Positions 1 to 64,000 of a stretch of 64,000 nt of DNA are shown piece by piece (within the stretch, counting starts at the first letter, position 1; every line of letters begins with the position of its first letter). The notes beneath the pieces were generated by a model. The model made no database searches. It was not told the DNA's origin and saw only the letters and a list, made by a program, of their open reading frames with translations. The DNA is taken from NCBI RefSeq assembly GCF_040219335.1, contig NZ_JAVJSQ010000004.1, positions 558,001 through 622,000 on the forward strand, in the 5' to 3' direction. This stretch comes from Gimesia sp. GTDB lineage: Bacteria; Planctomycetota; Planctomycetia; Planctomycetales; Planctomycetaceae. Made by a program: the position numbers and the translations under genes.

Positions 1-900
1 AAAGTTACCAAACTCATTATCACTCGCAGGTTCAGCCTGCTGAGGCATGGCCTGTGCCGGTTCGCTGGAGGCACCAAAGGGATCTTGTTCCACCTGCACT
101 GCAGCAGCGTTACCCGTCTCAGCCTGTGCAAATTCATTCGCAGCCGGCTGTTCCATCAGACCTGAGCCTGAACCCGCTTCCTGAGCATTAAACCCAGAAC
201 CGGCTCCGGCGTTGAAATCATTCTGCATGGCTGCCTGAGGCTGCTTCTGTTGTTGCGCAAACTGATCGCCGCCGGCAAAAGGATCTGCCTGAGCGTTATC
301 GAATGTCGTTGGTTCCGCCTGATTCTGCATCCCGGCATTAAAATCATTTTGTGCCGGATTACCAAATTCATTGTTTCCTGCAGCAGGCTGGTCAAACGAC
401 TCAAAACCATTGTTTGTCTGGTTGGCAGCCATTTCCGTTGACTGTGCGGGCTCACTCTGATTATCGAATGTTGACTGATTGTCAAAATTATCGAAGTCTT
501 TCTGGGCGAATTGATCACCGGCGGGCTGCTCCTGGGCACCAAAAGCATTGTCCTGGTTCTGATTTTCCTGGGGAGTAGAAAATCCGGAATCCCCCCCCCC
601 CGTATTGAAGTCAGCGGACTGCTCTGTAACCTCTGCAGCACCGTTATTTTCTCCGTTTCCCTCGGCGAAGGGATCCGCTTCACCCGGCGTCTGCTCCCCC
701 GTACCATCTTCGGCAGGGCTGTTGACAGCCAGTGCTTCCTGGGGACGATTGATCTTCTGATAGACAACCAGACCAAAGGCACTCAGCAGAATACAAATCA
801 GGCAAAGCCCTACTTTGGTCTCGATGGCGATTCCGCCCTTAGGCTTCTCGACACCCCAGTCCTCTTCTGCTGTTTCTTCTGTTTTCTTTTCTTCAGTCAT
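1..900 (-). CDS. Q/N-rich membrane-anchored protein, C-terminus outside window
   Basis: I do not recognise the family. The frame starting ATG at 900 is open to the window edge (at least 300 residues). It begins with an acidic cytoplasmic stretch, has one hydrophobic segment at about residues 29-47, and continues as a long low-complexity tail rich in Q, N, A, E, F and G with imperfect repeats such as NEFGN, NDFNAG and DPFA. This topology (short cytoplasmic N-terminus, one membrane pass, long outside tail) and its place directly after rsmH match the slot FtsL occupies in ordinary division clusters, but there is no coiled coil and the protein is far longer, so homology is not claimed. An 11-base G tract (coding strand, 601-591) encodes Gly101-103 and is in frame as read; slippage there would shift the product into another long open frame. 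Confidence 0.8.
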   Translation of the reverse strand, partial: MTEEKKTEETAEEDWGVEKPKGGIAIETKVGLCLICILLSAFGLVVYQKINRPQEALAVNSPAEDGTGEQTPGEADPFAEGNGENNGAAEVTEQSADFNTGGGDSGFSTPQENQNQDNAFGAQEQPAGDQFAQKDFDNFDNQSTFDNQSEPAQSTEMAANQTNNGFESFDQPAAGNNEFGNPAQNDFNAGMQNQAEPTTFDNAQADPFAGGDQFAQQQKQPQAAMQNDFNAGAGSGFNAQEAGSGSGLMEQPAANEFAQAETGNAAAVQVEQDPFGASSEPAQAMPQQAEPASDNEFGNF

Positions 901-988
901 GGCACTGAACCAATTCGAAATAAAAACTGTTCTTATTTTTCAGACAGGCAGTCTCCCGCCCGTCACCCTGTGAAATAACTCACGCAAA

Positions 989-1909
989 TTATGTTTTGAC
1001 CGCCACCCGCAGCTTGGCCGTGCGGCAGCGAGGATTGACCCGCTGCTCGGCCTGCGTCGCTGTGATCGGTTTGGCTGTCAGGTTTTTCCATTGATCCCGG
1101 TCTTTAAACGCCTGCTTGACCATCCGGTCTTCCAATGAATGAAAGCTGATGATGACCGCTCTTCCTCCGGGCTTCAGCGCCTGAGGCAAGACCGCATCCA
1201 GCATGGTTTCCAGTTGCTCCAGTTCCTGATTGGCGGCGATCCGCAGCGCCTGAAAGACGCGTGTTGCCGGATTCTTGCGAGCCGTCGCCAGGGCCTTGGC
1301 AGGCAATGCCGCCTGTACCGCTTCAATCAGGTCCGCAGCTGTCCGGACAGGATTCGTTTTCCGTTGCTGAACCAGCTGGCTGGCAATCCGCTGACTGAAT
1401 CGCTCTTCGCCATAGACTTCCATAATCTGAACCAGTTCCGCTTCAGACAGTGTTTCCAGTAACTGCCAGGCAGGAATGCCCTGTCGTGTATCAAATCGCA
1501 AATCCAGATCGCCCGGTGTTTCAAAACCGAAGCCGCGCGTTTCATCACTCAGTTGATCGGAAGAGAGCCCCAGGTCCAGCAGAACGCGATCGACCGAGGG
1601 AATCTGCAGCTCTTCCAGTACCGCGGGAAGCTCTGCATAGCTGGCCTGCCTGAGAAAACACTGCCCGTCCAGCAATGTTTCCACTCCTAATTTTTCTCTG
1701 GCAAATCCCAGCATCATCTCATCACGATCCAGACCGATTAAAGTTCCAGTTGTTCCAATTTGTTTCAGGATATGTTGACTGTGACCACCTGCGCCAACGG
1801 TGCCATCCACGACGACCAGTCCGGGCGACAAATCCAGTTGCTCCATGACTTCACGGAGCAGGACCGGTATATGTACGGGCCTTTTCTGATCACCGGATTT
1901 CCCTGACAT
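989..1909 (-). CDS. rsmH: 16S rRNA (cytosine(1402)-N(4))-methyltransferase RsmH
   Basis: RsmH (MraW) methylates N4 of C1402 in the P site of 16S rRNA using SAM. The protein begins with RPVHIPVLLREVMEQL, followed by the SAM-binding loop VVDGTVGAGGHS, then LDLGLSSDQL and the late motif VIISFHSLEDRMVKQAF, all typical of the family. I chose ATG 1909 (306 residues, normal length) over an in-frame ATG at 1945, because the extra 12 residues do not belong to the family and no ribosome-binding site favours either. It lies between mraZ upstream and a membrane-anchored protein downstream, the usual dcw order, but 611 bp separate it from mraZ. Confidence 0.95.
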   Translation of the reverse strand: MSGKSGDQKRPVHIPVLLREVMEQLDLSPGLVVVDGTVGAGGHSQHILKQIGTTGTLIGLDRDEMMLGFAREKLGVETLLDGQCFLRQASYAELPAVLEELQIPSVDRVLLDLGLSSDQLSDETRGFGFETPGDLDLRFDTRQGIPAWQLLETLSEAELVQIMEVYGEERFSQRIASQLVQQRKTNPVRTAADLIEAVQAALPAKALATARKNPATRVFQALRIAANQELEQLETMLDAVLPQALKPGGRAVIISFHSLEDRMVKQAFKDRDQWKNLTAKPITATQAEQRVNPRCRTAKLRVAVKT

Positions 1910-1945
1910 GTAATTGGCTACGATTCTAAAAATAAAACAGCTCAA

Positions 1946-2520
1946 TCAGTCGTTGATCATTTTCTCAGACAGAAAATCATCACGATTCTGATCACTGAAT
2001 TCTGATTTGATTTTTTATGGTGGGGGTAGAAACTTGAGAAGTGTCACTCTTAGAGAGATCGATCGCCCGAAAACCAGAGGGAAGAACTCCATCTGACTCT
2101 CAAGCGCGGGAAGTTTAGGAAAATTCTGATTTTCTGACAAGATCAGTTAAAGATTTTTAAACCAGGACCGACGGCACAAACGTAAATCGCCTGCCTGAAA
2201 CAAATTGAGCCTCAGGCAGGCGATTCGGAAACTAACAGGTTTCGTGATAAACTGATCTTGCGGGTCCTGTCCAAGGAGGGAACCCTGAAGCCATCCGCTC
2301 CAGGCAGCATCCATTCTACCTGTATGTGGAGACGAACGACCGGTGGCCCAACCCAATATTCTGAGCACACACAGGTGACATCCATTTCACCTTCAATCCG
2401 CAAAGCCCGGTAGCCAGCGGAAGAGTTCCAGATTGTCCTCCTTGAACAACATGAGATTTAGATTTGTTGATACACTCAGCCAGCAATGATGAACATCAAT
2501 GAATTGTCACGTGAAATGGA
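1946..2520. other. Long gap between mraZ and rsmH
   Basis: No convincing gene: the short open frames here have no family features or start signals. In most bacteria mraZ and rsmH nearly touch. The one clear structure is the perfect inverted repeat at 2185-2225. The stretch may hold an rsmH promoter, but I could not pick one with confidence. Confidence 0.5.
2185..2225. repeat. 14-bp perfect inverted repeat (hairpin)
   Basis: AATCGCCTGCCTGA at 2185-2198 is exactly complementary to 2212-2225 across a 13-nt loop. No T-run follows on either strand, so a simple intrinsic terminator is not supported. It lies about 300 bp past the mraZ stop and 275 bp before rsmH; it could be a processing or partial termination structure, or a protein site. 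Confidence 0.6.
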
Positions 2521-2976
2521 TTACCAGGGCATTTGACCAAATGCTTGCGCAGCCATCTCATCGAAATGAGGACCATGGTCGTTCAGATAGGTGTTCCAAC
2601 GCTCGGTATTCCAGATCTCAGCGTGGTCCTGAACTCCAATCAGAACCACTTCCTGTTTCACTTCCAGGCTGGCCAGTTCAGCGAGTCGTTCGGGGATACA
2701 GATGCGCCCCTGAGAGTCGACTTCCACCTTCTCCGCCCGTGCATAGTACAACCGCAGATACTGGGCTGCCTCCGGGCCATTCCTGGAATATTCTTTCAAT
2801 CGTTGTGCCTGCTGTTCAAATCCTTTCTCTGAGAAAAGCAACAAAGACGATGCAGTACCAGGTGCGATATAAATCTGGGTGAAGTCCTCGGTGATAAGCT
2901 CTTCCTTGAGCCGTTTGGGGATTGCCAGTCGACGCTTTCCATCCAGAATCTTGTTGAAAGTTCCTGTTAACGCCAT
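2521..2976 (-). CDS. mraZ: Division/cell wall cluster transcriptional repressor MraZ
   Basis: MraZ is a DNA-binding protein of the AbrB fold that represses the division and cell-wall cluster it heads. The N-terminal half has the signature GTFNKILDGKRRLAIPKRLKEEL, and the second half repeats the fold (VDSQGRICIPERLAELASL). Length is 151 residues from ATG 2976, close to the family norm. A GTG at 3006 would add ten residues unlike the family, and that GTG belongs to the 10-bp direct repeats described separately, so ATG 2976 is preferred. The gene is followed by rsmH on the same strand. A sigma-70-like promoter and MraZ-box-like repeats immediately upstream suggest autorepression. Confidence 0.93.
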   Translation of the reverse strand: MALTGTFNKILDGKRRLAIPKRLKEELITEDFTQIYIAPGTASSLLLFSEKGFEQQAQRLKEYSRNGPEAAQYLRLYYARAEKVEVDSQGRICIPERLAELASLEVKQEVVLIGVQDHAEIWNTERWNTYLNDHGPHFDEMAAQAFGQMPW

Positions 2977-2980
2977 TGGC

Positions 2981-3043
2981 CCCCACCCGTCACCACTTCT
3001 CACCACAGAGTGCTGAATTTACCACCCAGAAAGAAATCGTCAA
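2981..3043 (-). promoter_or_regulatory. mraZ promoter with three 10-bp-spaced MraZ-box-like repeats
   Basis: On the minus strand TTGACG (3043-3038) is followed after 16 nt by TAAATT (3021-3016), predicting a start near 3009. Directly behind lie GTGGTG (3006-3001), GTGGTG (2996-2991) and GTGGGG (2986-2981), exactly 10 bp apart, ending 5 bp before the ATG. GGTGGT at 3026-3021 touches the -10 element. MraZ of E. coli and mollicutes binds short G-rich direct repeats with 10-bp period near its own promoter. The assignment as MraZ boxes is inference from spacing, motif and position. Confidence 0.7.
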
Positions 3044-3178
3044 GCATGATTAAATGCGTAAATCAGATTCCAGGAACCGGATTCGTCCTAGATACTTATC
3101 TGGATTGGAATTGCGACTTTGATGATTTTTAAATTTTGTTGAGAGGGGGTGGTTCTGGTGTGAATCACGGGTGGAAAA

Positions 3179-4300
3179 TCAGTCAGTCAGCGACAGGATC
3201 TGGGAATAAATCTGGTCATATTTCCGGGCGATCGACTCCCAGGTAAACTCCTGTTCTACAAGAGTTTGCGCATTATCAGCCATCTTGATAAACTGGGCAG
3301 GAGAGGTCCTGAAACCAACCAGTGCCTGATGAAGTTGATCAATGGATCCAATTTCCACCAGCGTTCCCTGCTCTCCCGGTTGAATCAGCTCAAAAATCCC
3401 ATCAACTTTTGTCGATATCACGGGCAATCCCGCTGCCATCGACTCCAGCACCACATTGGGCATTCCTTCCCAGAGCGAAGAGAGCACCAGGCAATCTGCC
3501 GCTTGCATCAGTTCCGGAATCTGGGGCTGCCATCCAGCGAAATGAACCTGACTGGAATATCCAGATTCGGAGACTCTCTGCTCCAGTTCAGACCTCAGGG
3601 GACCATCTCCGACAAACAGCAGATGAAACTCAGGTGCCTGGCTGGCAAATTTCAGAAATGCCGAAAGCAGATCATGGGGTGCTTTCTGAGGATCGAGTCG
3701 ACCAACCGAGAGAATCACCTTGGCATCTGTCGGTATATTCCAGCATGTGAGATCTGCAGGCGCAGCCTCCGCAAACCGCTGATATTCCACTCCGTTGGGA
3801 ACGACGGTGATTTTCGCAGGCGCTAAATGACCGGTTTGAATCGAAAAGTCAGCCACAGACTGACTGACACAGATATTCAGCTCCACCAGGCGATTTGTGA
3901 GCCGATCCAGCAACAGGTGCCCGTTCCGCCGCTTTTCAGAGACGCGAATTCCGGAAACCACATGTGGTACATGTGCCAGGCGGGCAGCCAGCCGCCCCGC
4001 GAGATTGGCGTGAAATAGAAATGTTTGCAACAAAACCGGTTTTTGTGCTTTGAACTTTTGCGCCAGGTGCCAGATAATGCGGACGTCTCGTGCTGAACGC
4101 ACCTGTAAGATTTCTGTTGGGATCCCCGCCTGCTGCAGTGGCTCTACCAGTGGACCAGAACCGGTTAGCGAGTAAACAACAGGATCCCAGCGTTCTCGAT
4201 TGAGCCGCGTGACGATCTGGACCAGCGCACGTTCCGCCCCTCCGGGCTGCAGACCGGTAATGCAAAATGCAATCGGATAAGGTGCGTGGCTGTCAGACAA
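3179..4300 (-). CDS. Family 4 glycosyltransferase
   Basis: A 373-residue GT-B fold retaining glycosyltransferase (GT4). It opens with IAFCITGLQPGGAERALVQI, the usual N-terminal glycine-rich loop, and has the C-terminal donor site EGMPNVVLESMAAGLPVIST with the E-x7-E pattern, after VGRLDPQKAPHDLL and LLFVGDGPLR. It probably transfers a nucleotide-activated sugar to a lipid or polysaccharide at the inner face of the membrane; the substrate cannot be read from sequence. The start is TTG 4300: the minus strand reads AGGAGA 8 nt before it, whereas the nearby ATG at 4307 is in another frame and stops at once. mraZ follows 202 bp downstream on the same strand, with its own promoter. Confidence 0.88.
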   Translation of the reverse strand: MSDSHAPYPIAFCITGLQPGGAERALVQIVTRLNRERWDPVVYSLTGSGPLVEPLQQAGIPTEILQVRSARDVRIIWHLAQKFKAQKPVLLQTFLFHANLAGRLAARLAHVPHVVSGIRVSEKRRNGHLLLDRLTNRLVELNICVSQSVADFSIQTGHLAPAKITVVPNGVEYQRFAEAAPADLTCWNIPTDAKVILSVGRLDPQKAPHDLLSAFLKFASQAPEFHLLFVGDGPLRSELEQRVSESGYSSQVHFAGWQPQIPELMQAADCLVLSSLWEGMPNVVLESMAAGLPVISTKVDGIFELIQPGEQGTLVEIGSIDQLHQALVGFRTSPAQFIKMADNAQTLVEQEFTWESIARKYDQIYSQILSLTD

Positions 4301-4530
4301 CTGTCATCTCCTGGCAGAATACCGACTTCGCCTGAGGACAGGCGGGCAGGCTCTGTTTCTATTGTTCCCTCAGGGTCAGTCGCAGCAAGCTCAGATTGAA
4401 AAATTGTGTTTGTTCTGACCAGACTAATATCAAACGTTCGTTAAAATCCGCCATTTTCAGTCGTTTTCCTGGTCATACTGCGTCTGCCGAACCTGAATTC
4501 CCTCGATCACAATACAACGAAACGATACCG

Positions 4531-5586
4531 ATGCCCCGTTTAGATGCCTTCGATTATCACCTGCCCCCGGAACTGATTGCCACTGAGCCCACCCGCCAGC
4601 GGGACCAATCCCGTCTCCTGGTCGTCAACCGCCAGGATCGTTCCATACAGCACAGCATGATTTCCGAGCTGCCTCAGTTTCTGAATCCCCAGGACTGCCT
4701 GGTTCTGAACGACACCCGCGTGCTCTCAGCCCGGTTGTTTGGAGTTCGCCAGGCCACGGGAGGAAAGTGGGAAGGCCTCTACCTCGGCTCCAATGCCGAG
4801 GGGGAGTGGAAACTGATGAGCAAAACCCGCGGCAAACTGGTTCCCGGCGAGACAATTGAACTGACTCCCGCACATTCCCGAAACGAAGAGAAACAGCTCT
4901 CGCTGATCATGCAGTCCAAAGATGACGAGGGGTACTGGACGGCCCTGGTAAATTCTGATGAAGATCATCACGCCCTGCTCTCGCATTTCGGTACCATGCC
5001 CCTGCCCCCTTACATGAAACGGGATCTGGCGACCGAAGAAGACTGGGAACGCTACCAGACTGTATACGCCAACCAGCCTGGTGCCGTCGCTGCCCCCACC
5101 GCGGGACTGCATTTCACTCCCGATCTGCTGGCTAACTGCACAGGGAAAGGAGTCGGGGTTGCCAAAGTCACGCTGCACGTGGGTATCGGCACTTTCAAAC
5201 CCATAGCCTGTGAAACTCTCGAAGAACACAAAATGCACTCCGAGTGGTGTGAACTTCCGGGTGAGTCAGCTGCGTTACTGAATCGGACGCGAGACCATGG
5301 AGGCCGCATCTTTGCTGTGGGAACGACCAGCGTCCGCACACTGGAATCGGTGGCTCAGCAGGGGCCACTCCAGGCCTGGCAGGGTGAGACCGATATTTTC
5401 ATCTATCCCCCCTATCAGTTTCAGGCGGTCGACTGCCTGCTGACCAACTTCCATCTGCCGAAATCAACACTGCTCGTACTGGTCAGTGCATTTGCCGATA
5501 CCGAGTTGATCCGGGAAGCCTACGAAAAAGCTGTAGAAGCGAAATACCGCTTCTACAGCTATGGTGATGCCATGTTGATTATTTAG
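4531..5586 (+). CDS. queA: tRNA preQ1(34) S-adenosylmethionine ribosyltransferase-isomerase QueA
   Basis: QueA moves the ribosyl part of SAM onto preQ1 at the wobble base of tRNA to make epoxyqueuosine. The protein has DAFDYHLPPELIATEPTRQRDQSRLLVV at the N-terminus, DCLVLNDTRVLSARLFG, then AAPTAGLHFTPDLL, HVGIGTFKP and DCLLTNFHLPKSTLLVLVSAF, all hallmarks of the family. ATG 4531 gives 351 residues, the normal size; an open frame upstream to 4396 would add 45 unrelated residues. It ends 11 bp before the convergent cytochrome gene, with no obvious terminator between them. Confidence 0.96.
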   Translation: MPRLDAFDYHLPPELIATEPTRQRDQSRLLVVNRQDRSIQHSMISELPQFLNPQDCLVLNDTRVLSARLFGVRQATGGKWEGLYLGSNAEGEWKLMSKTRGKLVPGETIELTPAHSRNEEKQLSLIMQSKDDEGYWTALVNSDEDHHALLSHFGTMPLPPYMKRDLATEEDWERYQTVYANQPGAVAAPTAGLHFTPDLLANCTGKGVGVAKVTLHVGIGTFKPIACETLEEHKMHSEWCELPGESAALLNRTRDHGGRIFAVGTTSVRTLESVAQQGPLQAWQGETDIFIYPPYQFQAVDCLLTNFHLPKSTLLVLVSAFADTELIREAYEKAVEAKYRFYSYGDAMLII

Positions 5587-5597
5587 CAGCCGGCAGC

Positions 5598-8500
5598 TTA
5601 CTGCGGCTTGGCAATGTCTTTCGGTACCTGACCATCCAGGTAACGCCAGTTTTTGATGAACGAAATCAGATCCGCCATCTGCTGCGGGTTGATGGTTTTC
5701 TCCAACCCGACCGGCATCAGCGAAACACCGTTGGACTTCATTTCATCGATTTCATCCTTCAGCACCGTTATGGTTTTTCCTTCCGGCTGCGTCAGCGTGA
5801 TCGATCCGCCGCTGTCGGAAGAGATGATACCGGTATGAACCACACCATCGATGGTAATAATCGTGTAACTGAAGAAGTTCGCATCGATGGCCCGGTTTGG
5901 ATCCAGGATGTTGGTCAGCAGATACTCTGGTGTCTTGGTACGGGAGTCACCGATATCAGGAGCAACATTCACGCCCAGTTCACCAATCCGGTGACAGGTC
6001 ACGCAGTTCTTCACAAAGATCTGCTTTCCGGCCAACGGATCCGCTTTCAGCTTGAGCGACTTCTGGTAGTCAGCCAGAACCTGCTTCCGGTCGGCAGGAA
6101 TCGCTGCGGCAAACAAGGCGGCTGCCCGCTTCTTGATTCCAGCATCACGATTCCGTTGCAATCGAGTAGAACGTGCGGGCCCCAGTTCAGAAATCTTGAT
6201 CTCACCCTTTTCGATTTCATCCAGCAGAACATTCGTGCGATCCTGGCTGGCCAGCATCGCATCTAGAATCGCCCGACGCATGCCGGGAGTCTGCTGGGCA
6301 AAACCATCCATCAAAACCGGTCCGATCTGTGCATCCCCGTAAGGGCTGATCGCTTCGATGGCGGCAATCTTCACTGCCTGTGAATTCTTGCCCTGAATCA
6401 GATCCAGCAGCGTTTTCCCAGCTGTATCGAAGCCAACAAACTGCAACACACCAATCGCTTCCAGCTTCTGGGCCAGCGGACTCTTCGGATTCGCTGCCGT
6501 TTCGACGATCTTCTGGTAGAACTGATTCAGTTTGTTCTGATCCGCTTCTGAAAGCTTCGCCTGATAGGCGGCGATCGATTTCCCTCGGCGACGAAGGCTG
6601 TTACCAAGTCCTTCGAAACCGGCAATCTGCAGGGGCAGATATGAATCCGCATCCAGGCCGGCAATCAGGGACAGAGTCTCCTGAATATCGTCTGCCTTGA
6701 GCTGCGGACCAATTACAGCCGCCATTTCTCCTACAGCTTCGGTCACACTGGACTTGGCGGTTACTTTCTGGCCAGACTGTTTTAACTGTTTCAGGAACGA
6801 TTTGAAAATCGGCACACTTTGATTGGCTGCAGAAGAGAGCACTGCGGCACGGGTCCAGCTGTCATCGGCCCCCTGCAACATCAGCTGGGCCAGTTCCTCA
6901 ACCATCGAACCACTGTCACCCGCTTCTCCCAGGCTGATTGCCAGCTGGAATCGCAGCGCGGGATCTGCCGTGTCGACCAGAGCCAGCACCTGTTTTTTCA
7001 AGTCCTGATTTTCAGCCAGACGCGGTTCGCTCAGACGAACGGCCTGTCCCTGCACGCGCGATGATTGATCTTTCAACGCCTGCATCAAAACAGCGTCACT
7101 CAATTTCCCCAGTCCTTCCAGGGACCAGAGTGCCTGAATGCGGGCCTGTTCGTTTTTGCCTGCCGTCACCAGTTTTTCAAGAGCAGGCTGCAGAGAGGCA
7201 TCCTGACCTTCAAAAATCAGTCGCGCTGCGGTCTCCCGCTGCCAGGAATCTTTCGAAGACAGAGCAGCGATGAGGTCTGCCGGAGTGGCATCTTTCAACG
7301 CAGTGTAAACATTTTTATTGATTTTGGATTTCTTAGGTACGATGCGATAAATTCGACCGCGATCAATTCCGTCATTCAGGTCGGAACGCTCTTTCAGTTC
7401 GACCGGCATGAACTGCGGGTGTTCAATGACCGCACGATACATATCACACAGATACAGTGCACCATCTGGACCGTTATACATATTGACGGGCCGGAACCAC
7501 TCATCGCGGCTGGCGATGAATTCCACTTTATCGCGTCCGTATTTGGAATCGTAGGTCGCCCCCATCGGCGTCATAACATCACGGTGCACCAGATTGGCAG
7601 TCGGCTCACAGGTGAAACTGTTACCGTAATATGCTTTGGGGAACAAGTCTCCCCGGTAAATGGTCACACCACAGGCAGCAGTAAACTGTCCGGCGTGCAA
7701 CGTCGAGGTTGTCCAGGTACGGCTGATCGCATACACGCGGGAGTCTTCTCCATCGGGAGAGACATCGTGGTAAACCGACTTAACAGCCAGGTAAGGATTC
7801 CGTTTCAGATACCGGCTCTCCAGCACGATGTGTTTGTTCGGATTGCGATTGGAACAGACAAACCGATTACAGTAATCGTCGAAGGTCAGTCCGAACTGCC
7901 CGATCCCGGAGATCGATTCGTATTTCCCGGTCAAGGGATGAAAACGGAAATCGAGACCGTTAATCGGAACCTGCTTCGCATTTTTCGTCCACTCGGGATG
8001 GGTCGCGATCACGGATCCGCCACGCAGACCATTGGAAATATAAATGTGATTATCCAGACCCAGTGTCGGATGGTTGGCACGCAGCTGCGAGTTTTCTTCT
8101 TTGAAACCGGTGAACCAGGTTTCGACCAGGTCGGCTTTGTCATCACCGTCCGTGTCCTTCATGTACTGCACCTTGCCGGCCAGGGTGACGATCAGCCCCC
8201 CTTTCCAGGGTTGCACCCCGGTCGCAAATAACAGCTTGTCTGCAAAAACAGTCGCCGTTTCGTAAAAGCCGTCCTGATCCTTGTCCCGCAGCAGCTTGAT
8301 CCGGCTCTTGGGATCTTCACCCTCTTTGGGTCCATGAGGATAGTCCGTCATCTCGACCACCCACAGAATTCCCGATTCATCAAAGGCAACAGCGACCGGG
8401 TTGACCACGTTCGGCTCGGACGCCACCACCTGCATTTCAAAATCAGGATGCACGACCGTCTGTTTTAAAGACTCCTCCGGTGAGAGAGGCGACTTGGGTA

Positions 8501-8657
8501 CTGCCGATTCCTTCTCAGCAGCCACCGCGAATTTCAGACAGACACCGGCCAACAGAGCCAGGCATCCCCAGCATCCCCATTTCAGGAACCTCTTGCCTGT
8601 GCTCAAAGCACGTCTGTGAGAACCGGGGAAAACCGTGAGATGTTTTGCTTGTTTCAT
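5598..8657 (-). CDS. PVC-type cytochrome: membrane-bound dehydrogenase-like propeller, HEAT repeats and haem c domain
   Basis: A 1019-residue exported protein of a type expanded in Planctomycetes and Verrucomicrobia. A signal sequence occupies about residues 25-47 (LLAGVCLKFAVAA). Residues 60-440 look like a beta-propeller dehydrogenase domain (PVAVAFDESGILWVVEMTDYPHGP, YNGPDGALYLCDMYRAVIEHPQ). Residues about 450-860 are helical HEAT-like repeats. The C-terminal part is a cytochrome c domain with one haem site CVTCH at 885-889 and GVNVAPDIGDSR, DPNRAIDANFFSYTI after it. The paralogues are thought to oxidise sugars or similar compounds in the periplasm; the substrate here is unknown. It stands alone in its strand block, convergent with queA and divergent from a membrane protein gene. 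Confidence 0.9.
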   Translation of the reverse strand: MKQAKHLTVFPGSHRRALSTGKRFLKWGCWGCLALLAGVCLKFAVAAEKESAVPKSPLSPEESLKQTVVHPDFEMQVVASEPNVVNPVAVAFDESGILWVVEMTDYPHGPKEGEDPKSRIKLLRDKDQDGFYETATVFADKLLFATGVQPWKGGLIVTLAGKVQYMKDTDGDDKADLVETWFTGFKEENSQLRANHPTLGLDNHIYISNGLRGGSVIATHPEWTKNAKQVPINGLDFRFHPLTGKYESISGIGQFGLTFDDYCNRFVCSNRNPNKHIVLESRYLKRNPYLAVKSVYHDVSPDGEDSRVYAISRTWTTSTLHAGQFTAACGVTIYRGDLFPKAYYGNSFTCEPTANLVHRDVMTPMGATYDSKYGRDKVEFIASRDEWFRPVNMYNGPDGALYLCDMYRAVIEHPQFMPVELKERSDLNDGIDRGRIYRIVPKKSKINKNVYTALKDATPADLIAALSSKDSWQRETAARLIFEGQDASLQPALEKLVTAGKNEQARIQALWSLEGLGKLSDAVLMQALKDQSSRVQGQAVRLSEPRLAENQDLKKQVLALVDTADPALRFQLAISLGEAGDSGSMVEELAQLMLQGADDSWTRAAVLSSAANQSVPIFKSFLKQLKQSGQKVTAKSSVTEAVGEMAAVIGPQLKADDIQETLSLIAGLDADSYLPLQIAGFEGLGNSLRRRGKSIAAYQAKLSEADQNKLNQFYQKIVETAANPKSPLAQKLEAIGVLQFVGFDTAGKTLLDLIQGKNSQAVKIAAIEAISPYGDAQIGPVLMDGFAQQTPGMRRAILDAMLASQDRTNVLLDEIEKGEIKISELGPARSTRLQRNRDAGIKKRAAALFAAAIPADRKQVLADYQKSLKLKADPLAGKQIFVKNCVTCHRIGELGVNVAPDIGDSRTKTPEYLLTNILDPNRAIDANFFSYTIITIDGVVHTGIISSDSGGSITLTQPEGKTITVLKDEIDEMKSNGVSLMPVGLEKTINPQQMADLISFIKNWRYLDGQVPKDIAKPQ

Positions 8658-9015
8658 GTTTGATCACCGTAGTATTTCAGACAGAAATCTGGATGGAATG
8701 ATAACGAGGAATTCAGGTTGGATAAAATCTATCCTAACTTACCGACTGACGATTCTCTATCTCGCTTCCGACACGATTTCGAGATTCTGCGGAATTTATA
8801 AACAATATTAACGTTCGGCGGCACCAAAGGCTATCATCAAAGGAAGCGATACCGAATTTTCTGTTTCCAGCTATGTATTTCGGGAAATCTCCTGCTTCCA
8901 CCAGGAATCTGCTTTCCTGCCTGCGACTCGATTGATTACCCTGAAAAGGAATCCCGCACAAGACTACACGCCCCTGACACACTTCCCTGACTCCTGATTG
9001 AACGTGAACTGAACC
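8658..9015. other. Divergent intergenic region, no gene seen
   Basis: This stretch separates the divergent cytochrome gene (minus) and the small membrane protein gene (plus), so it should hold both promoters. An 82-codon frame on the minus strand has no recognisable features. I found no clear promoter pair, terminator or operator. Confidence 0.4.
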
Positions 9016-9516
9016 ATGCAGTCTGTCTGTCTGATTTTAACCCGCTTCTGCCTCTCAGCCTGGGTCGGCGCCGCAGTAATTTTTGTGATCAACGGTGTCC
9101 AGGATGTCACCTTTCAACCTTTTGATTCACTGGTGCGTGACCAGCTGATTTCACTGCACTTCCCCGTCTACTATACGCTGGAGTGGGTCCTGCTGGTGGG
9201 AGCGTTTCTGGGATGCCTGGGAATTCGCTCAAAACAACTGCTGCCCCGCTGGAAAGCAAATCTGATCCTGGCACTGGTCATTCTCACGCTGACAATCAGC
9301 CTGGCCGACTACTTCTGGATCTATCAGCCACTGGAATCCATGATTACGCCTCCGGGCAGTCCGCGGCCAGCCCAGTTCACGAACTATCATCAGGCTTCAA
9401 AATACATCAACAGTATTAATATACTGTTGACCTTCACCGCCGCGATTCTGATCAATCTCCCCGTAATCAGAGAGACGCCTGCGACAAGTGAAGAATCAGT
9501 CGCGAATATGAAATAG
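9016..9516 (+). CDS. Small four-helix membrane protein, DUF4149/TMEM205-like
   Basis: A 166-residue protein with four predicted membrane segments, at about residues 6-25, 55-73, 82-100 and 134-150. A conserved-looking loop carries LISLHFPVYYTLEW between helices one and two and NYHQASKYINSINILL before the last helix. The layout (small, four helices, HFPxYY-type motif after the first helix, xxHxxSxxxN before the last) resembles DUF4149/TMEM205-like proteins, whose function is not established. Its 3' end overlaps the end of hemA on the other strand by 21 bp, so the two genes converge tail to tail. Confidence 0.75.
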   Translation: MQSVCLILTRFCLSAWVGAAVIFVINGVQDVTFQPFDSLVRDQLISLHFPVYYTLEWVLLVGAFLGCLGIRSKQLLPRWKANLILALVILTLTISLADYFWIYQPLESMITPPGSPRPAQFTNYHQASKYINSINILLTFTAAILINLPVIRETPATSEESVANMK

Positions 9517-10776
9517 ATGCTTCAGCGCGTCGAGCAAGCCGTGCGGCGTCCCTTCGCGTGCTTCCTGACGCAGGACTTCCAGTGGTGGATGCAGCAGCTT
9601 ATTCACAATCTGTTCGATCGAGCGTTTAATGAGTTCCTGATCTTTTTCATCCAGATGGGACAGCTTGCTGAACAGCTTGTCAACTTCCTGCTCGCGCACA
9701 TCGTGCCACTGTTCGCGGAGCTGTTTGATAATCGGCCCGGTCGCTCGATGATAGACGCCGTGCATGAAACGCTCGGTTTCTTCGTCGATGATCGTCAGTG
9801 CTTTTTCAACCTCTTTCTGTCGTGCCCGCCGGTTCTTTTCACAGGTCGCTTCCAGGTTATCGATATCGAAGAGAAAGATATTATCGTTAATCTGGCCAAC
9901 TGCAGGAGTAAAATCCCGCGGTGCACCGAGGTCGAGAATAAAGAATGTCTTATTTCCGATCTTCTTTAATACCCGCTGAAACCGTTCCACATCCACAATC
10001 GGCTGAGAGGCTCCGGTCGTACTGACAATCACATCCGCTTCCGCCAGACAGTCATCCAGGACGTCAAACGGACGCGCCTCGCCTCCCACCTTGACTGCCA
10101 GCTTCTGGGCATTTTCCAGGCTGCGATTGACCACGACAATCTTTTTGACTCCTTCATCTTTGAGATAAGTCAGAGTCTCTTCGGCCATCTCACCTGCCCC
10201 GATGACCAGAACAGTCTTGTCGTCAAAACGCTCGAAAATGCTTTTCCCGAAGGTCCCCACCGCCACACTGGCGATCGAAACCCGCCCCTCTGCCAGCATG
10301 GTTTCCGTACGTACCCGCGCCGAAACCCGGATCGCCTGCTGAAACAAGGCATGAGTCAGCGGTCCGCATAAGGCATTCTCGGTCGCCCGCTGATAGGCTT
10401 CTTTGACCTGATTCACAATCTGAGGTTCGCCGAGCACCATACTGTCGAGACTGGAAGCGACCTGAAACAGATGTCGCACGGCATCAGGACCGGTTCGTTC
10501 CAGGAAGTCTTCGAAGAAATCGCTGACCGGAACGTGATGAAATTCCGAAAAGAATTTGGCCAGTTCCTGGTGGGAAGGCCCGGTTTCCGGCTCCTGCGTC
10601 GCGGTATAGAGCTCCACCCGGTTACAGGTAGAGATCACCACCATCTCCGTTTCCGGATACGACTTTTTGAGGATGGAATATGCCTCTTCCAGCTGTTCTT
10701 TTGAGGAGAACGCCAGCTTCTCTCGCACATCCAGTCCCGCTGTCTGGTGGTTACAATATACGACCTGCAGATTCAC
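9496..10776 (-). CDS. hemA: Glutamyl-tRNA reductase HemA
   Basis: HemA reduces glutamyl-tRNA(Glu) to glutamate-1-semialdehyde with NADPH, the first committed step of C5-pathway tetrapyrrole synthesis. The N-terminal catalytic domain has the nucleophile Cys51 in VVISTCNRVELYTAT, then SLDSMVLGEPQIVNQVKEAY. A Rossmann domain (VLVIGAGEMAEETLTYL) and the C-terminal dimerisation helix region follow; 426 residues is normal. The start is GTG 10776, whose GTGA overlaps the stop of the upstream hemX-like gene by 4 bp, implying translational coupling. The haem made here would feed c-type cytochromes such as the large one downstream. Confidence 0.96.
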   Translation of the reverse strand: MNLQVVYCNHQTAGLDVREKLAFSSKEQLEEAYSILKKSYPETEMVVISTCNRVELYTATQEPETGPSHQELAKFFSEFHHVPVSDFFEDFLERTGPDAVRHLFQVASSLDSMVLGEPQIVNQVKEAYQRATENALCGPLTHALFQQAIRVSARVRTETMLAEGRVSIASVAVGTFGKSIFERFDDKTVLVIGAGEMAEETLTYLKDEGVKKIVVVNRSLENAQKLAVKVGGEARPFDVLDDCLAEADVIVSTTGASQPIVDVERFQRVLKKIGNKTFFILDLGAPRDFTPAVGQINDNIFLFDIDNLEATCEKNRRARQKEVEKALTIIDEETERFMHGVYHRATGPIIKQLREQWHDVREQEVDKLFSKLSHLDEKDQELIKRSIEQIVNKLLHPPLEVLRQEAREGTPHGLLDALKHLFHIRD

Positions 10777-11681
10777 AAAGCGGCCCTCTCTGCAGTTGTC
10801 TCCTGCGATTCTATCCGCGGCTGCTCCGATCCGGAATGCCAGGAATCCACGTTCAACAGACGGATATTGGTCAGAATCTGAATGCCAATCACGGTCAGCA
10901 GTAACAGCCCACCGGTCCAGATCGTCAACTGAGCAATATGTTTCTGATTGGGTTGTTTCGTACGCAGGATAAAGACCACACTCAACAGCATCGCCGCCCA
11001 GACAATCTCATAGACAATGATGACCGGGTCAACAAACGAAATGGCCTGAGCTCCCTTGCGAACATAGACACCCAGTCCAATACCGATGCCCATGCCAACC
11101 GTCAGCATGGGAGCGGCGATCATCAAAGCCCAGCGGTTCAACCGCGAGAGCTTAGCCAGACTGGGCAGGTGAAATCCATCAGAAAAATTCTGCTTCTGCT
11201 TTAACCGTCGATGCTGAATCAGATACATCGCGCTGAGCACAAACGAGAGTACAATTCCCACACCTCCCAGGACCAGCAGTGAAGCATGCAGCATCGCCCA
11301 GGATCGAGTCGCAGGCTGCACGAGTGGATTCGTCACGTGATCGACAAAATAGGAAGCCACAACCAGCGCGAGAACCAGCGGAAACAGAAACAGTCCAATC
11401 GAGAGTTCCTCATCGATCAGGTTAATAAACAGATAGATCGCCACCAGCAGCCAGGAGAAAACCACCAGCCAGTCGTGCGTCGAGCCTAACAGGGGTGGCA
11501 GTTGCGTTTCATGGGAGCGATTGAACAGATACGCTGTCTGGGCCACCAGTCCCGCCAGGGAAAACAGAATGATCAGCGGTCGTAGCCATCCGTTCTTCTT
11601 GCGCAGAAACCGGGCCAACTCTAAGCAGAAGGCTACCAGGTAACTGGCCATGAAACAGAAAACAGTCACATTTGACAACAT
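10773..11681 (-). CDS. HemX-like protein of the CcsA/HemX family
   Basis: A 302-residue polytopic membrane protein with about eight hydrophobic segments. It resembles the CcsA/ResC/HemX superfamily (WAMLHASLLVLGGVGIVLSFVLSAMYLIQHRRLK). True CcsA haem lyases carry a tryptophan-rich WGxxWxWD motif; I cannot find one, only SFVDPVIIVYEIVWAAML at the expected place. This, with its 4-bp overlap with hemA, points to a HemX-type role as in the hemAX pair of Bacillus, where HemX lowers HemA level, rather than to haem ligation. That role is inference. Confidence 0.82.
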   Translation of the reverse strand: MLSNVTVFCFMASYLVAFCLELARFLRKKNGWLRPLIILFSLAGLVAQTAYLFNRSHETQLPPLLGSTHDWLVVFSWLLVAIYLFINLIDEELSIGLFLFPLVLALVVASYFVDHVTNPLVQPATRSWAMLHASLLVLGGVGIVLSFVLSAMYLIQHRRLKQKQNFSDGFHLPSLAKLSRLNRWALMIAAPMLTVGMGIGIGLGVYVRKGAQAISFVDPVIIVYEIVWAAMLLSVVFILRTKQPNQKHIAQLTIWTGGLLLLTVIGIQILTNIRLLNVDSWHSGSEQPRIESQETTAERAAL

Positions 11682-11794
11682 GCTGACGACTTTATCACGA
11701 ACAGAAGGGGCTGAATAGTGGTGGGACTGCGGCGTTTCTGATGAGAATCAGAACGGCACCCTATTATAGGGCTGTTCAGCTGGTGAAGGGCAAG

Positions 11795-12835
11795 TCATCT
11801 TGCTTCAGATTCTAATTCGTACTCCGAGATTTTTTTATGCAGCGTATTGCGATTGATCCCCAGCCGGGTGGCTGTCTTGGTCTGGACACCCTGGCAGGAC
11901 CTTAAAACCTGCAAAATCACTTCTTTTTCCACGAGCGATACAACCTGAGTATGCACATCGGTGGAATCCTCTCCCACCCGCTGCAACTCCATGGAAACCA
12001 GATCGCGACAGATCGTCTCCGGATCCTGTGCGCGGGCAGAGACAGCCCGTGGAGCAGAACGCCCGGTCACATGCCCCGGCAGTAAATCCAGCGAAGGACC
12101 ATCTTCACCAGAGAGTACAATCAGACGTTCAACATAGTTCTGCAGCTCGCGAACGTTACCTGGCCAGCTGTAGTTCCTGAATGTGTTCAACACCTCGCTC
12201 GAGAAATTCGGCAGAGGAATCTTTTCTTCTGCAGAGAACTGCTTCGCAAAAAAGTGCACCAGTTCTGGGATATCCTCAGAACGTTCGCGTAGCGGAGGTA
12301 AATCGATGGGAATCACGTTCAATCGATAATACAGGTCTTCTCGGAACCGCCCTGCTTCGATTTCGTCCAGCAGATTTCGGTTGGTAGCTGCGACAATGCG
12401 ACAGTCTACAGAAATCGAACGCGTGTCACCGACACGTTCAAATTCATGCTCCTGCAGAACACGCAGCAGCTTCACCTGCAGCGTAAAACTGACGGAATTA
12501 ATCTCGTCCAGGAAGATGGTTCCTCCGTGGGCCGCTTCGAAACGTCCTGTACGATTCTCAACAGCGCTGGTGAATGCCCCTTTAATGTGACCAAACAGCT
12601 CACTTTCCAGCAGGCTTTCACTCAGAGCACCACAGTTCACACGGATAAAAGGACCCGTTGCGCGCGGACTGAGTTCATGGATTCCACGGGCAATCAGCTC
12701 CTTACCGGTGCCGGTTTCTCCAGTCAGTAAGACCGTCGATGATGTGGCAGCTGCACGACGCGTCAGACGATAGACGTTACGCATCGCAGGGCTGTACCCC
12801 ACCATATCTTCAAAAATAGGGCGATCGTCTTCCAT
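11795..12835 (-). CDS. Sigma-54-dependent activator without sensor domain (PspF-like layout)
   Basis: A 346-residue bacterial enhancer-binding protein. The AAA+ domain starts almost at residue 1: Walker A GETGTGKE at 39-46, sigma-54 contact loop GAFTSA at 86-91, Walker [10 protein letters not shown] at 104-112, then [34 protein letters not shown] and [19 protein letters not shown] Fis-type helix-turn-helix closes the protein ([26 protein letters not shown]). There is no receiver, GAF or PAS domain, so activity must be set by a partner protein, by abundance or by constitutive action, as for PspF. The contact loop departs from canonical GAFTGA by Gly to Ser in the fifth position. No sigma-54 site was found upstream of its neighbours; the one good site in this window lies upstream of dnaK. 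Confidence 0.92.
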
Positions 12836-13150
12836 TCGTTTATCGGAAAATCCTAATCAGTCACAGCAAGGTAGTTCAATGCCGAAACAAGTTCATAAGC
12901 AGTTTAGTCATAAGCATTTCGGTGAATTAACTTTTCCGAAAGTGGTGCCAGCACTGAATTCACAGCATGAAAACATTGCACCAGCATGCTCAAAAAGATG
13001 GCGAACGCATCAATATGATACGCTATGACTGAAGAGGAAGGAAGTGGTAGACCAATTTTTTTTGAAATTCGGCACGCAATAGAATTAGACTGCGAATAAC
13101 CGCCACTGGAATGCACAATTATTAAGCACACGGCTTAATAATATGGCTTA
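12836..13150. other. Intergenic region between panD and the sigma-54 activator
   Basis: This holds the presumed promoter of the activator gene and the end of panD. A 75-codon frame on the minus strand lacks any protein-like features. The only structure I can support is the hairpin at 13118-13142, listed separately. Confidence 0.45.
13118..13142 (-). terminator. AT-rich hairpin just after panD
   Basis: ATTATTAAGC (13118-13127) and GCTTAATAAT (13133-13142) form a perfect 10-bp stem with a 5-nt loop, 8 bp past the panD stop codon on the minus strand. No clean T-run follows, so termination is only suggested by placement. Confidence 0.45.
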
Positions 13151-13534
13151 TCACGATTCTGAGCTGGTGGCTACCGGCTGACTGGCTGGAATCGGAGTGT
13201 TATTTTCATCAACCAGTACGACCTTGGGTTGATGACCGCGGGCTTCTTTCTCTTTGTATTCCGCATAACTGGCGATAATCACCAGGTCCTGGGGATTTAC
13301 CAGGTGTGCGGCAGCGCCGTTGATGCAGATCACCCCCGAACCGGGCTCTCCTACAATCGCATAGGTGGTTAACCGGGTCCCCGAAGTAATGTTGTAGATC
13401 TGTACCTGTTCGTACTCCACAATATCGGCTGCTTCCATCAATTCCTGATCGATGGTCACACTGCCGTTGTAGGCTAGATTTGCTTCGGTCACCGTGGCTC
13501 GGTGGATTTTTGATTTGAGTAGTACGCGCTTCAT
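13151..13534 (-). CDS. panD: Aspartate 1-decarboxylase PanD
   Basis: PanD makes beta-alanine from aspartate for pantothenate synthesis. It is a pyruvoyl enzyme that cuts itself between Gly and Ser; the site is visible in [32 protein letters not shown] at the N-terminus and [24 protein letters not shown] are family marks. ATG 13534 gives 127 residues, the normal length; an upstream start at 13597 would add 21 unrelated residues. The last 25 or so residues are a short polar tail. The gene lies 133 bp downstream of the RND pump gene on the same strand and could share its transcript, with no known functional link. coaB and coaC, further along the CoA pathway, lie elsewhere in this window. Confidence 0.95.
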
Positions 13535-13667
13535 TCTTCTCAACCTGAAAGAAGATATCGTCTTCTTTTCGACTCTGTCTGGAGGCCTGTCTTTCAAAAT
13601 GGACGGCGTATACTAACCAGACGCCATCACAACAAGCAAGAGCCTGTAATCCTGTTCACAAACAGAA

Positions 13668-16600
13668 TCAAGCCTGGACGGGAGCTGCCTCTGAATGCTG
13701 CCCTTCACTATCATTATAGGCTGCTTCCTCGTGCTTTCCATCCATTTTGTCCCACCAGGGCTCATTCGGCTGCGCCCCCATCATGCGGGCGTACAGGTAA
13801 TAATAGGTGGGAACCAGAAACAACACGAGCACCGTGGCAAGCATCAGACCAAAAATCAGACTGGCCGCCATCGGAATAATAATCTGGGCCTGGAAGGACG
13901 TCTCCTTCAGAATGGGAGCCAGGCCCACGATAGTCGTCATCGATGTCAGCAAAACCGGGCGAAAACGACGACGTCCCGCGTCGACCAGCGCTTCCTTGAG
14001 AGGCAGTCCATCAATGACACGATGATTGATAAAGTCGATCAGAACGATCGAATCATTCACCACCACTCCCGTCAGCGCCACCAGACCAAACAAAGAGAAC
14101 AGGGTCAGTTCCATTCCCAGGATGGCATGTCCAAATACCGCACCAATAATCCCGAAAGGAATGATCCCGAGAATGATCAGGGGTTGCACATAGGATCGGA
14201 ATTCAACTGTCAGCAATGCGAACATGGATGCCAGTGCGATCATCAGTCCGACAATCAGACTGTTCACCGATTCGTTGGTCTGTTCCTGCTGTCCCTCCCA
14301 GCGAACTCTCACGTTCGGATATTTGGCAGCCAGCTCATCGATAAATCCTCCCGGTTTCTTCAATGACTGCACGATTTCGCGGGCATTTCCCTCTTTTTCA
14401 TTGAGGTCGGAATAGACCGTGATTGATCGCTGCTGATCGATCCGGTTGATTTCGGAATAGCCCCGTTTGACGGTGACATCCGCCAGTTCCGTTAACGGGC
14501 GCTCGCTGCCGTCACCAGTCCGGATTCGGATATCATCAAAGCTCATCAGCGAACGTCGCTCTTCTTCCGGGTAACGGACCATCAGTTTGACTTCATGGCG
14601 CCCCCGCTGCAGCCGCATGACCTCTTCGCCGTAGTACGTTGCGCGAACCGTTTCAGCGACATCCGCCAGAGGCACGCCCATGGCGCGGGCTTTATCTTTG
14701 ATTTTGATCTGGAATTCCCACTTTCCTGGACTCGAATCGTCATTCACGTCCTTAACGCCGGGATAGGTTTCCAGCTCTCGTTTGCATGCTTCGACCGCAG
14801 CTTCCAGTTCACTTAAATGCGAACCATCAGAGAGCAGCTTAAACTCAATCGGCTTACCCCCCGGTCCCATTGTGGGCGATTTAAAAGTCATTCGATCGAC
14901 GCCGGGCACTTCACCAACGCGTTCCCGCCAGAGCTCAAGCAGCGCTTCACTTCCGATTGTCCGCTCGCCCGCCTCCACGATTTCAATGCTGACCTTTCCG
15001 ATATGACTGCCTTCAACTGTCCCACCCAACTGGGCCCCGGATTCTTCCCGGGTACCAAAGCCGACGTTTCTTCGAGTCAGCTTAATCAGTGACTGCCCAT
15101 GTTTCTGCTGGTACTCCTGATCCAGATCGAGAAAGTCCTGGCGAATCTTTCGCGTCGCGGCATCGGTAATTGATTTGGGAGTACCATCAGGAAATTCTAC
15201 CGTGGCTTCAATCATCCGATAATCGGTTTTAGGAAACAGATTGAAGGGGGCAAACCCGCCCATGATCAAACCTGCAGAGAGCAGCATTAATGCCGCTGCA
15301 ACCGCCAGCGTCGAAGAGGGATAATTCAGCGAAGCCTTTAATACGGGTGTGTAACATTTTTCGATGAACGCATTCAGTTTCCGTCCGACAAAACCTTCCG
15401 ATTCTCCATTCTGTGCCCCGGATTTCGAGGGCTTTCCATGCGCCAGGTGACAGGGCAGAATAAACGTACTTTCCAAAAGCGAAATGAGCAGCATCGCGAT
15501 TACAGCAATCGGCATCACCGCGATAAACTTGCCCATGATCCCGGAGACAAACAACAACGGAGCAAATGCGATAACAGTTGTCGTTACAGAAGCGCAGACA
15601 GAGGGCAGCACCTCGGAGGCACCATCGACGGCGGCAACGACGAACGATTTCCCCATCTGCCGATGCTCATAGATATTTTCACCGACAACAATCGCGTCAT
15701 CCACGATGATCCCCAGCGCCATCAGAAAGGCGAACATCGAAAGCATGTTCAGAGTCTGCCCCGTGTAATACAATACGATACAGGCACCGAACATTGAAAT
15801 TGGAATCCCCAACGCTACCCAGAACGCTAACCTCGATTCCAGAAAGATGGCCAGAGTGATAAACACCAGAATCAGCCCCTGAAGCCCGTTCGAACTCAAC
15901 AACTCCATACGGTCGCGCACATCGATGGACTGATCTTTCCAGAGCTTGAGCGAATATCCGGGAGGCAGCTGGACATCTTTGACGTACTCCCGCACTTCTT
16001 CCACAATCGCCAGCAGGTCTTCCTGGGATGTACGTTCGACGGCGATCGACATGGCTGGCTTACCGTTGATTTCGCTGATCATGGTCGTATCAGCAAATTC
16101 ATCATGTACTTCCCCCAGGTCATCGACTGTCAGCACGACCCCGCCCGCTTCGGTTACCAGTGGAATTTTTTCAATTTCACTCCCGATCAGATGCTTGTTC
16201 TTCCCCCGCAGCAACAACACCTGAGAATTGGTATTCATCTTACCGCCCGGCAGTTCCAGGTTTTCCCGCCTTACAGTTCGGGCCACATCCTGCAGAGTGA
16301 GGCCATACTTTCGCAGGGTCGCTTCCGGTATCTCAATGTCGATCTGATAATCTCGGGCTCCGGCAATGTTGGCCTGCGAGACCGACTTCAGCTGCAACAG
16401 TTCATCGCGAATCTTCTCGGAAACCGTACGGAGTTCCAGTTCGCTGTTCTCATCTTCGTTCCCGGGCCCAATGACGGCAACTTCAATCGCCACCTGACGA
16501 AAGGTAATCTGCTGAATATCCGGATCCTCTGCCAGTTCGGGAAAACTGGGGATGCGGTCAATTTCGGAGCGGACCTCGTTTAAAATCTTCTGCACGTCAG

Positions 16601-16901
16601 GTACATCGGCGCGGAGTTCAAGTACCAGCGAGCCCATACCTTCACTGGCGATGGAGGTGATCTTTTTAATGCCGTCAATCGCGCGGACGGATTCTTCCAT
16701 CTTCTGGCAGATTCCCTCCTCGACTTCATCGGGGCTAGCTCCGGGGTAAGGCACCGAAACCAGAATGATCTCCAGTTCAAACTCCGGAAAGACTTCGCGT
16801 CGCATGAACATCAGCGACACCAGGCCTACGCCCAGCACGGTGACCATCAACGTGTTCATCGCCGGAGAGTTGTTGATGGCCCATTTAATGACCGACTTCA
16901 T
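13668..16901 (-). CDS. RND efflux transporter, inner-membrane pump
   Basis: A 1077-residue resistance-nodulation-division pump with the usual duplicated layout: membrane helix, large periplasmic part, six-helix bundle, repeated. The fourth helix of the first half has ALGIIVDDAIVVGENIYEH, with the Asp pair 401-402 matching the proton-relay pair of AcrB-type drug pumps and unlike heavy-metal pumps. The second half has ALTGVVVNDSIVLIDFINH. With the adaptor gene upstream it would form a proton-driven tripartite pump; the outer-membrane channel is not encoded here. Its ATG overlaps the adaptor stop in an ATGA, and GGAGAG precedes it, so the two are translationally coupled. Substrate is unknown. 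Confidence 0.93.
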   Translation of the reverse strand: MKSVIKWAINNSPAMNTLMVTVLGVGLVSLMFMRREVFPEFELEIILVSVPYPGASPDEVEEGICQKMEESVRAIDGIKKITSIASEGMGSLVLELRADVPDVQKILNEVRSEIDRIPSFPELAEDPDIQQITFRQVAIEVAVIGPGNEDENSELELRTVSEKIRDELLQLKSVSQANIAGARDYQIDIEIPEATLRKYGLTLQDVARTVRRENLELPGGKMNTNSQVLLLRGKNKHLIGSEIEKIPLVTEAGGVVLTVDDLGEVHDEFADTTMISEINGKPAMSIAVERTSQEDLLAIVEEVREYVKDVQLPPGYSLKLWKDQSIDVRDRMELLSSNGLQGLILVFITLAIFLESRLAFWVALGIPISMFGACIVLYYTGQTLNMLSMFAFLMALGIIVDDAIVVGENIYEHRQMGKSFVVAAVDGASEVLPSVCASVTTTVIAFAPLLFVSGIMGKFIAVMPIAVIAMLLISLLESTFILPCHLAHGKPSKSGAQNGESEGFVGRKLNAFIEKCYTPVLKASLNYPSSTLAVAAALMLLSAGLIMGGFAPFNLFPKTDYRMIEATVEFPDGTPKSITDAATRKIRQDFLDLDQEYQQKHGQSLIKLTRRNVGFGTREESGAQLGGTVEGSHIGKVSIEIVEAGERTIGSEALLELWRERVGEVPGVDRMTFKSPTMGPGGKPIEFKLLSDGSHLSELEAAVEACKRELETYPGVKDVNDDSSPGKWEFQIKIKDKARAMGVPLADVAETVRATYYGEEVMRLQRGRHEVKLMVRYPEEERRSLMSFDDIRIRTGDGSERPLTELADVTVKRGYSEINRIDQQRSITVYSDLNEKEGNAREIVQSLKKPGGFIDELAAKYPNVRVRWEGQQEQTNESVNSLIVGLMIALASMFALLTVEFRSYVQPLIILGIIPFGIIGAVFGHAILGMELTLFSLFGLVALTGVVVNDSIVLIDFINHRVIDGLPLKEALVDAGRRRFRPVLLTSMTTIVGLAPILKETSFQAQIIIPMAASLIFGLMLATVLVLFLVPTYYYLYARMMGAQPNEPWWDKMDGKHEEAAYNDSEGQHSEAAPVQA

Positions 16902-18346
16902 TTCAACTCTCCTTCACGGACAGGCATTCCCTCATTGGCTACACTTAAGGGCGAGGTCACCACACGATCGCCGGGCTTGAGCCCTGAAGCCCCCAGTTCT
17001 ACCAGCAACTGACTGTCGCTGGTATCAACCACGCGAATCTTCTCTTCGTGCAGCTTGCCTTTCCGGACAATCCAGACCAGGTTACCTGGTCGAATTGCCG
17101 TTTCGGGTATTTCGAGCAAAGAAACATTACCTTCAAGAGGAATTTCCACCGAGACGTACATACCTCGCGCCAGCGGCGGTGCCCCCACAACCTGAGTCGT
17201 TGGTTTTCCGTTAACCAGAATTTCAGTCGGTCGCGGATCAGACACGACAATCCGGCAAGGAACCGTACGGGTTTTCTCATCCAGTCCGATCCCATCGTAG
17301 CGGGAGAGCTTGCCATTCCAGATAAATTTTCTACCGCCAATTTCGTAGTTCACTTTGACAGGCAACTGGGGAAGTTGATATCCCAGATCATGCCGTCCGC
17401 CATTCCCGGCAACGGGCACAGGTTTGCCCTTTTGAGCAGCTTGTGCCGCATGCTGCCAGAGTTGATAGAGTTCTTCCATCCGCAGATTGGTACGCACTTC
17501 AACCGAAGATGTGTCTTCGATCATTACCAGGGGATCACCGACCTTCACATACCCATCTTTTTCTACCGTATCCTCCACGATGACACCATTGATGGGCGAA
17601 TAGATTTTCGTACGCTTCAAATCCAGCTGCGCACGGGAAAGCTGTACTTTGACCAGATCGCGGGCATGCATCATCCGTTGTCGACGTGACCGCAGCAGGT
17701 CTGCTTCGTTGGTCAGTTTCTGCAGCGCGTTCCGTGCAGCCAGTTCACCCCGCTTGGCTTCTTCGTATTCCGTATCAGAGACGACATTCCGCGTCCGCAG
17801 TTTTTCGACCCGGCTTAACTGACTTTTCTGCAGCAGGACTTCTTCGTGTGCCAGATCGATCATTGCTTTTGCATTATCGATTTCCACTTCCAGTTCATCG
17901 ATGGCGTTCTGAGCCTGCCCCAGTTCCTGTGTCAGACGCTGCACCTCCAACTGGTAATTTTCCGGATCGATCTGAATCAGCAGACTTCCATCTCCGCCAG
18001 CTTCCTTTTCCTGCTGCGTGGCTTTATGCACCAGATTACCGACCTTACATCCATCTTTCGTATAGAGCACCTTGCCAGCGACTTCCGCTGCCAGCTTCAC
18101 TTCTCGCGAGGGAACCACAATCCCATCGACGGCAATGGTCACTCCCGAATCGGAAACCTTGATCGTTTCGGTTGAGACCAGGGGCGCGGTCTGTTCGGTC
18201 AGAGTTTCCTGCTGTTCCGGCTCCTGCTTCATGGCTTTCAGAACAACCATACTGCCACCACCGATCCCCAGAATCAGAATCGGCAGCAAAATATGCTTCA
18301 GCTTCTTAGACCAGCTTTGAGATGTTTTTGTTTTCGTTTCTGACAT
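16898..18346 (-). CDS. RND pump periplasmic adaptor (HlyD/MFP family)
   Basis: A 482-residue membrane fusion protein. An N-terminal anchor lies at about residues 17-34 (HILLPILILGIGGGSMVVL). It is followed by a biotinyl-lipoyl-like half (KLAAEVAGKVLYTKDG), a helical hairpin with strong coiled-coil character at about residues 140-230, the second lipoyl half (TKIYSPINGVIVEDTVEKDGYVKVGDPLVMI) and beta-barrel/membrane-proximal parts. It links the downstream pump to an outer-membrane channel. It is the first gene of an overlapping pair with the pump and lies 123 bp after tetR on the same strand, so the repressor probably controls it. Confidence 0.92.
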   Translation of the reverse strand: MSETKTKTSQSWSKKLKHILLPILILGIGGGSMVVLKAMKQEPEQQETLTEQTAPLVSTETIKVSDSGVTIAVDGIVVPSREVKLAAEVAGKVLYTKDGCKVGNLVHKATQQEKEAGGDGSLLIQIDPENYQLEVQRLTQELGQAQNAIDELEVEIDNAKAMIDLAHEEVLLQKSQLSRVEKLRTRNVVSDTEYEEAKRGELAARNALQKLTNEADLLRSRRQRMMHARDLVKVQLSRAQLDLKRTKIYSPINGVIVEDTVEKDGYVKVGDPLVMIEDTSSVEVRTNLRMEELYQLWQHAAQAAQKGKPVPVAGNGGRHDLGYQLPQLPVKVNYEIGGRKFIWNGKLSRYDGIGLDEKTRTVPCRIVVSDPRPTEILVNGKPTTQVVGAPPLARGMYVSVEIPLEGNVSLLEIPETAIRPGNLVWIVRKGKLHEEKIRVVDTSDSQLLVELGASGLKPGDRVVTSPLSVANEGMPVREGELK

Positions 18347-18469
18347 GACTGATTTCTATGCTGAATCGCATTCCTACGAGAGTTGGCTGCGGACGCTTCC
18401 GACCAACGGGAGATTACCGGGAAGAACTGAGTGGTCTATCGATCTAGTCGCATTCTGCCTTGCTCCGGT

Positions 18470-19138
18470 TCAGATCTTGTGAAGTGTTGAAGAAGATTCC
18501 ATAACGGATTCGTTGAATTCCTGTTTCAGATTTTTAACAGCAGCAAGGGAGAACTGCAGGATGTGCTCAATCAGATGCTCTGGATCATAGTGGGCTGCCT
18601 GCTCTTCCGGTCCCAGCATCAGACTGACCATCCCCCCGGAGACTCGATAAAACTGACACTGAGCCGCGATACTGAAAATACATTGCATCCTGCGATAGGG
18701 GGGAATTTCATCCCCCAGCATTTCCAGCAGAATCCCATCAGCAATATTCACAAAAGGACGAAACAGCTCCTGAATCAAATGTCCGCAGGCTTTCGTCGGC
18801 CGCAGGACCTCCCGCATGATCAGGTGATTGCTCCAGGAGAGTTCTCCCGTTCCCAACATACGTCTGACCAGCGTCATAACCCAATCCCGCAATTTTTGTT
18901 CGGCGGATGTCTCGGGGGTCCACTCAGGTAAAGGAGCTCGAGAGACCCCCATCTCTTTGGCCAGGCAGATGACTTCCAGATAAAGCTGTTCCTTGTCACC
19001 AAAATAGTAATTGACGCTCGCTACGTTGACGTCTGCTTTCTGACAGATTTCGCGCACCGTTGCCTTCTCGAAGCCTTTTTCCGAAAAAACAGGCCCCGCA
19101 GCTTCCAGCAAACGGTTTCGCACATCAACAGACGACAT
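18470..19138 (-). CDS. TetR-family repressor, CecR/YbiH-like
   Basis: A 222-residue TetR-family regulator. The N-terminal helix-turn-helix reads GFEKATVREICQKADVNVASVNYYFGDKEQLYLEVI. The C-terminal ligand domain has WSNHLIMREVLRPTKACGHLI, which matches the REm..PT pattern of the CecR/CerR subgroup; E. coli CecR also controls export genes. It sits directly upstream of the adaptor and pump genes and is co-oriented with them. Its promoter contains a perfect 16-bp palindrome in the spacer, which fits autorepression. An inducer cannot be deduced. Confidence 0.92.
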   Translation of the reverse strand: MSSVDVRNRLLEAAGPVFSEKGFEKATVREICQKADVNVASVNYYFGDKEQLYLEVICLAKEMGVSRAPLPEWTPETSAEQKLRDWVMTLVRRMLGTGELSWSNHLIMREVLRPTKACGHLIQELFRPFVNIADGILLEMLGDEIPPYRRMQCIFSIAAQCQFYRVSGGMVSLMLGPEEQAAHYDPEHLIEHILQFSLAAVKNLKQEFNESVMESSSTLHKI

Positions 19139-19418
19139 AAATTCCTGACTCCTGCACGTTTCTAGCGCTGTTTAATGAGTTTGACAATCAGGCAACAGGT
19201 ACTATCAGGGAGAACCCGTAAAAAACCCGTTTCAAACAATTGTATTAAACACGTGTTTAAAATCAATCGGAATCTGCCCCAGGAATCATCAATCATCATA
19301 ATACGATGATATAATTACACTTAAGAATAATTAGTCTGAGAGAGAGAATTGAAAGACTGCGACAGTTACTTCGTAAACCAACAGCAGATCTTCGCAGAAA
19401 AAGAAATGCGAACCAATT
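19139..19418. other. Intergenic region upstream of tetR
   Basis: Between tetR (minus, starts 19138) and the end of the unknown gene at 19419 (minus). The part at 19239-19266 is the tetR promoter/operator. TGTTTAA at 19169-19175 repeats one operator half. I see no gene in the remainder, which is AT-rich. Confidence 0.5.
19239..19266 (-). promoter_or_regulatory. tetR promoter with palindromic operator filling the spacer
   Basis: On the minus strand TTGATT (19266-19261) and TACAAT (19244-19239) flank TTAAACACGTGTTTAA (19260-19245). The palindrome is perfect over 16 bp and exactly fills the spacer, so a bound TetR dimer would block RNA polymerase. The predicted start is near 19232, leaving a leader of about 94 nt before the tetR ATG. 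Confidence 0.75.
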
Positions 19419-19850
19419 TCAACCTGTTAAACGCTCCTGACCTTCGTCACGAAAACGGAACCGCTGAAATCCACTCTCATCGAGCCGCTCGCGAAGCAGT
19501 TCTTTCCAGAGTCTTTCCGGGAGGCCATTCAGGATGCCATACAGGATCATCCCGATCGTAAGACAGGAGACTTCGACTACTCGCATGGGAAGCGAGAACT
19601 GTTTTAAATCAGCGAAAATCTCTTCGGTGCTGCAGTATTCGCCAAATTTCTGATCACGGTACATAAACTCTACGCCCGAGAAATCCTTGCTCCATTCATA
19701 ATCGAAAGGGCCGAATTCCCGCCTGCGGTGGAGAACCCAGAACCGGGTCCCATCAAAGCGTATACCGTGTGTTCCTCGCAAAACGTCCATCCTGTCATTG
19801 TTCTGGAAATGCTGAGCTCCATTGTAGAGTGAACCCGAACTACCAGTCAT
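19419..19850 (-). CDS. Unrecognised protein with one hydrophobic segment
   Basis: I do not recognise this 143-residue protein. The first half is soluble and rich in aromatic and charged residues (GIRFDGTRFWVLHRRREFGPFDYEWSKDFSGVEF, listed in parts: HRRREFGPFDYEW, KDFSGVEFMYRDQKFGEYC). A hydrophobic stretch follows at about residues 88-110 (VEVSCLTIGMILYGILNGL), then a charged tail. The balanced composition and lack of rival frames argue for a real gene. ATG 19850 is preferred to TTG 19853. It is divergent from the CCA-adding enzyme gene, 231 bp away, and upstream of the tetR promoter region. Confidence 0.65.
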   Translation of the reverse strand: MTGSSGSLYNGAQHFQNNDRMDVLRGTHGIRFDGTRFWVLHRRREFGPFDYEWSKDFSGVEFMYRDQKFGEYCSTEEIFADLKQFSLPMRVVEVSCLTIGMILYGILNGLPERLWKELLRERLDESGFQRFRFRDEGQERLTG

Positions 19851-20081
19851 CAAGAAATAAATGGCTACACATCATACGACATTTCTCCCTGTTTGCGAAG
19901 TCCGTTTCTGAACCTCGACACGGTTTTCCCTGTCCTGAAATCCACGCTTTTCCTGATGAATTTGCCATCACCGAAACCGCCCGATTAAAAAAACGCCAGC
20001 ATAAGTCGATATCTGAACAGAACTTGCTATGATCGTATCGACGACAGTCCCAGATCGATTCCCTAAGACACTTTCAGTCTC

Positions 20082-21353
20082 ATGAAACACACAGAACCCT
20101 ATCAGGCAGCAGTCGAAATTGTACAGAAACTCAGAGACGCCGGCTTTCAGGCACTCTGGGCCGGGGGCTGCGTGCGGGATCTGCTGCTCGGCAAAGAGCC
20201 CAAAGATTACGATGTCGCCACGAATGCCCTGCCCGAGGAAGTGCGTCATCTGTTTGGAAAACGTCGAACCCTGGCCGTCGGTGCCAGCTTCGGTGTGATC
20301 ATCGTTCGCGGCCACCAGCCGGACTGCGATGTCGAGGTCGCGACATTCCGCACCGAAGGCCCTTACCTGGATGGTCGCCGGCCGGAACATGTCCACTTCA
20401 CCACAGCCGAAGAAGACGCCCAGCGCCGTGACTTCACAATCAACGGCATGTTCTATGACCCGATCAACGATTCCATCTTCGACTATGTCGGCGGAAAAAC
20501 GGATCTGCAGCAGCATATCATTCGCGCCATCGGGAACCCCCTGGAACGGATGCAGGAAGATAAACTGCGTCTGCTGCGTGCGATCCGCTTCACTGCCACT
20601 CTGCGTTTTAGCCTGGATGAAACTACGTTTCATGCGATTCAGACTATGGCTCAGGAAATCACCGTTGTCAGCCCGGAACGCATCGCGGAAGAAATGCGAA
20701 AAATGCTGGTTCACCCGAACCGCGAATATGCAATGGAACTGGCCTGCACAGCCGGTCTGCTCACACCTGTGATCCCGGAACTGGCGCCTCTGTGGGAATC
20801 TGAGCCTAACCAGCCACTCTGGCAACAGACCCTCAAACGGCTGGAATTCCTGCAGTCAACGCATTTTGAACCAGCGTTCGCCGCCCTGCTGCTCGACCTG
20901 CCTGCCACCGATGATCAGCAACGGCTGAATACCGTGTATGAGGTCTGTAAACAGCTCCGCTTTTCCAACCATGAACTCAATCTGGTGCATTGGCTGATTG
21001 AACACCGGGACAACCTGCAGGGAGCCTCTGCATTCCCTCTCTCCCGGCTGAAACGCCTGCTGGCACATCCGAACTTCCCTTACCTGCTGGAACTGGCCGA
21101 AGCAGACCTGCGTTCCCGGAATCAGTCGCTGGCAGACCTTGAATTTTGCCGAGAGTATCGTGATCATACCCCCATTGAGGTCTTGAATCCCCCGCCACTG
21201 CTTACGGGCAATGATCTGATCGCTTCCGGCATCAAATCGGGCCCGCAGTTCAAAGAACTCTTAACTCAAATTCAGGATGCCCAGTTGGAAGAGCGCATCC
21301 AGAACCAGGCGGAAGCATTTGCCCTGCTGAATCAGTTGATCAATCAGAAATAA
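20082..21353 (+). CDS. CCA-adding tRNA nucleotidyltransferase / poly(A) polymerase family
   Basis: A class II nucleotidyltransferase of 423 residues. The catalytic head has LWAGGCVRDLLLGKEPKDYDVAT (Gly-Gly followed by the DYD metal pair), DVEVATFRTEG, RRDFTINGMFYD and ERMQEDKLRLLRAIRFTATL, as in enzymes that add or repair the 3' CCA of tRNA or add poly(A). No HD phosphohydrolase domain is visible in the C-terminal half, which is helical. I favour CCA addition; A-only addition cannot be excluded by eye. The oxidoreductase gene follows 29 bp later on the same strand. Confidence 0.9.
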   Translation: MKHTEPYQAAVEIVQKLRDAGFQALWAGGCVRDLLLGKEPKDYDVATNALPEEVRHLFGKRRTLAVGASFGVIIVRGHQPDCDVEVATFRTEGPYLDGRRPEHVHFTTAEEDAQRRDFTINGMFYDPINDSIFDYVGGKTDLQQHIIRAIGNPLERMQEDKLRLLRAIRFTATLRFSLDETTFHAIQTMAQEITVVSPERIAEEMRKMLVHPNREYAMELACTAGLLTPVIPELAPLWESEPNQPLWQQTLKRLEFLQSTHFEPAFAALLLDLPATDDQQRLNTVYEVCKQLRFSNHELNLVHWLIEHRDNLQGASAFPLSRLKRLLAHPNFPYLLELAEADLRSRNQSLADLEFCREYRDHTPIEVLNPPPLLTGNDLIASGIKSGPQFKELLTQIQDAQLEERIQNQAEAFALLNQLINQK

Positions 21354-21382
21354 TCATTCTCCCCCCCTGAAAAGGCTTTCTC

Positions 21383-22486
21383 ATGACAGATAAAGTTCGC
21401 ATTGGAATCATCGGAGCCGGCGCCGTCTCCGACTACCACCACGTCCCCGGCATCAATCTTGATCCCCGTGCAGAACTGGTCTCGATCTGTGACCCCAATT
21501 CAGAACTGCTGGCCCAGCGTCAAAGCGACTGGGGCAAAACCAAAGCGACCACAAACTTCCAGGAAATGGCTGATGATCCCGATGTCGACGCCGTGATCAT
21601 CGCGACTCCCAACTTCACACACCACGAAATCGCCCTCGCCTGTATTAACGGAGGCAAACACGTTATGTGTGAAAAACCGCTCGGATTGAATTACACGGAA
21701 TCGGCAGAAATGTATCGAGCCGCCCGTGATGCCAACGTTCGCCACATGACCGCTTTCACCTACCGCTTCGCCCCCTCGATGCGGTATGTGAAGCATCTGG
21801 TCGAATCTGGAGCCCTCGGCGTGCCGCGCCACTTCCGCAGCCAGCGTTTTCTGGACTGGCCCGAGTCCAGTTGGGGTTGGCGTCAGAGCAAGAAACTCGC
21901 TGGTGCCGGCGACCTGTTCGACATGACCATTCACCGCATTGACTTCGCCCAGGACCTGCTCGGACCGATTAAAAGCATCTGTGGTGCCGTCGCGCAGTTT
22001 GTTCCCCGCGACAAAACCGCCGAGGGACAACCCTGTGAACCTTCTGAAGTAGACGACTGGTCTTCACTGATCGGGCAGTTTGAAAACGGTGCCGTCGGGG
22101 TCTGGGAAGGCAGCACCCTGATGAAAGGCTACCACAACGATGGCTTCGGATATGAATGGGCTGAAGTCAACGGTTCGGAAGGCTCAGCCGCCTATCAGCT
22201 GACCGATCCCAACAACATCCTCATCGGCAAACCGGGGCAGACAATGGAAAAACTGCCCGTCCCCGAGGAATATCTGGTTATCGAAGGCAGCCCCCGTGAT
22301 CCCCACGCCGGCGTCCCCAGCACCGTGTTCCGCTACGACCTGGTCTACGAATTCGTGTCGGCCATCGTAGAAAAACGCGACGCGATTCCCGGTTTCGACC
22401 ATGGTGCCTCTGCCCAGCTCATCGCTGACTCCGTGCTGGAATCATTTGATAAGCGGACCTGGATCGACATCAACTGCGATCTCTGA
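21383..22486 (+). CDS. Gfo/Idh/MocA-family oxidoreductase
   Basis: A 367-residue NAD(P)-dependent sugar-type oxidoreductase. The N-terminal Rossmann fold starts VRIGIIGAGAVSDYHHVPG, with AVIIATPNFTHHEIALACINGGKHVMCEKPLGLNY containing the family EKP lysine. A C-terminal substrate domain follows (GDLFDMTIHRIDFAQDLLG). There is no Tat or Sec signal, so it acts in the cytoplasm; many planctomycete paralogues are exported. The substrate, probably a sugar or polyol, is unknown. It may be co-transcribed with the CCA enzyme gene, 29 bp upstream. Confidence 0.93.
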   Translation: MTDKVRIGIIGAGAVSDYHHVPGINLDPRAELVSICDPNSELLAQRQSDWGKTKATTNFQEMADDPDVDAVIIATPNFTHHEIALACINGGKHVMCEKPLGLNYTESAEMYRAARDANVRHMTAFTYRFAPSMRYVKHLVESGALGVPRHFRSQRFLDWPESSWGWRQSKKLAGAGDLFDMTIHRIDFAQDLLGPIKSICGAVAQFVPRDKTAEGQPCEPSEVDDWSSLIGQFENGAVGVWEGSTLMKGYHNDGFGYEWAEVNGSEGSAAYQLTDPNNILIGKPGQTMEKLPVPEEYLVIEGSPRDPHAGVPSTVFRYDLVYEFVSAIVEKRDAIPGFDHGASAQLIADSVLESFDKRTWIDINCDL

Positions 22487-22488
22487 TC

Positions 22489-23586
22489 TCAGAATGTCAG
22501 CTGGTAGCGTAACATCGCGGTGGGAGAAGGATCATAATTGCCAATGTTTGACTCGTATTCCAGACTGCGGCTGAAGACCAGGCCAACTTCCAATTGACTG
22601 ATCTTTCCGTTGGTATGTTTGGTTTCCAGGCCACCAATCAGGCGTAAATCGCTGTACGTCACTACGTCATCGACCCCGCCGGGACTGCGTCGGATAGCCC
22701 AGGAACCGCCACCGAACTCACCGGCGACATAGGCCCAGCGTTCCAGATGCTCGTCTTTCTCAAGTCGATAGGTAAACTTCGGCTTGGGAAAGATCAGTTC
22801 CAGACGAGAGCCTTCACTGAACCACATGATCATACCAGCAGCCGGGAGCATCATGATGTCTTCACGATCCAGATAGACCACCCCCATCACAAACTGCTTG
22901 GCACGAGAATGGACATAGTACGCCAGCCCCTTACCCGTGATTCGCAGCGAATCGGAAGTCACATTCTTGAAATCACTATACACCCCGGGAGCGACCTCCA
23001 ACTCGTAGGACCACTTCTCATTGACCTTGTTGAACCAACGGAAGGAAACCGAAGTATCATATACCCGCGCCGGTAGATCAGTCCGCTCGGGACCGTCCAG
23101 GTAGTGCACACCGAACCGGGGTGTAATCGTAAACCCCTCCAGCCGCGGAAGATCGACCGTCTCTGAAAGATACAAAGTGAATATTCCCAGGTTATCGTCG
23201 TTTCCGGGCAACCAGGTTACCGAACCGGTTGCGCTCTTATGGGCCAGCATGGGGACAAAGGTTTCACAATCAACGCACTCTTCATCGGTTGCCCCCCAGA
23301 CCTGATCCTCTTTTAACAGCTGGGGAGGAATCCCCAAAGCTGCCTTGGATTCGGCATCCAGTACATCGGGAATCTGAGGAGACTGGCTGGTCTGTTGAAT
23401 CTGACTCTCATCACGGGGCATAAAAATCGTCTGATGTCGTTGAGGCAACGGTGAATACTCAGATCCATCCGGATCGTCAAAGATTGTCTTCCGGTTCTGC
23501 GCAGAACAGGAATCGATCGCCCCCCAGAACAGGAACGCACCGAGGGCCAGCATCAGTACTACAGTCCGGTAAGACTGAATGAGCAT
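22489..23586 (-). CDS. Secreted protein, probable outer-membrane beta-barrel
   Basis: I do not recognise a named family. The 365-residue protein has a signal peptide at residues 1-30 (LMLALGAFLFWGAIDSCSA), a proline- and charge-rich linker to about residue 130, then many alternating strands with aromatic girdles (FTITPRFGVHYLDGPERT, WSYELEVAPGVYSDF, GLAYYVHSRAKQFVMGVVYL, LEVGLVFSRSLEYES). It ends in LRYQLTF, a terminal Phe as in outer-membrane beta-barrels. No enzyme motif is seen. It converges on the oxidoreductase gene with 2 bp between stops. Confidence 0.75.
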   Translation of the reverse strand: MLIQSYRTVVLMLALGAFLFWGAIDSCSAQNRKTIFDDPDGSEYSPLPQRHQTIFMPRDESQIQQTSQSPQIPDVLDAESKAALGIPPQLLKEDQVWGATDEECVDCETFVPMLAHKSATGSVTWLPGNDDNLGIFTLYLSETVDLPRLEGFTITPRFGVHYLDGPERTDLPARVYDTSVSFRWFNKVNEKWSYELEVAPGVYSDFKNVTSDSLRITGKGLAYYVHSRAKQFVMGVVYLDREDIMMLPAAGMIMWFSEGSRLELIFPKPKFTYRLEKDEHLERWAYVAGEFGGGSWAIRRSPGGVDDVVTYSDLRLIGGLETKHTNGKISQLEVGLVFSRSLEYESNIGNYDPSPTAMLRYQLTF

Positions 23587-23897
23587 GAGAATTATCCCAA
23601 TTGTTTACTATAGAGAGAGTTATAGAAATTCTGCGTGCAGCCCGAGTTGCAGAAAGACGAGCAGATACGGAAGCAAATTGATATGAGGTTGGAGAGGTAG
23701 AGAGATGTAAGTATGCAATATCAAGGTTGGTACTCCGGGTCAACCCGAATCTTGAGAGCCGGCTTCTCTCAAAATCTATCAGAAAATGCTGCTCTCTGAT
23801 CGTTGCCCCTTACTGTCATAGATGTTAGAATCAAATTCTTCACATTGAATATATACATTAGAACATATCAATTTCACTTAACAGGAACCAGAGAGAC
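23587..23897. other. Divergent intergenic region before the DUF6800-like gene
   Basis: This stretch separates the outer-membrane protein gene (minus) and the small basic protein gene (plus). A candidate plus-strand promoter is listed separately. No further gene is seen. Confidence 0.45.
23803..23831 (+). promoter_or_regulatory. Candidate sigma-70 promoter of the DUF6800-like gene
   Basis: TTGCCC (23803-23808) is followed after 17 nt by TAGAAT (23826-23831). The predicted start near 23838 gives a leader of about 60 nt. The -10 element is good, the -35 element moderate. Confidence 0.5.
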
Positions 23898-24068
23898 ATG
23901 GGACGTGTTCAAAAAGGGCGTGAGTTAGCTCAACGTCGTAGCCGGAAAGCCAAACTGAAGAAACTCCGGGACAAGTTCGAGAAAGCCAAAGACGCTTCTG
24001 AAAAAGAACAGATCAAAGAGAAAGTACGCAAAATCAGCCCCTTTGCGGTTCTCGAAGAATCTGCCTGA
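23898..24068 (+). CDS. Small basic DUF6800-like protein
   Basis: A 56-residue, very basic protein that starts MGRVQKGRELAQRRSRKAKL, continues with a charged helix (KLRDKFEKAKDASEKEQIKE), and ends KVRKISPFAVLEESA. This pattern (MGR, RELxxRRxRKxKLxKL, KxRKISPF) matches what I recall of DUF6800, a small planctomycete family without known function. The charge and helical pattern suggest nucleic-acid or ribosome binding; that is inference. It is preceded by AGAGAGA close to the ATG and followed at once by an intrinsic terminator, so it is probably a single-gene transcript. Confidence 0.85.
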   Translation: MGRVQKGRELAQRRSRKAKLKKLRDKFEKAKDASEKEQIKEKVRKISPFAVLEESA

Positions 24069-24106
24069 ACCCGCTGCTTCAGCGACTAGAAACAGAGTGA
24101 AAACAT

Positions 24107-24141
24107 GACGCTGACTCAAGCAGTAGTGAGCGTCTTTTTTT
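24107..24141 (+). terminator. Intrinsic terminator of the DUF6800-like gene
   Basis: GACGCT (24107-24112) pairs with AGCGTC (24128-24133), extended by an ACT/AGT pairing after one mismatch, and is followed by eight T residues (24134-24141). It lies 39 bp after the stop codon. Confidence 0.8.
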
Positions 24142-24167
24142 CATGCGCACTCTCCGATGTCACAGCA

Positions 24168-24209
24168 TAAAAAAAGAACAGCCCCAGGCATTTCGCCTGG
24201 GGCTGTTCT
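24168..24209 (-). terminator. Strong intrinsic terminator of clpB
   Basis: AGAACAGCCCCAGGC (24175-24189) and its exact complement (24195-24209) form a 15-bp stem with a 5-nt loop. Read on the minus strand the stem is followed by a run of seven T, 21 bp past the clpB stop. Confidence 0.92.
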
Positions 24210-24230
24210 CGTTTCAATTCCGGCTTAGAT

Positions 24231-26846
24231 TCATCGTTCTGAGAACAGAAACAACCCTTCGTGAGCGTCGACATAAATTGTCGCCCCCTCCGTAAAATCG
24301 CCGGAGAGCAACTTGTTCGCCAGCTCATTCTGGATGTGCTGTTGAATCGTCCGCTTCAAAGGCCGAGCACCATACACAGGATCATACCCTTCTTCCGCCA
24401 GCAGATCCTTCGCTTCAGTTGAGACTTCCAGCGTATAGCCGTTGGCCTCCACCAGCCGAGAGAGATGCTTGAGCTGCAGGTCCACGATCTGACGGATCTC
24501 CTCTTTCCCCAGCGGATGAAATACGATCACCTCATCGATCCGGTTCAGGAACTCAGGCAGAAACTCACGCTGCAGGGCATCCATCACACGATTATGAATC
24601 AGTTCCTCGTCTTCTTTGCCTGACAAATCCATGATTGTCTGGCTGCCGATGTTGGAAGTCATCACCACAATCGTGTTTGAGAAATCAACAGTCCGCCCGT
24701 GGCTATCCGTCAGACGACCGTCGTCCAGCAACTGCAGGAGTATGTTAAATACATCCCGGTGTGCCTTTTCAACCTCGTCCAGCAGGACCACCGAATACGG
24801 CTGCCGCCTGACCGCCTCGGTCAACCGCCCTCCCTCTTCGTATCCGACATAACCGGGAGGGGCACCAATCAGACGAGCCACAGAATGCTTCTCCATGAAT
24901 TCACTCATGTCGATACGGATCATGCTGCGTTCATCGTCAAACAGAAAACTGGCCAATGCTTTACAAAGTTCCGTTTTCCCCACGCCGGTCGGTCCCAGGA
25001 ACATGAATGAACCAATGGGGCGATTCTGATCCTGCAGACCAGATCGGGAACGACGAACCGCGTTAGAAACCGCTTCGACAGCTTCACTCTGGTTAATCAT
25101 TCGTTTATGAATTTCGTCTTCCATCCGCAACAGCTTATCGCGCTCGCCTTGCAGCATCTTCGATACCGGAATTCCGGTCCACATGCTGATGACCTTGGCA
25201 ATGTCTTCCGAAGTCACCTCTTCACGGAGAAGTCGCTCACCGGCGTCATCGCCCAGTTCCGCAACACGTGCTTCCATCTCCGTCAGACGCTGCCGGGCCG
25301 CATTCAACTCCTGTTCGGCGTTGTAAGCCTGGGCATAGTCTTCATTGGAATTAGTCTGCTGTGCGCGGTGGAAAGCCTGCTCATAGGCAGTATTCAACCG
25401 ATCAATTTCTTCCTTCAAGGGCTGCAGTCCAGCCAGGGCCTCTTTTTCCGTTTCCCAGCGGGTCTTCAGCGCATTGACACTCTCTTCCCGATCAGCGATA
25501 TGCTTACGCAGTTCGGCCAGACGCTCCTGACTTTCCGGTGAATCTTCCCCAGCCAGCGCAGCCGCTTCGATCTGCATCCGGGTCAGTTGTCGGGTCGCCT
25601 CATCAATTTCAGACGGCATGGAGTCCATCTCCATACGCAACTGACTGGCCGCTTCATCGACCAGGTCGATCGCCTTGTCCGGCAGAAACCGGTCGCTGAT
25701 GTAACGATCAGACAACGTCGCAGCGTTGATTAAAGCATCGTCCATGATCCGCACACCATGGTGCGTTTCGTAGCGTTCCTTCAACCCCCGCAGAATGGAA
25801 ATCGTATCTTCGACCGTTGGCTCCTGAACCATTACCGGCTGGAAACGGCGCTCCAGGGCCGGATCCTTTTCGATGTATTTGCGGTATTCATCAAGGGTTG
25901 TTGCACCAACGCAATGCAGTTCCCCGCGTGCCAGAGCCGGCTTCAACAGGTTAGACGCATCCGCGCCCCCTTCTGCAGCCCCAGCCCCGACAACGGTGTG
26001 TAACTCGTCGATAAACAGAATGATCTCCCCCTTGGCCGACTCAATTTCCTTGAGCACCGCCTTCAGTCGATCTTCAAACTCACCGCGATACTTGGTCCCC
26101 GCGATCAATGCCCCCATATCCAGGGCGATAACGCGTTTGTTCTTGAGATTCTGAGGCACATCGCCCATCACGATCCGATGCGCCAGGCCTTCCACGATCG
26201 CCGTCTTACCAACGCCCGCTTCCCCGATCAGCACCGGATTATTTTTGCGACGACGGGAGAGAATCTGTACCACACGGCGGATTTCCTGATCGCGACCGAT
26301 CACCGGATCGATCTTGCCCTGGCGCGCGAGTTCGACCAGATCCTTCCCGTACTGCTCTAGCGACTGGTACTTTTCTTCCGGACTCTGGTCCGTCACCCGC
26401 TGACCGCCTCGCACCGCTTTGAGAGCCGACAGAACGTCATCTTCTTCGATCCCGTTGAGCTCCAGCAGTCGTTTCGGCTGGTCATCGACCGTGGTGAATG
26501 CCAGCAGCAGATGCTCTGTCGAAACAAAATCATCCTGCATCTGATCAGCACGATCCTGCGCTGCCTGCAAAACCTTCAGCAGCGACTGACCGATGCCAAC
26601 CTGCATCGCTGCCCCCGAAACTTTAGGCAGACGACTGATCTCATCATCCACCATCTTCTGAAGCTGAGACAGATTCGCCCCAATCTTCTGAATCAGAGGT
26701 TTGACTACGCCCTGCTCTTCATCCAGTAACGCCTTCAACAGGTGCAGTGGCTTGATTTCCTGCTGGCCGAAATCCTCTGCGGTCTGCTGGGCTCGTTGCA
26801 CTGCCTCCTGGGCCTTCACAGTCAATTTTTCAAATCGAAATGCCAT
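24231..26846 (-). CDS. clpB: ATP-dependent disaggregase ClpB
   Basis: ClpB (Hsp104 class) rescues aggregated proteins together with DnaK. The 871-residue protein has the N-terminal Clp repeat domain ([35 protein letters not shown]), AAA-1 with [15 protein letters not shown], the long middle coiled-coil domain at about residues 400-530, and AAA-2 with [19 protein letters not shown] and [25 protein letters not shown]. It ends with the Clp D2-small domain; no ClpP-binding loop is expected. dnaK lies 277 bp upstream on the same strand, so the two chaperone partners are adjacent. A strong terminator follows. Confidence 0.97.
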
Positions 26847-27123
26847 AATGCTTCTCCAATTCTATTTATCATCTGCGCAGCAACTCAACAGCATCGATTA
26901 TCATATCAGAAAATCGGCCGGCAAGCAGTGCCTGCTGAGATACTCAATTTTTTTAAATGTTTTGATCCAGGCCCGGAGAGGTGGGTAATCAGTTGAGCCT
27001 GATCGGAGGTCGGTAAGAATGGTCGATCGCGTTGTTGAAAATACTCTTTTATGGGAGACCGGAGCCCAGCCGGACGGCTGAGCCCCTGTTTCCGTTCTTC
27101 TTTGTCGAAGACTTCAGACTCGA

Positions 27124-29034
27124 TCAGTCCTTCTTTTCGAATTCTGCATCGATTACATCTTCGTCTTCTGCCGCAGCGGAGCTCTCACCACCTTCAGGGG
27201 CAGCCCCTTCGCCACCAGCAGCTTCGCTGGCTTTATACATCTGCTCGGTAAAGGCGTGAGTTGCCTGCTGCAACTCTTCACAGGCGGAATTGATGGCTGC
27301 CACATCTTCTTTCTCGACAGCATCATTCACCTTCTTCACAGAAGCTTCGATGGCAGACTTCGAAGAATCATCGATCTTCTCAGCATGCTCTTTGAGCAGC
27401 TTCTCGACTTCGTAAACCAGACGAGTTCCATTGTTCTTGGCCTCGGCCAGTTCCTTCTTCTTCTTGTCTTCATCGGCGTGTGCTTCCGCCTGCTTTTTCA
27501 TATCTTCAATTTCGGTTTCCGACAGCCCGCTGGACTGCTCGATCCGAACTGAGGTCTCTTTTCCGGTCGCCACATCCTTAGCAGATACGTTCAAGATCCC
27601 GTTAACATCGATATCGAAGACCACTTTGATCTGCGGTACCCCACGCGGAGCCGGAGGAAGTTCTTCCAGATTAAACTGACCCAGCAACCGGTTATCGCTG
27701 GCCATCTGGCGCTCTCCCTGGAACACCCGAACGGTCACAGCAGTCTGGTTATCTGCAGCGGTCGAGAAGACCTGATCTTTAGTAACCGGAATCGTTGTGT
27801 TACGTTCGACGAGCTTGGTCATGACGCCCCCTTCGGTTTCGATACCGAGTGACAGCGGTGTCACGTCCAGCAGAACAACGTCTTGCACATCACCGGCAAT
27901 GATCCCCCCTTGAATCGCGGCTCCAATTGAAACCACTTCATCAGGATTCACACCCTTGTGAGGCTCTTTACCGAAAATCTTCTTAACAAATTCCTGAACC
28001 TTGGGAACACGTGTGGAACCACCAACCAGCACCACTTCATCGATGGCACTCGGATCCAGACCGGCATCTTTCAACGCCTGTTCGACTGGATTTCGGCACC
28101 GTTCGACCAGTGGATCGATCAGCTTTTCGAATTCCGCACGGGTAATCGCCATCTGCAGGTGTTTTGCACCACTACTGTCGGCTGTGATGAACGGCAGATT
28201 GATATCCGTCGTCTGAGAAGAAGACAGTTCTTTCTTCGCCTTTTCAGCCGCTTCACGCAGACGCTGTAATGCCATCGGATCGCTGCGGAGGTCGATTCCC
28301 TGATCTTTCTTAAACTGATCAGCAATGTAGTTAATCAGTTCTTCGTCGAAGTCGTCCCCCCCCAGATGACCATCGCCGTTGGTACTCAGGGTTTCGATCA
28401 CTTCGTCACCGACTTCCAGCACGGAAACGTCAAACGTACCACCGCCGAAGTCGAAGACGACGATCTTTTCATCATTCTTCTTTTCCAGACCATAAGCCAG
28501 AGCAGCTGCGGTTGGCTCGTTGATAATACGCGATACTTCCAGACCTGAAATCTGACCAGCGTCTTTGGTTGCCTGACGCTGTGCGTCGTTAAAGTAAGCA
28601 GGCACGGTCACGACAGCCTTGTTGACTTTGTGACCCAGGTAGCTTTCAGCAGCTTCCTTCAGTTTCCGCAGAATTGATGCGGAAATTTCGGGAGGCGTGA
28701 GAGTCTTGCTGCCCGCTTCAATTTTCACATAGTCTTCCGGACCACCAACGATCGTGTAAGGCACGATCTTTTCTTCGTTCTGAACTTCGTTGTGACGACG
28801 TCCCATAAACCGTTTCACAGAGTAAACGGTATTCTTGGGGTTGGTCACAGCCTGACGTTTGGCTGGTTCGCCGACCAGTGTCTCGCCTTTATCGGTGAAA
28901 GCAACAACACTGGGAGTAATCCGGTTCCCTTCGAGGTTCGGGATGACTTTGGCTTCCCCGCCCTCCATTACTGAAACCACTGAGTTGGTGGTTCCCAAAT
29001 CGATTCCGATGATTTTTTCACCTTGAGACGACAT
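27124..29034 (-). CDS. dnaK: Molecular chaperone DnaK (Hsp70)
   Basis: Hsp70 chaperone of 636 residues. The ATPase domain has [71 protein letters not shown] and [17 protein letters not shown]. The linker [18 protein letters not shown] leads to the substrate domain and a lid ending in an acidic tail ([14 protein letters not shown]). The minus strand carries GAGGGGAAA shortly before the ATG. grpE and dnaJ are not adjacent. Upstream there is a consensus sigma-54 promoter and no CIRCE operator, so this dnaK is probably under activator control. Confidence 0.98.
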
Positions 29035-29179
29035 TTTGAGTTTCCCCTCTTTCTATATCGAGATTGCAGATCGATGACTGATTCAAAGCCCCTCATAATG
29101 GCCGTAAATGAAACATCGATCAGGGCTTGTTTTCCATTTTGATTTAATTCAGCCCAATTACGGGACAGTTGACACTGTA

Positions 29180-29196
29180 TGCAAGGACCGTGCCAA
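29180..29196 (-). promoter_or_regulatory. Consensus sigma-54 promoter of dnaK
   Basis: On the minus strand the sequence is TTGGCACGGTCCTTGCA, a full match to the sigma-54 consensus TGGCACG-N4-TTGCW, with correct spacing between the -24 GG and the -12 GC. The predicted start is near 29169, giving a dnaK leader of about 135 nt. Confidence 0.85.
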
Positions 29197-29293
29197 CAGA
29201 TCCCCGACAGAGAGCGTTTAACGTAAGACATTTATATGAATAATCTTACAGACTTTCACACTCACTGAAATTCTAGCAGACAGGCAGCAACAC

Positions 29294-29351
29294 TGCCATA
29301 TTGACACCACCCCCAAGTCAAGCCCGCCACAGCCAAAATGACATTTTGGCA
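29294..29351. promoter_or_regulatory. Candidate enhancer sites upstream of the dnaK sigma-54 promoter
   Basis: TGCCA-TAT-TGACA lies at 29294-29306. At 29332-29350 is a perfect 19-bp palindrome GCCAAAATGACATTTTGGC, readable as GCCA-AAA-TGACA-TTT-TGGCA, two copies of the same unit sharing TGACA. The sites lie about 105 and 150 bp upstream of the promoter, the usual range for sigma-54 activator sites. Their role is inference. Confidence 0.65.
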
Positions 29352-29722
29352 GTCTCTGATGCCGGACCGCTGAAATAAGGGCTAAACAGTTCACACGCAA
29401 GGCCCAACCGCTTGACAGTCCCCAGATACGGCGGTACAAACTAGAACAATTGAAGACTACTCTGTCCTCTGCTCAAGCAAGGGACAAAACGTCCTTCACG
29501 TGTGCCTGCCTCGATCTATCTAACTGATTATTTTACAGATCCTTAGATAGTCTTTTCAAGGAAGGCACTCGGGAGAAACCCCGAGTTAAGAAATTCTTAA
29601 GGGATTGAAATTCCATAGTGAAACTGGCAGTGAGCATCGACCACACATCCAGGAAGGCTGTGATCTGGCTGCGGTTCATTTTCTGAGAGACAGAAACGAG
29701 ACTCACATCCTGAAAGATTCCG

Positions 29723-30886
29723 ATGGCCAAGAAAAAAGCGGTGAAAAAGCGAGCTTCCGTGACTAAACCGAAGTCAGCTCCCCAGAAAAAAGTTGTTCGC
29801 AAGACCAGCAAAAGCAGCCCCGCATCGATCCAGTCTGAGTTAAAAAAGATTGATCGCGAAATCATCAAGCTGGTAAACAAACGCTGCTCAATGACGGTCA
29901 AACAGATCAAGTCCGATCCGGAACCGCGCAAAGCCATGTTCGATCCCAAATCGGATGAAGAGCTTCGCGAGACCATCGAAAAACTCAACGCCCCCGGTCC
30001 CATGACCAATGCGTCCATCCGCGGAGTCTTCCGGCAGATCCTCAGTTCGGCCCGTCGACAGATACACCCACAACGCGTCGCCTATCTGGGCCCCGCTTAC
30101 AGCTATACACATCTGGCAGCCCTGGAACGATTCGGTGAAGAGGCCGACATGGTTCCTGTCAACACCATCGGATCCGTATTTGAAGAGGTCAACCGCGGGA
30201 ACACCGAATTCGGCGTTGTCCCCATTGAAAACAGCACCGACGGCCGCGTCGTTGACACCTTGGATATGTTCACCCGCCTCCCGTTGCGGATCTGCGGTGA
30301 AGTCCTGATTGCAGTGCATCACAATCTGCTGGCCCGCTGCGAACGCAGTGAAATCACGGAAATCTACAGCAAGCCTCAGGCCCTCTCGCAGTGCCGTGAA
30401 TGGCTCTCCCGAAACATGCCACAGGCTCACCTTCACGAAGTGACCAGCACCTCGACCGCAGCCCAGTTGGCTGCCACCAAACCCGGTGCCGCAGCCGTCG
30501 CCAGCCACCAGGCATCGGTTGAATACGATCTGCAGATCATCGTGGAAGGGATCGAGGATAACGCCAACAATGTGACCCGTTTCGCAGTGATTGGCGAAGA
30601 GGTCTGCGAACCAACGGGTAAAGATCGCACTGCAATTCTGGTCCAGATTGCCCACAAAGCTGGCTCTCTGGCTGACACCCTGCAGATCTTCAAGAAAAAC
30701 AAAATCAATCTGACCTGGATCGAATCATTCCCCCTGCGTGGTGAAGAGCCAGGATACCTGTTCTTTATTGACTTTGAAGGGCACGTAGAAGAGCCCCATA
30801 TCAAGCGTACGCTGAATGATTTGTCTAAGAAGGTCGTACGACTCGAAACCATGGGCTCCTACCCCAGAAGTGGCATTCTGGAGTAA
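29723..30886 (+). CDS. pheA: Bifunctional chorismate mutase / prephenate dehydratase PheA
   Basis: The P-protein turns chorismate into prephenate and then phenylpyruvate for phenylalanine synthesis. After a very basic tail of about 30 residues ([10 protein letters not shown]) come an AroQ-type mutase domain (about 34-113; [16 protein letters not shown]), a dehydratase domain (about 118-295; [53 protein letters not shown] with the catalytic Thr-Arg-Phe) and a C-terminal ACT domain (about 306-385; [27 protein letters not shown]) that binds Phe. The Lys-rich N-terminal extension is unusual. Only the usual feedback control by Phe is visible; I found no attenuator upstream. Confidence 0.95.
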
Positions 30887-31170
30887 ATCACACCCCGGAA
30901 TGAGTGATTGAGCCTCAGCGGCGCCCGTTTACCAGCATTATTCTGTCAAAAGAGGCTGCATTTCAGGATTTTGCGCGAGATTCCTTGAATCAGTCGCCCG
31001 GACTCAATACCTTATCCAGCACACCGAGGAAGCTGGTATTGTTCGAATTCCAGCTTTCATTTGCATTCGACTGATTTCTCGCTCCGATCTACCCGCAAAA
31101 CCCGTCTGACGGGTTCCGATTCTGAGTCGAGCCTCAACCCACTATTTTTAGATAATATACAGGATCTATC

Positions 31171-31944
31171 ATGCGTCGTTATCTCGTTGCCGGTAACTGG
31201 AAAATGAACACCACCAGAGAATCGGGTACTCAGCTGGCTCAGGCACTGGTCGCAGAAGTTCCTGCTGAAAATCCAGGGGTTGAAGTACTGGTCTGCCCCC
31301 CCTTCCCTTACCTGACTTCGATCGGCGATGTTGTTAACGGCTCGGGTGTCGGTTTTGGGGCCCAGAACTGCTACCACGAAGCTCCCGGCGCTTTTACGGG
31401 TGAAACAGCAACCGAGATGCTGACAGACATCGGCTGTCGCTCCGTGATTCTGGGACACAGCGAACGCCGCCACATTCTCAAAGAAACCGACGCGGACATT
31501 AACCTCAAGGTGAAAAAAGCCCTGGCCTCCGGTCTGCAGGTGATTCTGTGCGTTGGTGAACTGCAGAGTGAGCGGGAAGCCGATCAGACAGAAGCAGTCC
31601 TCGATACGCAGATGACCGGTGGACTCGACGGAGTCGATGCTTCAGCTTTCGATCAGATCGTAATCGCCTACGAACCGGTCTGGGCGATTGGAACCGGCCT
31701 GACCGCCACTCCCGACCAGGCAGAAGCAGCACATCAGTACCTGCGTAACTGGCTGAAGGACAAGTATTCTGCTGAAATCGCAGATGCGACACGCATTCTG
31801 TATGGCGGCAGCGTCAAACCGGACAACGCCCAGGAACTGCTCTCGCAGGAAAACGTCGATGGAGCCCTGGTGGGGGGAGCCAGCCTCAAACCAGAGCTGT
31901 TCATTCCCATCATTCAGGCTGCCTCAGGACTGGCCACCAGCTGA
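31171..31944 (+). CDS. tpiA: Triosephosphate isomerase TpiA
   Basis: TpiA interconverts dihydroxyacetone phosphate and glyceraldehyde 3-phosphate. Family marks are VAGNWKMN at residues 6-13 (catalytic Lys), [10 protein letters not shown] with the catalytic His, and [15 protein letters not shown] with the catalytic Glu, then [12 protein letters not shown] and GALVGGASL for phosphate binding. Length, 257 residues, is normal. The gene is followed by secG, yicC, gmk and rpoZ on the same strand; tpiA-secG adjacency is common in bacteria. Confidence 0.97.
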
Positions 31945-31993
31945 AAACAGGCCACTTTATTCGAAATCGCTGCAGCTCAAGCTATAGATACGA

Positions 31994-32023
31994 TTTACAG
32001 ATCGTATTCGATTACTGTATGAT
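31994..32023 (+). promoter_or_regulatory. Candidate secG promoter with a palindrome over its -35 element
   Basis: TTTACA (31994-31999) and TATGAT (32018-32023) are 18 nt apart, predicting a start near 32030. ATACGAT (31988-31994) and ATCGTAT (32001-32007) form a 7-bp inverted repeat around the -35 element, a possible operator. Confidence 0.45.
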
Positions 32024-32098
32024 TCAGCCAATCTGTCTGAGCGACAGCCGGTCTGTATAAATACGTTCACAGGACATTATTACCCCTAGGATGAAACA

Positions 32099-32692
32099 AT
32101 GATTCTTGCTTCTTTTCTGGATGCCATCACGGATCCTGCAACCCTCTTGATGACACTGCTGATGTTCTTCGGAGTCATGCTGATCATCATCATCCTGCTG
32201 CAGAAGGGTCGCGGCGGTGGACTGGCGGGAGCCTTTGGTGGCGCAGGCGGACAGAGCGCCCTGGGTACCAAAGCCGGCGATGTCTTCACCAAAATCACCA
32301 TTGTGATGGCAGTCATCTGGGTAATTCTTTCCGGTGTTTCAGGGATTGTCACCCGCGCCAGCTCCAACAGCAAATACAAAGGTGGCGCTGCTGTGACTCC
32401 GGAAGATCCGGAAATGGTCAATAACGACAAGACCGAAAAAGACGCAGAAGCCGCTACCGCTGAGGAAGATGCTAAGTCGGAATTCAATACCAATATTCCG
32501 GAAGCACCCGCCAAACCAGATGCGGAACCGAAGCCTGCTGCTGATAAAGCTGCCAAGCCCACAGAGGAAGCAACCAAGTCAGAACCCAAAACGGATTCAG
32601 CCAAGCCTGCTGAAACCAAACCGGCTCCCGAGAAGAAACCAGAAACACCTGCTGAAACAGGAAAGCCTGCCACAGAGCCTAAGTCGGAATAG
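32099..32692 (+). CDS. secG: Preprotein translocase subunit SecG with long C-terminal tail
   Basis: SecG is the small membrane subunit of SecYEG that assists SecA. The core (residues about 1-85) has two membrane helices around the cytoplasmic loop [25 protein letters not shown], the family signature. The protein is 197 residues, against 70-120 usually; the extra 110 residues are a low-complexity tail rich in E, K, P, A and T ([19 protein letters not shown]), probably disordered. With SecA elsewhere in this window also enlarged, the translocase of this organism departs from textbook form in two subunits. Confidence 0.93.
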
Positions 32693-32759
32693 TTCTTCAG
32701 AGATCTGAGACTATTTCCTGTAACCTCTTCGATTCCTGTATATCAGAAAAGAGTGTGTT

Positions 32760-33644
32760 GTGCTGCTGGGCATGACTGGTTTTGGAAGTTCGACCGCCGA
32801 AAATGACCGCCTGTCGGTCCAGGCTGAAATACGAACTGTCAATAATCGATACCTGAAAATTTCGACCCGCTACCCCGACTTCTATGCCAAGCTGGGCAGC
32901 CAGATTGAAAAACTGTTACGCAGTGCCATTACGCGAGGCACTGTGAATCTGACGCTGCGAATCGATCACCTGAACCGTAAAAGCGTCTATCTGCTCGACG
33001 ATCAGGTAGTCCAGCAGTACTGGGAGCAGCTCAAAAAGCTGACAGAGGAATGCCATCTTCCCCTGCCGGACAGTCTCGACAGACTGCTCACTCTGCCTGG
33101 CGCCGTAATCGATAATGATTCACGTACACACACTCCCGAATCGGACTGGCCCCTGATCGAAGAGGCCATCAAGGGGGCTCTTATCGAACTGACCGAGTTT
33201 CGTCAGAAAGAAGGTGAATCTGCCCAGGCAGACCTGCAGTCCAGCAACAAGACGATCGGCGAACAACTGGAAACGGTCAAACAGAAAGCGCCTCAGGTCG
33301 TCACCAGCTATCGCGACCGCCTGCATCAGCGATTGACCGATTTACTCAAAGATCAGGAAGTCGAACTGGATCCGGACAGCATGATCCGAGAAGTGAGCCT
33401 GTTTGCCGACCGCTGTGATATCAACGAAGAGATCAGCCGACTCACCTGCCACCTGGAGCAGTTTGACACCATTCTGAACAGTGAGACCTCGCAAGGGAAA
33501 AAACTCGAGTTTCTGGTTCAGGAAATGTTTCGCGAAATCAATACGATCGGCTCAAAAGCCAATGATGTGGAAATTTCACACGCTGTGATCGAGATGAAAC
33601 TGGCCGTTGAAAAAATCAGAGAAAACGTCCAGAACGTAGAATAA
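32760..33644 (+). CDS. YicC-family endoribonuclease
   Basis: YicC proteins are endoribonucleases implicated in small-RNA turnover in E. coli. The 294-residue protein has the N-terminal signature MTGFGSSTAENDRLSVQAEIRTVNNRYLKISTRYPDF and the C-terminal domain ending GKKLEFLVQEMFREINTIGSKANDVEISHAVIEMK, both strongly conserved. The start is GTG 32760, giving the usual four or five residues before MTGFG. It lies directly upstream of gmk, the common gene order. Confidence 0.92.
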   Translation: MLLGMTGFGSSTAENDRLSVQAEIRTVNNRYLKISTRYPDFYAKLGSQIEKLLRSAITRGTVNLTLRIDHLNRKSVYLLDDQVVQQYWEQLKKLTEECHLPLPDSLDRLLTLPGAVIDNDSRTHTPESDWPLIEEAIKGALIELTEFRQKEGESAQADLQSSNKTIGEQLETVKQKAPQVVTSYRDRLHQRLTDLLKDQEVELDPDSMIREVSLFADRCDINEEISRLTCHLEQFDTILNSETSQGKKLEFLVQEMFREINTIGSKANDVEISHAVIEMKLAVEKIRENVQNVE

Positions 33645-33711
33645 AACCGGTATACTATTCTTCAGACCTGAAACCTTCAGACCAATCTCCTGAATCCCGG
33701 AGCCAGCAGAC

Positions 33712-34326
33712 GTGTCCGCATCCCCTGACAATCTTCATCCAGATACACCGATCGTGGTCCTTTCCGGCCCTACTGCCAGTGGAAAAACCACGATCGTGAA
33801 CCGGTTGATGCAGGAGTCTCCGGTCAAACTGATCAAGGCGATCTCCGCCACCACCCGCCCCCGCCGCAAAGGGGAAGTGGATGGTGAAGACTACTACTTC
33901 GTGACTCAGGAAGAGTTCGAAGAACGTCAGAAAAATGACGAATTCCTCGAATGTGAGCAGGTACATGGGTTGGGATACTGGTACGGAACGTTAAAATCAG
34001 AGGTAGCTCGCGCCGAACAGGAAGGGGGCTGGCCTTTTCTGGAAATCGATGTTCAGGGCACACTGAAGCTCAAAGAGCAGTTTCCGCAGACGATCACACT
34101 CTTTGTCAGAACCTCCTCCGATGAAGAATACGAAAAACGCATCCGGAGTCGAGGCACCGAGTCGGAAGAAGTCATCGAAAAACGGCTGGAGACCATCCGC
34201 AAGGAACTGGAACTGGCCGAACACTATAATCATGTCATTATTAATGACGAACTGGATCGAGCCATTGCTGAAATCGGCACCATCCTGAAACAACGGGAGC
34301 AAGAACTTAATGCTGGAAGAATTTAA
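33712..34326 (+). CDS. gmk: Guanylate kinase Gmk
   Basis: Gmk phosphorylates GMP to GDP. The P-loop is [13 protein letters not shown] (slightly off the usual GPSGAGK form), followed by the GMP site [25 protein letters not shown] and [16 protein letters not shown]. The GTG 33712 start gives 204 residues, near the family norm. rpoZ overlaps its end by 17 bp, then coaC and coaB follow closely: gmk-rpoZ-coaBC is a widely conserved order linked to nucleotide and (p)ppGpp biology. Confidence 0.96.
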
Positions 34327-34588
34327 AGAAGAAGAAATCGTCAACAAAGTCGGCGGTCGTTTCAAACTGTCTTCATTGATTCAAAAACGGATTGTGGCCC
34401 TCAATCGGGGTGCACGTCCCCTTGTGGAAATGCAGACCAAAAACCACATGGAAATCGTGGTTAAGGAAATCATGGAAGACAAAATCTACCTCGACCAGTC
34501 AGGCGAAGTCGCGATCAACGATGATGGCAGCCCACTCGAAGAAATCGAGTTCGACGACGCCGGCCCGACCCTTGAAGATCTGGTCTAA
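34310..34588 (+). CDS. rpoZ: RNA polymerase omega subunit
   Basis: A 92-residue omega subunit, which helps assemble RNA polymerase on the beta-prime subunit. The core [28 protein letters not shown] matches the conserved helix pair of omega. An acidic C-terminus follows ([19 protein letters not shown]). It starts inside gmk (17-bp overlap), so its translation is probably coupled, and sits in the usual gmk-rpoZ-coaBC order. Confidence 0.9.
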
Positions 34589-34625
34589 TTCTTAGACCGG
34601 AACGATTCCTGACAGGATTCTAATC

Positions 34626-35165
34626 ATGCAGGGGCGGGAAATTCTTATTGGTGTCTCGGGAGGGATCGCCGCTTACAAAACGGCAGATCTCACCAGTAAA
34701 CTGGTCCAGAAAGGGGCCGCAGTCAGTGTTGTCATGACACAGGCGGCCCAGAAGTTTATCGGTCCCACCACGTTTGAAGCCCTTACAGGACGCCCTGTTT
34801 ACCAGGGGAGTTTTACACCCCAGGAGCATTTCCAGGGCGAGCACATTGGTCTGGCGCGGCGAGCCGAACTGTTTGTGATCGCCCCGGCGACTGCCAACGT
34901 GATTGCACAAATTGCGCATGGCTTCGCCGATGATCTGCTCTCCACCCTGACCCTCACCTGCACTGCCCCCATTCTGCTGGCCCCCGCGATGAATGCCGAT
35001 ATGTGGGCCAAGCCTTCCGTGCAACGGAATTTAGCCCAGATTCGAGAAGATGGAATCCAGATTGTTGAACCGGGTGAAGGCTGGTTGAGCTGTGGTATCG
35101 TCGGCAAAGGACGCATGGCTGAGCCCGCGGATATCTTAAAACAGATTGAGGAATTACTCGGCTGA
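34626..35165 (+). CDS. coaC: Phosphopantothenoylcysteine decarboxylase (CoaC, separate)
   Basis: CoaC decarboxylates 4'-phosphopantothenoylcysteine to 4'-phosphopantetheine using FMN. This 179-residue flavoprotein starts [24 protein letters not shown], with [20 protein letters not shown] holding the catalytic His, [12 protein letters not shown] with the substrate-binding PAMN, and [15 protein letters not shown] with the reactive Cys. In most bacteria CoaC is fused to CoaB; here coaB is a separate gene 49 bp downstream. It follows rpoZ by 37 bp. Confidence 0.93.
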
Positions 35166-35214
35166 GTTTTGTCAGCCAGGCCTGGCTGCAGCTCCCTGAA
35201 CACGAACCATCTCC

Positions 35215-35841
35215 ATGCGAATTCTCATCACAGCAGGTCCTACTCGCGAATATCTGGACGATGTCCGCTATCTTTCGAATGCCAGCAGCGGACAGATGGG
35301 ATACGAACTCGCCCGGGCTGCTCTGGAGGCAGGTCATGAAGTTGCCCTGGTTTCGGGACCAGTCACCATCCCCGCACCGGAAGGCTGTGAGTTGTATCAG
35401 GTCGAGACAACCGATGAGATGTACTCCCAATGCGAACAACTCTTCAAAGACTGTGATGGCGTGATCGGCACTGCCGCGGTCTGCGACTATCGTATCAAAA
35501 CCCGCAAACCCGGAAAAATCGCCAAAACCGGAGAAGCGATCACGCTGGAACTGGTGGAAACCATTGATGTTCTCGCTGAACTGGGAACCCAAAAAGGAGA
35601 TCGCTGGGTGATGGGCTTTGCCTTGGAATCACAGGACGCCCGATTCAATGCGGTCCGCAAACTTTACAGCAAGAAATGTGACGCAATCGTCCTGAACAGT
35701 GTGACCGCAATTGGCTCTGCTGACAACTATGTGGAAGTCATTGATCAAAGCCAGGAGACCGTCGCCACTTATTCCGGCCCCAAAGCGAGCGTGGCTCGCG
35801 AACTCATTGCCTGGATTCAGGCACACATCGCGCGAGGCTGA
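35215..35841 (+). CDS. coaB: Phosphopantothenate-cysteine ligase (CoaB, separate)
   Basis: CoaB joins 4'-phosphopantothenate and cysteine, in bacteria usually using CTP. The 208-residue protein opens with RILITAGPTREYLDDVRYLSNASSGQMGYELARAA, the nucleotide-binding and acyl-cytidylate Asn region, and continues with CDGVIGTAAVCDYRIKT and KLYSKKCDAIVLNSV. Its length equals the CoaB half of the usual CoaBC fusion, so the split is clean: both halves are complete. It ends the gmk-rpoZ-coaC-coaB run. Confidence 0.93.
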   Translation: MRILITAGPTREYLDDVRYLSNASSGQMGYELARAALEAGHEVALVSGPVTIPAPEGCELYQVETTDEMYSQCEQLFKDCDGVIGTAAVCDYRIKTRKPGKIAKTGEAITLELVETIDVLAELGTQKGDRWVMGFALESQDARFNAVRKLYSKKCDAIVLNSVTAIGSADNYVEVIDQSQETVATYSGPKASVARELIAWIQAHIARG

Positions 35842-36291
35842 TGCTCGCCTCCCTCTCCCCTTCTCAAACTCATAACCGGTAAAACTGTCACAACCGGTTC
35901 AGGGTGACTCCACCACATCCGCTGACTGCACTAACCCGAACAGGCTGCAGCACGGATGATGAAAAGAATCGACTCTTTGTTGACTTTTTCCGACACGCCC
36001 CTGGTTCGTGTGCTAGGTTTGAGTAGTTAAGGAAATCAACTAATAGCAGAATCCAATATTTGTGTTTGGTACGTCTCAGTGACCCCCTCATTGAGACATT
36101 AGTCGTGAAAATGTTCCCGTCTGTTGATGTTCTTGGGTTTAATCGCAGACGGGAATCATTTTTTCTTCTCCTGAATTCTCCCCACTACAAAAAGAAACGA
36201 CTGATAATTCTGGCGCTCACTTTGCGCGCCGTTGATTCCCTTTTGGAATACCCTACTGAAGTTTTCAACATAGAATTGCGGGTTGATCAGA
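35842..36291. other. Intergenic region upstream of ftsK
   Basis: 450 bp without a convincing gene. The middle part, about 35995-36166, contains successive hairpins and a T-run and is listed as a possible structured RNA. The rest shows nothing I can name. Confidence 0.5.
36014..36166 (+). ncRNA. Possible structured RNA with terminator-like end, upstream of ftsK
   Basis: Successive plus-strand hairpins: TAGTT/AACTA around 36024-36042; TCTCAGTGA (36074-36082) with TCATTGAGA (36088-36096) over a CCCCC loop, 9 bp with one G-U; and TTCCCGTCTG (36114-36123) with CAGACGGGAA (36146-36155), a perfect 10-bp stem, followed by TCATTTTTTCTT. TGTGCTAGGTT near 36010-36019 resembles an extended -10 element, but no good -35 element is placed for it. 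It could be a small RNA or the terminator of a leader; the 5' end given is a guess. Confidence 0.45.
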
Positions 36292-38601
36292 ATGATCGAC
36301 GTTCAACGGTTCAAAACAGATCTGATAGCGCTGGGGTTACTGGCGGCAACAGTCTTTCTCGGACTGAGCCTGTTCAGTTACGATCCCGCTGATCCCCCTG
36401 CGCAACTGGTCTACCCTGTCCGTGAAGTTGCACAAAATCTATGTGGTGCCACGGGAGCACATATCGCCCATCTGCTCCGCTCTGGCTTCGGTCTAGGTGC
36501 CTGGGGAATCTTTCTGGCTCTGGTCGTCGTAGATATGCGAATGTTTTCCCGCCAGGAGGCATCAGGAGTTATGGTCGAACTGTTCGGTCTGGCTCTGATT
36601 CTCGTTTCGCTCTGTATCGGCAGCCAGATCCTGATTGGAACAAATAACGCCACGCCTCTCATCGGTAGTGGTGGTTATATCGGCGCGCTCGGATATTCGC
36701 TGCTGAATGCCAAATTCTCTCTCGCGGGTTCTTTAATTCTGCTCGCATCCATGTTCGCAGCCGGCCTGTTACTGACCGCCGACACACTTCCCGTACGTAT
36801 CCTGTTTGCCTGCCTGGCATTCCCCTTCAAAGCTTTCAGCCGCGAATCATCTGAAGTTGATGAGAACACCGAAGCAGTTGAAGAAGAAGAGGAAGAATAC
36901 GAAGAGGAAGAGGAAATCGTCGCAGAAGACGAAGAAGAGTATGAGGAAGAAGAGGAACCAGCACCAGCTCCTAAAGCTAAGAAACTGAAGAAGCGGAAGC
37001 CGATCAAAGTCAATCCGCCTGCCGGCCTGCGACTGGCCCGTCAGACTCAACCGATCGAGCAAAAAAAAAACAGCTCGTATGAACTTCCCGGGTTAGATCT
37101 GCTGGAAGAAGCAGAGAACTTTCCTTTCGAACTGCTGGCAAAAAAAGCGGAAGAAGCAGCGGAGATTCTGGAAAACACCTTCGCTGACTTCGGACTCGAC
37201 ATTCAAGTCTCTGAAATCGATACCGGACCGGTACTCACTCTGTTCGAACTGGATCTGAAACCTGGTTTGCGTGTTGCCAAAGTCACCGCACTGGCCAACG
37301 ATCTGGCTGTCGCTCTGCGTGTACCTTCCGTGCGTGTTGTGCCTTCAATTCCTGGTAAAAACACCGTTGGTGTGGAAGTCCCGAACGATAAACAGGTCAT
37401 GGTTCGTCTGCGTGAACTCATTGAATCCTGTGCGGATGATGCAGACAAAAACCGGATCCCGCTTTACATGGGTAAAGATGTCAGCGGTCGTCCACTTACC
37501 GCAGACCTTGCCAAGTTACCTCACCTGCTGATTGCAGGACGAACCGGTACTGGTAAGAGTGTCTGCCTTAACACATTGATTCTCTCACTGCTGATGACAC
37601 GGACTCCCAACGAAGTCAAAATGCTGATGATCGACCCCAAAATGGTGGAACTCAGCGGTTATAAACGGATTCCTCACCTGATGCATCCGGTCATCACTGA
37701 TATGAAAAAAGCAGAAGCCGTTCTGGCCTGGGCCGTCGACAAAATGGAAGAGCGTTATGATCTGCTCGCCCGTTGCGGCTCCCGGAACATCGAAAGCTTC
37801 AACAAGCTCGGTAAGGCAAGAGTACTGGAACTGGCTGACATCGATCCCGATTCAGAAGAAGCCCAGCAGATGCCCGAAAAAATGCCGTCGATCGTGATTG
37901 TCGCAGATGAAATTGCAGACATGATGATGACTTCTGGCAAAGATGTGGAAGCACACATTATCCGTCTGGCTCAGAAATCGCGTGCGGTCGGCATTCACCT
38001 GGTCCTCGCCACACAGAAACCAACGGTCGACGTCATTACCGGTCTGATCAAATCCAACCTGCCTGCCCGCGTTTCATTCCAGGTAGCAAGCCGTGGCGAC
38101 AGCCGCGTGGTTCTGGATGAAAATGGTGCCGATGCCCTGCTCGGAAACGGGGACATGCTCTATCTGGCTCCGGGAACCAGTAAACTGACCCGTGCTCAGG
38201 GAGCCTACGTCAGCGATGAAGAAATTGAACGTGTGATTGACTTCTTCAGCGATATGGAACCCGAATACAGCCCCGAACTGGCTCAGATCACCTCTGCCAA
38301 CTCCAAGAAGAACGGTGGCGGCGATTCGGACCGCAAGGAAGACAGCCTCTACAACGAAGCAGTCGAAGTCGTCATCCGCGAAGGTCGTGGTTCGGTTTCT
38401 CTCCTGCAGCGGGCTCTCGGAGTCGGCTATGGTCGAGGGGCCCGCCTGATCGATTACATGGCAGAAGACGGAATCGTAGGTGAGTATAACGGCTCCCAGG
38501 CACGTGAAGTCCTGTATACAATCGATGAGTGGGAAGCCATGAAATCCAGTGATTTCGACGATGGTTACGGCGAAGAAGAATACGAAGAGGAATTCGTCTA
38601 A
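36292..38601 (+). CDS. ftsK: DNA translocase FtsK/SpoIIIE
   Basis: FtsK pumps chromosome ends through the closing septum. The 769-residue protein has about four membrane helices in residues 15-185, a very acidic E-rich linker (about 195-235), then the motor: Walker A GRTGTGKS at 416-423, Walker B SIVIVADEIADMMM, and a C-terminal winged-helix gamma domain (VIREGRGSVSLLQRALGVGYGRGARLIDYM) that reads polarity sequences. The tail ends in an acidic stretch. ATG 36292 is preferred to TTG 36283. The linker is shorter than in E. coli. Planctomycetes generally lack FtsZ, so FtsK here works with some other division apparatus. Confidence 0.95.
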   Translation: MIDVQRFKTDLIALGLLAATVFLGLSLFSYDPADPPAQLVYPVREVAQNLCGATGAHIAHLLRSGFGLGAWGIFLALVVVDMRMFSRQEASGVMVELFGLALILVSLCIGSQILIGTNNATPLIGSGGYIGALGYSLLNAKFSLAGSLILLASMFAAGLLLTADTLPVRILFACLAFPFKAFSRESSEVDENTEAVEEEEEEYEEEEEIVAEDEEEYEEEEEPAPAPKAKKLKKRKPIKVNPPAGLRLARQTQPIEQKKNSSYELPGLDLLEEAENFPFELLAKKAEEAAEILENTFADFGLDIQVSEIDTGPVLTLFELDLKPGLRVAKVTALANDLAVALRVPSVRVVPSIPGKNTVGVEVPNDKQVMVRLRELIESCADDADKNRIPLYMGKDVSGRPLTADLAKLPHLLIAGRTGTGKSVCLNTLILSLLMTRTPNEVKMLMIDPKMVELSGYKRIPHLMHPVITDMKKAEAVLAWAVDKMEERYDLLARCGSRNIESFNKLGKARVLELADIDPDSEEAQQMPEKMPSIVIVADEIADMMMTSGKDVEAHIIRLAQKSRAVGIHLVLATQKPTVDVITGLIKSNLPARVSFQVASRGDSRVVLDENGADALLGNGDMLYLAPGTSKLTRAQGAYVSDEEIERVIDFFSDMEPEYSPELAQITSANSKKNGGGDSDRKEDSLYNEAVEVVIREGRGSVSLLQRALGVGYGRGARLIDYMAEDGIVGEYNGSQAREVLYTIDEWEAMKSSDFDDGYGEEEYEEEFV

Positions 38602-38655
38602 GCCCTGCCCTCTCCTGCTGCCGATCTGAAAACAGGACCGAAACCAGGATTTCGT

Positions 38656-38684
38656 TTGACTCCTGCTCTCCCGCTGCTTATGAT
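38656..38684 (+). promoter_or_regulatory. Sigma-70 promoter of the cimA leader
   Basis: TTGACT (38656-38661) and TATGAT (38679-38684) are separated by exactly 17 nt, each matching consensus at five of six positions. Transcription should begin near 38691, 52 nt before the leader peptide ATG. Confidence 0.8.
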
Positions 38685-38742
38685 CTTCGCAGAGAAACTG
38701 TAAATTCAGAACTGTTTACCCAATTGGAAGGTCCCTTTGTCC

Positions 38743-38814
38743 ATGTTGTCTGTCTCCAAAAGCGTCTGCATTAGCAGCATTATTATTATTTGTGAGATTA
38801 CAGACTCCCTATGA
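38743..38814 (+). CDS. Isoleucine-rich leader peptide of cimA
   Basis: A 23-residue ORF, ATG 38743 to TGA 38812-38814, with six Ile codons, all ATT: residues 10, 13-16 (four in a row, within SSIIIICEI) and 19, plus two Leu and two Val. It lies between a good promoter and an intrinsic terminator, upstream of the enzyme that starts the citramalate route to isoleucine. This is the classic layout of a transcription-attenuation leader: a ribosome short of Ile-tRNA would stall on the ATT run. A GGAAGG about 11 nt before the ATG could serve as ribosome-binding site. It was missed by ORF length cut-offs. Confidence 0.82.
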   Translation: MLSVSKSVCISSIIIICEITDSL

Positions 38815-38877
38815 CTTGAGGATCATTACCAATTTAACAGATTTTCATAACCTCAGGTCACAACCTGAGGTTTTTTT
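38812..38877 (+). terminator. cimA attenuator: terminator and competing anti-terminator
   Basis: Terminator: AACCTCAGGT (38849-38858) pairs perfectly with ACCTGAGGTT (38863-38872) over a 4-nt loop, followed by a run of seven T (38871-38877). Anti-terminator: TGACTTGAGG (38812-38821) can pair over 10 bp, one of them G-U, with CCTCAGGTCA (38851-38860), which includes most of the terminator's left arm. The two pairings exclude each other. The anti-terminator arm begins on the leader stop codon, so a ribosome that finishes the peptide would mask it and permit termination. Confidence 0.85.
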
Positions 38878-39045
38878 ATTGGATTCACGAGGACGCATCA
38901 AGGACTGTCATACAATCGCCAGAAGAGAGTAACAGGACAGTAGTTCCAACTTTTTTCCGGTACGGTGACCGCTCCTCGCAACCAAGAGCCTCCCCGAGTG
39001 AGTCCAGCGACGTTATTTCATTTCAACAGAAAGAAAGCCCCTACG

Positions 39046-40620
<1,575 letters not shown>

Positions 40621-40773
40621 AACGCGGAATCCTCGACCGTCACCAATGCCAGTCAAGCCGTTTTTTGCTATACCAGACGGTGGAAACTGGCTTGGTGGAC
40701 GTTGTGACCTGCTGTCTTCCATGCCGTCCCTCTTTTTCGCATCTATCCTTAATTATAAGCCCAACCGGATCCC

Positions 40774-43698
40774 ATGACCGAATCGCTTGAGAAACATTAC
40801 AATCCCGAGAGTGCACAACAGAAATGGTACCCTTTCTGGGAGGAAAAAGGCTATTTCCATGCCGAGCCCAACCCGGAAAAAGAGCAGCATACCATTATGA
40901 TTCCCCTGCCGAACGTGACCGGGGCTCTGCACATGGGACACGCGCTCAACGGTACGCTACAGGACCTGATCACCCGCTGGCGGCGGATGCAGGGCTACGA
41001 GGCACTCTGGATGCCCGGAACCGACCATGCCGGCATCGCCACCCAGGCTGTCGTCGAACGCCGGATGAAAGAAGAGGAAAATCTGACCCGCCATGACATC
41101 GGCCGAGATGCGCTCATCGAACGGATCTGGAAGTGGAAAGACCAGTATGAAAAACGGATCCTGAATCAGCTGCGGAAACTGGGCGCCAGCTGCGACTGGG
41201 AACGCACCCGCTTCACACTCGATGAAATGTGCTCCAAAGCAGTCAGACGCACTTTCCTGAAGCTCTTTTCGGATGGGCTCATTTATCGCGGTAAGCGACT
41301 GGTGAACTGGGATCCCTTCCTGCAGACAGCAGTTGCGGATGACGAAGTCTTTTCCGAAGACATCGACGGAAAATTCTGGACCTTTCAATACCCGGTTGTG
41401 GACAGCGACGAACGGATTTCATTCTCCACGACACGCCCTGAAACGATGCTGGGCGACACAGCTGTCTGCGTGCATCCCTCCGATGAACGATATACGCACC
41501 TGGTTGGAAAGAAAGTCCGCATCCCGCTGAATGGTCGTGAAATCCCCATCATCGCGGATGCACTCCTGGCAGATAAAGACCTCGGTACCGGTGCCGTAAA
41601 AGTCACACCAGCTCACGACCCGAACGACTATGCCTGTGGTCTGCGAAACGATCTGGAACAGATCAACATCCTCAATCCTGACGGCACAATGAACGAAGCC
41701 GCCGGTGAATATGAGGGTCTGGATCGCTATGAGGTCCGTAAAAAAGTTGTTGAAGACATGGATCAACAGGGCTTCTTCATTGAAGTTGAAGACCGTAAGA
41801 TTCCAGTCAAGCACAGCGATCGTTCCAAGACACCGATCGAACCATACCTCTCCGATCAATGGTTCGTCAAAATGGATACGCTGGCCCAGTCCGCCATTGA
41901 TGCTGTGGACGATGGTCGCGTTCGCTTCTTCCCCAGTCGCTATTCCAAAACGTATCTCGACTGGTTGAAGGAAAAGCGGGACTGGTGTATCAGCCGTCAG
42001 CTCTGGTGGGGACATCGCATCCCGATCTGGTACTGTGAAACCTGCACGGAAGAAGAGCTGAACCAGGCTTTCGGTGACCGTTATGATGTCAGCTTCCGCC
42101 GGGATGACGAAGATACCTGCTGGTTGATCTGTTCCGAAACCGATCTGAATGGTGACGAGTTAGGTGCTGCCCATCAGTTGACACAGGACGATGACGTCTT
42201 GGACACCTGGTTCAGCAGTGCCCTCTGGCCACATGCGACCCTGGGCTGGCCCGAAAAAAATCCTGACCTCGATTACTTCTATCCGGGTAGCGTACTGGTT
42301 ACCAGCCGCGATATCATCACGCTCTGGGTAGCACGCATGGTCCTCACCGGCCTGTATAACATGGGCGATATCCCATTCAAGCACGTCTGCATCCATCCAA
42401 AAATTCTCGATGGTTTCGGACAGACCATGTCCAAATCCAAAGGTAACGGCGTGGATCCGATGGATCTCATCGACAAATACGGCGTCGATGCGGTCCGGTT
42501 TACGATCTCCTCGTTCGCCGGGGAAACACAGGACGTCCGTCTGCCCGTCGGTTATGAGGATCCGGAGACCGGCGAAGTGGTACCGCAAACCCTGGAACAC
42601 CAGACTGCCATCCCCGCCGGTGGCGAGAAGCCGCGGATCAAATTCCCCAAGAGTGGTAAGTCGTATCAGTATACGAGCCCCTGGTTTGACCCCGATCCGG
42701 GCGAAAAAGTGGCCCGTATCGTTAGCGAACGCTTTGAATACGGACGCAACTTCTGTAACAAGCTCTGGAATGCCTGCCGGTTCGCGATGCTGAACCTGGA
42801 AAGCTACACTCCCGGACAGGTCGATGAAAGTGAACTGACGATGGAAGATCGCTGGATTCTGAGCCGACTGTCAACCGTGGCTGAGGAAATGACAACCGTT
42901 CTGGGACGCTACCAGTTCGATGTCGCGACGCGTGCCATTCGGGATTTCACCTGGAACGAATTCTGTGACTGGTACCTGGAAATGATCAAACCGCGATTGC
43001 GGGATGAAACTCTGAAACCGGTCGCTCAACGCGTGCTGGTGGGTGTACTGGACAATCTGCTGCGACTCCTGCAGCCATTTGTGCCCTTCGTTACAGAAGA
43101 GCTCTGGCAGCGTTTGAATGAAATTGCTCCCGAGCGGGGACTGTTCACACCAGAACCGGCTGTCGAGAGCGTAACAATCGCTGCCTGGCCCGAACCACCA
43201 CAGAGCTGGCAGGATTCTCAGCTGGAAAAACGGTTTGAGCGTCTGCAGGAAATGATCGTAGCGGTCCGCAACATTCGGGCGGTTTACAAAATTTCTCCGG
43301 CGACTCCACTGAAACTCTTCCTGCGTTGTGAAGCCGGGATTGCGGATGACATGCAGAACGTAGCCAGCCAGTTCGACAACCTGGCGAAAACACTGCTGGA
43401 GTCAGCGGGAGCCGATGTGCAGCGACCGGGTGGTTCAGCGACATTCTCCCTCAATGATGTGGATGGTTTCATTGCCTTGAAAGGCATTATCGATCTGGAT
43501 GCGGAACTCGCCCGACTGCAGACAGAAGCGGAAAAACTGCAGAAGCACATTGAAGGCAGCGAAAAGAAACTGGCCAACAAGAACTTTGTCGATCGCGCCC
43601 CTGCCGATGTTGTGGAAGGGGTTAAAGAAACGCTGACCGGGCTGCAGAAACAGTTACAGAGTGTTCAGGACTCCATTAATCAACTGAGCGAGCAGTAA
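40774..43698 (+). CDS. valS: Valine-tRNA ligase ValS
   Basis: Class I synthetase of 974 residues. The HIGH motif is PNVTGALHMGHALN near residue 50, the editing domain (CP1) spans about 190-400 with STTRPETMLGDTAVCVHP, and the KMSKS loop is GQTMSKSKGNGVDP near residue 550. The anticodon-binding helices and a C-terminal coiled coil (about 905-974; LARLQTEAEKLQKHIEGSEKKLANKNFV) follow, as is typical for bacterial ValRS. It is downstream of cimA by 153 bp on the same strand; both serve branched-chain amino acids, but I see no T-box or shared leader. Confidence 0.97.
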   Translation: MTESLEKHYNPESAQQKWYPFWEEKGYFHAEPNPEKEQHTIMIPLPNVTGALHMGHALNGTLQDLITRWRRMQGYEALWMPGTDHAGIATQAVVERRMKEEENLTRHDIGRDALIERIWKWKDQYEKRILNQLRKLGASCDWERTRFTLDEMCSKAVRRTFLKLFSDGLIYRGKRLVNWDPFLQTAVADDEVFSEDIDGKFWTFQYPVVDSDERISFSTTRPETMLGDTAVCVHPSDERYTHLVGKKVRIPLNGREIPIIADALLADKDLGTGAVKVTPAHDPNDYACGLRNDLEQINILNPDGTMNEAAGEYEGLDRYEVRKKVVEDMDQQGFFIEVEDRKIPVKHSDRSKTPIEPYLSDQWFVKMDTLAQSAIDAVDDGRVRFFPSRYSKTYLDWLKEKRDWCISRQLWWGHRIPIWYCETCTEEELNQAFGDRYDVSFRRDDEDTCWLICSETDLNGDELGAAHQLTQDDDVLDTWFSSALWPHATLGWPEKNPDLDYFYPGSVLVTSRDIITLWVARMVLTGLYNMGDIPFKHVCIHPKILDGFGQTMSKSKGNGVDPMDLIDKYGVDAVRFTISSFAGETQDVRLPVGYEDPETGEVVPQTLEHQTAIPAGGEKPRIKFPKSGKSYQYTSPWFDPDPGEKVARIVSERFEYGRNFCNKLWNACRFAMLNLESYTPGQVDESELTMEDRWILSRLSTVAEEMTTVLGRYQFDVATRAIRDFTWNEFCDWYLEMIKPRLRDETLKPVAQRVLVGVLDNLLRLLQPFVPFVTEELWQRLNEIAPERGLFTPEPAVESVTIAAWPEPPQSWQDSQLEKRFERLQEMIVAVRNIRAVYKISPATPLKLFLRCEAGIADDMQNVASQFDNLAKTLLESAGADVQRPGGSATFSLNDVDGFIALKGIIDLDAELARLQTEAEKLQKHIEGSEKKLANKNFVDRAPADVVEGVKETLTGLQKQLQSVQDSINQLSEQ

Positions 43699-43856
43699 GC
43701 CCGTAATTCAGGAACAGATACGGAGTGATTCTGTTTAACTGTTCATTCCTGTTGTATAATGTTTAAACTGAAAACAGGTATTCGGCTCCTTAATTTCATT
43801 CTTATTCTGGTTGCTTGTCTTCTCTGCTGACGCGGGGCTGACCTCAGGAGGTTCTC

Positions 43857-44261
43857 TTGCTAGTTGAAATGGAGTTGTCTCGCATCATTATCAGCGAGAT
43901 CGGTGACCAGCAGGTGATCTACCTGCGTGAAATCGAGGGAGACCGGGTCTTTCCGATTCTGATTGGTATTTTTGAGGCGACAACTATCGAACGTCGCGTC
44001 AATAATGAGTTTAAGCCCCAGCGGCCTTTGACTCACGATCTACTCAAGAACACCATCGAATCTCTGGGTGGTACGCTGAAAGATATCGTGATCACACACC
44101 TGGAAGATCATACCTACTATGCGGTACTCCGCGTCGAACAGGATGGTAAGTTGATTGAAATCGACAGTCGGCCCAGTGATGCGATCGCTTTGTCGATTCA
44201 CTTCGAACCCCACCTGCCAATCTACGTTCACGAATCGGTGCTCGAACAGACCGCCAAATAA
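43857..44261 (+). CDS. Bifunctional nuclease family protein (DUF151)
   Basis: A 134-residue DUF151/BFN protein. The family has members with reported RNase and DNase activity in plants; the bacterial role is not settled. Marks are MELSRIIISEIGDQQVIYLREIEGDRVFPILIGIFEATTIERR, PLTHDLLKNTIESLGG and SRPSDAIALSIHFEPHLPIYVHESVLE. The start is TTG 43857, because AGGAGG at 43846-43851 lies 5 nt before it; the in-frame ATG at 43869 would be 17 nt away. It is followed by a long hairpin shared with the convergent gene. Confidence 0.9.
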   Translation: MLVEMELSRIIISEIGDQQVIYLREIEGDRVFPILIGIFEATTIERRVNNEFKPQRPLTHDLLKNTIESLGGTLKDIVITHLEDHTYYAVLRVEQDGKLIEIDSRPSDAIALSIHFEPHLPIYVHESVLEQTAK

Positions 44262-44287
44262 CAGTCATCCGGGAATCACAAACGAAA

Positions 44288-44323
44288 CAGGGGCCCCTCA
44301 GAAGTGATTCTGAGAGGCCCCTG
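44288..44323. terminator. Long hairpin between convergent genes
   Basis: CAGGGGCCCCTCAGA (44288-44302) pairs with TCTGAGAGGCCCCTG (44309-44323), 15 bp with one mismatch and a 6-nt loop. It sits between the DUF151 gene (plus) and the NagB-like gene (minus). There is no T-run on either side, so it is a probable but not certain bidirectional terminator. Confidence 0.55.
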
Positions 44324-44359
44324 CTCTATTGAGGTCTTTATAACGGGTCAGCTTTGACC

Positions 44360-45310
44360 TTAGTTACATTCTGCTACCAGCGGGCCAGCCAGTTCATCCA
44401 GAATGATCAGACGACCGGGTTGAGTTGTCATGTAAGTCGAAGGAATCCAGCTGGTCGGTTCATGACGCAGAGTCATCCAGACGCTCATGCCCTGCCACTG
44501 CATTCCACGTGAGAAGATCCCGTCGCAACCGCCGATGATCTTGTCGGCGTTGAGGAAGCAGCCTGGACCAATGGTATTTGCGTAAGCAGGAACCAGGGTC
44601 GTGCGGCTCTTGAAGCTGGTCACGGCATTCTGCTCAATGGTCAGCGGATGCAGTTTAGCACCAATCCGGTGTGTCTGTGCTTTCCATTCTTCTTCTGACT
44701 TGAACTCACCTGCAAAGTGAGGTTCCCAGAATGCGATGTGACAGACGCGACCAATTCCGAAAATCACGCCCAGTTTTGCGCCAGCTGCTTTAAGCTCACC
44801 AATTTTTTCCGCATAGGTGGGCAGGACATCCGGTGTAGCAAAGTGACGCTGGTTTTCGGGAACAGTCAGTTCGCCCAGGGGACCATAAAAGGCCTCTTTC
44901 ATCGCATACTGGAATGCGCCCGGATTATCTGGTGGAAGTGTATTTCCTTCGGCATCGCTCCATTCATCCATGTTGAATCCGTAAACATGATCGCAGGAAA
45001 CACCCCATTCTTTGAGGAAGTAAACAGCCCAGCGATACATGCCCATCGGTCCCACGGGTAGAATCAATGCCAGCTTCTCGCCTGCATCACGCGACTGCTT
45101 GATCGTTAGAGCAATCTCGTGCCCCATGATTGTATCGAAATCAGTAACACTGCCACACATGACGGGTTCAAACTTCTCGTGCCACCATGCTTGACGATCT
45201 GTAATTGTGGTCGGATCCGCACTCATGCACTGATCAATTTTGGTCAGATCCCAGCCAGCTGGAAAATAGCCTTCCATCATGGAACCGGCAATCGTACTCA
45301 TTAAATCCAT
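44360..45310 (-). CDS. Divergent glucosamine-6-phosphate deaminase-like protein
   Basis: A 316-residue protein of the NagB/6-phosphogluconolactonase fold. [23 protein letters not shown] matches the phosphate-binding loop and [14 protein letters not shown] the region of catalytic Asp72 of E. coli NagB. The second site reads [14 protein letters not shown] at 184-197 where NagB has GxGxDGHIAFNEP: the active-site Asp141 is replaced by Val189 and the following Gly by Cys190, while His191 and Glu196 remain. It also has an extra N-terminal 40 residues. It may be a sugar-phosphate isomerase of altered chemistry, or not a deaminase. AAGGGGA before ATG 45310 supports the start. Confidence 0.8.
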
Positions 45311-45791
45311 AATATTCCCCTTCTCAAAGCATATTCACAGGTTTGTGAAACTGTTTAAATTGTCAAATATCGTTAATTTCTTACGATTGTTGCAAAATTC
45401 GTCAGCTGGCGTGGATTCTAACACAGAAACACCGGGAAAACAGGAACCAACGGTCCCTGATTTCATAAACAGAAGAATAATTAAACAAGGGACTTCTGTT
45501 CGACAAACATCTTGAATTCTCTGACCGATATAGTTCTAATAGGAAGGCAGAGTTGACTGCTTTTACAAGTGATCAATCCCGCCTGCAAACTACCTCCCAG
45601 ACAATCTCGAGGGCCAAAACACTCCCATAGATTGTCTTTTAACGATAACCGTTAACCTGCCTGATAGCACAACAGAGTGCAAGCTCTGCTGTCATTAACA
45701 GGGACTGTTTCAGCATAGATTTACTCTGCGAGTAATCCTGTGCCAGGAGTCTGTTCCTGCTACGGTTCACACAACCGGAGATACAATACAG
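45311..45791. other. Divergent intergenic region between NagB-like and adaptor genes
   Basis: 481 bp with no convincing gene. A perfect TTGACA occurs on the minus strand (45364-45359) before the NagB-like gene, but no -10 element lies at the right distance. TAACG-ATAAC-CGTTA and CAGAG/CTCTG small inverted repeats occur on the adaptor side. Promoters for both genes should lie here; I cannot place them. Confidence 0.4.
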
Positions 45792-46994
45792 ATGAAAGTT
45801 CTGATTGCGCCCGCCTGCACTGCGATTGCTATGGTCGTCGGATGGCTGGTTTATGACAAATCCGTCAAAGATGTCCAGGTCCCGACCAAAACTATCATTC
45901 CCGAACCGATTGCAGTCCAGGTCACCCGCTCAACGACCAAAACCCTCGAAAAACGAATCAACCTCGTCGGTAATCTGGAAGCAGGTTCCCAGGTAGAAGT
46001 CCGGACGCGCTACAGTGGCTACATCAAATCGATGCCCTTTGACGTCGGCGACCGGATCATGGAGGGTGATGTCATTCTGGAACTGAATGATTCAGAGAAC
46101 CGGGAACTGGTATCGAAGGCAGAAGCTGCCCTCAGTGTCGCCAAAGCCCAGTTAAAAGCTCAGATCACATCTCAGGAACTTGCTCAGAAAGCCTATGACA
46201 GACTGCTGGTGCTGCAGAAGTCAGGCGTCAGTACCCGTCAGCAGATGGAAGAAGCACAAGCCAGTCTGGCTATCCAGGAAGCGCAGACGGAACTGGAACA
46301 GGCACGCGTCGATCAGGCGGGAGCCGATCTGGAACAAAGTCGACTGCGTTTACAGGAAAACAAAATTCTCGCTCCTACCAGCGGTTTTCTTGCCGAAAGA
46401 ATGGTCGATATTGGCGACCTGGCCAAACCGGATGTCGCACTGATGAAAATCGTCAATCTGGATCACGTGCGCACTGTCGTGCATATCGTGGAGAAAGATT
46501 ACGAGGATGTGAAAATCGGTCAGCAGGCGGCCATCACCGTCGATACGTTTCCCGACCAGACTTTTTCAGGTCATGTTAAGCGGAAAGCGCCTGTAATGGA
46601 TCCGCAAACCAGAACCGCAGCCGTTCACATCGAAATTCCCAATGAAGATTTTTCCTTGAAGCCGGGAATGCATGCCCGTGTGCAGATTGTCTTTGAACAT
46701 CGCCCGGAAACCAAAGTACTGCCGATCGCCTCACTGACCCGCCGCAAGGATGGCCCGGGCTCTGCAGTCTTTATCATTGGAGGAAATCCTCCGATGACCC
46801 ATCGTCGCAACATTGAAGTCGGTATCAATGATGGAGAAATGGTGGAAATTCTTTCTGGTATCAATGCAGAAGACCTCGTGATCACTCTGGGAAACCGCCT
46901 GGTAGATGAAGGTCAAACGGTGACACCAGTCGAAGTCCCCATGGATCAGATTCTTCAGGCCCCCCCTGCCCTGCCCGAGAAAACGAACCTGTAA
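45792..46994 (+). CDS. RND pump periplasmic adaptor, second system
   Basis: A 400-residue membrane fusion protein. An N-terminal hydrophobic anchor (LIAPACTAIAMVVGWLVY) is followed by a lipoyl half (NLEAGSQVEVRTRYSGYIKSMPFDVGDRI), a helical hairpin at about residues 110-185 (LSVAKAQLKAQITSQELAQKAY and the ALASIQEAQ-like partner helix), the second lipoyl half (ILAPTSGFLAERMVDIGDLAKPD), and a beta-barrel (GQQAAITVDTFPDQTFSGHVKRKAP). It would couple the RND pump, whose gene starts 68 bp downstream, to an outer-membrane channel. No regulator gene adjoins this system, unlike the first. Confidence 0.92.
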   Translation: MKVLIAPACTAIAMVVGWLVYDKSVKDVQVPTKTIIPEPIAVQVTRSTTKTLEKRINLVGNLEAGSQVEVRTRYSGYIKSMPFDVGDRIMEGDVILELNDSENRELVSKAEAALSVAKAQLKAQITSQELAQKAYDRLLVLQKSGVSTRQQMEEAQASLAIQEAQTELEQARVDQAGADLEQSRLRLQENKILAPTSGFLAERMVDIGDLAKPDVALMKIVNLDHVRTVVHIVEKDYEDVKIGQQAAITVDTFPDQTFSGHVKRKAPVMDPQTRTAAVHIEIPNEDFSLKPGMHARVQIVFEHRPETKVLPIASLTRRKDGPGSAVFIIGGNPPMTHRRNIEVGINDGEMVEILSGINAEDLVITLGNRLVDEGQTVTPVEVPMDQILQAPPALPEKTNL

Positions 46995-47062
46995 GCCTAC
47001 TATCAGCCGGCATGTGAGAAGGACCTCCTGCTTTTAACTGATCTATCTGGAAAAGCATCGTT

Positions 47063-50000
47063 ATGTCCCTGACTCGCCTGGCAGTTCACCGACCGATCTC
47101 AACCCTGATGGCCTCGCTTGTGTTGGTCATGTTGGGGTGTGTTTCGTTGTCGCAGCTGGCAGTCGACCTGATGCCCGACATTCAGAACCCCAGCATCAGC
47201 GTAATTACCATCTATGAAGGTGCGGGGCCCAACGAAGCGGAAACACTGATTACTCGACCGATCGAACAGACCCTGAGCTCGGTTTCCGGAATTGAGAACA
47301 TTCTCAGCAGCAGCATGGAGGGCAGCAGCACGGTTCGCCTGCAATTCCAGTGGGGCACCGATCTAACCCTGGCAATCAACGAAGTCCGCGACGCGTTGAA
47401 TAAGCTCCGCAACTCATTGCCGGAAGGGGCAGAGGATCCTTACATCAGACATTTTGACGTCGCTGACCGGCCAATTATCTACCTCGGCCTGAACAGCGAA
47501 CTCGACCCCATTACCCTGTCGCAACTGACCGAAAATCAGATCATTCCGCAGTTCGAGCAGTTGGAAGGTGTGGCTCGCCTGCGAATGCGGGGCGGCATTG
47601 AACGCGAGATTCAGATTGATCTGGATCGCAGCAAGCTCGAATCACTCAACATGGGAGTGAATGAAGTCGTCAACGCCCTGAAACAGGAAAATATAAATCA
47701 ACCCGCGGGAAACTACGAAGAAGGCAACCTGAATTTACTCATCCGCAGCCAGGGCGAATTCACCAGCCTGGAGCAGATCGAAAATACGGTTGTCCGCGAA
47801 GAATCCGGCGCAACAGTGCATGTCAGGGATATCGCCAATGTCGTTGATGGCGAAAAAGAGCGAACCGAGCTCACCCGTATGAACGGCAAACCGGGGATCC
47901 TGCTCTACGTTTATAAGCAATCAGGCGCCAATACAATCAGCGTCAGTGATCTGGTGCAGAAACAGCTCGAACGCGTCAACAAATCGATGCCCGACGTACA
48001 ACTGAGCATTCGGGTCGACAACTCGGAATACATCCGGCAGTCAATCGCCAACATCCAGCAGGCGGCCTTGTATGGAATGGGACTGGCCTTCGTGGTCCTG
48101 ATTCTCTTCCTGCGCAGTTTCCGCAGCATGCTGGTGATCGGGGTCTGTATGCCCCTCTCGGTTCTGGCCACCTTCATTCTGATCTACTTCCAGGGCTTCA
48201 CACTGAATATTATTTCGTTCGGTGGTCTGGCTCTCGGAGTAGGCATGCTGGTCGATAATTCCATCGTGGTGCTGGAAAGCATTTTCCGCAAACGGGAAGA
48301 CGGTCTGGATGCCAAAACCGCCGCCATCGAAGGTACCGAGGAAGTCTCGGGGGCGATTATCGCCAGCACAATGACCACACTGATCATCTTCCTGCCCTTG
48401 ATCTTCATCCAGGGGACCACCGGGATTCTGTTGCATCAACTGGCATGGGTTGTCGGTTTCTCACTGATCTGCTCTCTGTTTGCCAGCCTGACTCTGACTC
48501 CTGTCATGAGCGCCTACTGGATTCCTGATCAAACCCTGAAAACCCATTCCCGCTGGACCCGCCCCTGGTTTGCACTGATAGACGGGTTCCACAATCTGAA
48601 TCATCGCATGCTTCTCTTACTGGAGCGGATCTATGAGCGGATATTAAAATTCAGCCTGAAACATGTAGTTCTGATCGGCTTTCTACTGCTGCTCTGCTTT
48701 ACAACCACACTCGGCCTGATCCCGCGGATTAAAACCGAGTTTCTTCCCAAAACGGATGAAGCTGCCATCAATGTCTATTCCTCGATGGCGGCAGGAATCC
48801 AGCTGAAAAAACTCGATCAACAGTCACGGATTCTCGAACAGGCAACCATTGAATCGGTCCCGGAAGCGCTTGCCATTGCATCCTTTATCGGTGATAGCGC
48901 TGATGACGCTGACCGCTGGAACCGTACCACGCTCCGCATTAAACTCTCTCCGAGAACAGAGCGAAAACGAGGGATCGAAGAAATCCGCAAAGCCCTCGAC
49001 GATGCCATCGGTCCAATCCCCGGCATGAAAGTGCAAGTCAAGGCGCAAACTGAAATGATGGTCATGCGCATGATTGGCCGTAGAGGGGGTGGTGACCTGG
49101 TCGTACAGGTTGCCGGTCACAATATGCAACTGGCTCAACAGATTGTGGATCAGGTTGTCGGCGTTATGAAGTCGACTCCCGGGTTGATCAATGTCGAAGC
49201 AGAAATTTCAGATCAGCGTCCCGAATTGACCGCTTCGATTGACCGAGAAAAAGCGGGCCTGCTGAAGATCAGCGTGCAGGACATCGCTCAGACTCTGGAA
49301 ACCACCATTCGCGGAACGGAAGCCACGCTCTACCGTGAAGAAGGGGACGAATTCCCCGTCATGGTTCGACTCCGCGAGGAAGACCGCAACCAGATCGGCG
49401 ACGTTCAGCAGGTCGGCGTCACTACGGCCGACGGTCGCACAATTCCGCTCAAGAATCTTCTTAAATTTGAATCCGATGACGCACCAGTTGTAATTGAACG
49501 GCACAACCAGCAGCGGGTGTTGCGAATTTTTGCTGATGTCGAAGGACGGGACCTGGGCAGCATCGTCCCGGAACTGGAAGATAATCTGAACGCAATTCAG
49601 ATTCCGTCTGGCTTTTCAGTCAGTGTCGCCGGGGACTGGGAAGAACAACAGAAAAGCTTTGATGCCCTGCAACAGGGATTCGTCCTGGCGATTATTCTGA
49701 TGTACATGATCATGGCATCACAATACGAATCGCTCCGTGATCCATTTTATATTCTGTTCGCTGTCCCACTGGGGATGATCGGTGTCATCTGGGTTTTTGT
49801 TTTCACAGAAACGACTCTAAATGTGCAATCCTTCATCGGCATCGTCGTTCTCTCGGGGATCGTCGTCAATAATGCGATCGTCCTGGTGGATTACATTAAC
49901 CAGTTGAAACGTCGGCATCCTGAAAAACCGACATCTGAGCTGATTCTGCAGGCAGCGACACGTCGCTTCCGGCCCATTCTCATGACCACACTGACCACCG

Positions 50001-50227
50001 TGCTGGCCATGATCCCGATTTCACTGGGCTGGGGTGAGGGAGGCGAACTGCAGGCCCCGATGGCACGAGTCGTCGTGGGAGGCTTGCTCGCAGGCACATT
50101 AATTACCCTGCTGGCCATCCCGCTGATTTACCAGTCCTGCACTCCGGACGCGAAACAATCCTCGCAGCCAGCCACCGAGCCCATTGCTGAACCAAAACTG
50201 AATGGCCAAACGGTAAAATCTGTCTGA
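47063..50227 (+). CDS. RND efflux transporter, second system
   Basis: A 1054-residue RND pump with the duplicated 12-helix layout. It starts SLTRLAVHRPISTLMASLVLVMLG. The fourth helix of the first half reads LGVGMLVDNSIVVLESIFRK, so the proton-relay pair found as Asp-Asp in AcrB is Asp398-Asn399 here, a form seen in a branch of RND proteins. The second half has VVLSGIVVNNAIVLVDYINQLKRRHPEKP and RRFRPILMTTLTTVLAMIPISLG. The C-terminal tail is short. It forms a pair with the adaptor upstream. Its pairing and motif differ clearly from the first pump in this window, so the two are not recent duplicates. Confidence 0.93.
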   Translation: MSLTRLAVHRPISTLMASLVLVMLGCVSLSQLAVDLMPDIQNPSISVITIYEGAGPNEAETLITRPIEQTLSSVSGIENILSSSMEGSSTVRLQFQWGTDLTLAINEVRDALNKLRNSLPEGAEDPYIRHFDVADRPIIYLGLNSELDPITLSQLTENQIIPQFEQLEGVARLRMRGGIEREIQIDLDRSKLESLNMGVNEVVNALKQENINQPAGNYEEGNLNLLIRSQGEFTSLEQIENTVVREESGATVHVRDIANVVDGEKERTELTRMNGKPGILLYVYKQSGANTISVSDLVQKQLERVNKSMPDVQLSIRVDNSEYIRQSIANIQQAALYGMGLAFVVLILFLRSFRSMLVIGVCMPLSVLATFILIYFQGFTLNIISFGGLALGVGMLVDNSIVVLESIFRKREDGLDAKTAAIEGTEEVSGAIIASTMTTLIIFLPLIFIQGTTGILLHQLAWVVGFSLICSLFASLTLTPVMSAYWIPDQTLKTHSRWTRPWFALIDGFHNLNHRMLLLLERIYERILKFSLKHVVLIGFLLLLCFTTTLGLIPRIKTEFLPKTDEAAINVYSSMAAGIQLKKLDQQSRILEQATIESVPEALAIASFIGDSADDADRWNRTTLRIKLSPRTERKRGIEEIRKALDDAIGPIPGMKVQVKAQTEMMVMRMIGRRGGGDLVVQVAGHNMQLAQQIVDQVVGVMKSTPGLINVEAEISDQRPELTASIDREKAGLLKISVQDIAQTLETTIRGTEATLYREEGDEFPVMVRLREEDRNQIGDVQQVGVTTADGRTIPLKNLLKFESDDAPVVIERHNQQRVLRIFADVEGRDLGSIVPELEDNLNAIQIPSGFSVSVAGDWEEQQKSFDALQQGFVLAIILMYMIMASQYESLRDPFYILFAVPLGMIGVIWVFVFTETTLNVQSFIGIVVLSGIVVNNAIVLVDYINQLKRRHPEKPTSELILQAATRRFRPILMTTLTTVLAMIPISLGWGEGGELQAPMARVVVGGLLAGTLITLLAIPLIYQSCTPDAKQSSQPATEPIAEPKLNGQTVKSV

Positions 50228-50381
50228 GAAATGCGTTAGATCGCAGTCTGACATAGCATCATTTCTGCCTGACTGTCTATAATACGCCTCAATTGAACAG
50301 TCGGGCCGAGAGCGTCCGTTCTCAATCTGCTCTCTGCAACCAGATCAACATCTGCCTCATCTCCTGTGGATCGTCATTCTA

Positions 50382-51659
50382 ATGAAGATGAATCAAAAAA
50401 CATCGCCACTCTCTCAACCGGTACCCTATAAAATCCTGTTTCCCTGGCTGCATCTGTTTCGCACCTTCCGACTGGCGGTTGATTTCCAGAAGATCCTGCT
50501 CGCAGTCGCCGGCCTGCTGATGCTTTCACTGGGTAACCACCTGTTCAATAAGCTCCCATTCGCACCAGAGGCGCCCGCGTCAACAGGTGTCGTTGCGGTT
50601 CAACACACAATCCAGTTTCCGCCTCCTTCAGCAGGCGTAGTATCCGAATCTCTGACTTCCGAGCGATTGAGTGGACTATCTACTTCACCCTCGGGAGATC
50701 TCTTATCCCCTGCGACTCTGCTGGAGCCGATGGGATTCTTTACCAGACCGGTGCTGACGCTGTTTGAAACAGGCGCCAGTTGGAGTGCCCTGGCCTATGC
50801 GACGACCCAGCTCTTGTGGGCCGTTATTATCTGGGCCGTTTTTGGAGGGGCAATAACCCGCATTGCAGCGATCCAGTTTGCCCAGGACGACCATATCGGC
50901 TGTCGGGCTGCGCTGGGTTTTTCACTGAAACGAATTTTGTCACTGGTCAGCGCCCCCCTGCTCCCCTTCGCCGGAATGGGCTTTTTCTGGGTACTTTGCC
51001 TGCTGATCGGCCTGTTTGGTAATATCCCCGGGGCCGGTGGAGTGATCGTCAGCCTCCTCTGGGGACTTGCCTTCCTGTTTGCCTTTGTATTGACCCTCAT
51101 TCTGCTGGTGACACTCGCGGGCTGGCCGCTGATGATGACCACTATCAGTGTGGAAGACAGCGATGGTTTCGATGGCCTGAGCCGGATCTTCAGCTATCTG
51201 TTTGGCCGGATCTGGTATTTTCTCTGGCTGACAGTCGTTGTGCTCTGCTACGGGGCAGTCTGTCTGTTTTTTGCTGCGGTTCTGCTGCAGGTAATGTCCT
51301 ATCTGGCTTTCTGGGGAGTCAGCTGGGGTATGGGCAGCGAACAGGCACAAAAACTCTTTCAGCAGGATCAGCCGACTCTGGCTGCGACGATATCCATCGG
51401 CTGGGGCTCTATCCTGAATCTGCTGTTCTCAGGCTTCGTTATCAGCTTCTTCTGGTCTGCCAGTACCATCGTCTACTTCCTGCTCCGCAAGTGTGACGAT
51501 GGAACGCCGCTGGATCACGTCTATGTGGCAGATGAAGACCAGGAAGAGACAGACGAGCTTCCACTGGCTGGCGTCGCGAAATCAGGCGAACCCATCATCG
51601 AACGTCCTGTGGAACCCGAAGAGTCTCCCACTGACGAAAACCAGACACCGTCAGAATAA
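50382..51659 (+). CDS. Unrecognised polytopic membrane protein
   Basis: I do not recognise this 425-residue protein. It has a hydrophobic segment at about residues 36-55, a Pro/Ser-rich extracytoplasmic loop of about 75 residues, then roughly five or six membrane helices between about 135 and 370 (LLWAVIIWAVFGGAITRIAAIQFA, FFWVLCLLIGLFGNIPGAGG, FLFAFVLTLILLVTLAGWPLMM, FLWLTVVVLCYGAVCLFF). The cytoplasmic tail is acidic (about 385-425). The mix of AAIQFAQDD after the second helix and SAPLLPFAGM suggests a membrane scaffold or transport-related protein without enzyme motifs. It is 154 bp after the RND gene on the same strand. Confidence 0.75.
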   Translation: MKMNQKTSPLSQPVPYKILFPWLHLFRTFRLAVDFQKILLAVAGLLMLSLGNHLFNKLPFAPEAPASTGVVAVQHTIQFPPPSAGVVSESLTSERLSGLSTSPSGDLLSPATLLEPMGFFTRPVLTLFETGASWSALAYATTQLLWAVIIWAVFGGAITRIAAIQFAQDDHIGCRAALGFSLKRILSLVSAPLLPFAGMGFFWVLCLLIGLFGNIPGAGGVIVSLLWGLAFLFAFVLTLILLVTLAGWPLMMTTISVEDSDGFDGLSRIFSYLFGRIWYFLWLTVVVLCYGAVCLFFAAVLLQVMSYLAFWGVSWGMGSEQAQKLFQQDQPTLAATISIGWGSILNLLFSGFVISFFWSASTIVYFLLRKCDDGTPLDHVYVADEDQEETDELPLAGVAKSGEPIIERPVEPEESPTDENQTPSE

Positions 51660-51729
51660 GGATTCCGGAACACAGCGTGACGCTGATTAAGCCAGCGGGC
51701 AAAAATTGAGCGGACTTAAGGTCTGGCTG

Positions 51730-52878
51730 TTACCAGCGGAACAGACCAGTTCCCCAGGCCAGACCAGCACCAAAGCCGCTCAGGAGGATTGTATCTCCCC
51801 GGTTAATGCGGCCTGCATTGAAGGCTTCATCCAGAACGATGGGAATTGAACCGCCGGAGGTGTTACCATAGCGATCAAGGTTATTGTAGACCTTTTCACG
51901 GGGAATACCCAGCTGATCGCAGGCGGAATCAATAATGCGGATGTTGGCCTGATGCATTAAAAACAGATCAACATCGTGCACGCTCATACCGGTTTTAGTG
52001 AGCATCAGATCGATGGAATCAGCGACAGTACGAACAGCCCATTTAAAGACGCTGCGGCCGTCCATATTCAGGAAATGCCGTCCTTCTTGAATGTCTTCCG
52101 CGGTAGCCGGATTACGGGTTCCCCCTGCAGGACGATCCAGTAGCGAACAGCCACTGCCATCGGATCCGGTCTGATAACAGGTCAAACCCTGATGCGGATC
52201 ACCTTTAGCCAGAAGCACTGCTCCAGCACCATCACCGAACAGTGGAGCGACCCGACGGTCTTCCGGATTGACAATGCGGCTGTTGCAGTCTCCACCGATG
52301 ACCAGAGCCAGTTTACTGTTACCGGTTGCCACATACTGAGCTGCGGTCACCAGAGCATACATGAATCCGGCACAGGCAGCCTGCAGATCAATGGCAGGTG
52401 CATCCAGCCCGAGGCGGTCCTGCACCAGGCAGGCTACGGAGGGACACTGAAAATCGGGAGTGAACGTTCCCACGATCAACAGGTCGATGTCTTCCGGGTT
52501 CACGCGGGCAGCACGAATTGCCTTTTGTGCCGCTTCATAGCAGAGATCGCTGGTTGCAATTCCCTCAGGAGCATGTCGACGCTCCAGAATTCCCGTTCGC
52601 TGTTCAATCCATTCCGGGTCAAAACCATACCGTTTCTGCAGGTCCTGATTCGTTACCACATTGTCGGGTACGTAAGAACCACTGGAAACAATCTGGACCC
52701 CCAACAATGAATTAGTTCGTTGACTAATCACCTGGCGACCACGCTTGCTCTCTATTTTTTTATTCTCAGGTACCAGATTTATCTGCTGGTCCAATAACCC
52801 GGACGCGTCTAGAACTGATTCCAGATCGTTTGAGTTTACCTGATTTTTTGTTTGAACTTTTAAAGACATCTTGTGCAT
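51730..52878 (-). CDS. fabH: 3-oxoacyl-ACP synthase III FabH, with N-terminal extension
   Basis: KAS III starts fatty-acid chains by joining acetyl-CoA (or another acyl-CoA) and malonyl-ACP. The triad is Cys169 in DLQAACAGFMYAL, His309 in FLMHQANIRI and Asn339 in RYGNTSGGSIP. The open frame is 382 residues; a normal FabH of about 325 begins near residue 58 (LLGVQIVSSGSYVPDNVVTN). The first 57 residues are polar and unlike the family. Either this is a real extension or translation starts at TTG 52707; neither the ATG at 52878 nor that at 52869 has an ideal ribosome-binding site. No acyl carrier or other fab gene adjoins. Confidence 0.88.
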   Translation of the reverse strand: MHKMSLKVQTKNQVNSNDLESVLDASGLLDQQINLVPENKKIESKRGRQVISQRTNSLLGVQIVSSGSYVPDNVVTNQDLQKRYGFDPEWIEQRTGILERRHAPEGIATSDLCYEAAQKAIRAARVNPEDIDLLIVGTFTPDFQCPSVACLVQDRLGLDAPAIDLQAACAGFMYALVTAAQYVATGNSKLALVIGGDCNSRIVNPEDRRVAPLFGDGAGAVLLAKGDPHQGLTCYQTGSDGSGCSLLDRPAGGTRNPATAEDIQEGRHFLNMDGRSVFKWAVRTVADSIDLMLTKTGMSVHDVDLFLMHQANIRIIDSACDQLGIPREKVYNNLDRYGNTSGGSIPIVLDEAFNAGRINRGDTILLSGFGAGLAWGTGLFRW

Positions 52879-53347
52879 GTTCCTGACATCCTTATTCAGT
52901 CTCTGTCAAACTCGCAACGCGGGCAGAGTTCGAACTCCATTCAACACGCGTCCTGTCGTGATGCAGCACAATTTCCATTTAGAACAGAACCTATTGAAAT
53001 CAAGATTCTGATACAAATGCAGATGCACTAACTGATTACCAAAACGCTCACGCCAAAGTAACCAATGAGTTGTCATGATTGGGTGCAAGACAGGAAACAA
53101 CGCCTGTCTCACTTCATAGTCAGCAACATAGCAGACCACAATCGCTGACCGTTGACCGCAAAGTATAGCGATTCATAAAATTGGAAACTAGCGAAATTTA
53201 GAAAAATCCAGCTAAGCTATAATATAGGCAAAATTCTGTGCCCTGAAAATAAATATAAACCCCTATTTTACCACATTTTGCTCTTATTTCTGTCACCGGA
53301 TGCACGCATCTGCTGGCCATGACAGCACCTGGGGAATTCAGCAGAAA
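52879..53347. other. Intergenic region upstream of fabH
   Basis: 469 bp between fabH and the membrane protein gene, both on the minus strand. A 77-codon minus-strand frame (52906-53139) has an odd Cys/Trp/His-rich composition and no start signal, so I do not call it. The part near 53160-53280 is AT-rich and may hold the fabH promoter. Confidence 0.4.
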
Positions 53348-54265
53348 TCAAGCCACATCTTCACTCGCGGTACAACCGGTGATCTGATAGTGCAGCAGGC
53401 TCTCAAACTCCTCATCCAGATCCGAGGTTCGTTTAACCTCGATACTGACCCCGTAAGCTCGCTTTTCCAGAACCCGGGTTCGCGTCCCTGTTGCGTTTTC
53501 CACCTCACAGCTGATCGAAAACACCCCCTCCAGGGGAGGATTCAGGCTGACATGTACCACCTGTAACCGCTGATTTCTCGCAAACCGGACCTGCATCCCT
53601 CCCTCAACTGTTTCCCCGCCTGCTGTGTCGATTGAGCGATTCATCCACTGGGAACAGTTTTCGTCATCCAATCGTGTTTCAGAGAGGTCGCCTCCGCTCT
53701 CTCCCCGCTCCAGCAATGCTGCAAACAACGCTTCGTTATCCCCTGCAGATTCCATCACTGGGCTTTCCAGCAAAGCGACATCTGCAACAGGTGACTCTTC
53801 TTCTGGAAAAGGAATCAGATCAGACTCCCGCCCATGAACTGCTTCTCGATTGAGCCACTCCAGAACGCCGGCAAAAGCCATGAAATAGCTCAGCGAAAAG
53901 AAATAAATACCGGGCAACGAGAGTCCCGTAGACGGGTGCACCGCCAGCATCCCGATCAACACAGGTAAGACCAGGGCCAGCGTGAGTAAGTGCTTGCGAT
54001 CCTCAAGCTGAAGAATCAGGCGTTTCCGATGCAGACTGAATAACACCAGTGCAACGGAAGCGGAAAGCAGGCCGCCTGTGACCAGCAAAGGCACAAAACT
54101 CGCTTCGATTTGCAACCAGCCGGTGATGCGCAGCACCACCAGCCCGACGGCAATCAGCAGATTCCCCCCGAGAAACAAAAAAGGGAAAAGCCACCTCTGT
54201 TGAGATGACTTCCCCCCTGTGGATCGTTCCCTGATCTGAGTAATACTCGGATTTGAAGTATTCAT
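53348..54265 (-). CDS. Unrecognised membrane protein with soluble C-terminal domain
   Basis: A 305-residue protein I cannot assign. Four hydrophobic segments fall in residues 25-135 (FPFLFLGGNLLIAVGLVVL, FVPLLVTGGLLSASVALVLF, LLTLALVLPVLIGMLAV, IYFFSLSYFMAFAGVLEWL). An acidic linker follows (about 140-200) and a C-terminal domain of beta character (VRFARNQRLQVVHVSLNPPLEGVFSISCEVE in part). No catalytic motif is seen. It follows metK by 62 bp on the same strand and may share its transcript; function unknown. Confidence 0.7.
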   Translation of the reverse strand: MNTSNPSITQIRERSTGGKSSQQRWLFPFLFLGGNLLIAVGLVVLRITGWLQIEASFVPLLVTGGLLSASVALVLFSLHRKRLILQLEDRKHLLTLALVLPVLIGMLAVHPSTGLSLPGIYFFSLSYFMAFAGVLEWLNREAVHGRESDLIPFPEEESPVADVALLESPVMESAGDNEALFAALLERGESGGDLSETRLDDENCSQWMNRSIDTAGGETVEGGMQVRFARNQRLQVVHVSLNPPLEGVFSISCEVENATGTRTRVLEKRAYGVSIEVKRTSDLDEEFESLLHYQITGCTASEDVA

Positions 54266-54327
54266 GACGAGCGTTCTCCATAAGGCTCGGCGTTGCTGAT
54301 TTCAGAAAATCAATGATCCTCTGAAAA

Positions 54328-55506
54328 TCAGGAAATGGCAAATTGAGGCTCGGGAACTTCATTTCCCAGGCCAGCAGCGTCTCTCAGTTCAGCAGCTTTG
54401 TCGGTTGCTTCCCAGGTAAAATCAGGATCGTTCCGACCAAAATGTCCGCCCCAGGTGGTCTTTCTGAAGATGGGACGACGCAGTTGCAGATGCTCGATGA
54501 TTCCCTGCGGATTCAGCGGAAAGAGCTCACGAACCAGTTCGGAAATTTTCTCTTCCGGAATGACGGAAGTTCCCTTGGTGTCCACATACACGCTGGTCGG
54601 CTCGACCACACCAATCGCATAGGAAAGCTGAACTTCGCACTCTGTTGCCAGGCCGGCGGCAACGATGTTCTTGGCAATGTAACGGGCCATGTAAGCAGCG
54701 GAGCGGTCTACTTTGGTTGAGTCTTTTCCACTGAAAGCACCACCACCATGACGGCCCCAGCCACCGTAAGTATCGACGATAATCTTACGACCAGTCAAAC
54801 CAGCGTCACCGTGAGGTCCGCCGATCACAAACCGTCCGGTCGGGTTGATGTGATACTTGGTATCATCACTCAAAAAGTCGGCAGGAATGACATCCTTGAT
54901 GACCTTTTCGATGATAAATTCACGAATTTCAGCCTGAGTAACGTCATCAGTGTGCTGGGTTGAAACCACAACCGCGGAAACACCGACAGGCTTGCCGTCT
55001 TCGTATTCGACAGTGACCTGGCTTTTGCTGTCCGGCAGCAACCAGTTCACTTCACCGTTCTGACGGATTTCAGTCAGCTTGTTCAAAATACGGTGCGACA
55101 GAGCAATCGGCACCGGCATGTACTCTTCCGTCTGATTGCAGGCATAACCGAACATCAGCCCCTGGTCGCCAGCCCCTTCGGCGTCGACGCCCTGGGCAAT
55201 ATCTGCACTCTGCTGATGCAATTTCACCAGCACTTCGCAGGTATCTGCGTTGAAGCCGATGTCTTCGCTGGTGTAGCCGATGTCCCGAATGACATCGCGG
55301 GCAATTTTCTCGTAATCGACGTTGGCGTTGCTGGTAATTTCACCGGCAAGCAGAACGAAGTCAGTGGTACACAGAGTTTCACAAGCGACGCGTGAGTAAG
55401 GATCTTCAGCAAGCAGTGCATCCAGAATGCCATCGGAAACCTGGTCTGAGACTTTGTCAGGATGTCCCATACTGACAGATTCACTTGTGAACGAAAATTT
55501 AGCCAT
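54328..55506 (-). CDS. metK: S-adenosylmethionine synthetase MetK
   Basis: MetK makes SAM from methionine and ATP. The 392-residue protein has [25 protein letters not shown] with the catalytic His, [40 protein letters not shown] and [23 protein letters not shown], the family P-loop-like motif. It supplies SAM to enzymes in this window such as RsmH and QueA. No SAM riboswitch was recognised upstream. TACAAT lies near 55535-55530 on the minus strand with TTGATC 15 nt before it, a weak promoter candidate. Confidence 0.97.
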
Positions 55507-55787
55507 GCGTCACTCCACCCTTAAATTGCATTGTACCTGGTCAGGAAATGGATCAAGCTCTCTGAGGCTGATCTAAGCATCTCTCGAGCCACTGTAAAGA
55601 GATTTCATCCCACGTCAGCTCAGCGCGAGCAGCGGGCGCTGACGTATTTCTGAGACTGTGCATAATTGTAGAAATTTGCCATGCAGTCAACAAGCGTCTC
55701 TTCACTCTCGCTCCGTGATTTACGCAAGGTTTCTCAAAAGAGTACCCCGATTTTTCGATGTCAGAGAGAATGCCTGCAACCTCTAAA

Positions 55788-57128
55788 TCAAGCTGCCCTG
55801 TCGGTAGAGCGTGCCGCTTCATCCAGTGACCGCATTAACAGTTCTGCTGTCCGCAGTGTGGCCCCCCGCTGACTCAGGACAAACTCCTGCGCCCTGGCCC
55901 CCTGCTCCCTGGCAGCCTCGGGATTCCTCAACCAGTTCACAAGTTGCCTTTCCAGGTCTGACTGATTTTGGACCACCGTTGCCGCCTGATGCTGTAACAG
56001 AGCAGCAACGATATCCTTGAAATTCCATGTATTGGGACCGAATAACAATGCCGCACCGTATCCGGCTGGTTCAATCATGTTCTGTCCCCCTCGCTTTGTC
56101 AGGCTGCCTCCCACAAAAGCAAAATCAGCCAGCCCCCAACAGGCTCTTAACTCCCCCAGTGTGTCCAGTAGACAGATCGGGGGTCTTTCTGTGCTCGAAA
56201 ATGGGATGAACCGGCTCTGCTCCTCGTCAGACTGTTGACTTCGACAAATCAAGGGCAACCCGTAACTTCTGACTAGCGCTGCCACTTCCTCAAAACGCTC
56301 CTGATGCCGCGGTACGAGGATCAGACGCAGATCCGGATACTGCCGACGAAGCTCGAGGTAAACATCCAGCGCGATTCGCTCCTCCGGATCCTGAGTACTG
56401 CCCGCGATCAGCACAATGTCTCTCTGCTTCAACTGAAAGGTATCTCGTAATTCCCGGGTCAGCTGATTACCCCGTTCCACTTCAATTCCGTCAAACTTAA
56501 TGGACCCGGTAACCTGAATCCGCTCAGACATTCCGGCCAGCCGCGAAAACCTCTCTGCATAAGCTTCATTCTGTACAGCGATGAGCTCCAGACGATTCAG
56601 CAGTGGACCGATCAGGGCTCGCAACCGCCAGTATCCGCGAAAACTCTTTTCACTCAAGCGACCATTGACGATGGATACAGGAATCCCCATCCAGTCTGCA
56701 GCCAGCACAAAGTTCGGCCAAAGTTCCATTTCAACCAGGATCACCGCCGAGGGACGGATCCGCTGCTGGGCTCGTTTTACGGCCCAGGAGAAATCCAACG
56801 GAAAATAGCAGACGGTGTGGTCGGGAAACTTTTCCTGAGCCACCGCATACCCAGTGTGGGTAGTCGTCGTGATCACGAATTCCAGTTCCGGATGTTGTTC
56901 ACCCAGAATTGTCAGCAGCGGTGGAAGCTGCAGCACTTCGCCTACACTGACCGCGTGAAACCAGAAACAGGGGCGATCCCCTTCACGTTCGGGTAGCTTG
57001 CCGAGAAACTTCTGGCTCCAGCCTGAGCGATATTTCTTCAACACCAGAGCACGGTAAGCCAATATGGGAGAGACCGCGATCAGGAGCAGACCGTAAACCA
57101 GGTTTAATAGATACGAAACCAAACGCAC
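55788..57128 (-). CDS. waaA: 3-deoxy-D-manno-octulosonic acid (Kdo) transferase WaaA
   Basis: WaaA (KdtA) adds Kdo to lipid A precursors at the inner face of the cytoplasmic membrane. The 446-residue GT30 enzyme has an N-terminal hydrophobic anchor (LLNLVYGLLLIAVSPILAY), WFHAVSVGEVLQLPPLL, FVITTTTHTGYAVAQEKF, AVILVEMELWPNFV, VNGRLSEKSFRGYW, then GSTQDPEERIALDVYLELRRQYPDLRLILVPRH and DFAFVGGSLTKRGGQNMIEPA. Start is GTG 57128. Its presence argues that this planctomycete makes Kdo-containing lipopolysaccharide and so a true outer membrane. It follows secA by 48 bp on the same strand. Confidence 0.95.
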   Translation of the reverse strand: MRLVSYLLNLVYGLLLIAVSPILAYRALVLKKYRSGWSQKFLGKLPEREGDRPCFWFHAVSVGEVLQLPPLLTILGEQHPELEFVITTTTHTGYAVAQEKFPDHTVCYFPLDFSWAVKRAQQRIRPSAVILVEMELWPNFVLAADWMGIPVSIVNGRLSEKSFRGYWRLRALIGPLLNRLELIAVQNEAYAERFSRLAGMSERIQVTGSIKFDGIEVERGNQLTRELRDTFQLKQRDIVLIAGSTQDPEERIALDVYLELRRQYPDLRLILVPRHQERFEEVAALVRSYGLPLICRSQQSDEEQSRFIPFSSTERPPICLLDTLGELRACWGLADFAFVGGSLTKRGGQNMIEPAGYGAALLFGPNTWNFKDIVAALLQHQAATVVQNQSDLERQLVNWLRNPEAAREQGARAQEFVLSQRGATLRTAELLMRSLDEAARSTDRAA

Positions 57129-57176
57129 GGGAGTCCATTCCCCTTACGAAATTAACAGGTTGGAAACCGGAGCCGA

Positions 57177-60100
57177 TCAGACCTGGCCGCAACACTTCTT
57201 ATATTTTTTCCCACTCCCACAGGGGCAAGGATCATTTCGACCGACTTTCGGCTGATCGTTAACAATGGGCTCAATCGAACGCTGTTCCGGTTCGGGAGCA
57301 TTATCCTGCTCGCCTGTCGGATCATCATATTCAAAATCGTCGGCCACTTCTTCATGTACCGTCGAAGTGACCTGCCACAAGGACCCAACGAAATCAGGGC
57401 TCTGCTTTTCCAGACGGAAAATCGCCGATGTCACCTGCTGACCAATGCGGCCCCACATTGCATCGAAGGCCTTCATCCCTTCGCGTCGATATTCGACCTT
57501 GGGATCTTTCTGAGCATACCCCACCAGACCAATTCCGGACCGCAGATGGTCCATGTAATACAAGTGATCTTTCCAGGAAGTATCCAGAACTTCCAGGATC
57601 AAAGAACGCTCAGCCTGGCTTAGTTCGGGCCGATAACGCTTGTTGTACGCCTGGTACAGTCGAGTCCGGACCTCATCCGTGGTGAGCGGCTCCAACTCTT
57701 CTATGGTCACATCCAGTTCCAGCTCTTTTTGTGCCCAGGTAGCGAGTTCCTGAAGTGTGGATTCCTTGTGTTCGGCTGGTGTTCCCATGACCTGAAGGTC
57801 TTCCGAATAGGCTTCGGAAAGATATTTTTCAATCCGGGTGGAAGCCGCTCCATTGACGAAGACTTTTTCGCTTTCAGCGGAGAGAATCTTCTGGATTTCG
57901 CTGACCTGCTTCCCCTTCAGCGCTTCCAGATCCAGATCGGAATGGAAGCGGGAATTGGCCCATTTCACCAGTCCCACGCGACTGTTGGATTCATTTCCGG
58001 GTTGCTGATTTCCCAGGAAGTTATACATGCCCACAGTGACCGGGAAAGTCACTTCTTTTTCGTGGTAAAGTTCTTTCACTTTCTCCAGAATCTTCGTTTT
58101 CGATTCCGGAATACTCAGATTTTTAAACTCCTGGGGATCGACTTCCAGGCCGAACTGATAATTCAGGTACCCTGACAGGGAACGAATCCCCCAGTCTTCA
58201 TCCAGGAAGTTTTCCAGCGGAGTAAAATCGATTCGTTCGATTGCCTTCAAGGCATGATCGTAAAGGAACTGATGCAGCCCGTCGCGACCGATCTTCTTCA
58301 GCTCACGGTCGTTCAGATTCAGACCATAATGAGCATTCGCCCATTTGGTGAGCGCCTGCCAGTTCCAGTCATCTTCATATTCTTCCGGCAGATTTTCACT
58401 GATCTGTTCGGCGATCAGGTCATCGGCCTGTGAAGCAGCTTCGTCTTTGAGGAAGCTGACCAGCTGGTCAAAGGTCATATCCCTCACGTCGGAGGCATCC
58501 ACTTCGATATGGGCTTCCTGAGTGGACCAGGCTGCAATGGTATCCCAGCGATAACTGCTGTCGAGCAGTCGATCAGTTTCTTCATCAACCTGCCTCTGGA
58601 TCATTTCAATAATGAGCTCACGGCAGTTACAGCCATCTAGAATCCGCTGACGATAGCCATAGACGTTCTTACGTTGTTCGTCCATCACTTCGTCATATTC
58701 GAGCAGGTGTTTTCGCTGCTCAAAATGCCGTTCTTCTACTTTTTTCTGGGCGCCTTCAATTCGCTTGGAAACCATCCCACTTTCGATGGCCTCCCCCTCT
58801 TCCATACCCAGACGTGCCAGAATGTTTTTCACCCATTCACCGGCAAAGACACGCATCAGCTTGTCTTCCAGTGAGAGGAAGAACCGGCTGGAACCCGGGT
58901 CTCCCTGACGTCCGGAACGACCGCGGAGCTGGAGATCAATGCGTCGGGAATCATGTCGCTCAGAGCCGATCACATGTAATCCGCCCAACTGCATTACCTC
59001 TTCGCCTTCAACATCCATCCCTTCCCGTTTTTCGATCTCCTTGACGGTGGTGTCCCATTCTGCCTTGGGGATCTCAATTCGGGAGTCGTATTTCTGGCTC
59101 AGTTCTTCCCAGGCCAGATGCTCGGCGCTTCCCCCCAGGATGATGTCAGTACCACGACCGGCCATGTTGGTGGCAATCGTCACAGCACCTTTTCGACCTG
59201 CCTGCGCAATGATTTCTGCTTCACGCTCATGATTCTTGGCGTTAAGCACATTGTGGGGAATACCGTATTTACTCAAACGATGACTGACAATTTCAGACTG
59301 CTCAATAGACACAGTACCGACGAGGATTGGTCGCCCTGTCGCATGGACCTCGCGAACTTCATCCGCGATCGCATTCCATTTCTCTTTTTCCGTCTGGTAG
59401 ATCACATCCGGATGGTTGATTCTCTGCATCGGACGGTTCGTTGGGATCGTGACCACATCCAGCTGATAGATTTTCCAGAACTCTTCTGCTTCGGTCATTG
59501 CAGTACCGGTCATCCCGGCGAGCTTGTCGTACAGCTTGAAGAAGTTCTGTAGAGTAATCGTGGCCAGAGTCTGTGACTCTTCCTTGATCTTAACCCCCTC
59601 TTTGGCTTCGACTGCCTGATGCAGACCATCGCCCCATTGACGACCAGGCATCAGACGCCCGGTGTTATCGTCCACGATGATGACTTCGCCCTGCTGCACT
59701 ACATAATTAACATCACGTTTGTAGAGATGATGTGCCTTGAGTGAGTTGTCGATCAGGTGCGGCCACTCCATGTTTCCGGCTGTATAGAAGCTTTCTACAC
59801 CTGCCAGTTCCTCGGCATGTTTCACACCAGCATCGGTCAGGTGACAGGTATGTTCTTTTTCTTTGACTTCAAAGTCTTCACCGACCTTCAGTTTCAACGC
59901 CACGGAATTTGCCCGTGAATACTTGGTAACATCATCCTGTGCGGGACCTGAAATAATCAGAGGCGTACGGGCTTCGTCGATCAGAATGTTATCGATTTCG
60001 TCCACGACAGCAAAATTGAGCGGTCCCTGTACCTGCAGCTCTTTGACCGGCTTCATGTTATCGCGCAGATAATCGAAACCAAATTCATTATTCGTCCCGT

Positions 60101-60713
60101 AGGTAATGTCGCAGGCATAGTGCTTCTGCCGCTCTTCGGGTCCCATCCGCGACTGAATCGCACCGACGGTCAGCCCCAGGGCGATATGAATTGGTCCCAT
60201 CCACTCCATATCACGGAGTGCCAGGTAATCGTTCACGGTGACGATATGCACCTTGCCGGAAAGTGCGTTGAGGAATGCAGGCAGGGAGGAAACCAGCGTC
60301 TTACCTTCCCCGGTGACCATTTCCGCAATCGTCCCTTTGTGCAGGAAATAACCACCAATCATCTGCACCGGATAGTGACGCATATTCAAATTCCGACGGG
60401 CCGACTCACGCACCGCAGCGAAGGCATAGGTCAGAATATCGTCCAGCGTTTCACCCGCCGCCAGCCTTGCTCTCAATCTGTCGGCGGTCTGCTTCAGTTC
60501 CTCATCGGTCAGTTTCATGAGCTCCGGTTCGAAGCTGTCTATTTCTGCCAGCATGGAACCGGGAGTGATTTCATCTTTGCCGTCTTTGTCACGCACGAAG
60601 CCCAGTTTGCGGATCTGTCGCTCGTTGGAAGAGCCAAACAATCCTGTCAGAAACCGCTCTAACCATGCCGTAACTGTTGTCAGCCACTCACCCAGTTTGT
60701 CAAGGAATTCCAT
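57177..60713 (-). CDS. secA: Preprotein translocase ATPase SecA, enlarged
   Basis: SecA drives proteins through SecYEG. The 1178-residue protein, nearly 300 longer than typical, has the motor with [18 protein letters not shown] (Walker A), [20 protein letters not shown] (DEAD motif), [15 protein letters not shown] and [20 protein letters not shown]. The helical scaffold lies at both ends of the extra region and [28 protein letters not shown] follows it. The C-terminus has the zinc motif [13 protein letters not shown]. The extra length lies at about residues 720-1010 and consists of five copies of a motif beginning W/Y at residues 729, 791, 849, 918 and 993. E. coli SecA has one such unit in its helical wing domain. 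waaA follows closely. Confidence 0.97.
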
Positions 60714-61110
60714 TATGTAACCCGAACTCGAATTCTCTAAAATTTAGACGATTGCTGCTTCCGGGCAGTCAGAGCTCACTGTCATACTGGCAGGGAGCCC
60801 ATACTCACCCCGCGCTACGCAAATAGAGCGAGGTCTCCTACCGTCGACGGTCCAGAAGACATTTAATTTTTGTAAGTTCTTCTCTTTCCGAAGTTTATTT
60901 ATTTTGAAAAATATGGTCAATGGCGGTCTCGCCTTCTAACCAGCGGTTTACTTCGAATTAAAGAAAGGATTCGTCATACAGAATTGCAACCAATGTGCCA
61001 AGTCTGGGGGATTTGTAATATCTACGTCTGGCTAAAATCAACGAATTTCGTATAGTTCACAGAGCAAGACCAAGTGCATAACGACACCTAACCCCCTGTG
61101 GAGACTGCAC
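60714..61110. other. Divergent intergenic region secA / oxidoreductase
   Basis: 397 bp without a gene. It contains the secA promoter candidate listed separately and a 12-bp perfect palindrome ACCGTCGACGGT (60840-60851) just downstream of that promoter's predicted start, which could be a regulator site. TATAGT at 61051 might serve the plus-strand gene but lacks a good -35 partner. Confidence 0.45.
60892..60920 (-). promoter_or_regulatory. Candidate sigma-70 promoter of secA
   Basis: On the minus strand TTGACC (60920-60915) is followed after 17 nt by TAAACT (60897-60892). The predicted start near 60885 gives a secA leader of about 170 nt. Confidence 0.5.
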
Positions 61111-61821
61111 ATGCAGAACAGTCCCGATGAAGAAAAATACCAGGCTGGTCCGCCACCGCTGCCCCCAGCTCCCGATTCGGACATTATCGTCAGTACAGAT
61201 ACGCATCGGACTGAACGGATTCCCGCTGGTCAAAGTCGAACGCGCAAATGGCCGGTCCTGCACGCAACTAGTGTGCCCGCCGTAAATCTCGACACCTGGC
61301 GACTTGAGATCGGAGGCCTGGTCAACACGCCACTCTCTTTCAATTGGGAAGAATATCAGCAGTTACCCCGCACCCGAGTCTTTGCGGACTTCCACTGTGT
61401 CACTCGCTGGTCCCGTCTGGGAAATCTCTGGGAGGGGGTTTCGGCGCGTGAGATCATGCAACGAGCGGGCGTACAACCGACGGCCCGCTATGTCATCGCC
61501 ACCGGTTATGATGGCGACTGGACGACTAACCTCCCCCTGGCCGACTTCCAGTCTGAAGATGTACTGCTCTGTGACACACATGATGGCACACCCCTCGATC
61601 CAGATCATGGAGGACCACTGCGGCTGATCGTCCCGCTACTCTACGCCTGGAAAAGTGCCAAGTGGCTCAAACGGATCGATTTCATTGCGGAAGATCAACC
61701 GGGCTACTGGGAGCAGTGCGGGTATCACAATCATGGTGATCCCTGGGTGGTCGATGAAAACAATCCTGACGGAGAACGTTTTCAGTCGAGAGACCACATT
61801 CCCCCGGGGTTTGAAGCGTAA
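61111..61821 (+). CDS. Molybdopterin-dependent oxidoreductase of the sulfite oxidase fold
   Basis: A 236-residue protein with the sulfite-oxidase/YedY (MsrP) molybdopterin domain. TWRLEIGGLVNTPLSFNWEEYQQLPRTRVFADFHCVTRWSRLGNLWEGV holds the conserved Cys that ligates molybdenum (within DFHCVTRW). Further marks are ATGYDGDWTTNLPLADF, HGGPLRLIVPLLYAWKSAKWLKRIDFI and WEQCGYHNHGDPW. No signal peptide or Tat motif is seen, unlike MsrP, so it probably works in the cytoplasm; the physiological substrate is unknown. The first 40 residues are proline-rich and poorly structured. No cytochrome partner adjoins. Confidence 0.88.
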   Translation: MQNSPDEEKYQAGPPPLPPAPDSDIIVSTDTHRTERIPAGQSRTRKWPVLHATSVPAVNLDTWRLEIGGLVNTPLSFNWEEYQQLPRTRVFADFHCVTRWSRLGNLWEGVSAREIMQRAGVQPTARYVIATGYDGDWTTNLPLADFQSEDVLLCDTHDGTPLDPDHGGPLRLIVPLLYAWKSAKWLKRIDFIAEDQPGYWEQCGYHNHGDPWVVDENNPDGERFQSRDHIPPGFEA

Positions 61822-61939
61822 CTGAGAGGGCCATTTTAAGCTCAAATATCCAGAGTTCCTGCTATCTGTTGGAATAGAATCACCCTGATCCCCTTCTAGG
61901 CCCCCCCCGTGCTTCGACCTTAAACAGTAGATTGATCAA

Positions 61940-62377
61940 ATGAATCTGAGTTCTGCCACCGAAAAACAGTACATCAAAAACATTTCGATACTCAGCTGCT
62001 TTACGGGCGGTTACTGTCTGTTTTTTGGCACAGTTCTCTTCGCGGTCAGCCTCGTGATGCACCCAACGATTCTGATTGGCGCGGTACTGCATCTCATCAC
62101 AGGCCTGCTCTATTTTCTGCTGGCGAAAGGGATTCAACAGAGATCAGAACGGAGCATCGCCGCATTGACGCTTTTTTCTGTTGTCCTGTCTGCAGCCAGT
62201 TTCACAGCCATTCTGTATATGGTCCTGGAGGACTGGAATATACCGGCACTGATTGGACTGACGATCTTCCTGATCATCAATCTGCAGCTCTTCATTGAAC
62301 TGATCCTCTGGAAACGACTTCGCAGACGACTTTCCAGCACACTGGAAAGTCAGTCACAAGATTCACCCCCAAATTAA
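61940..62377 (+). CDS. Small four-helix membrane protein, unrecognised
   Basis: A 145-residue protein with four hydrophobic segments at about residues 13-36, 38-56, 66-88 and 95-116 (SCFTGGYCLFFGTVLFAVSL, LIGAVLHLITGLLYFLLA, IAALTLFSVVLSAASFTAIL, PALIGLTIFLIINLQLFIEL). The C-terminus is short, basic then polar (KRLRRRLSSTLES). No family or motif is recognised. It lies 118 bp after the oxidoreductase gene on the same strand. Confidence 0.65.
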   Translation: MNLSSATEKQYIKNISILSCFTGGYCLFFGTVLFAVSLVMHPTILIGAVLHLITGLLYFLLAKGIQQRSERSIAALTLFSVVLSAASFTAILYMVLEDWNIPALIGLTIFLIINLQLFIELILWKRLRRRLSSTLESQSQDSPPN

Positions 62378-62626
62378 TCAGCATCATTGAAAGCTACATT
62401 TCCCAAGGCCTCAGCGTTGCACAAAGTGCAGCTCGCGTTAATTCATCAGAGCTGGACTCCTGAAACCGGTCCAGTCTCAAAAAGGTTCCATTTCATCAGC
62501 GATAAGAGCTGATCTGAGAAGACACCAGTTTCCCCCAGAGGTTCGAACGACTATCATCAGTAAAACATATTCAAACGAGGCCCGCCTGGGACTTGAGTTC
62601 GTGCTTTCAATCTCACTCTAAACTCA

Positions 62627-63640
62627 ATGATTACTCAGACGAAAGACATCGACTTTGAAGGAACTTCCTGCATGCCACCCTCATCGTACAACTCTCATTA
62701 CCAGATCAGCTCTCTGTTAATCATGATGGCGATCCTGTTGTTTGCTGATATCACACAGGCTGAGGAACTGAATGGTAACGCTGTCATCCGCCATAAAACA
62801 GGTGATTCGGAGATCGTCATTACGACGACTAATCGATTAGCCGGGGCTATTCATTCTCTGACATGGAATGGGAAAGAATTCATTGACAGTTTCGATCACG
62901 GCAGACAATTGCAGTCTGCCGCCAGCTTTGACTGCGCCAGACCGGGAGAATTCTGGGCTGAGTGTTTTAATCCAACCGAAGCGGGCTCTCGCTCAGATGG
63001 TGCAGGCCCTTCTTCCTCCAGCAGGCTGCTTCGCATCCAGGCTCAGGGAAATCAACTCACCACAACGACTCAGATGGCGTACTGGCTGGCCCCCGGGCAA
63101 AAGTCATCAGGCAGGCCTGCACTTAACAAGAGGATACTTTCTAATCATCAACTGACGAAACAGGTTCGCATCGGCTATCAGAATCTTGACCAGGTACTCG
63201 ACTACCGGGTGACATTTACAATCCCTGCAGGAGAGCAGCATCATTATGCCCAGTTTGAAGCTCTCACCGGTTACATGCCTGCCGAGTTCGAGTCATTCTG
63301 GAAACTCGATCCAATAACGGGAACGCTCACCCCCCTGAACGATGGACCGGGTGAGCAGAGATTTCCAGTCATCCTGAGCACCAAAGATCAGCAATATGCC
63401 ATGGGCGTCTTCTCTCCTGATCAGCCGGCTCCCGGCTTTGAACACGCCGGCTATGGTCGCTTTCGGTTTGCGCCACAGAAAGTGGTGAAATGGAACTGTG
63501 TGTTTCGTGTCCGCGATCCCCAGGGAGTGGCAGCAGGTTCCTATTCGTACCAGGTCTTCGTTGCCGTGGGTACTCTCGAAGATGTGCGACGAAATCTAAT
63601 GGACCTCATTATAAAGTCCGGGCAAAAGATCGAAAAATAA
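62627..63640 (+). CDS. Exported protein with carbohydrate-mutarotase-like features, unrecognised
   Basis: A 337-residue protein. A signal peptide ends around residue 45 (SSLLIMMAILLFADITQA followed by EE). From ATG 62672, also in frame, the signal would lie at a more usual position, so either start is possible. The rest is beta-rich: LAGAIHSLTWNGKEFIDSFDHGRQLQSAASFD, WAECFNPTEAGSR, HYAQFEALTGYMPAEFESFW, YAMGVFSPDQPAPGFEHAGYGRF, which resembles the galactose-mutarotase-like fold of sugar-processing enzymes. That fold assignment is tentative. No catalytic triad is assigned. It is not clearly in an operon. Confidence 0.7.
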   Translation: MITQTKDIDFEGTSCMPPSSYNSHYQISSLLIMMAILLFADITQAEELNGNAVIRHKTGDSEIVITTTNRLAGAIHSLTWNGKEFIDSFDHGRQLQSAASFDCARPGEFWAECFNPTEAGSRSDGAGPSSSSRLLRIQAQGNQLTTTTQMAYWLAPGQKSSGRPALNKRILSNHQLTKQVRIGYQNLDQVLDYRVTFTIPAGEQHHYAQFEALTGYMPAEFESFWKLDPITGTLTPLNDGPGEQRFPVILSTKDQQYAMGVFSPDQPAPGFEHAGYGRFRFAPQKVVKWNCVFRVRDPQGVAAGSYSYQVFVAVGTLEDVRRNLMDLIIKSGQKIEK

Positions 63641-63691
63641 CTTTGAGTGAAGTTGTCTCTATGATGGAACGAACAATAATCGAAAGTAGTT

Positions 63692-64000
63692 CTACTCTGA
63701 CGCCGAAAGCGTGCGATACGGTTGATACCGGTAATACTTGGGGCGATCATCCAGACGGACGTGGAGCCAGGCCACTCCTGCTCCTGCAGTACTTAACCAG
63801 ACAGGTTGTTCACTGACTCGCTGCTGCATGACACTGCCGATCGTTTTCCAGAATACCAGAACCTGTGCCTGGGGGGCTCGACGAACAAAATCCGCCAGAT
63901 GACAGTAATCAAGCTCGGCAGAAGCTGGGCAGGGAACAATCAGGATCGCATCACGTCCCAGATTCGAAAAACTCACAACAGCTTTATGCGGAACGATTGA
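63692..64000 (-). CDS. DUF6940-like protein, N-terminus outside window
   Basis: The frame is open from the window edge (64000) to a stop at 63692, at least 102 residues. The visible part reads AVVSFSNLGRDAILIVPCPA, HLADFVRRAPQAQVLVFWKTIG, VWLSTAGAGVAWLHVRLDDRPKYYRYQPYR. This matches what I recall of DUF6940, a small family common in planctomycetes and myxobacteria and without known function. The GTG at 63976 is inside the conserved region, so the true start lies upstream of the window. It converges on the exported-protein gene with 51 bp between stops. Confidence 0.8.
   Translation of the reverse strand, partial: SIVPHKAVVSFSNLGRDAILIVPCPASAELDYCHLADFVRRAPQAQVLVFWKTIGSVMQQRVSEQPVWLSTAGAGVAWLHVRLDDRPKYYRYQPYRTLSASE

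Follow-up and report, generated by a model that had tools for sequence, protein, structure and literature searches.

The closest described systems are the attenuators of E. coli trp and Salmonella his. According to PMC1183508, a leader ORF with codons for the cognate amino acid precedes two competing structures, a II:III antiterminator and a III:IV terminator, and a ribosome that moves on prevents II:III from forming; the planctomycete case described below is alike in these respects. Salmonella his seems to use an extra hairpin (PMC1183508). The planctomycete case differs from both in amino acid, gene and phylum, and also in that the leader stop codon overlaps region 2, the 5' arm of the antiterminator, in 70 of 91 loci, a count that is partly built in by our search window. 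For a stop codon located far downstream in region II, the theoretical model of PMC1183508 argues that basal read-through is lowered. The planctomycete layout resembles this low-leak design, although the comparison is ours and not one found in the available text of PMC1183508.

Closer in pathway are the ilvB-II motif of Corynebacterium and, besides it, the ilvB-OMG and Leptospira ilvB motifs (PMC10272879), which also belong to the branched-chain pathway and have an upstream ORF (uORF) rich in branched-chain amino acids (BCAA), with a terminator and an antiterminator as well in the case of ilvB-II. These motifs precede ilvB, whereas the planctomycete elements precede cimA or leuA; moreover, their uORFs combine several residues (Ile, Leu and Val, or BCAAs together with Thr), whereas in planctomycetes the prevailing residue is Ile at cimA and Leu at leuA. 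The actinobacterial LEU element and ilvB leaders are alike in that leuA or ilvB is preceded by a leader ORF rich in Leu or BCAA (PMC1262725). From the same source, actinobacterial leuS leaders are classical attenuators, like the planctomycete case, but LEU folds as a pseudoknot in which the Shine-Dalgarno sequence of leuA takes part in the base stem, in contrast to the intrinsic terminator plus antiterminator of planctomycete leuA.

Regarding phylogenetic range, a survey of 2010 gives Proteobacteria and Actinobacteria as the only groups then known to have leader-peptide systems, and itself adds Firmicutes (PMC2965389); uORF control was later inferred for ilvB motifs in further groups (PMC10272879). 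The available text of PMC8632094, which surveys 26 genomes, contains no word beginning with Planctomyc-. PMC4833913 counts short leader genes near gene starts in many phyla, Planctomycetes included, and no description of a planctomycete attenuator was found in its available text. Similarly, no planctomycete attenuator was found among the matches listed for attenuation, the pathway and coupling in the open-licence literature, a body of text that leaves most subscription papers outside and excludes Lopatovskaya et al. 2010 (cited in PMC4833913), the likeliest place of an earlier prediction. Among those matches, the attenuation papers agree with an earlier note on this DNA, whose author knew of no described case in the phylum. 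The mechanism is classical and, as far as these sources go, the phylum, the target gene and the layout with the stop codon inside the antiterminator are new.

Genomic context and parts of the element

In the window, i.e. the whole 64 kb stretch of DNA that was analysed, profile matches give the gene order ftsK-like gene, cimA, valS. The ftsK-like gene ends at 38601 and has the same direction as cimA, and promoter, leader ORF, antiterminator and terminator all lie between these two genes (Table 1). CimA of uncultured Gimesia relatives matches the CimA of the window at 91-93%, and the upstream regions of these relatives are identical to those of two members of the genus group of the window. The product of CimA is citramalate, a threonine-bypassing entry to isoleucine. 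The IlvA regulatory domain (PF00585) had no match in the genome of the window, nor in six of the eight other genus members searched. Therefore cimA is plausibly the step to control, and CimA is probably the route of this genome into isoleucine, a short IlvA devoid of the regulatory domain being still compatible with these searches.

Table 1. Coordinates of the parts of the proposed attenuator and of downstream genes in the window
Feature	Position	Strand	Basis or remark
Sigma-70-type promoter TTGACT-N17-TATGAT	38656..38684	+	Pattern match; 17-nt spacer kept in genus
GGAAGG, candidate leader ribosome-binding site	38726..38731	+	Sequence; GAAGG/GAAAG stretch in genus alignment
Leader peptide ORF, 23 codons	38743..38814	+	Six ATT (Ile) codons: 10, 13-16, 19
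Leader-internal hairpin, 5' arm (candidate pause hairpin)	38748..38756	+	Pairs with 38794-38797 and 38801-38805
Leader-internal hairpin, 3' arm	38794..38805	+	Pairing in genus alignment
Region 2, antiterminator 5' arm, TGACTTGAGG	38812..38821	+	Begins with the three bases of the leader stop
Antiterminator loop, 27 nt	38822..38848	+	Nearly invariant in genus
Region 3, CCTCAGGTCA	38851..38860	+	Common to antiterminator and terminator
Intrinsic terminator	38849..38877	+	Stem 38849-38858 with 38863-38872, then T tract to 38877
cimA, citramalate synthase	39046..40620	+	TIGR00977, 699 bits (cut-off 450)
valS, valine--tRNA ligase	40774..43698	+	NF004349; possibly cotranscribed with cimA

The earlier note had read this region as an isoleucine attenuator of cimA. 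The elements it had named, i.e. the promoter, the 23-codon leader with six ATT codons (four of them consecutive), the terminator, a 10-bp competing pairing beginning at the leader stop codon and CimA as the downstream gene, were all found in the sequence, the sole refinement being one T.G pair in the competing helix. As a whole, its attenuator interpretation is supported. The leader translates as MLSVSKSVCISSIIIICEITDSL, followed by the stop. The promoter pattern was found once, which by itself is unremarkable because 0.6 matches are expected in shuffled sequence. The terminator stem (38849-38872) has 10 bp and an energy of -15.2 kcal/mol, with T residues at 38871-38877, and none of 200 shuffles was as good. 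The competing helix of 38812-38821 with 38851-38860 has 10 pairs, the T.G pair included, and -12.9 kcal/mol, starting exactly at the T of the TGA stop; as good a helix arose in 0 of 200 shuffles of a 52-nt piece and in 3 of 200 of a 62-nt piece.

Five terminators of this stringency are present in the 64 kb on both strands. Among these five, only the cimA terminator is preceded by a frame with six codons of one amino acid within its last 20; in the other four the preceding frame has at most four. At equilibrium the terminator wins, as the whole piece folds at -20.5 kcal/mol compared to -12.9 kcal/mol for the antiterminator, and antitermination must therefore be kinetic. Once the terminator forms, the loop stretch GATTTTCA might pair with TGAGGATC at region 2, perhaps masking region 2. 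This antiterminator loop (38822-38848) varies less in the genus than the leader ORF does. Folding of the whole transcript (z -2.85) also gave a pairing of the ribosome-binding-site stretch with the loop, which was dropped as it is absent in relatives by eye.

Conservation within the genus

The 20 loci of the genus gave 16 distinct upstream regions. In their alignment leader, TGA stop, region 2, region 3, terminator and promoter are all kept, and the ATT-ATT-ATT-ATT run is invariant. The 17-nt promoter spacer was observed in 16/16, with a variable spacer sequence. According to the earlier note, loss of leader or antiterminator while the terminator stays would refute attenuation; the opposite result was obtained, as all are kept together in the genus and, on a wider scale, in 48 of 54 family genera and in some of the other lineages of the phylum. 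In the genus alignment, 99.3% of the antiterminator cells are paired, with one pair broken in one sequence; being otherwise invariant, the antiterminator thus shows conservation at this level and not covariation. In two loci (L001 and L002) the leader start is shifted by one codon to the next ATG, the frame being kept.

Distinct changes in the leader frame are 13 synonymous versus 22 non-synonymous, a synonymous fraction of 0.37 compared to 0.26 expected, while the other two frames give 0.30 versus 0.29 and 0.22 versus 0.23. This substitution pattern suggests a coding signature, if a modest one, that favours the leader frame over the other two. The leader-internal hairpin is paired in 95.6% of cells in the genus. 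Three of its nine pairs changed on both sides, a count reached by 41 of 500 shuffles; its covariation score was reached by 0 of 500, with a folding z of -1.70, in a set restricted to one genus, where related sequences can mislead such a test. This structure could be a pause hairpin.

Three-strand pairing and ribosome geometry

For a wider comparison, 91 dissimilar attenuators were compiled from 137 called among 225 upstream regions, taking as leader the Ile-richest frame with at least three Ile codons, a type of call with a null rate of 57/1040. The duplex of region 2 with its own region 3 had a mean energy of -17.84 kcal/mol over the 91 loci, compared to -14.12 when arms were exchanged between loci and -8.65 for a control segment inside the leader; the own-arm value was reached in 0 of 5000 permutations. 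In a sliding profile, which is the fairer test because the overlap count given above is partly built in, pairing rose from about -5 kcal/mol upstream to a peak of -12.1 on the stop codon, or -9.6 with the arm of another locus. In 70 of 91 loci the best window fell between -8 and +10 relative to the stop, an interval that holds 24% of the windows. Together, own-arm preference and stop-codon peak indicate that the stop region is kept complementary to a changing terminator. The choice of stop codon varies with the arm as well: 50 of the 56 loci with CCTCAG or CCTCGG end in TGA, whereas the other 35 have 18 TAG, 11 TGA and 6 TAA stops.

The position of the Ile codons was then related to the reach of a ribosome, whose footprint is said to extend 12 nt downstream (PMC4833913). 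In the window, each of the six Ile codons, even the last one (38797-38799), leaves region 2 just free at this footprint, and a ribosome at the stop would cover it wholly. Across the 91 leaders, Ile is most frequent at a distance of 7-10 codons from the stop, and few leaders have it at any of the last three positions (5, 7 and 3 of 91). The median Ile codon is at least 13 nt from region 2 in 85 of 91, the last Ile codon in 62 only, and region 2 ends within 13 nt of the stop in 73. By geometry alone, a stall would thus free region 2 and a ribosome at the stop would mask it. The proposal that stalling on codons 13-16 leaves 38812-38821 free and that the stop position covers it accordingly fits most of these dissimilar loci. 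Leaders and gene differ in codon usage: 289 ATT, 125 ATC and 9 ATA in the 91 leaders compared to 951 ATC, 362 ATT and 15 ATA in cimA of 49 of those loci. ATT and ATC are both read by one tRNA, ATT by wobble.

Occurrence in the family and the phylum

A family sample of 58 genera was screened, of which 55 had cimA and 54 could be represented by one upstream region each. A call consisted of a terminator and, 10-62 nt ahead of it, the end of a leader whose last 20 codons included at least three Ile. This combination was found in 48 of the 54 genera, versus 57 of 1040 shuffled leaders, and was not called in six. One of these six (L107) carries a uORF rich in Ile, and the covariance model described below has a match beside cimA in the genome of L107 (G065, E 1.5e-4), so that its terminator is probably only imperfect. 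A terminator within 650 nt was present in 125 of 146 unique upstream regions.

In a scan blind to the amino acid, 79 of 80 dissimilar upstream regions were usable, and 19 terminators elsewhere in the sampled loci served as controls. Ile was the most enriched residue in 64 of the 79, versus 2 of the 19 controls. A rule setting the frame by TGAGG was rejected in favour of this blind scan, as it gives the wrong frame for the genus itself, whose stop sits four bases upstream.

In other families, 20 of 79 upstream regions passed an Ile-cluster test (at most 2 of 100 shuffles), one of the 80 distant ones (L207, 91 bases) being too short and left out. Striking Ile leaders were seen in another class of the same phylum, namely in L189 (MNIQNIIISIIINIGGD), L184, L188 and L203. 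By this test some families look empty (f40 with 0/7, f43 with 0/5 and f69 with 1/11), the single pass in f69 being 394 nt away from the gene and lacking a called terminator. Loci titled Gemmatales or Gemmataceae are mixed, one being called (L077) and two not (L047, L074). In a phylum-wide sample of 157 genomes, a cimA match at E ≤ 1e-100 was present in only 57. Altogether, the element is widespread but not universal in Planctomycetota. In family f70 (L228-L238), L073 and L078, several leaders have fewer Ile and more Val, e.g. ...VIVVITTG, with Val ranking first in L073, L231 and L234. A mixed Val/Ile sensor is possible in these loci.

Model search and leuA

A covariance model (R1) was built for the stretch from stop to terminator, using 40 cimA leaders from 58 listed, of the 91 dissimilar ones. 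It was searched against 41 whole genomes, with stricter filters as there were more than 40 genomes. At E ≤ 1e-5, all 32 matches shared the strand of cimA and were no more than 700 nt upstream of it, a result partly built in because many training leaders come from the searched genomes. Up to E 0.01, there were 34 matches at cimA, 7 at leuA, a gene absent from the training, and 10 elsewhere. Among 20 matches away from cimA and leuA that were inspected by eye, no amino-acid leader was seen, and many of these off-target matches resemble gene-end terminators.

In the genome of the window, the leuA locus (L273, contig G000:C3) has its model match at 71244-71328 and its leuA match from 71419. Here the leader is MRNYNLLNLNLLRSLLLPARS, with its TAG stop inside AGGTCTTAGGTT, and AGGTCTTAGGTT pairs with the 5' arm of the leuA terminator. 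A set of 32 family loci was assembled from 5 loci plus 27 from the best-scoring end of 58 matched genomes. A leader with at least five Leu was present in 28 of 32; of these, 22 have TAG as the stop codon, and stop and region 2 overlap in 20. In shuffles, at least five Leu occurred in 237 of 4350. The blind scan placed Leu on top in 22 of 29 scannable loci; in one (L272) the top residue of the first scan was Gly and not Leu. The leuA terminators of the genus were missed with loops up to 9 nt and found with loops up to 14 nt. These features point to a Leu attenuator of the same design at leuA, the genome of the window included. A second LeuA-like gene was observed in L274 (G000:C40:292085-293242) and L275 (G009), where the match crosses one TGA stop.

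Other amino-acid genes were looked at in five planctomycete genomes. No terminator was found within 450 nt upstream of the family match for ilvB, nor within 450 nt of that for hisG; trpE gave one weak attenuator candidate in 1/5.

Proposed mechanism and alternative explanations

The locus comprises a leader ORF, a run of codons for the end product, a terminator before the gene and an antiterminator that excludes the terminator. We therefore propose, with a probability of roughly 0.93, that a ribosome-mediated transcription attenuator senses charged isoleucyl-tRNA and controls cimA, and possibly valS behind it. Sequence and comparison show the parts, their joint conservation, covariation and geometry; how stalling, termination and read-through would proceed in cells is what we infer from them. 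As judged from the promoter, transcription would start near 38690, and a ribosome would start the leader peptide with RNA polymerase just ahead. When Ile-tRNA is scarce, this ribosome would stall on the ATT codons. Even from codon 19 a footprint of about 12 nt ends near 38811, so that 38812-38821 would stay free, pair with 38851-38860 once these are made and block the terminator. When Ile-tRNA is ample, the ribosome would reach the TGA at 38812 and cover all of region 2, and the terminator at 38849-38877 would form.

It could be argued that the terminator merely closes the transcript of the ftsK-like gene upstream, or acts constitutively, and that the Ile-rich ORF is there by chance. The ftsK-like gene runs in the same direction and ends at 38601, and many off-target matches of the model indeed look like ordinary gene-end terminators. 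However, a conserved promoter separates ftsK from the leader, Ile is enriched in 64 of 79 dissimilar loci and region 2 is a better match to its own region 3 than to that of another locus, and we consider this explanation extremely unlikely.

Likewise, the near-invariant loop in the genus is what a ligand or protein site might look like, as would suit a metabolite riboswitch, a T-box or a protein-binding antiterminator with an incidental ORF. Across other genera this loop is unconserved, however, and the shared features are the Ile codons and the three-strand complementarity. No Rfam family reached its gathering score in the window, the best sub-threshold match (E 0.29) being to a Streptococcus sRNA, which we took as chance. 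A sensor of this type is thus very unlikely. Arrest by the nascent peptide, in which a specific leader peptide and a small molecule rather than codon starvation stall the ribosome, could draw on the IIII core and its neighbours, which are kept within the genus. Between genera, however, the leader peptides share little apart from their Ile content, and the preference of the leaders for ATT, where cimA favours ATC, fits sensing at the codon level; we regard such arrest as exceedingly improbable.

Implications and downstream reach

Taking the isoleucine attenuator at cimA (often with valS behind) together with the leucine one at leuA, we lean towards the view that this control is old and widespread in Planctomycetota, with a stop codon base-paired in the antiterminator as in the modelled low-leak design, and that it implies coupling. 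Transcription and translation would have to be coupled at cimA and leuA because the control needs a ribosome within some tens of nucleotides of RNA polymerase. A separation of transcription and translation has been claimed in Planctomycetota (2014, as cited in PMC5287468 and PMC5394234). With attenuators that depend on a ribosome trailing the polymerase closely, coupling becomes testable gene by gene. Leader-peptide control would now extend to most sampled genera of the family and part of the remaining phylum, at two genes, and planctomycete genetics gains an isoleucine sensor defined by sequence. Tools for deleting genes exist in this phylum for Planctopirus limnophila (PMC5394234).

The cimA-valS gap measures 153 nt in the window (40621-40773). 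Where the sequence continued for at least 2.4 kb beyond cimA (70 loci), valS was found downstream in the same orientation in 43; the gap spans 6-1475 nt and stays below 230 nt in 20 of these. The attenuator may thus also reach this tRNA synthetase gene, which would then be cotranscribed with cimA. It would be odd for an isoleucine attenuator to stand ahead of a valine tRNA synthetase gene.
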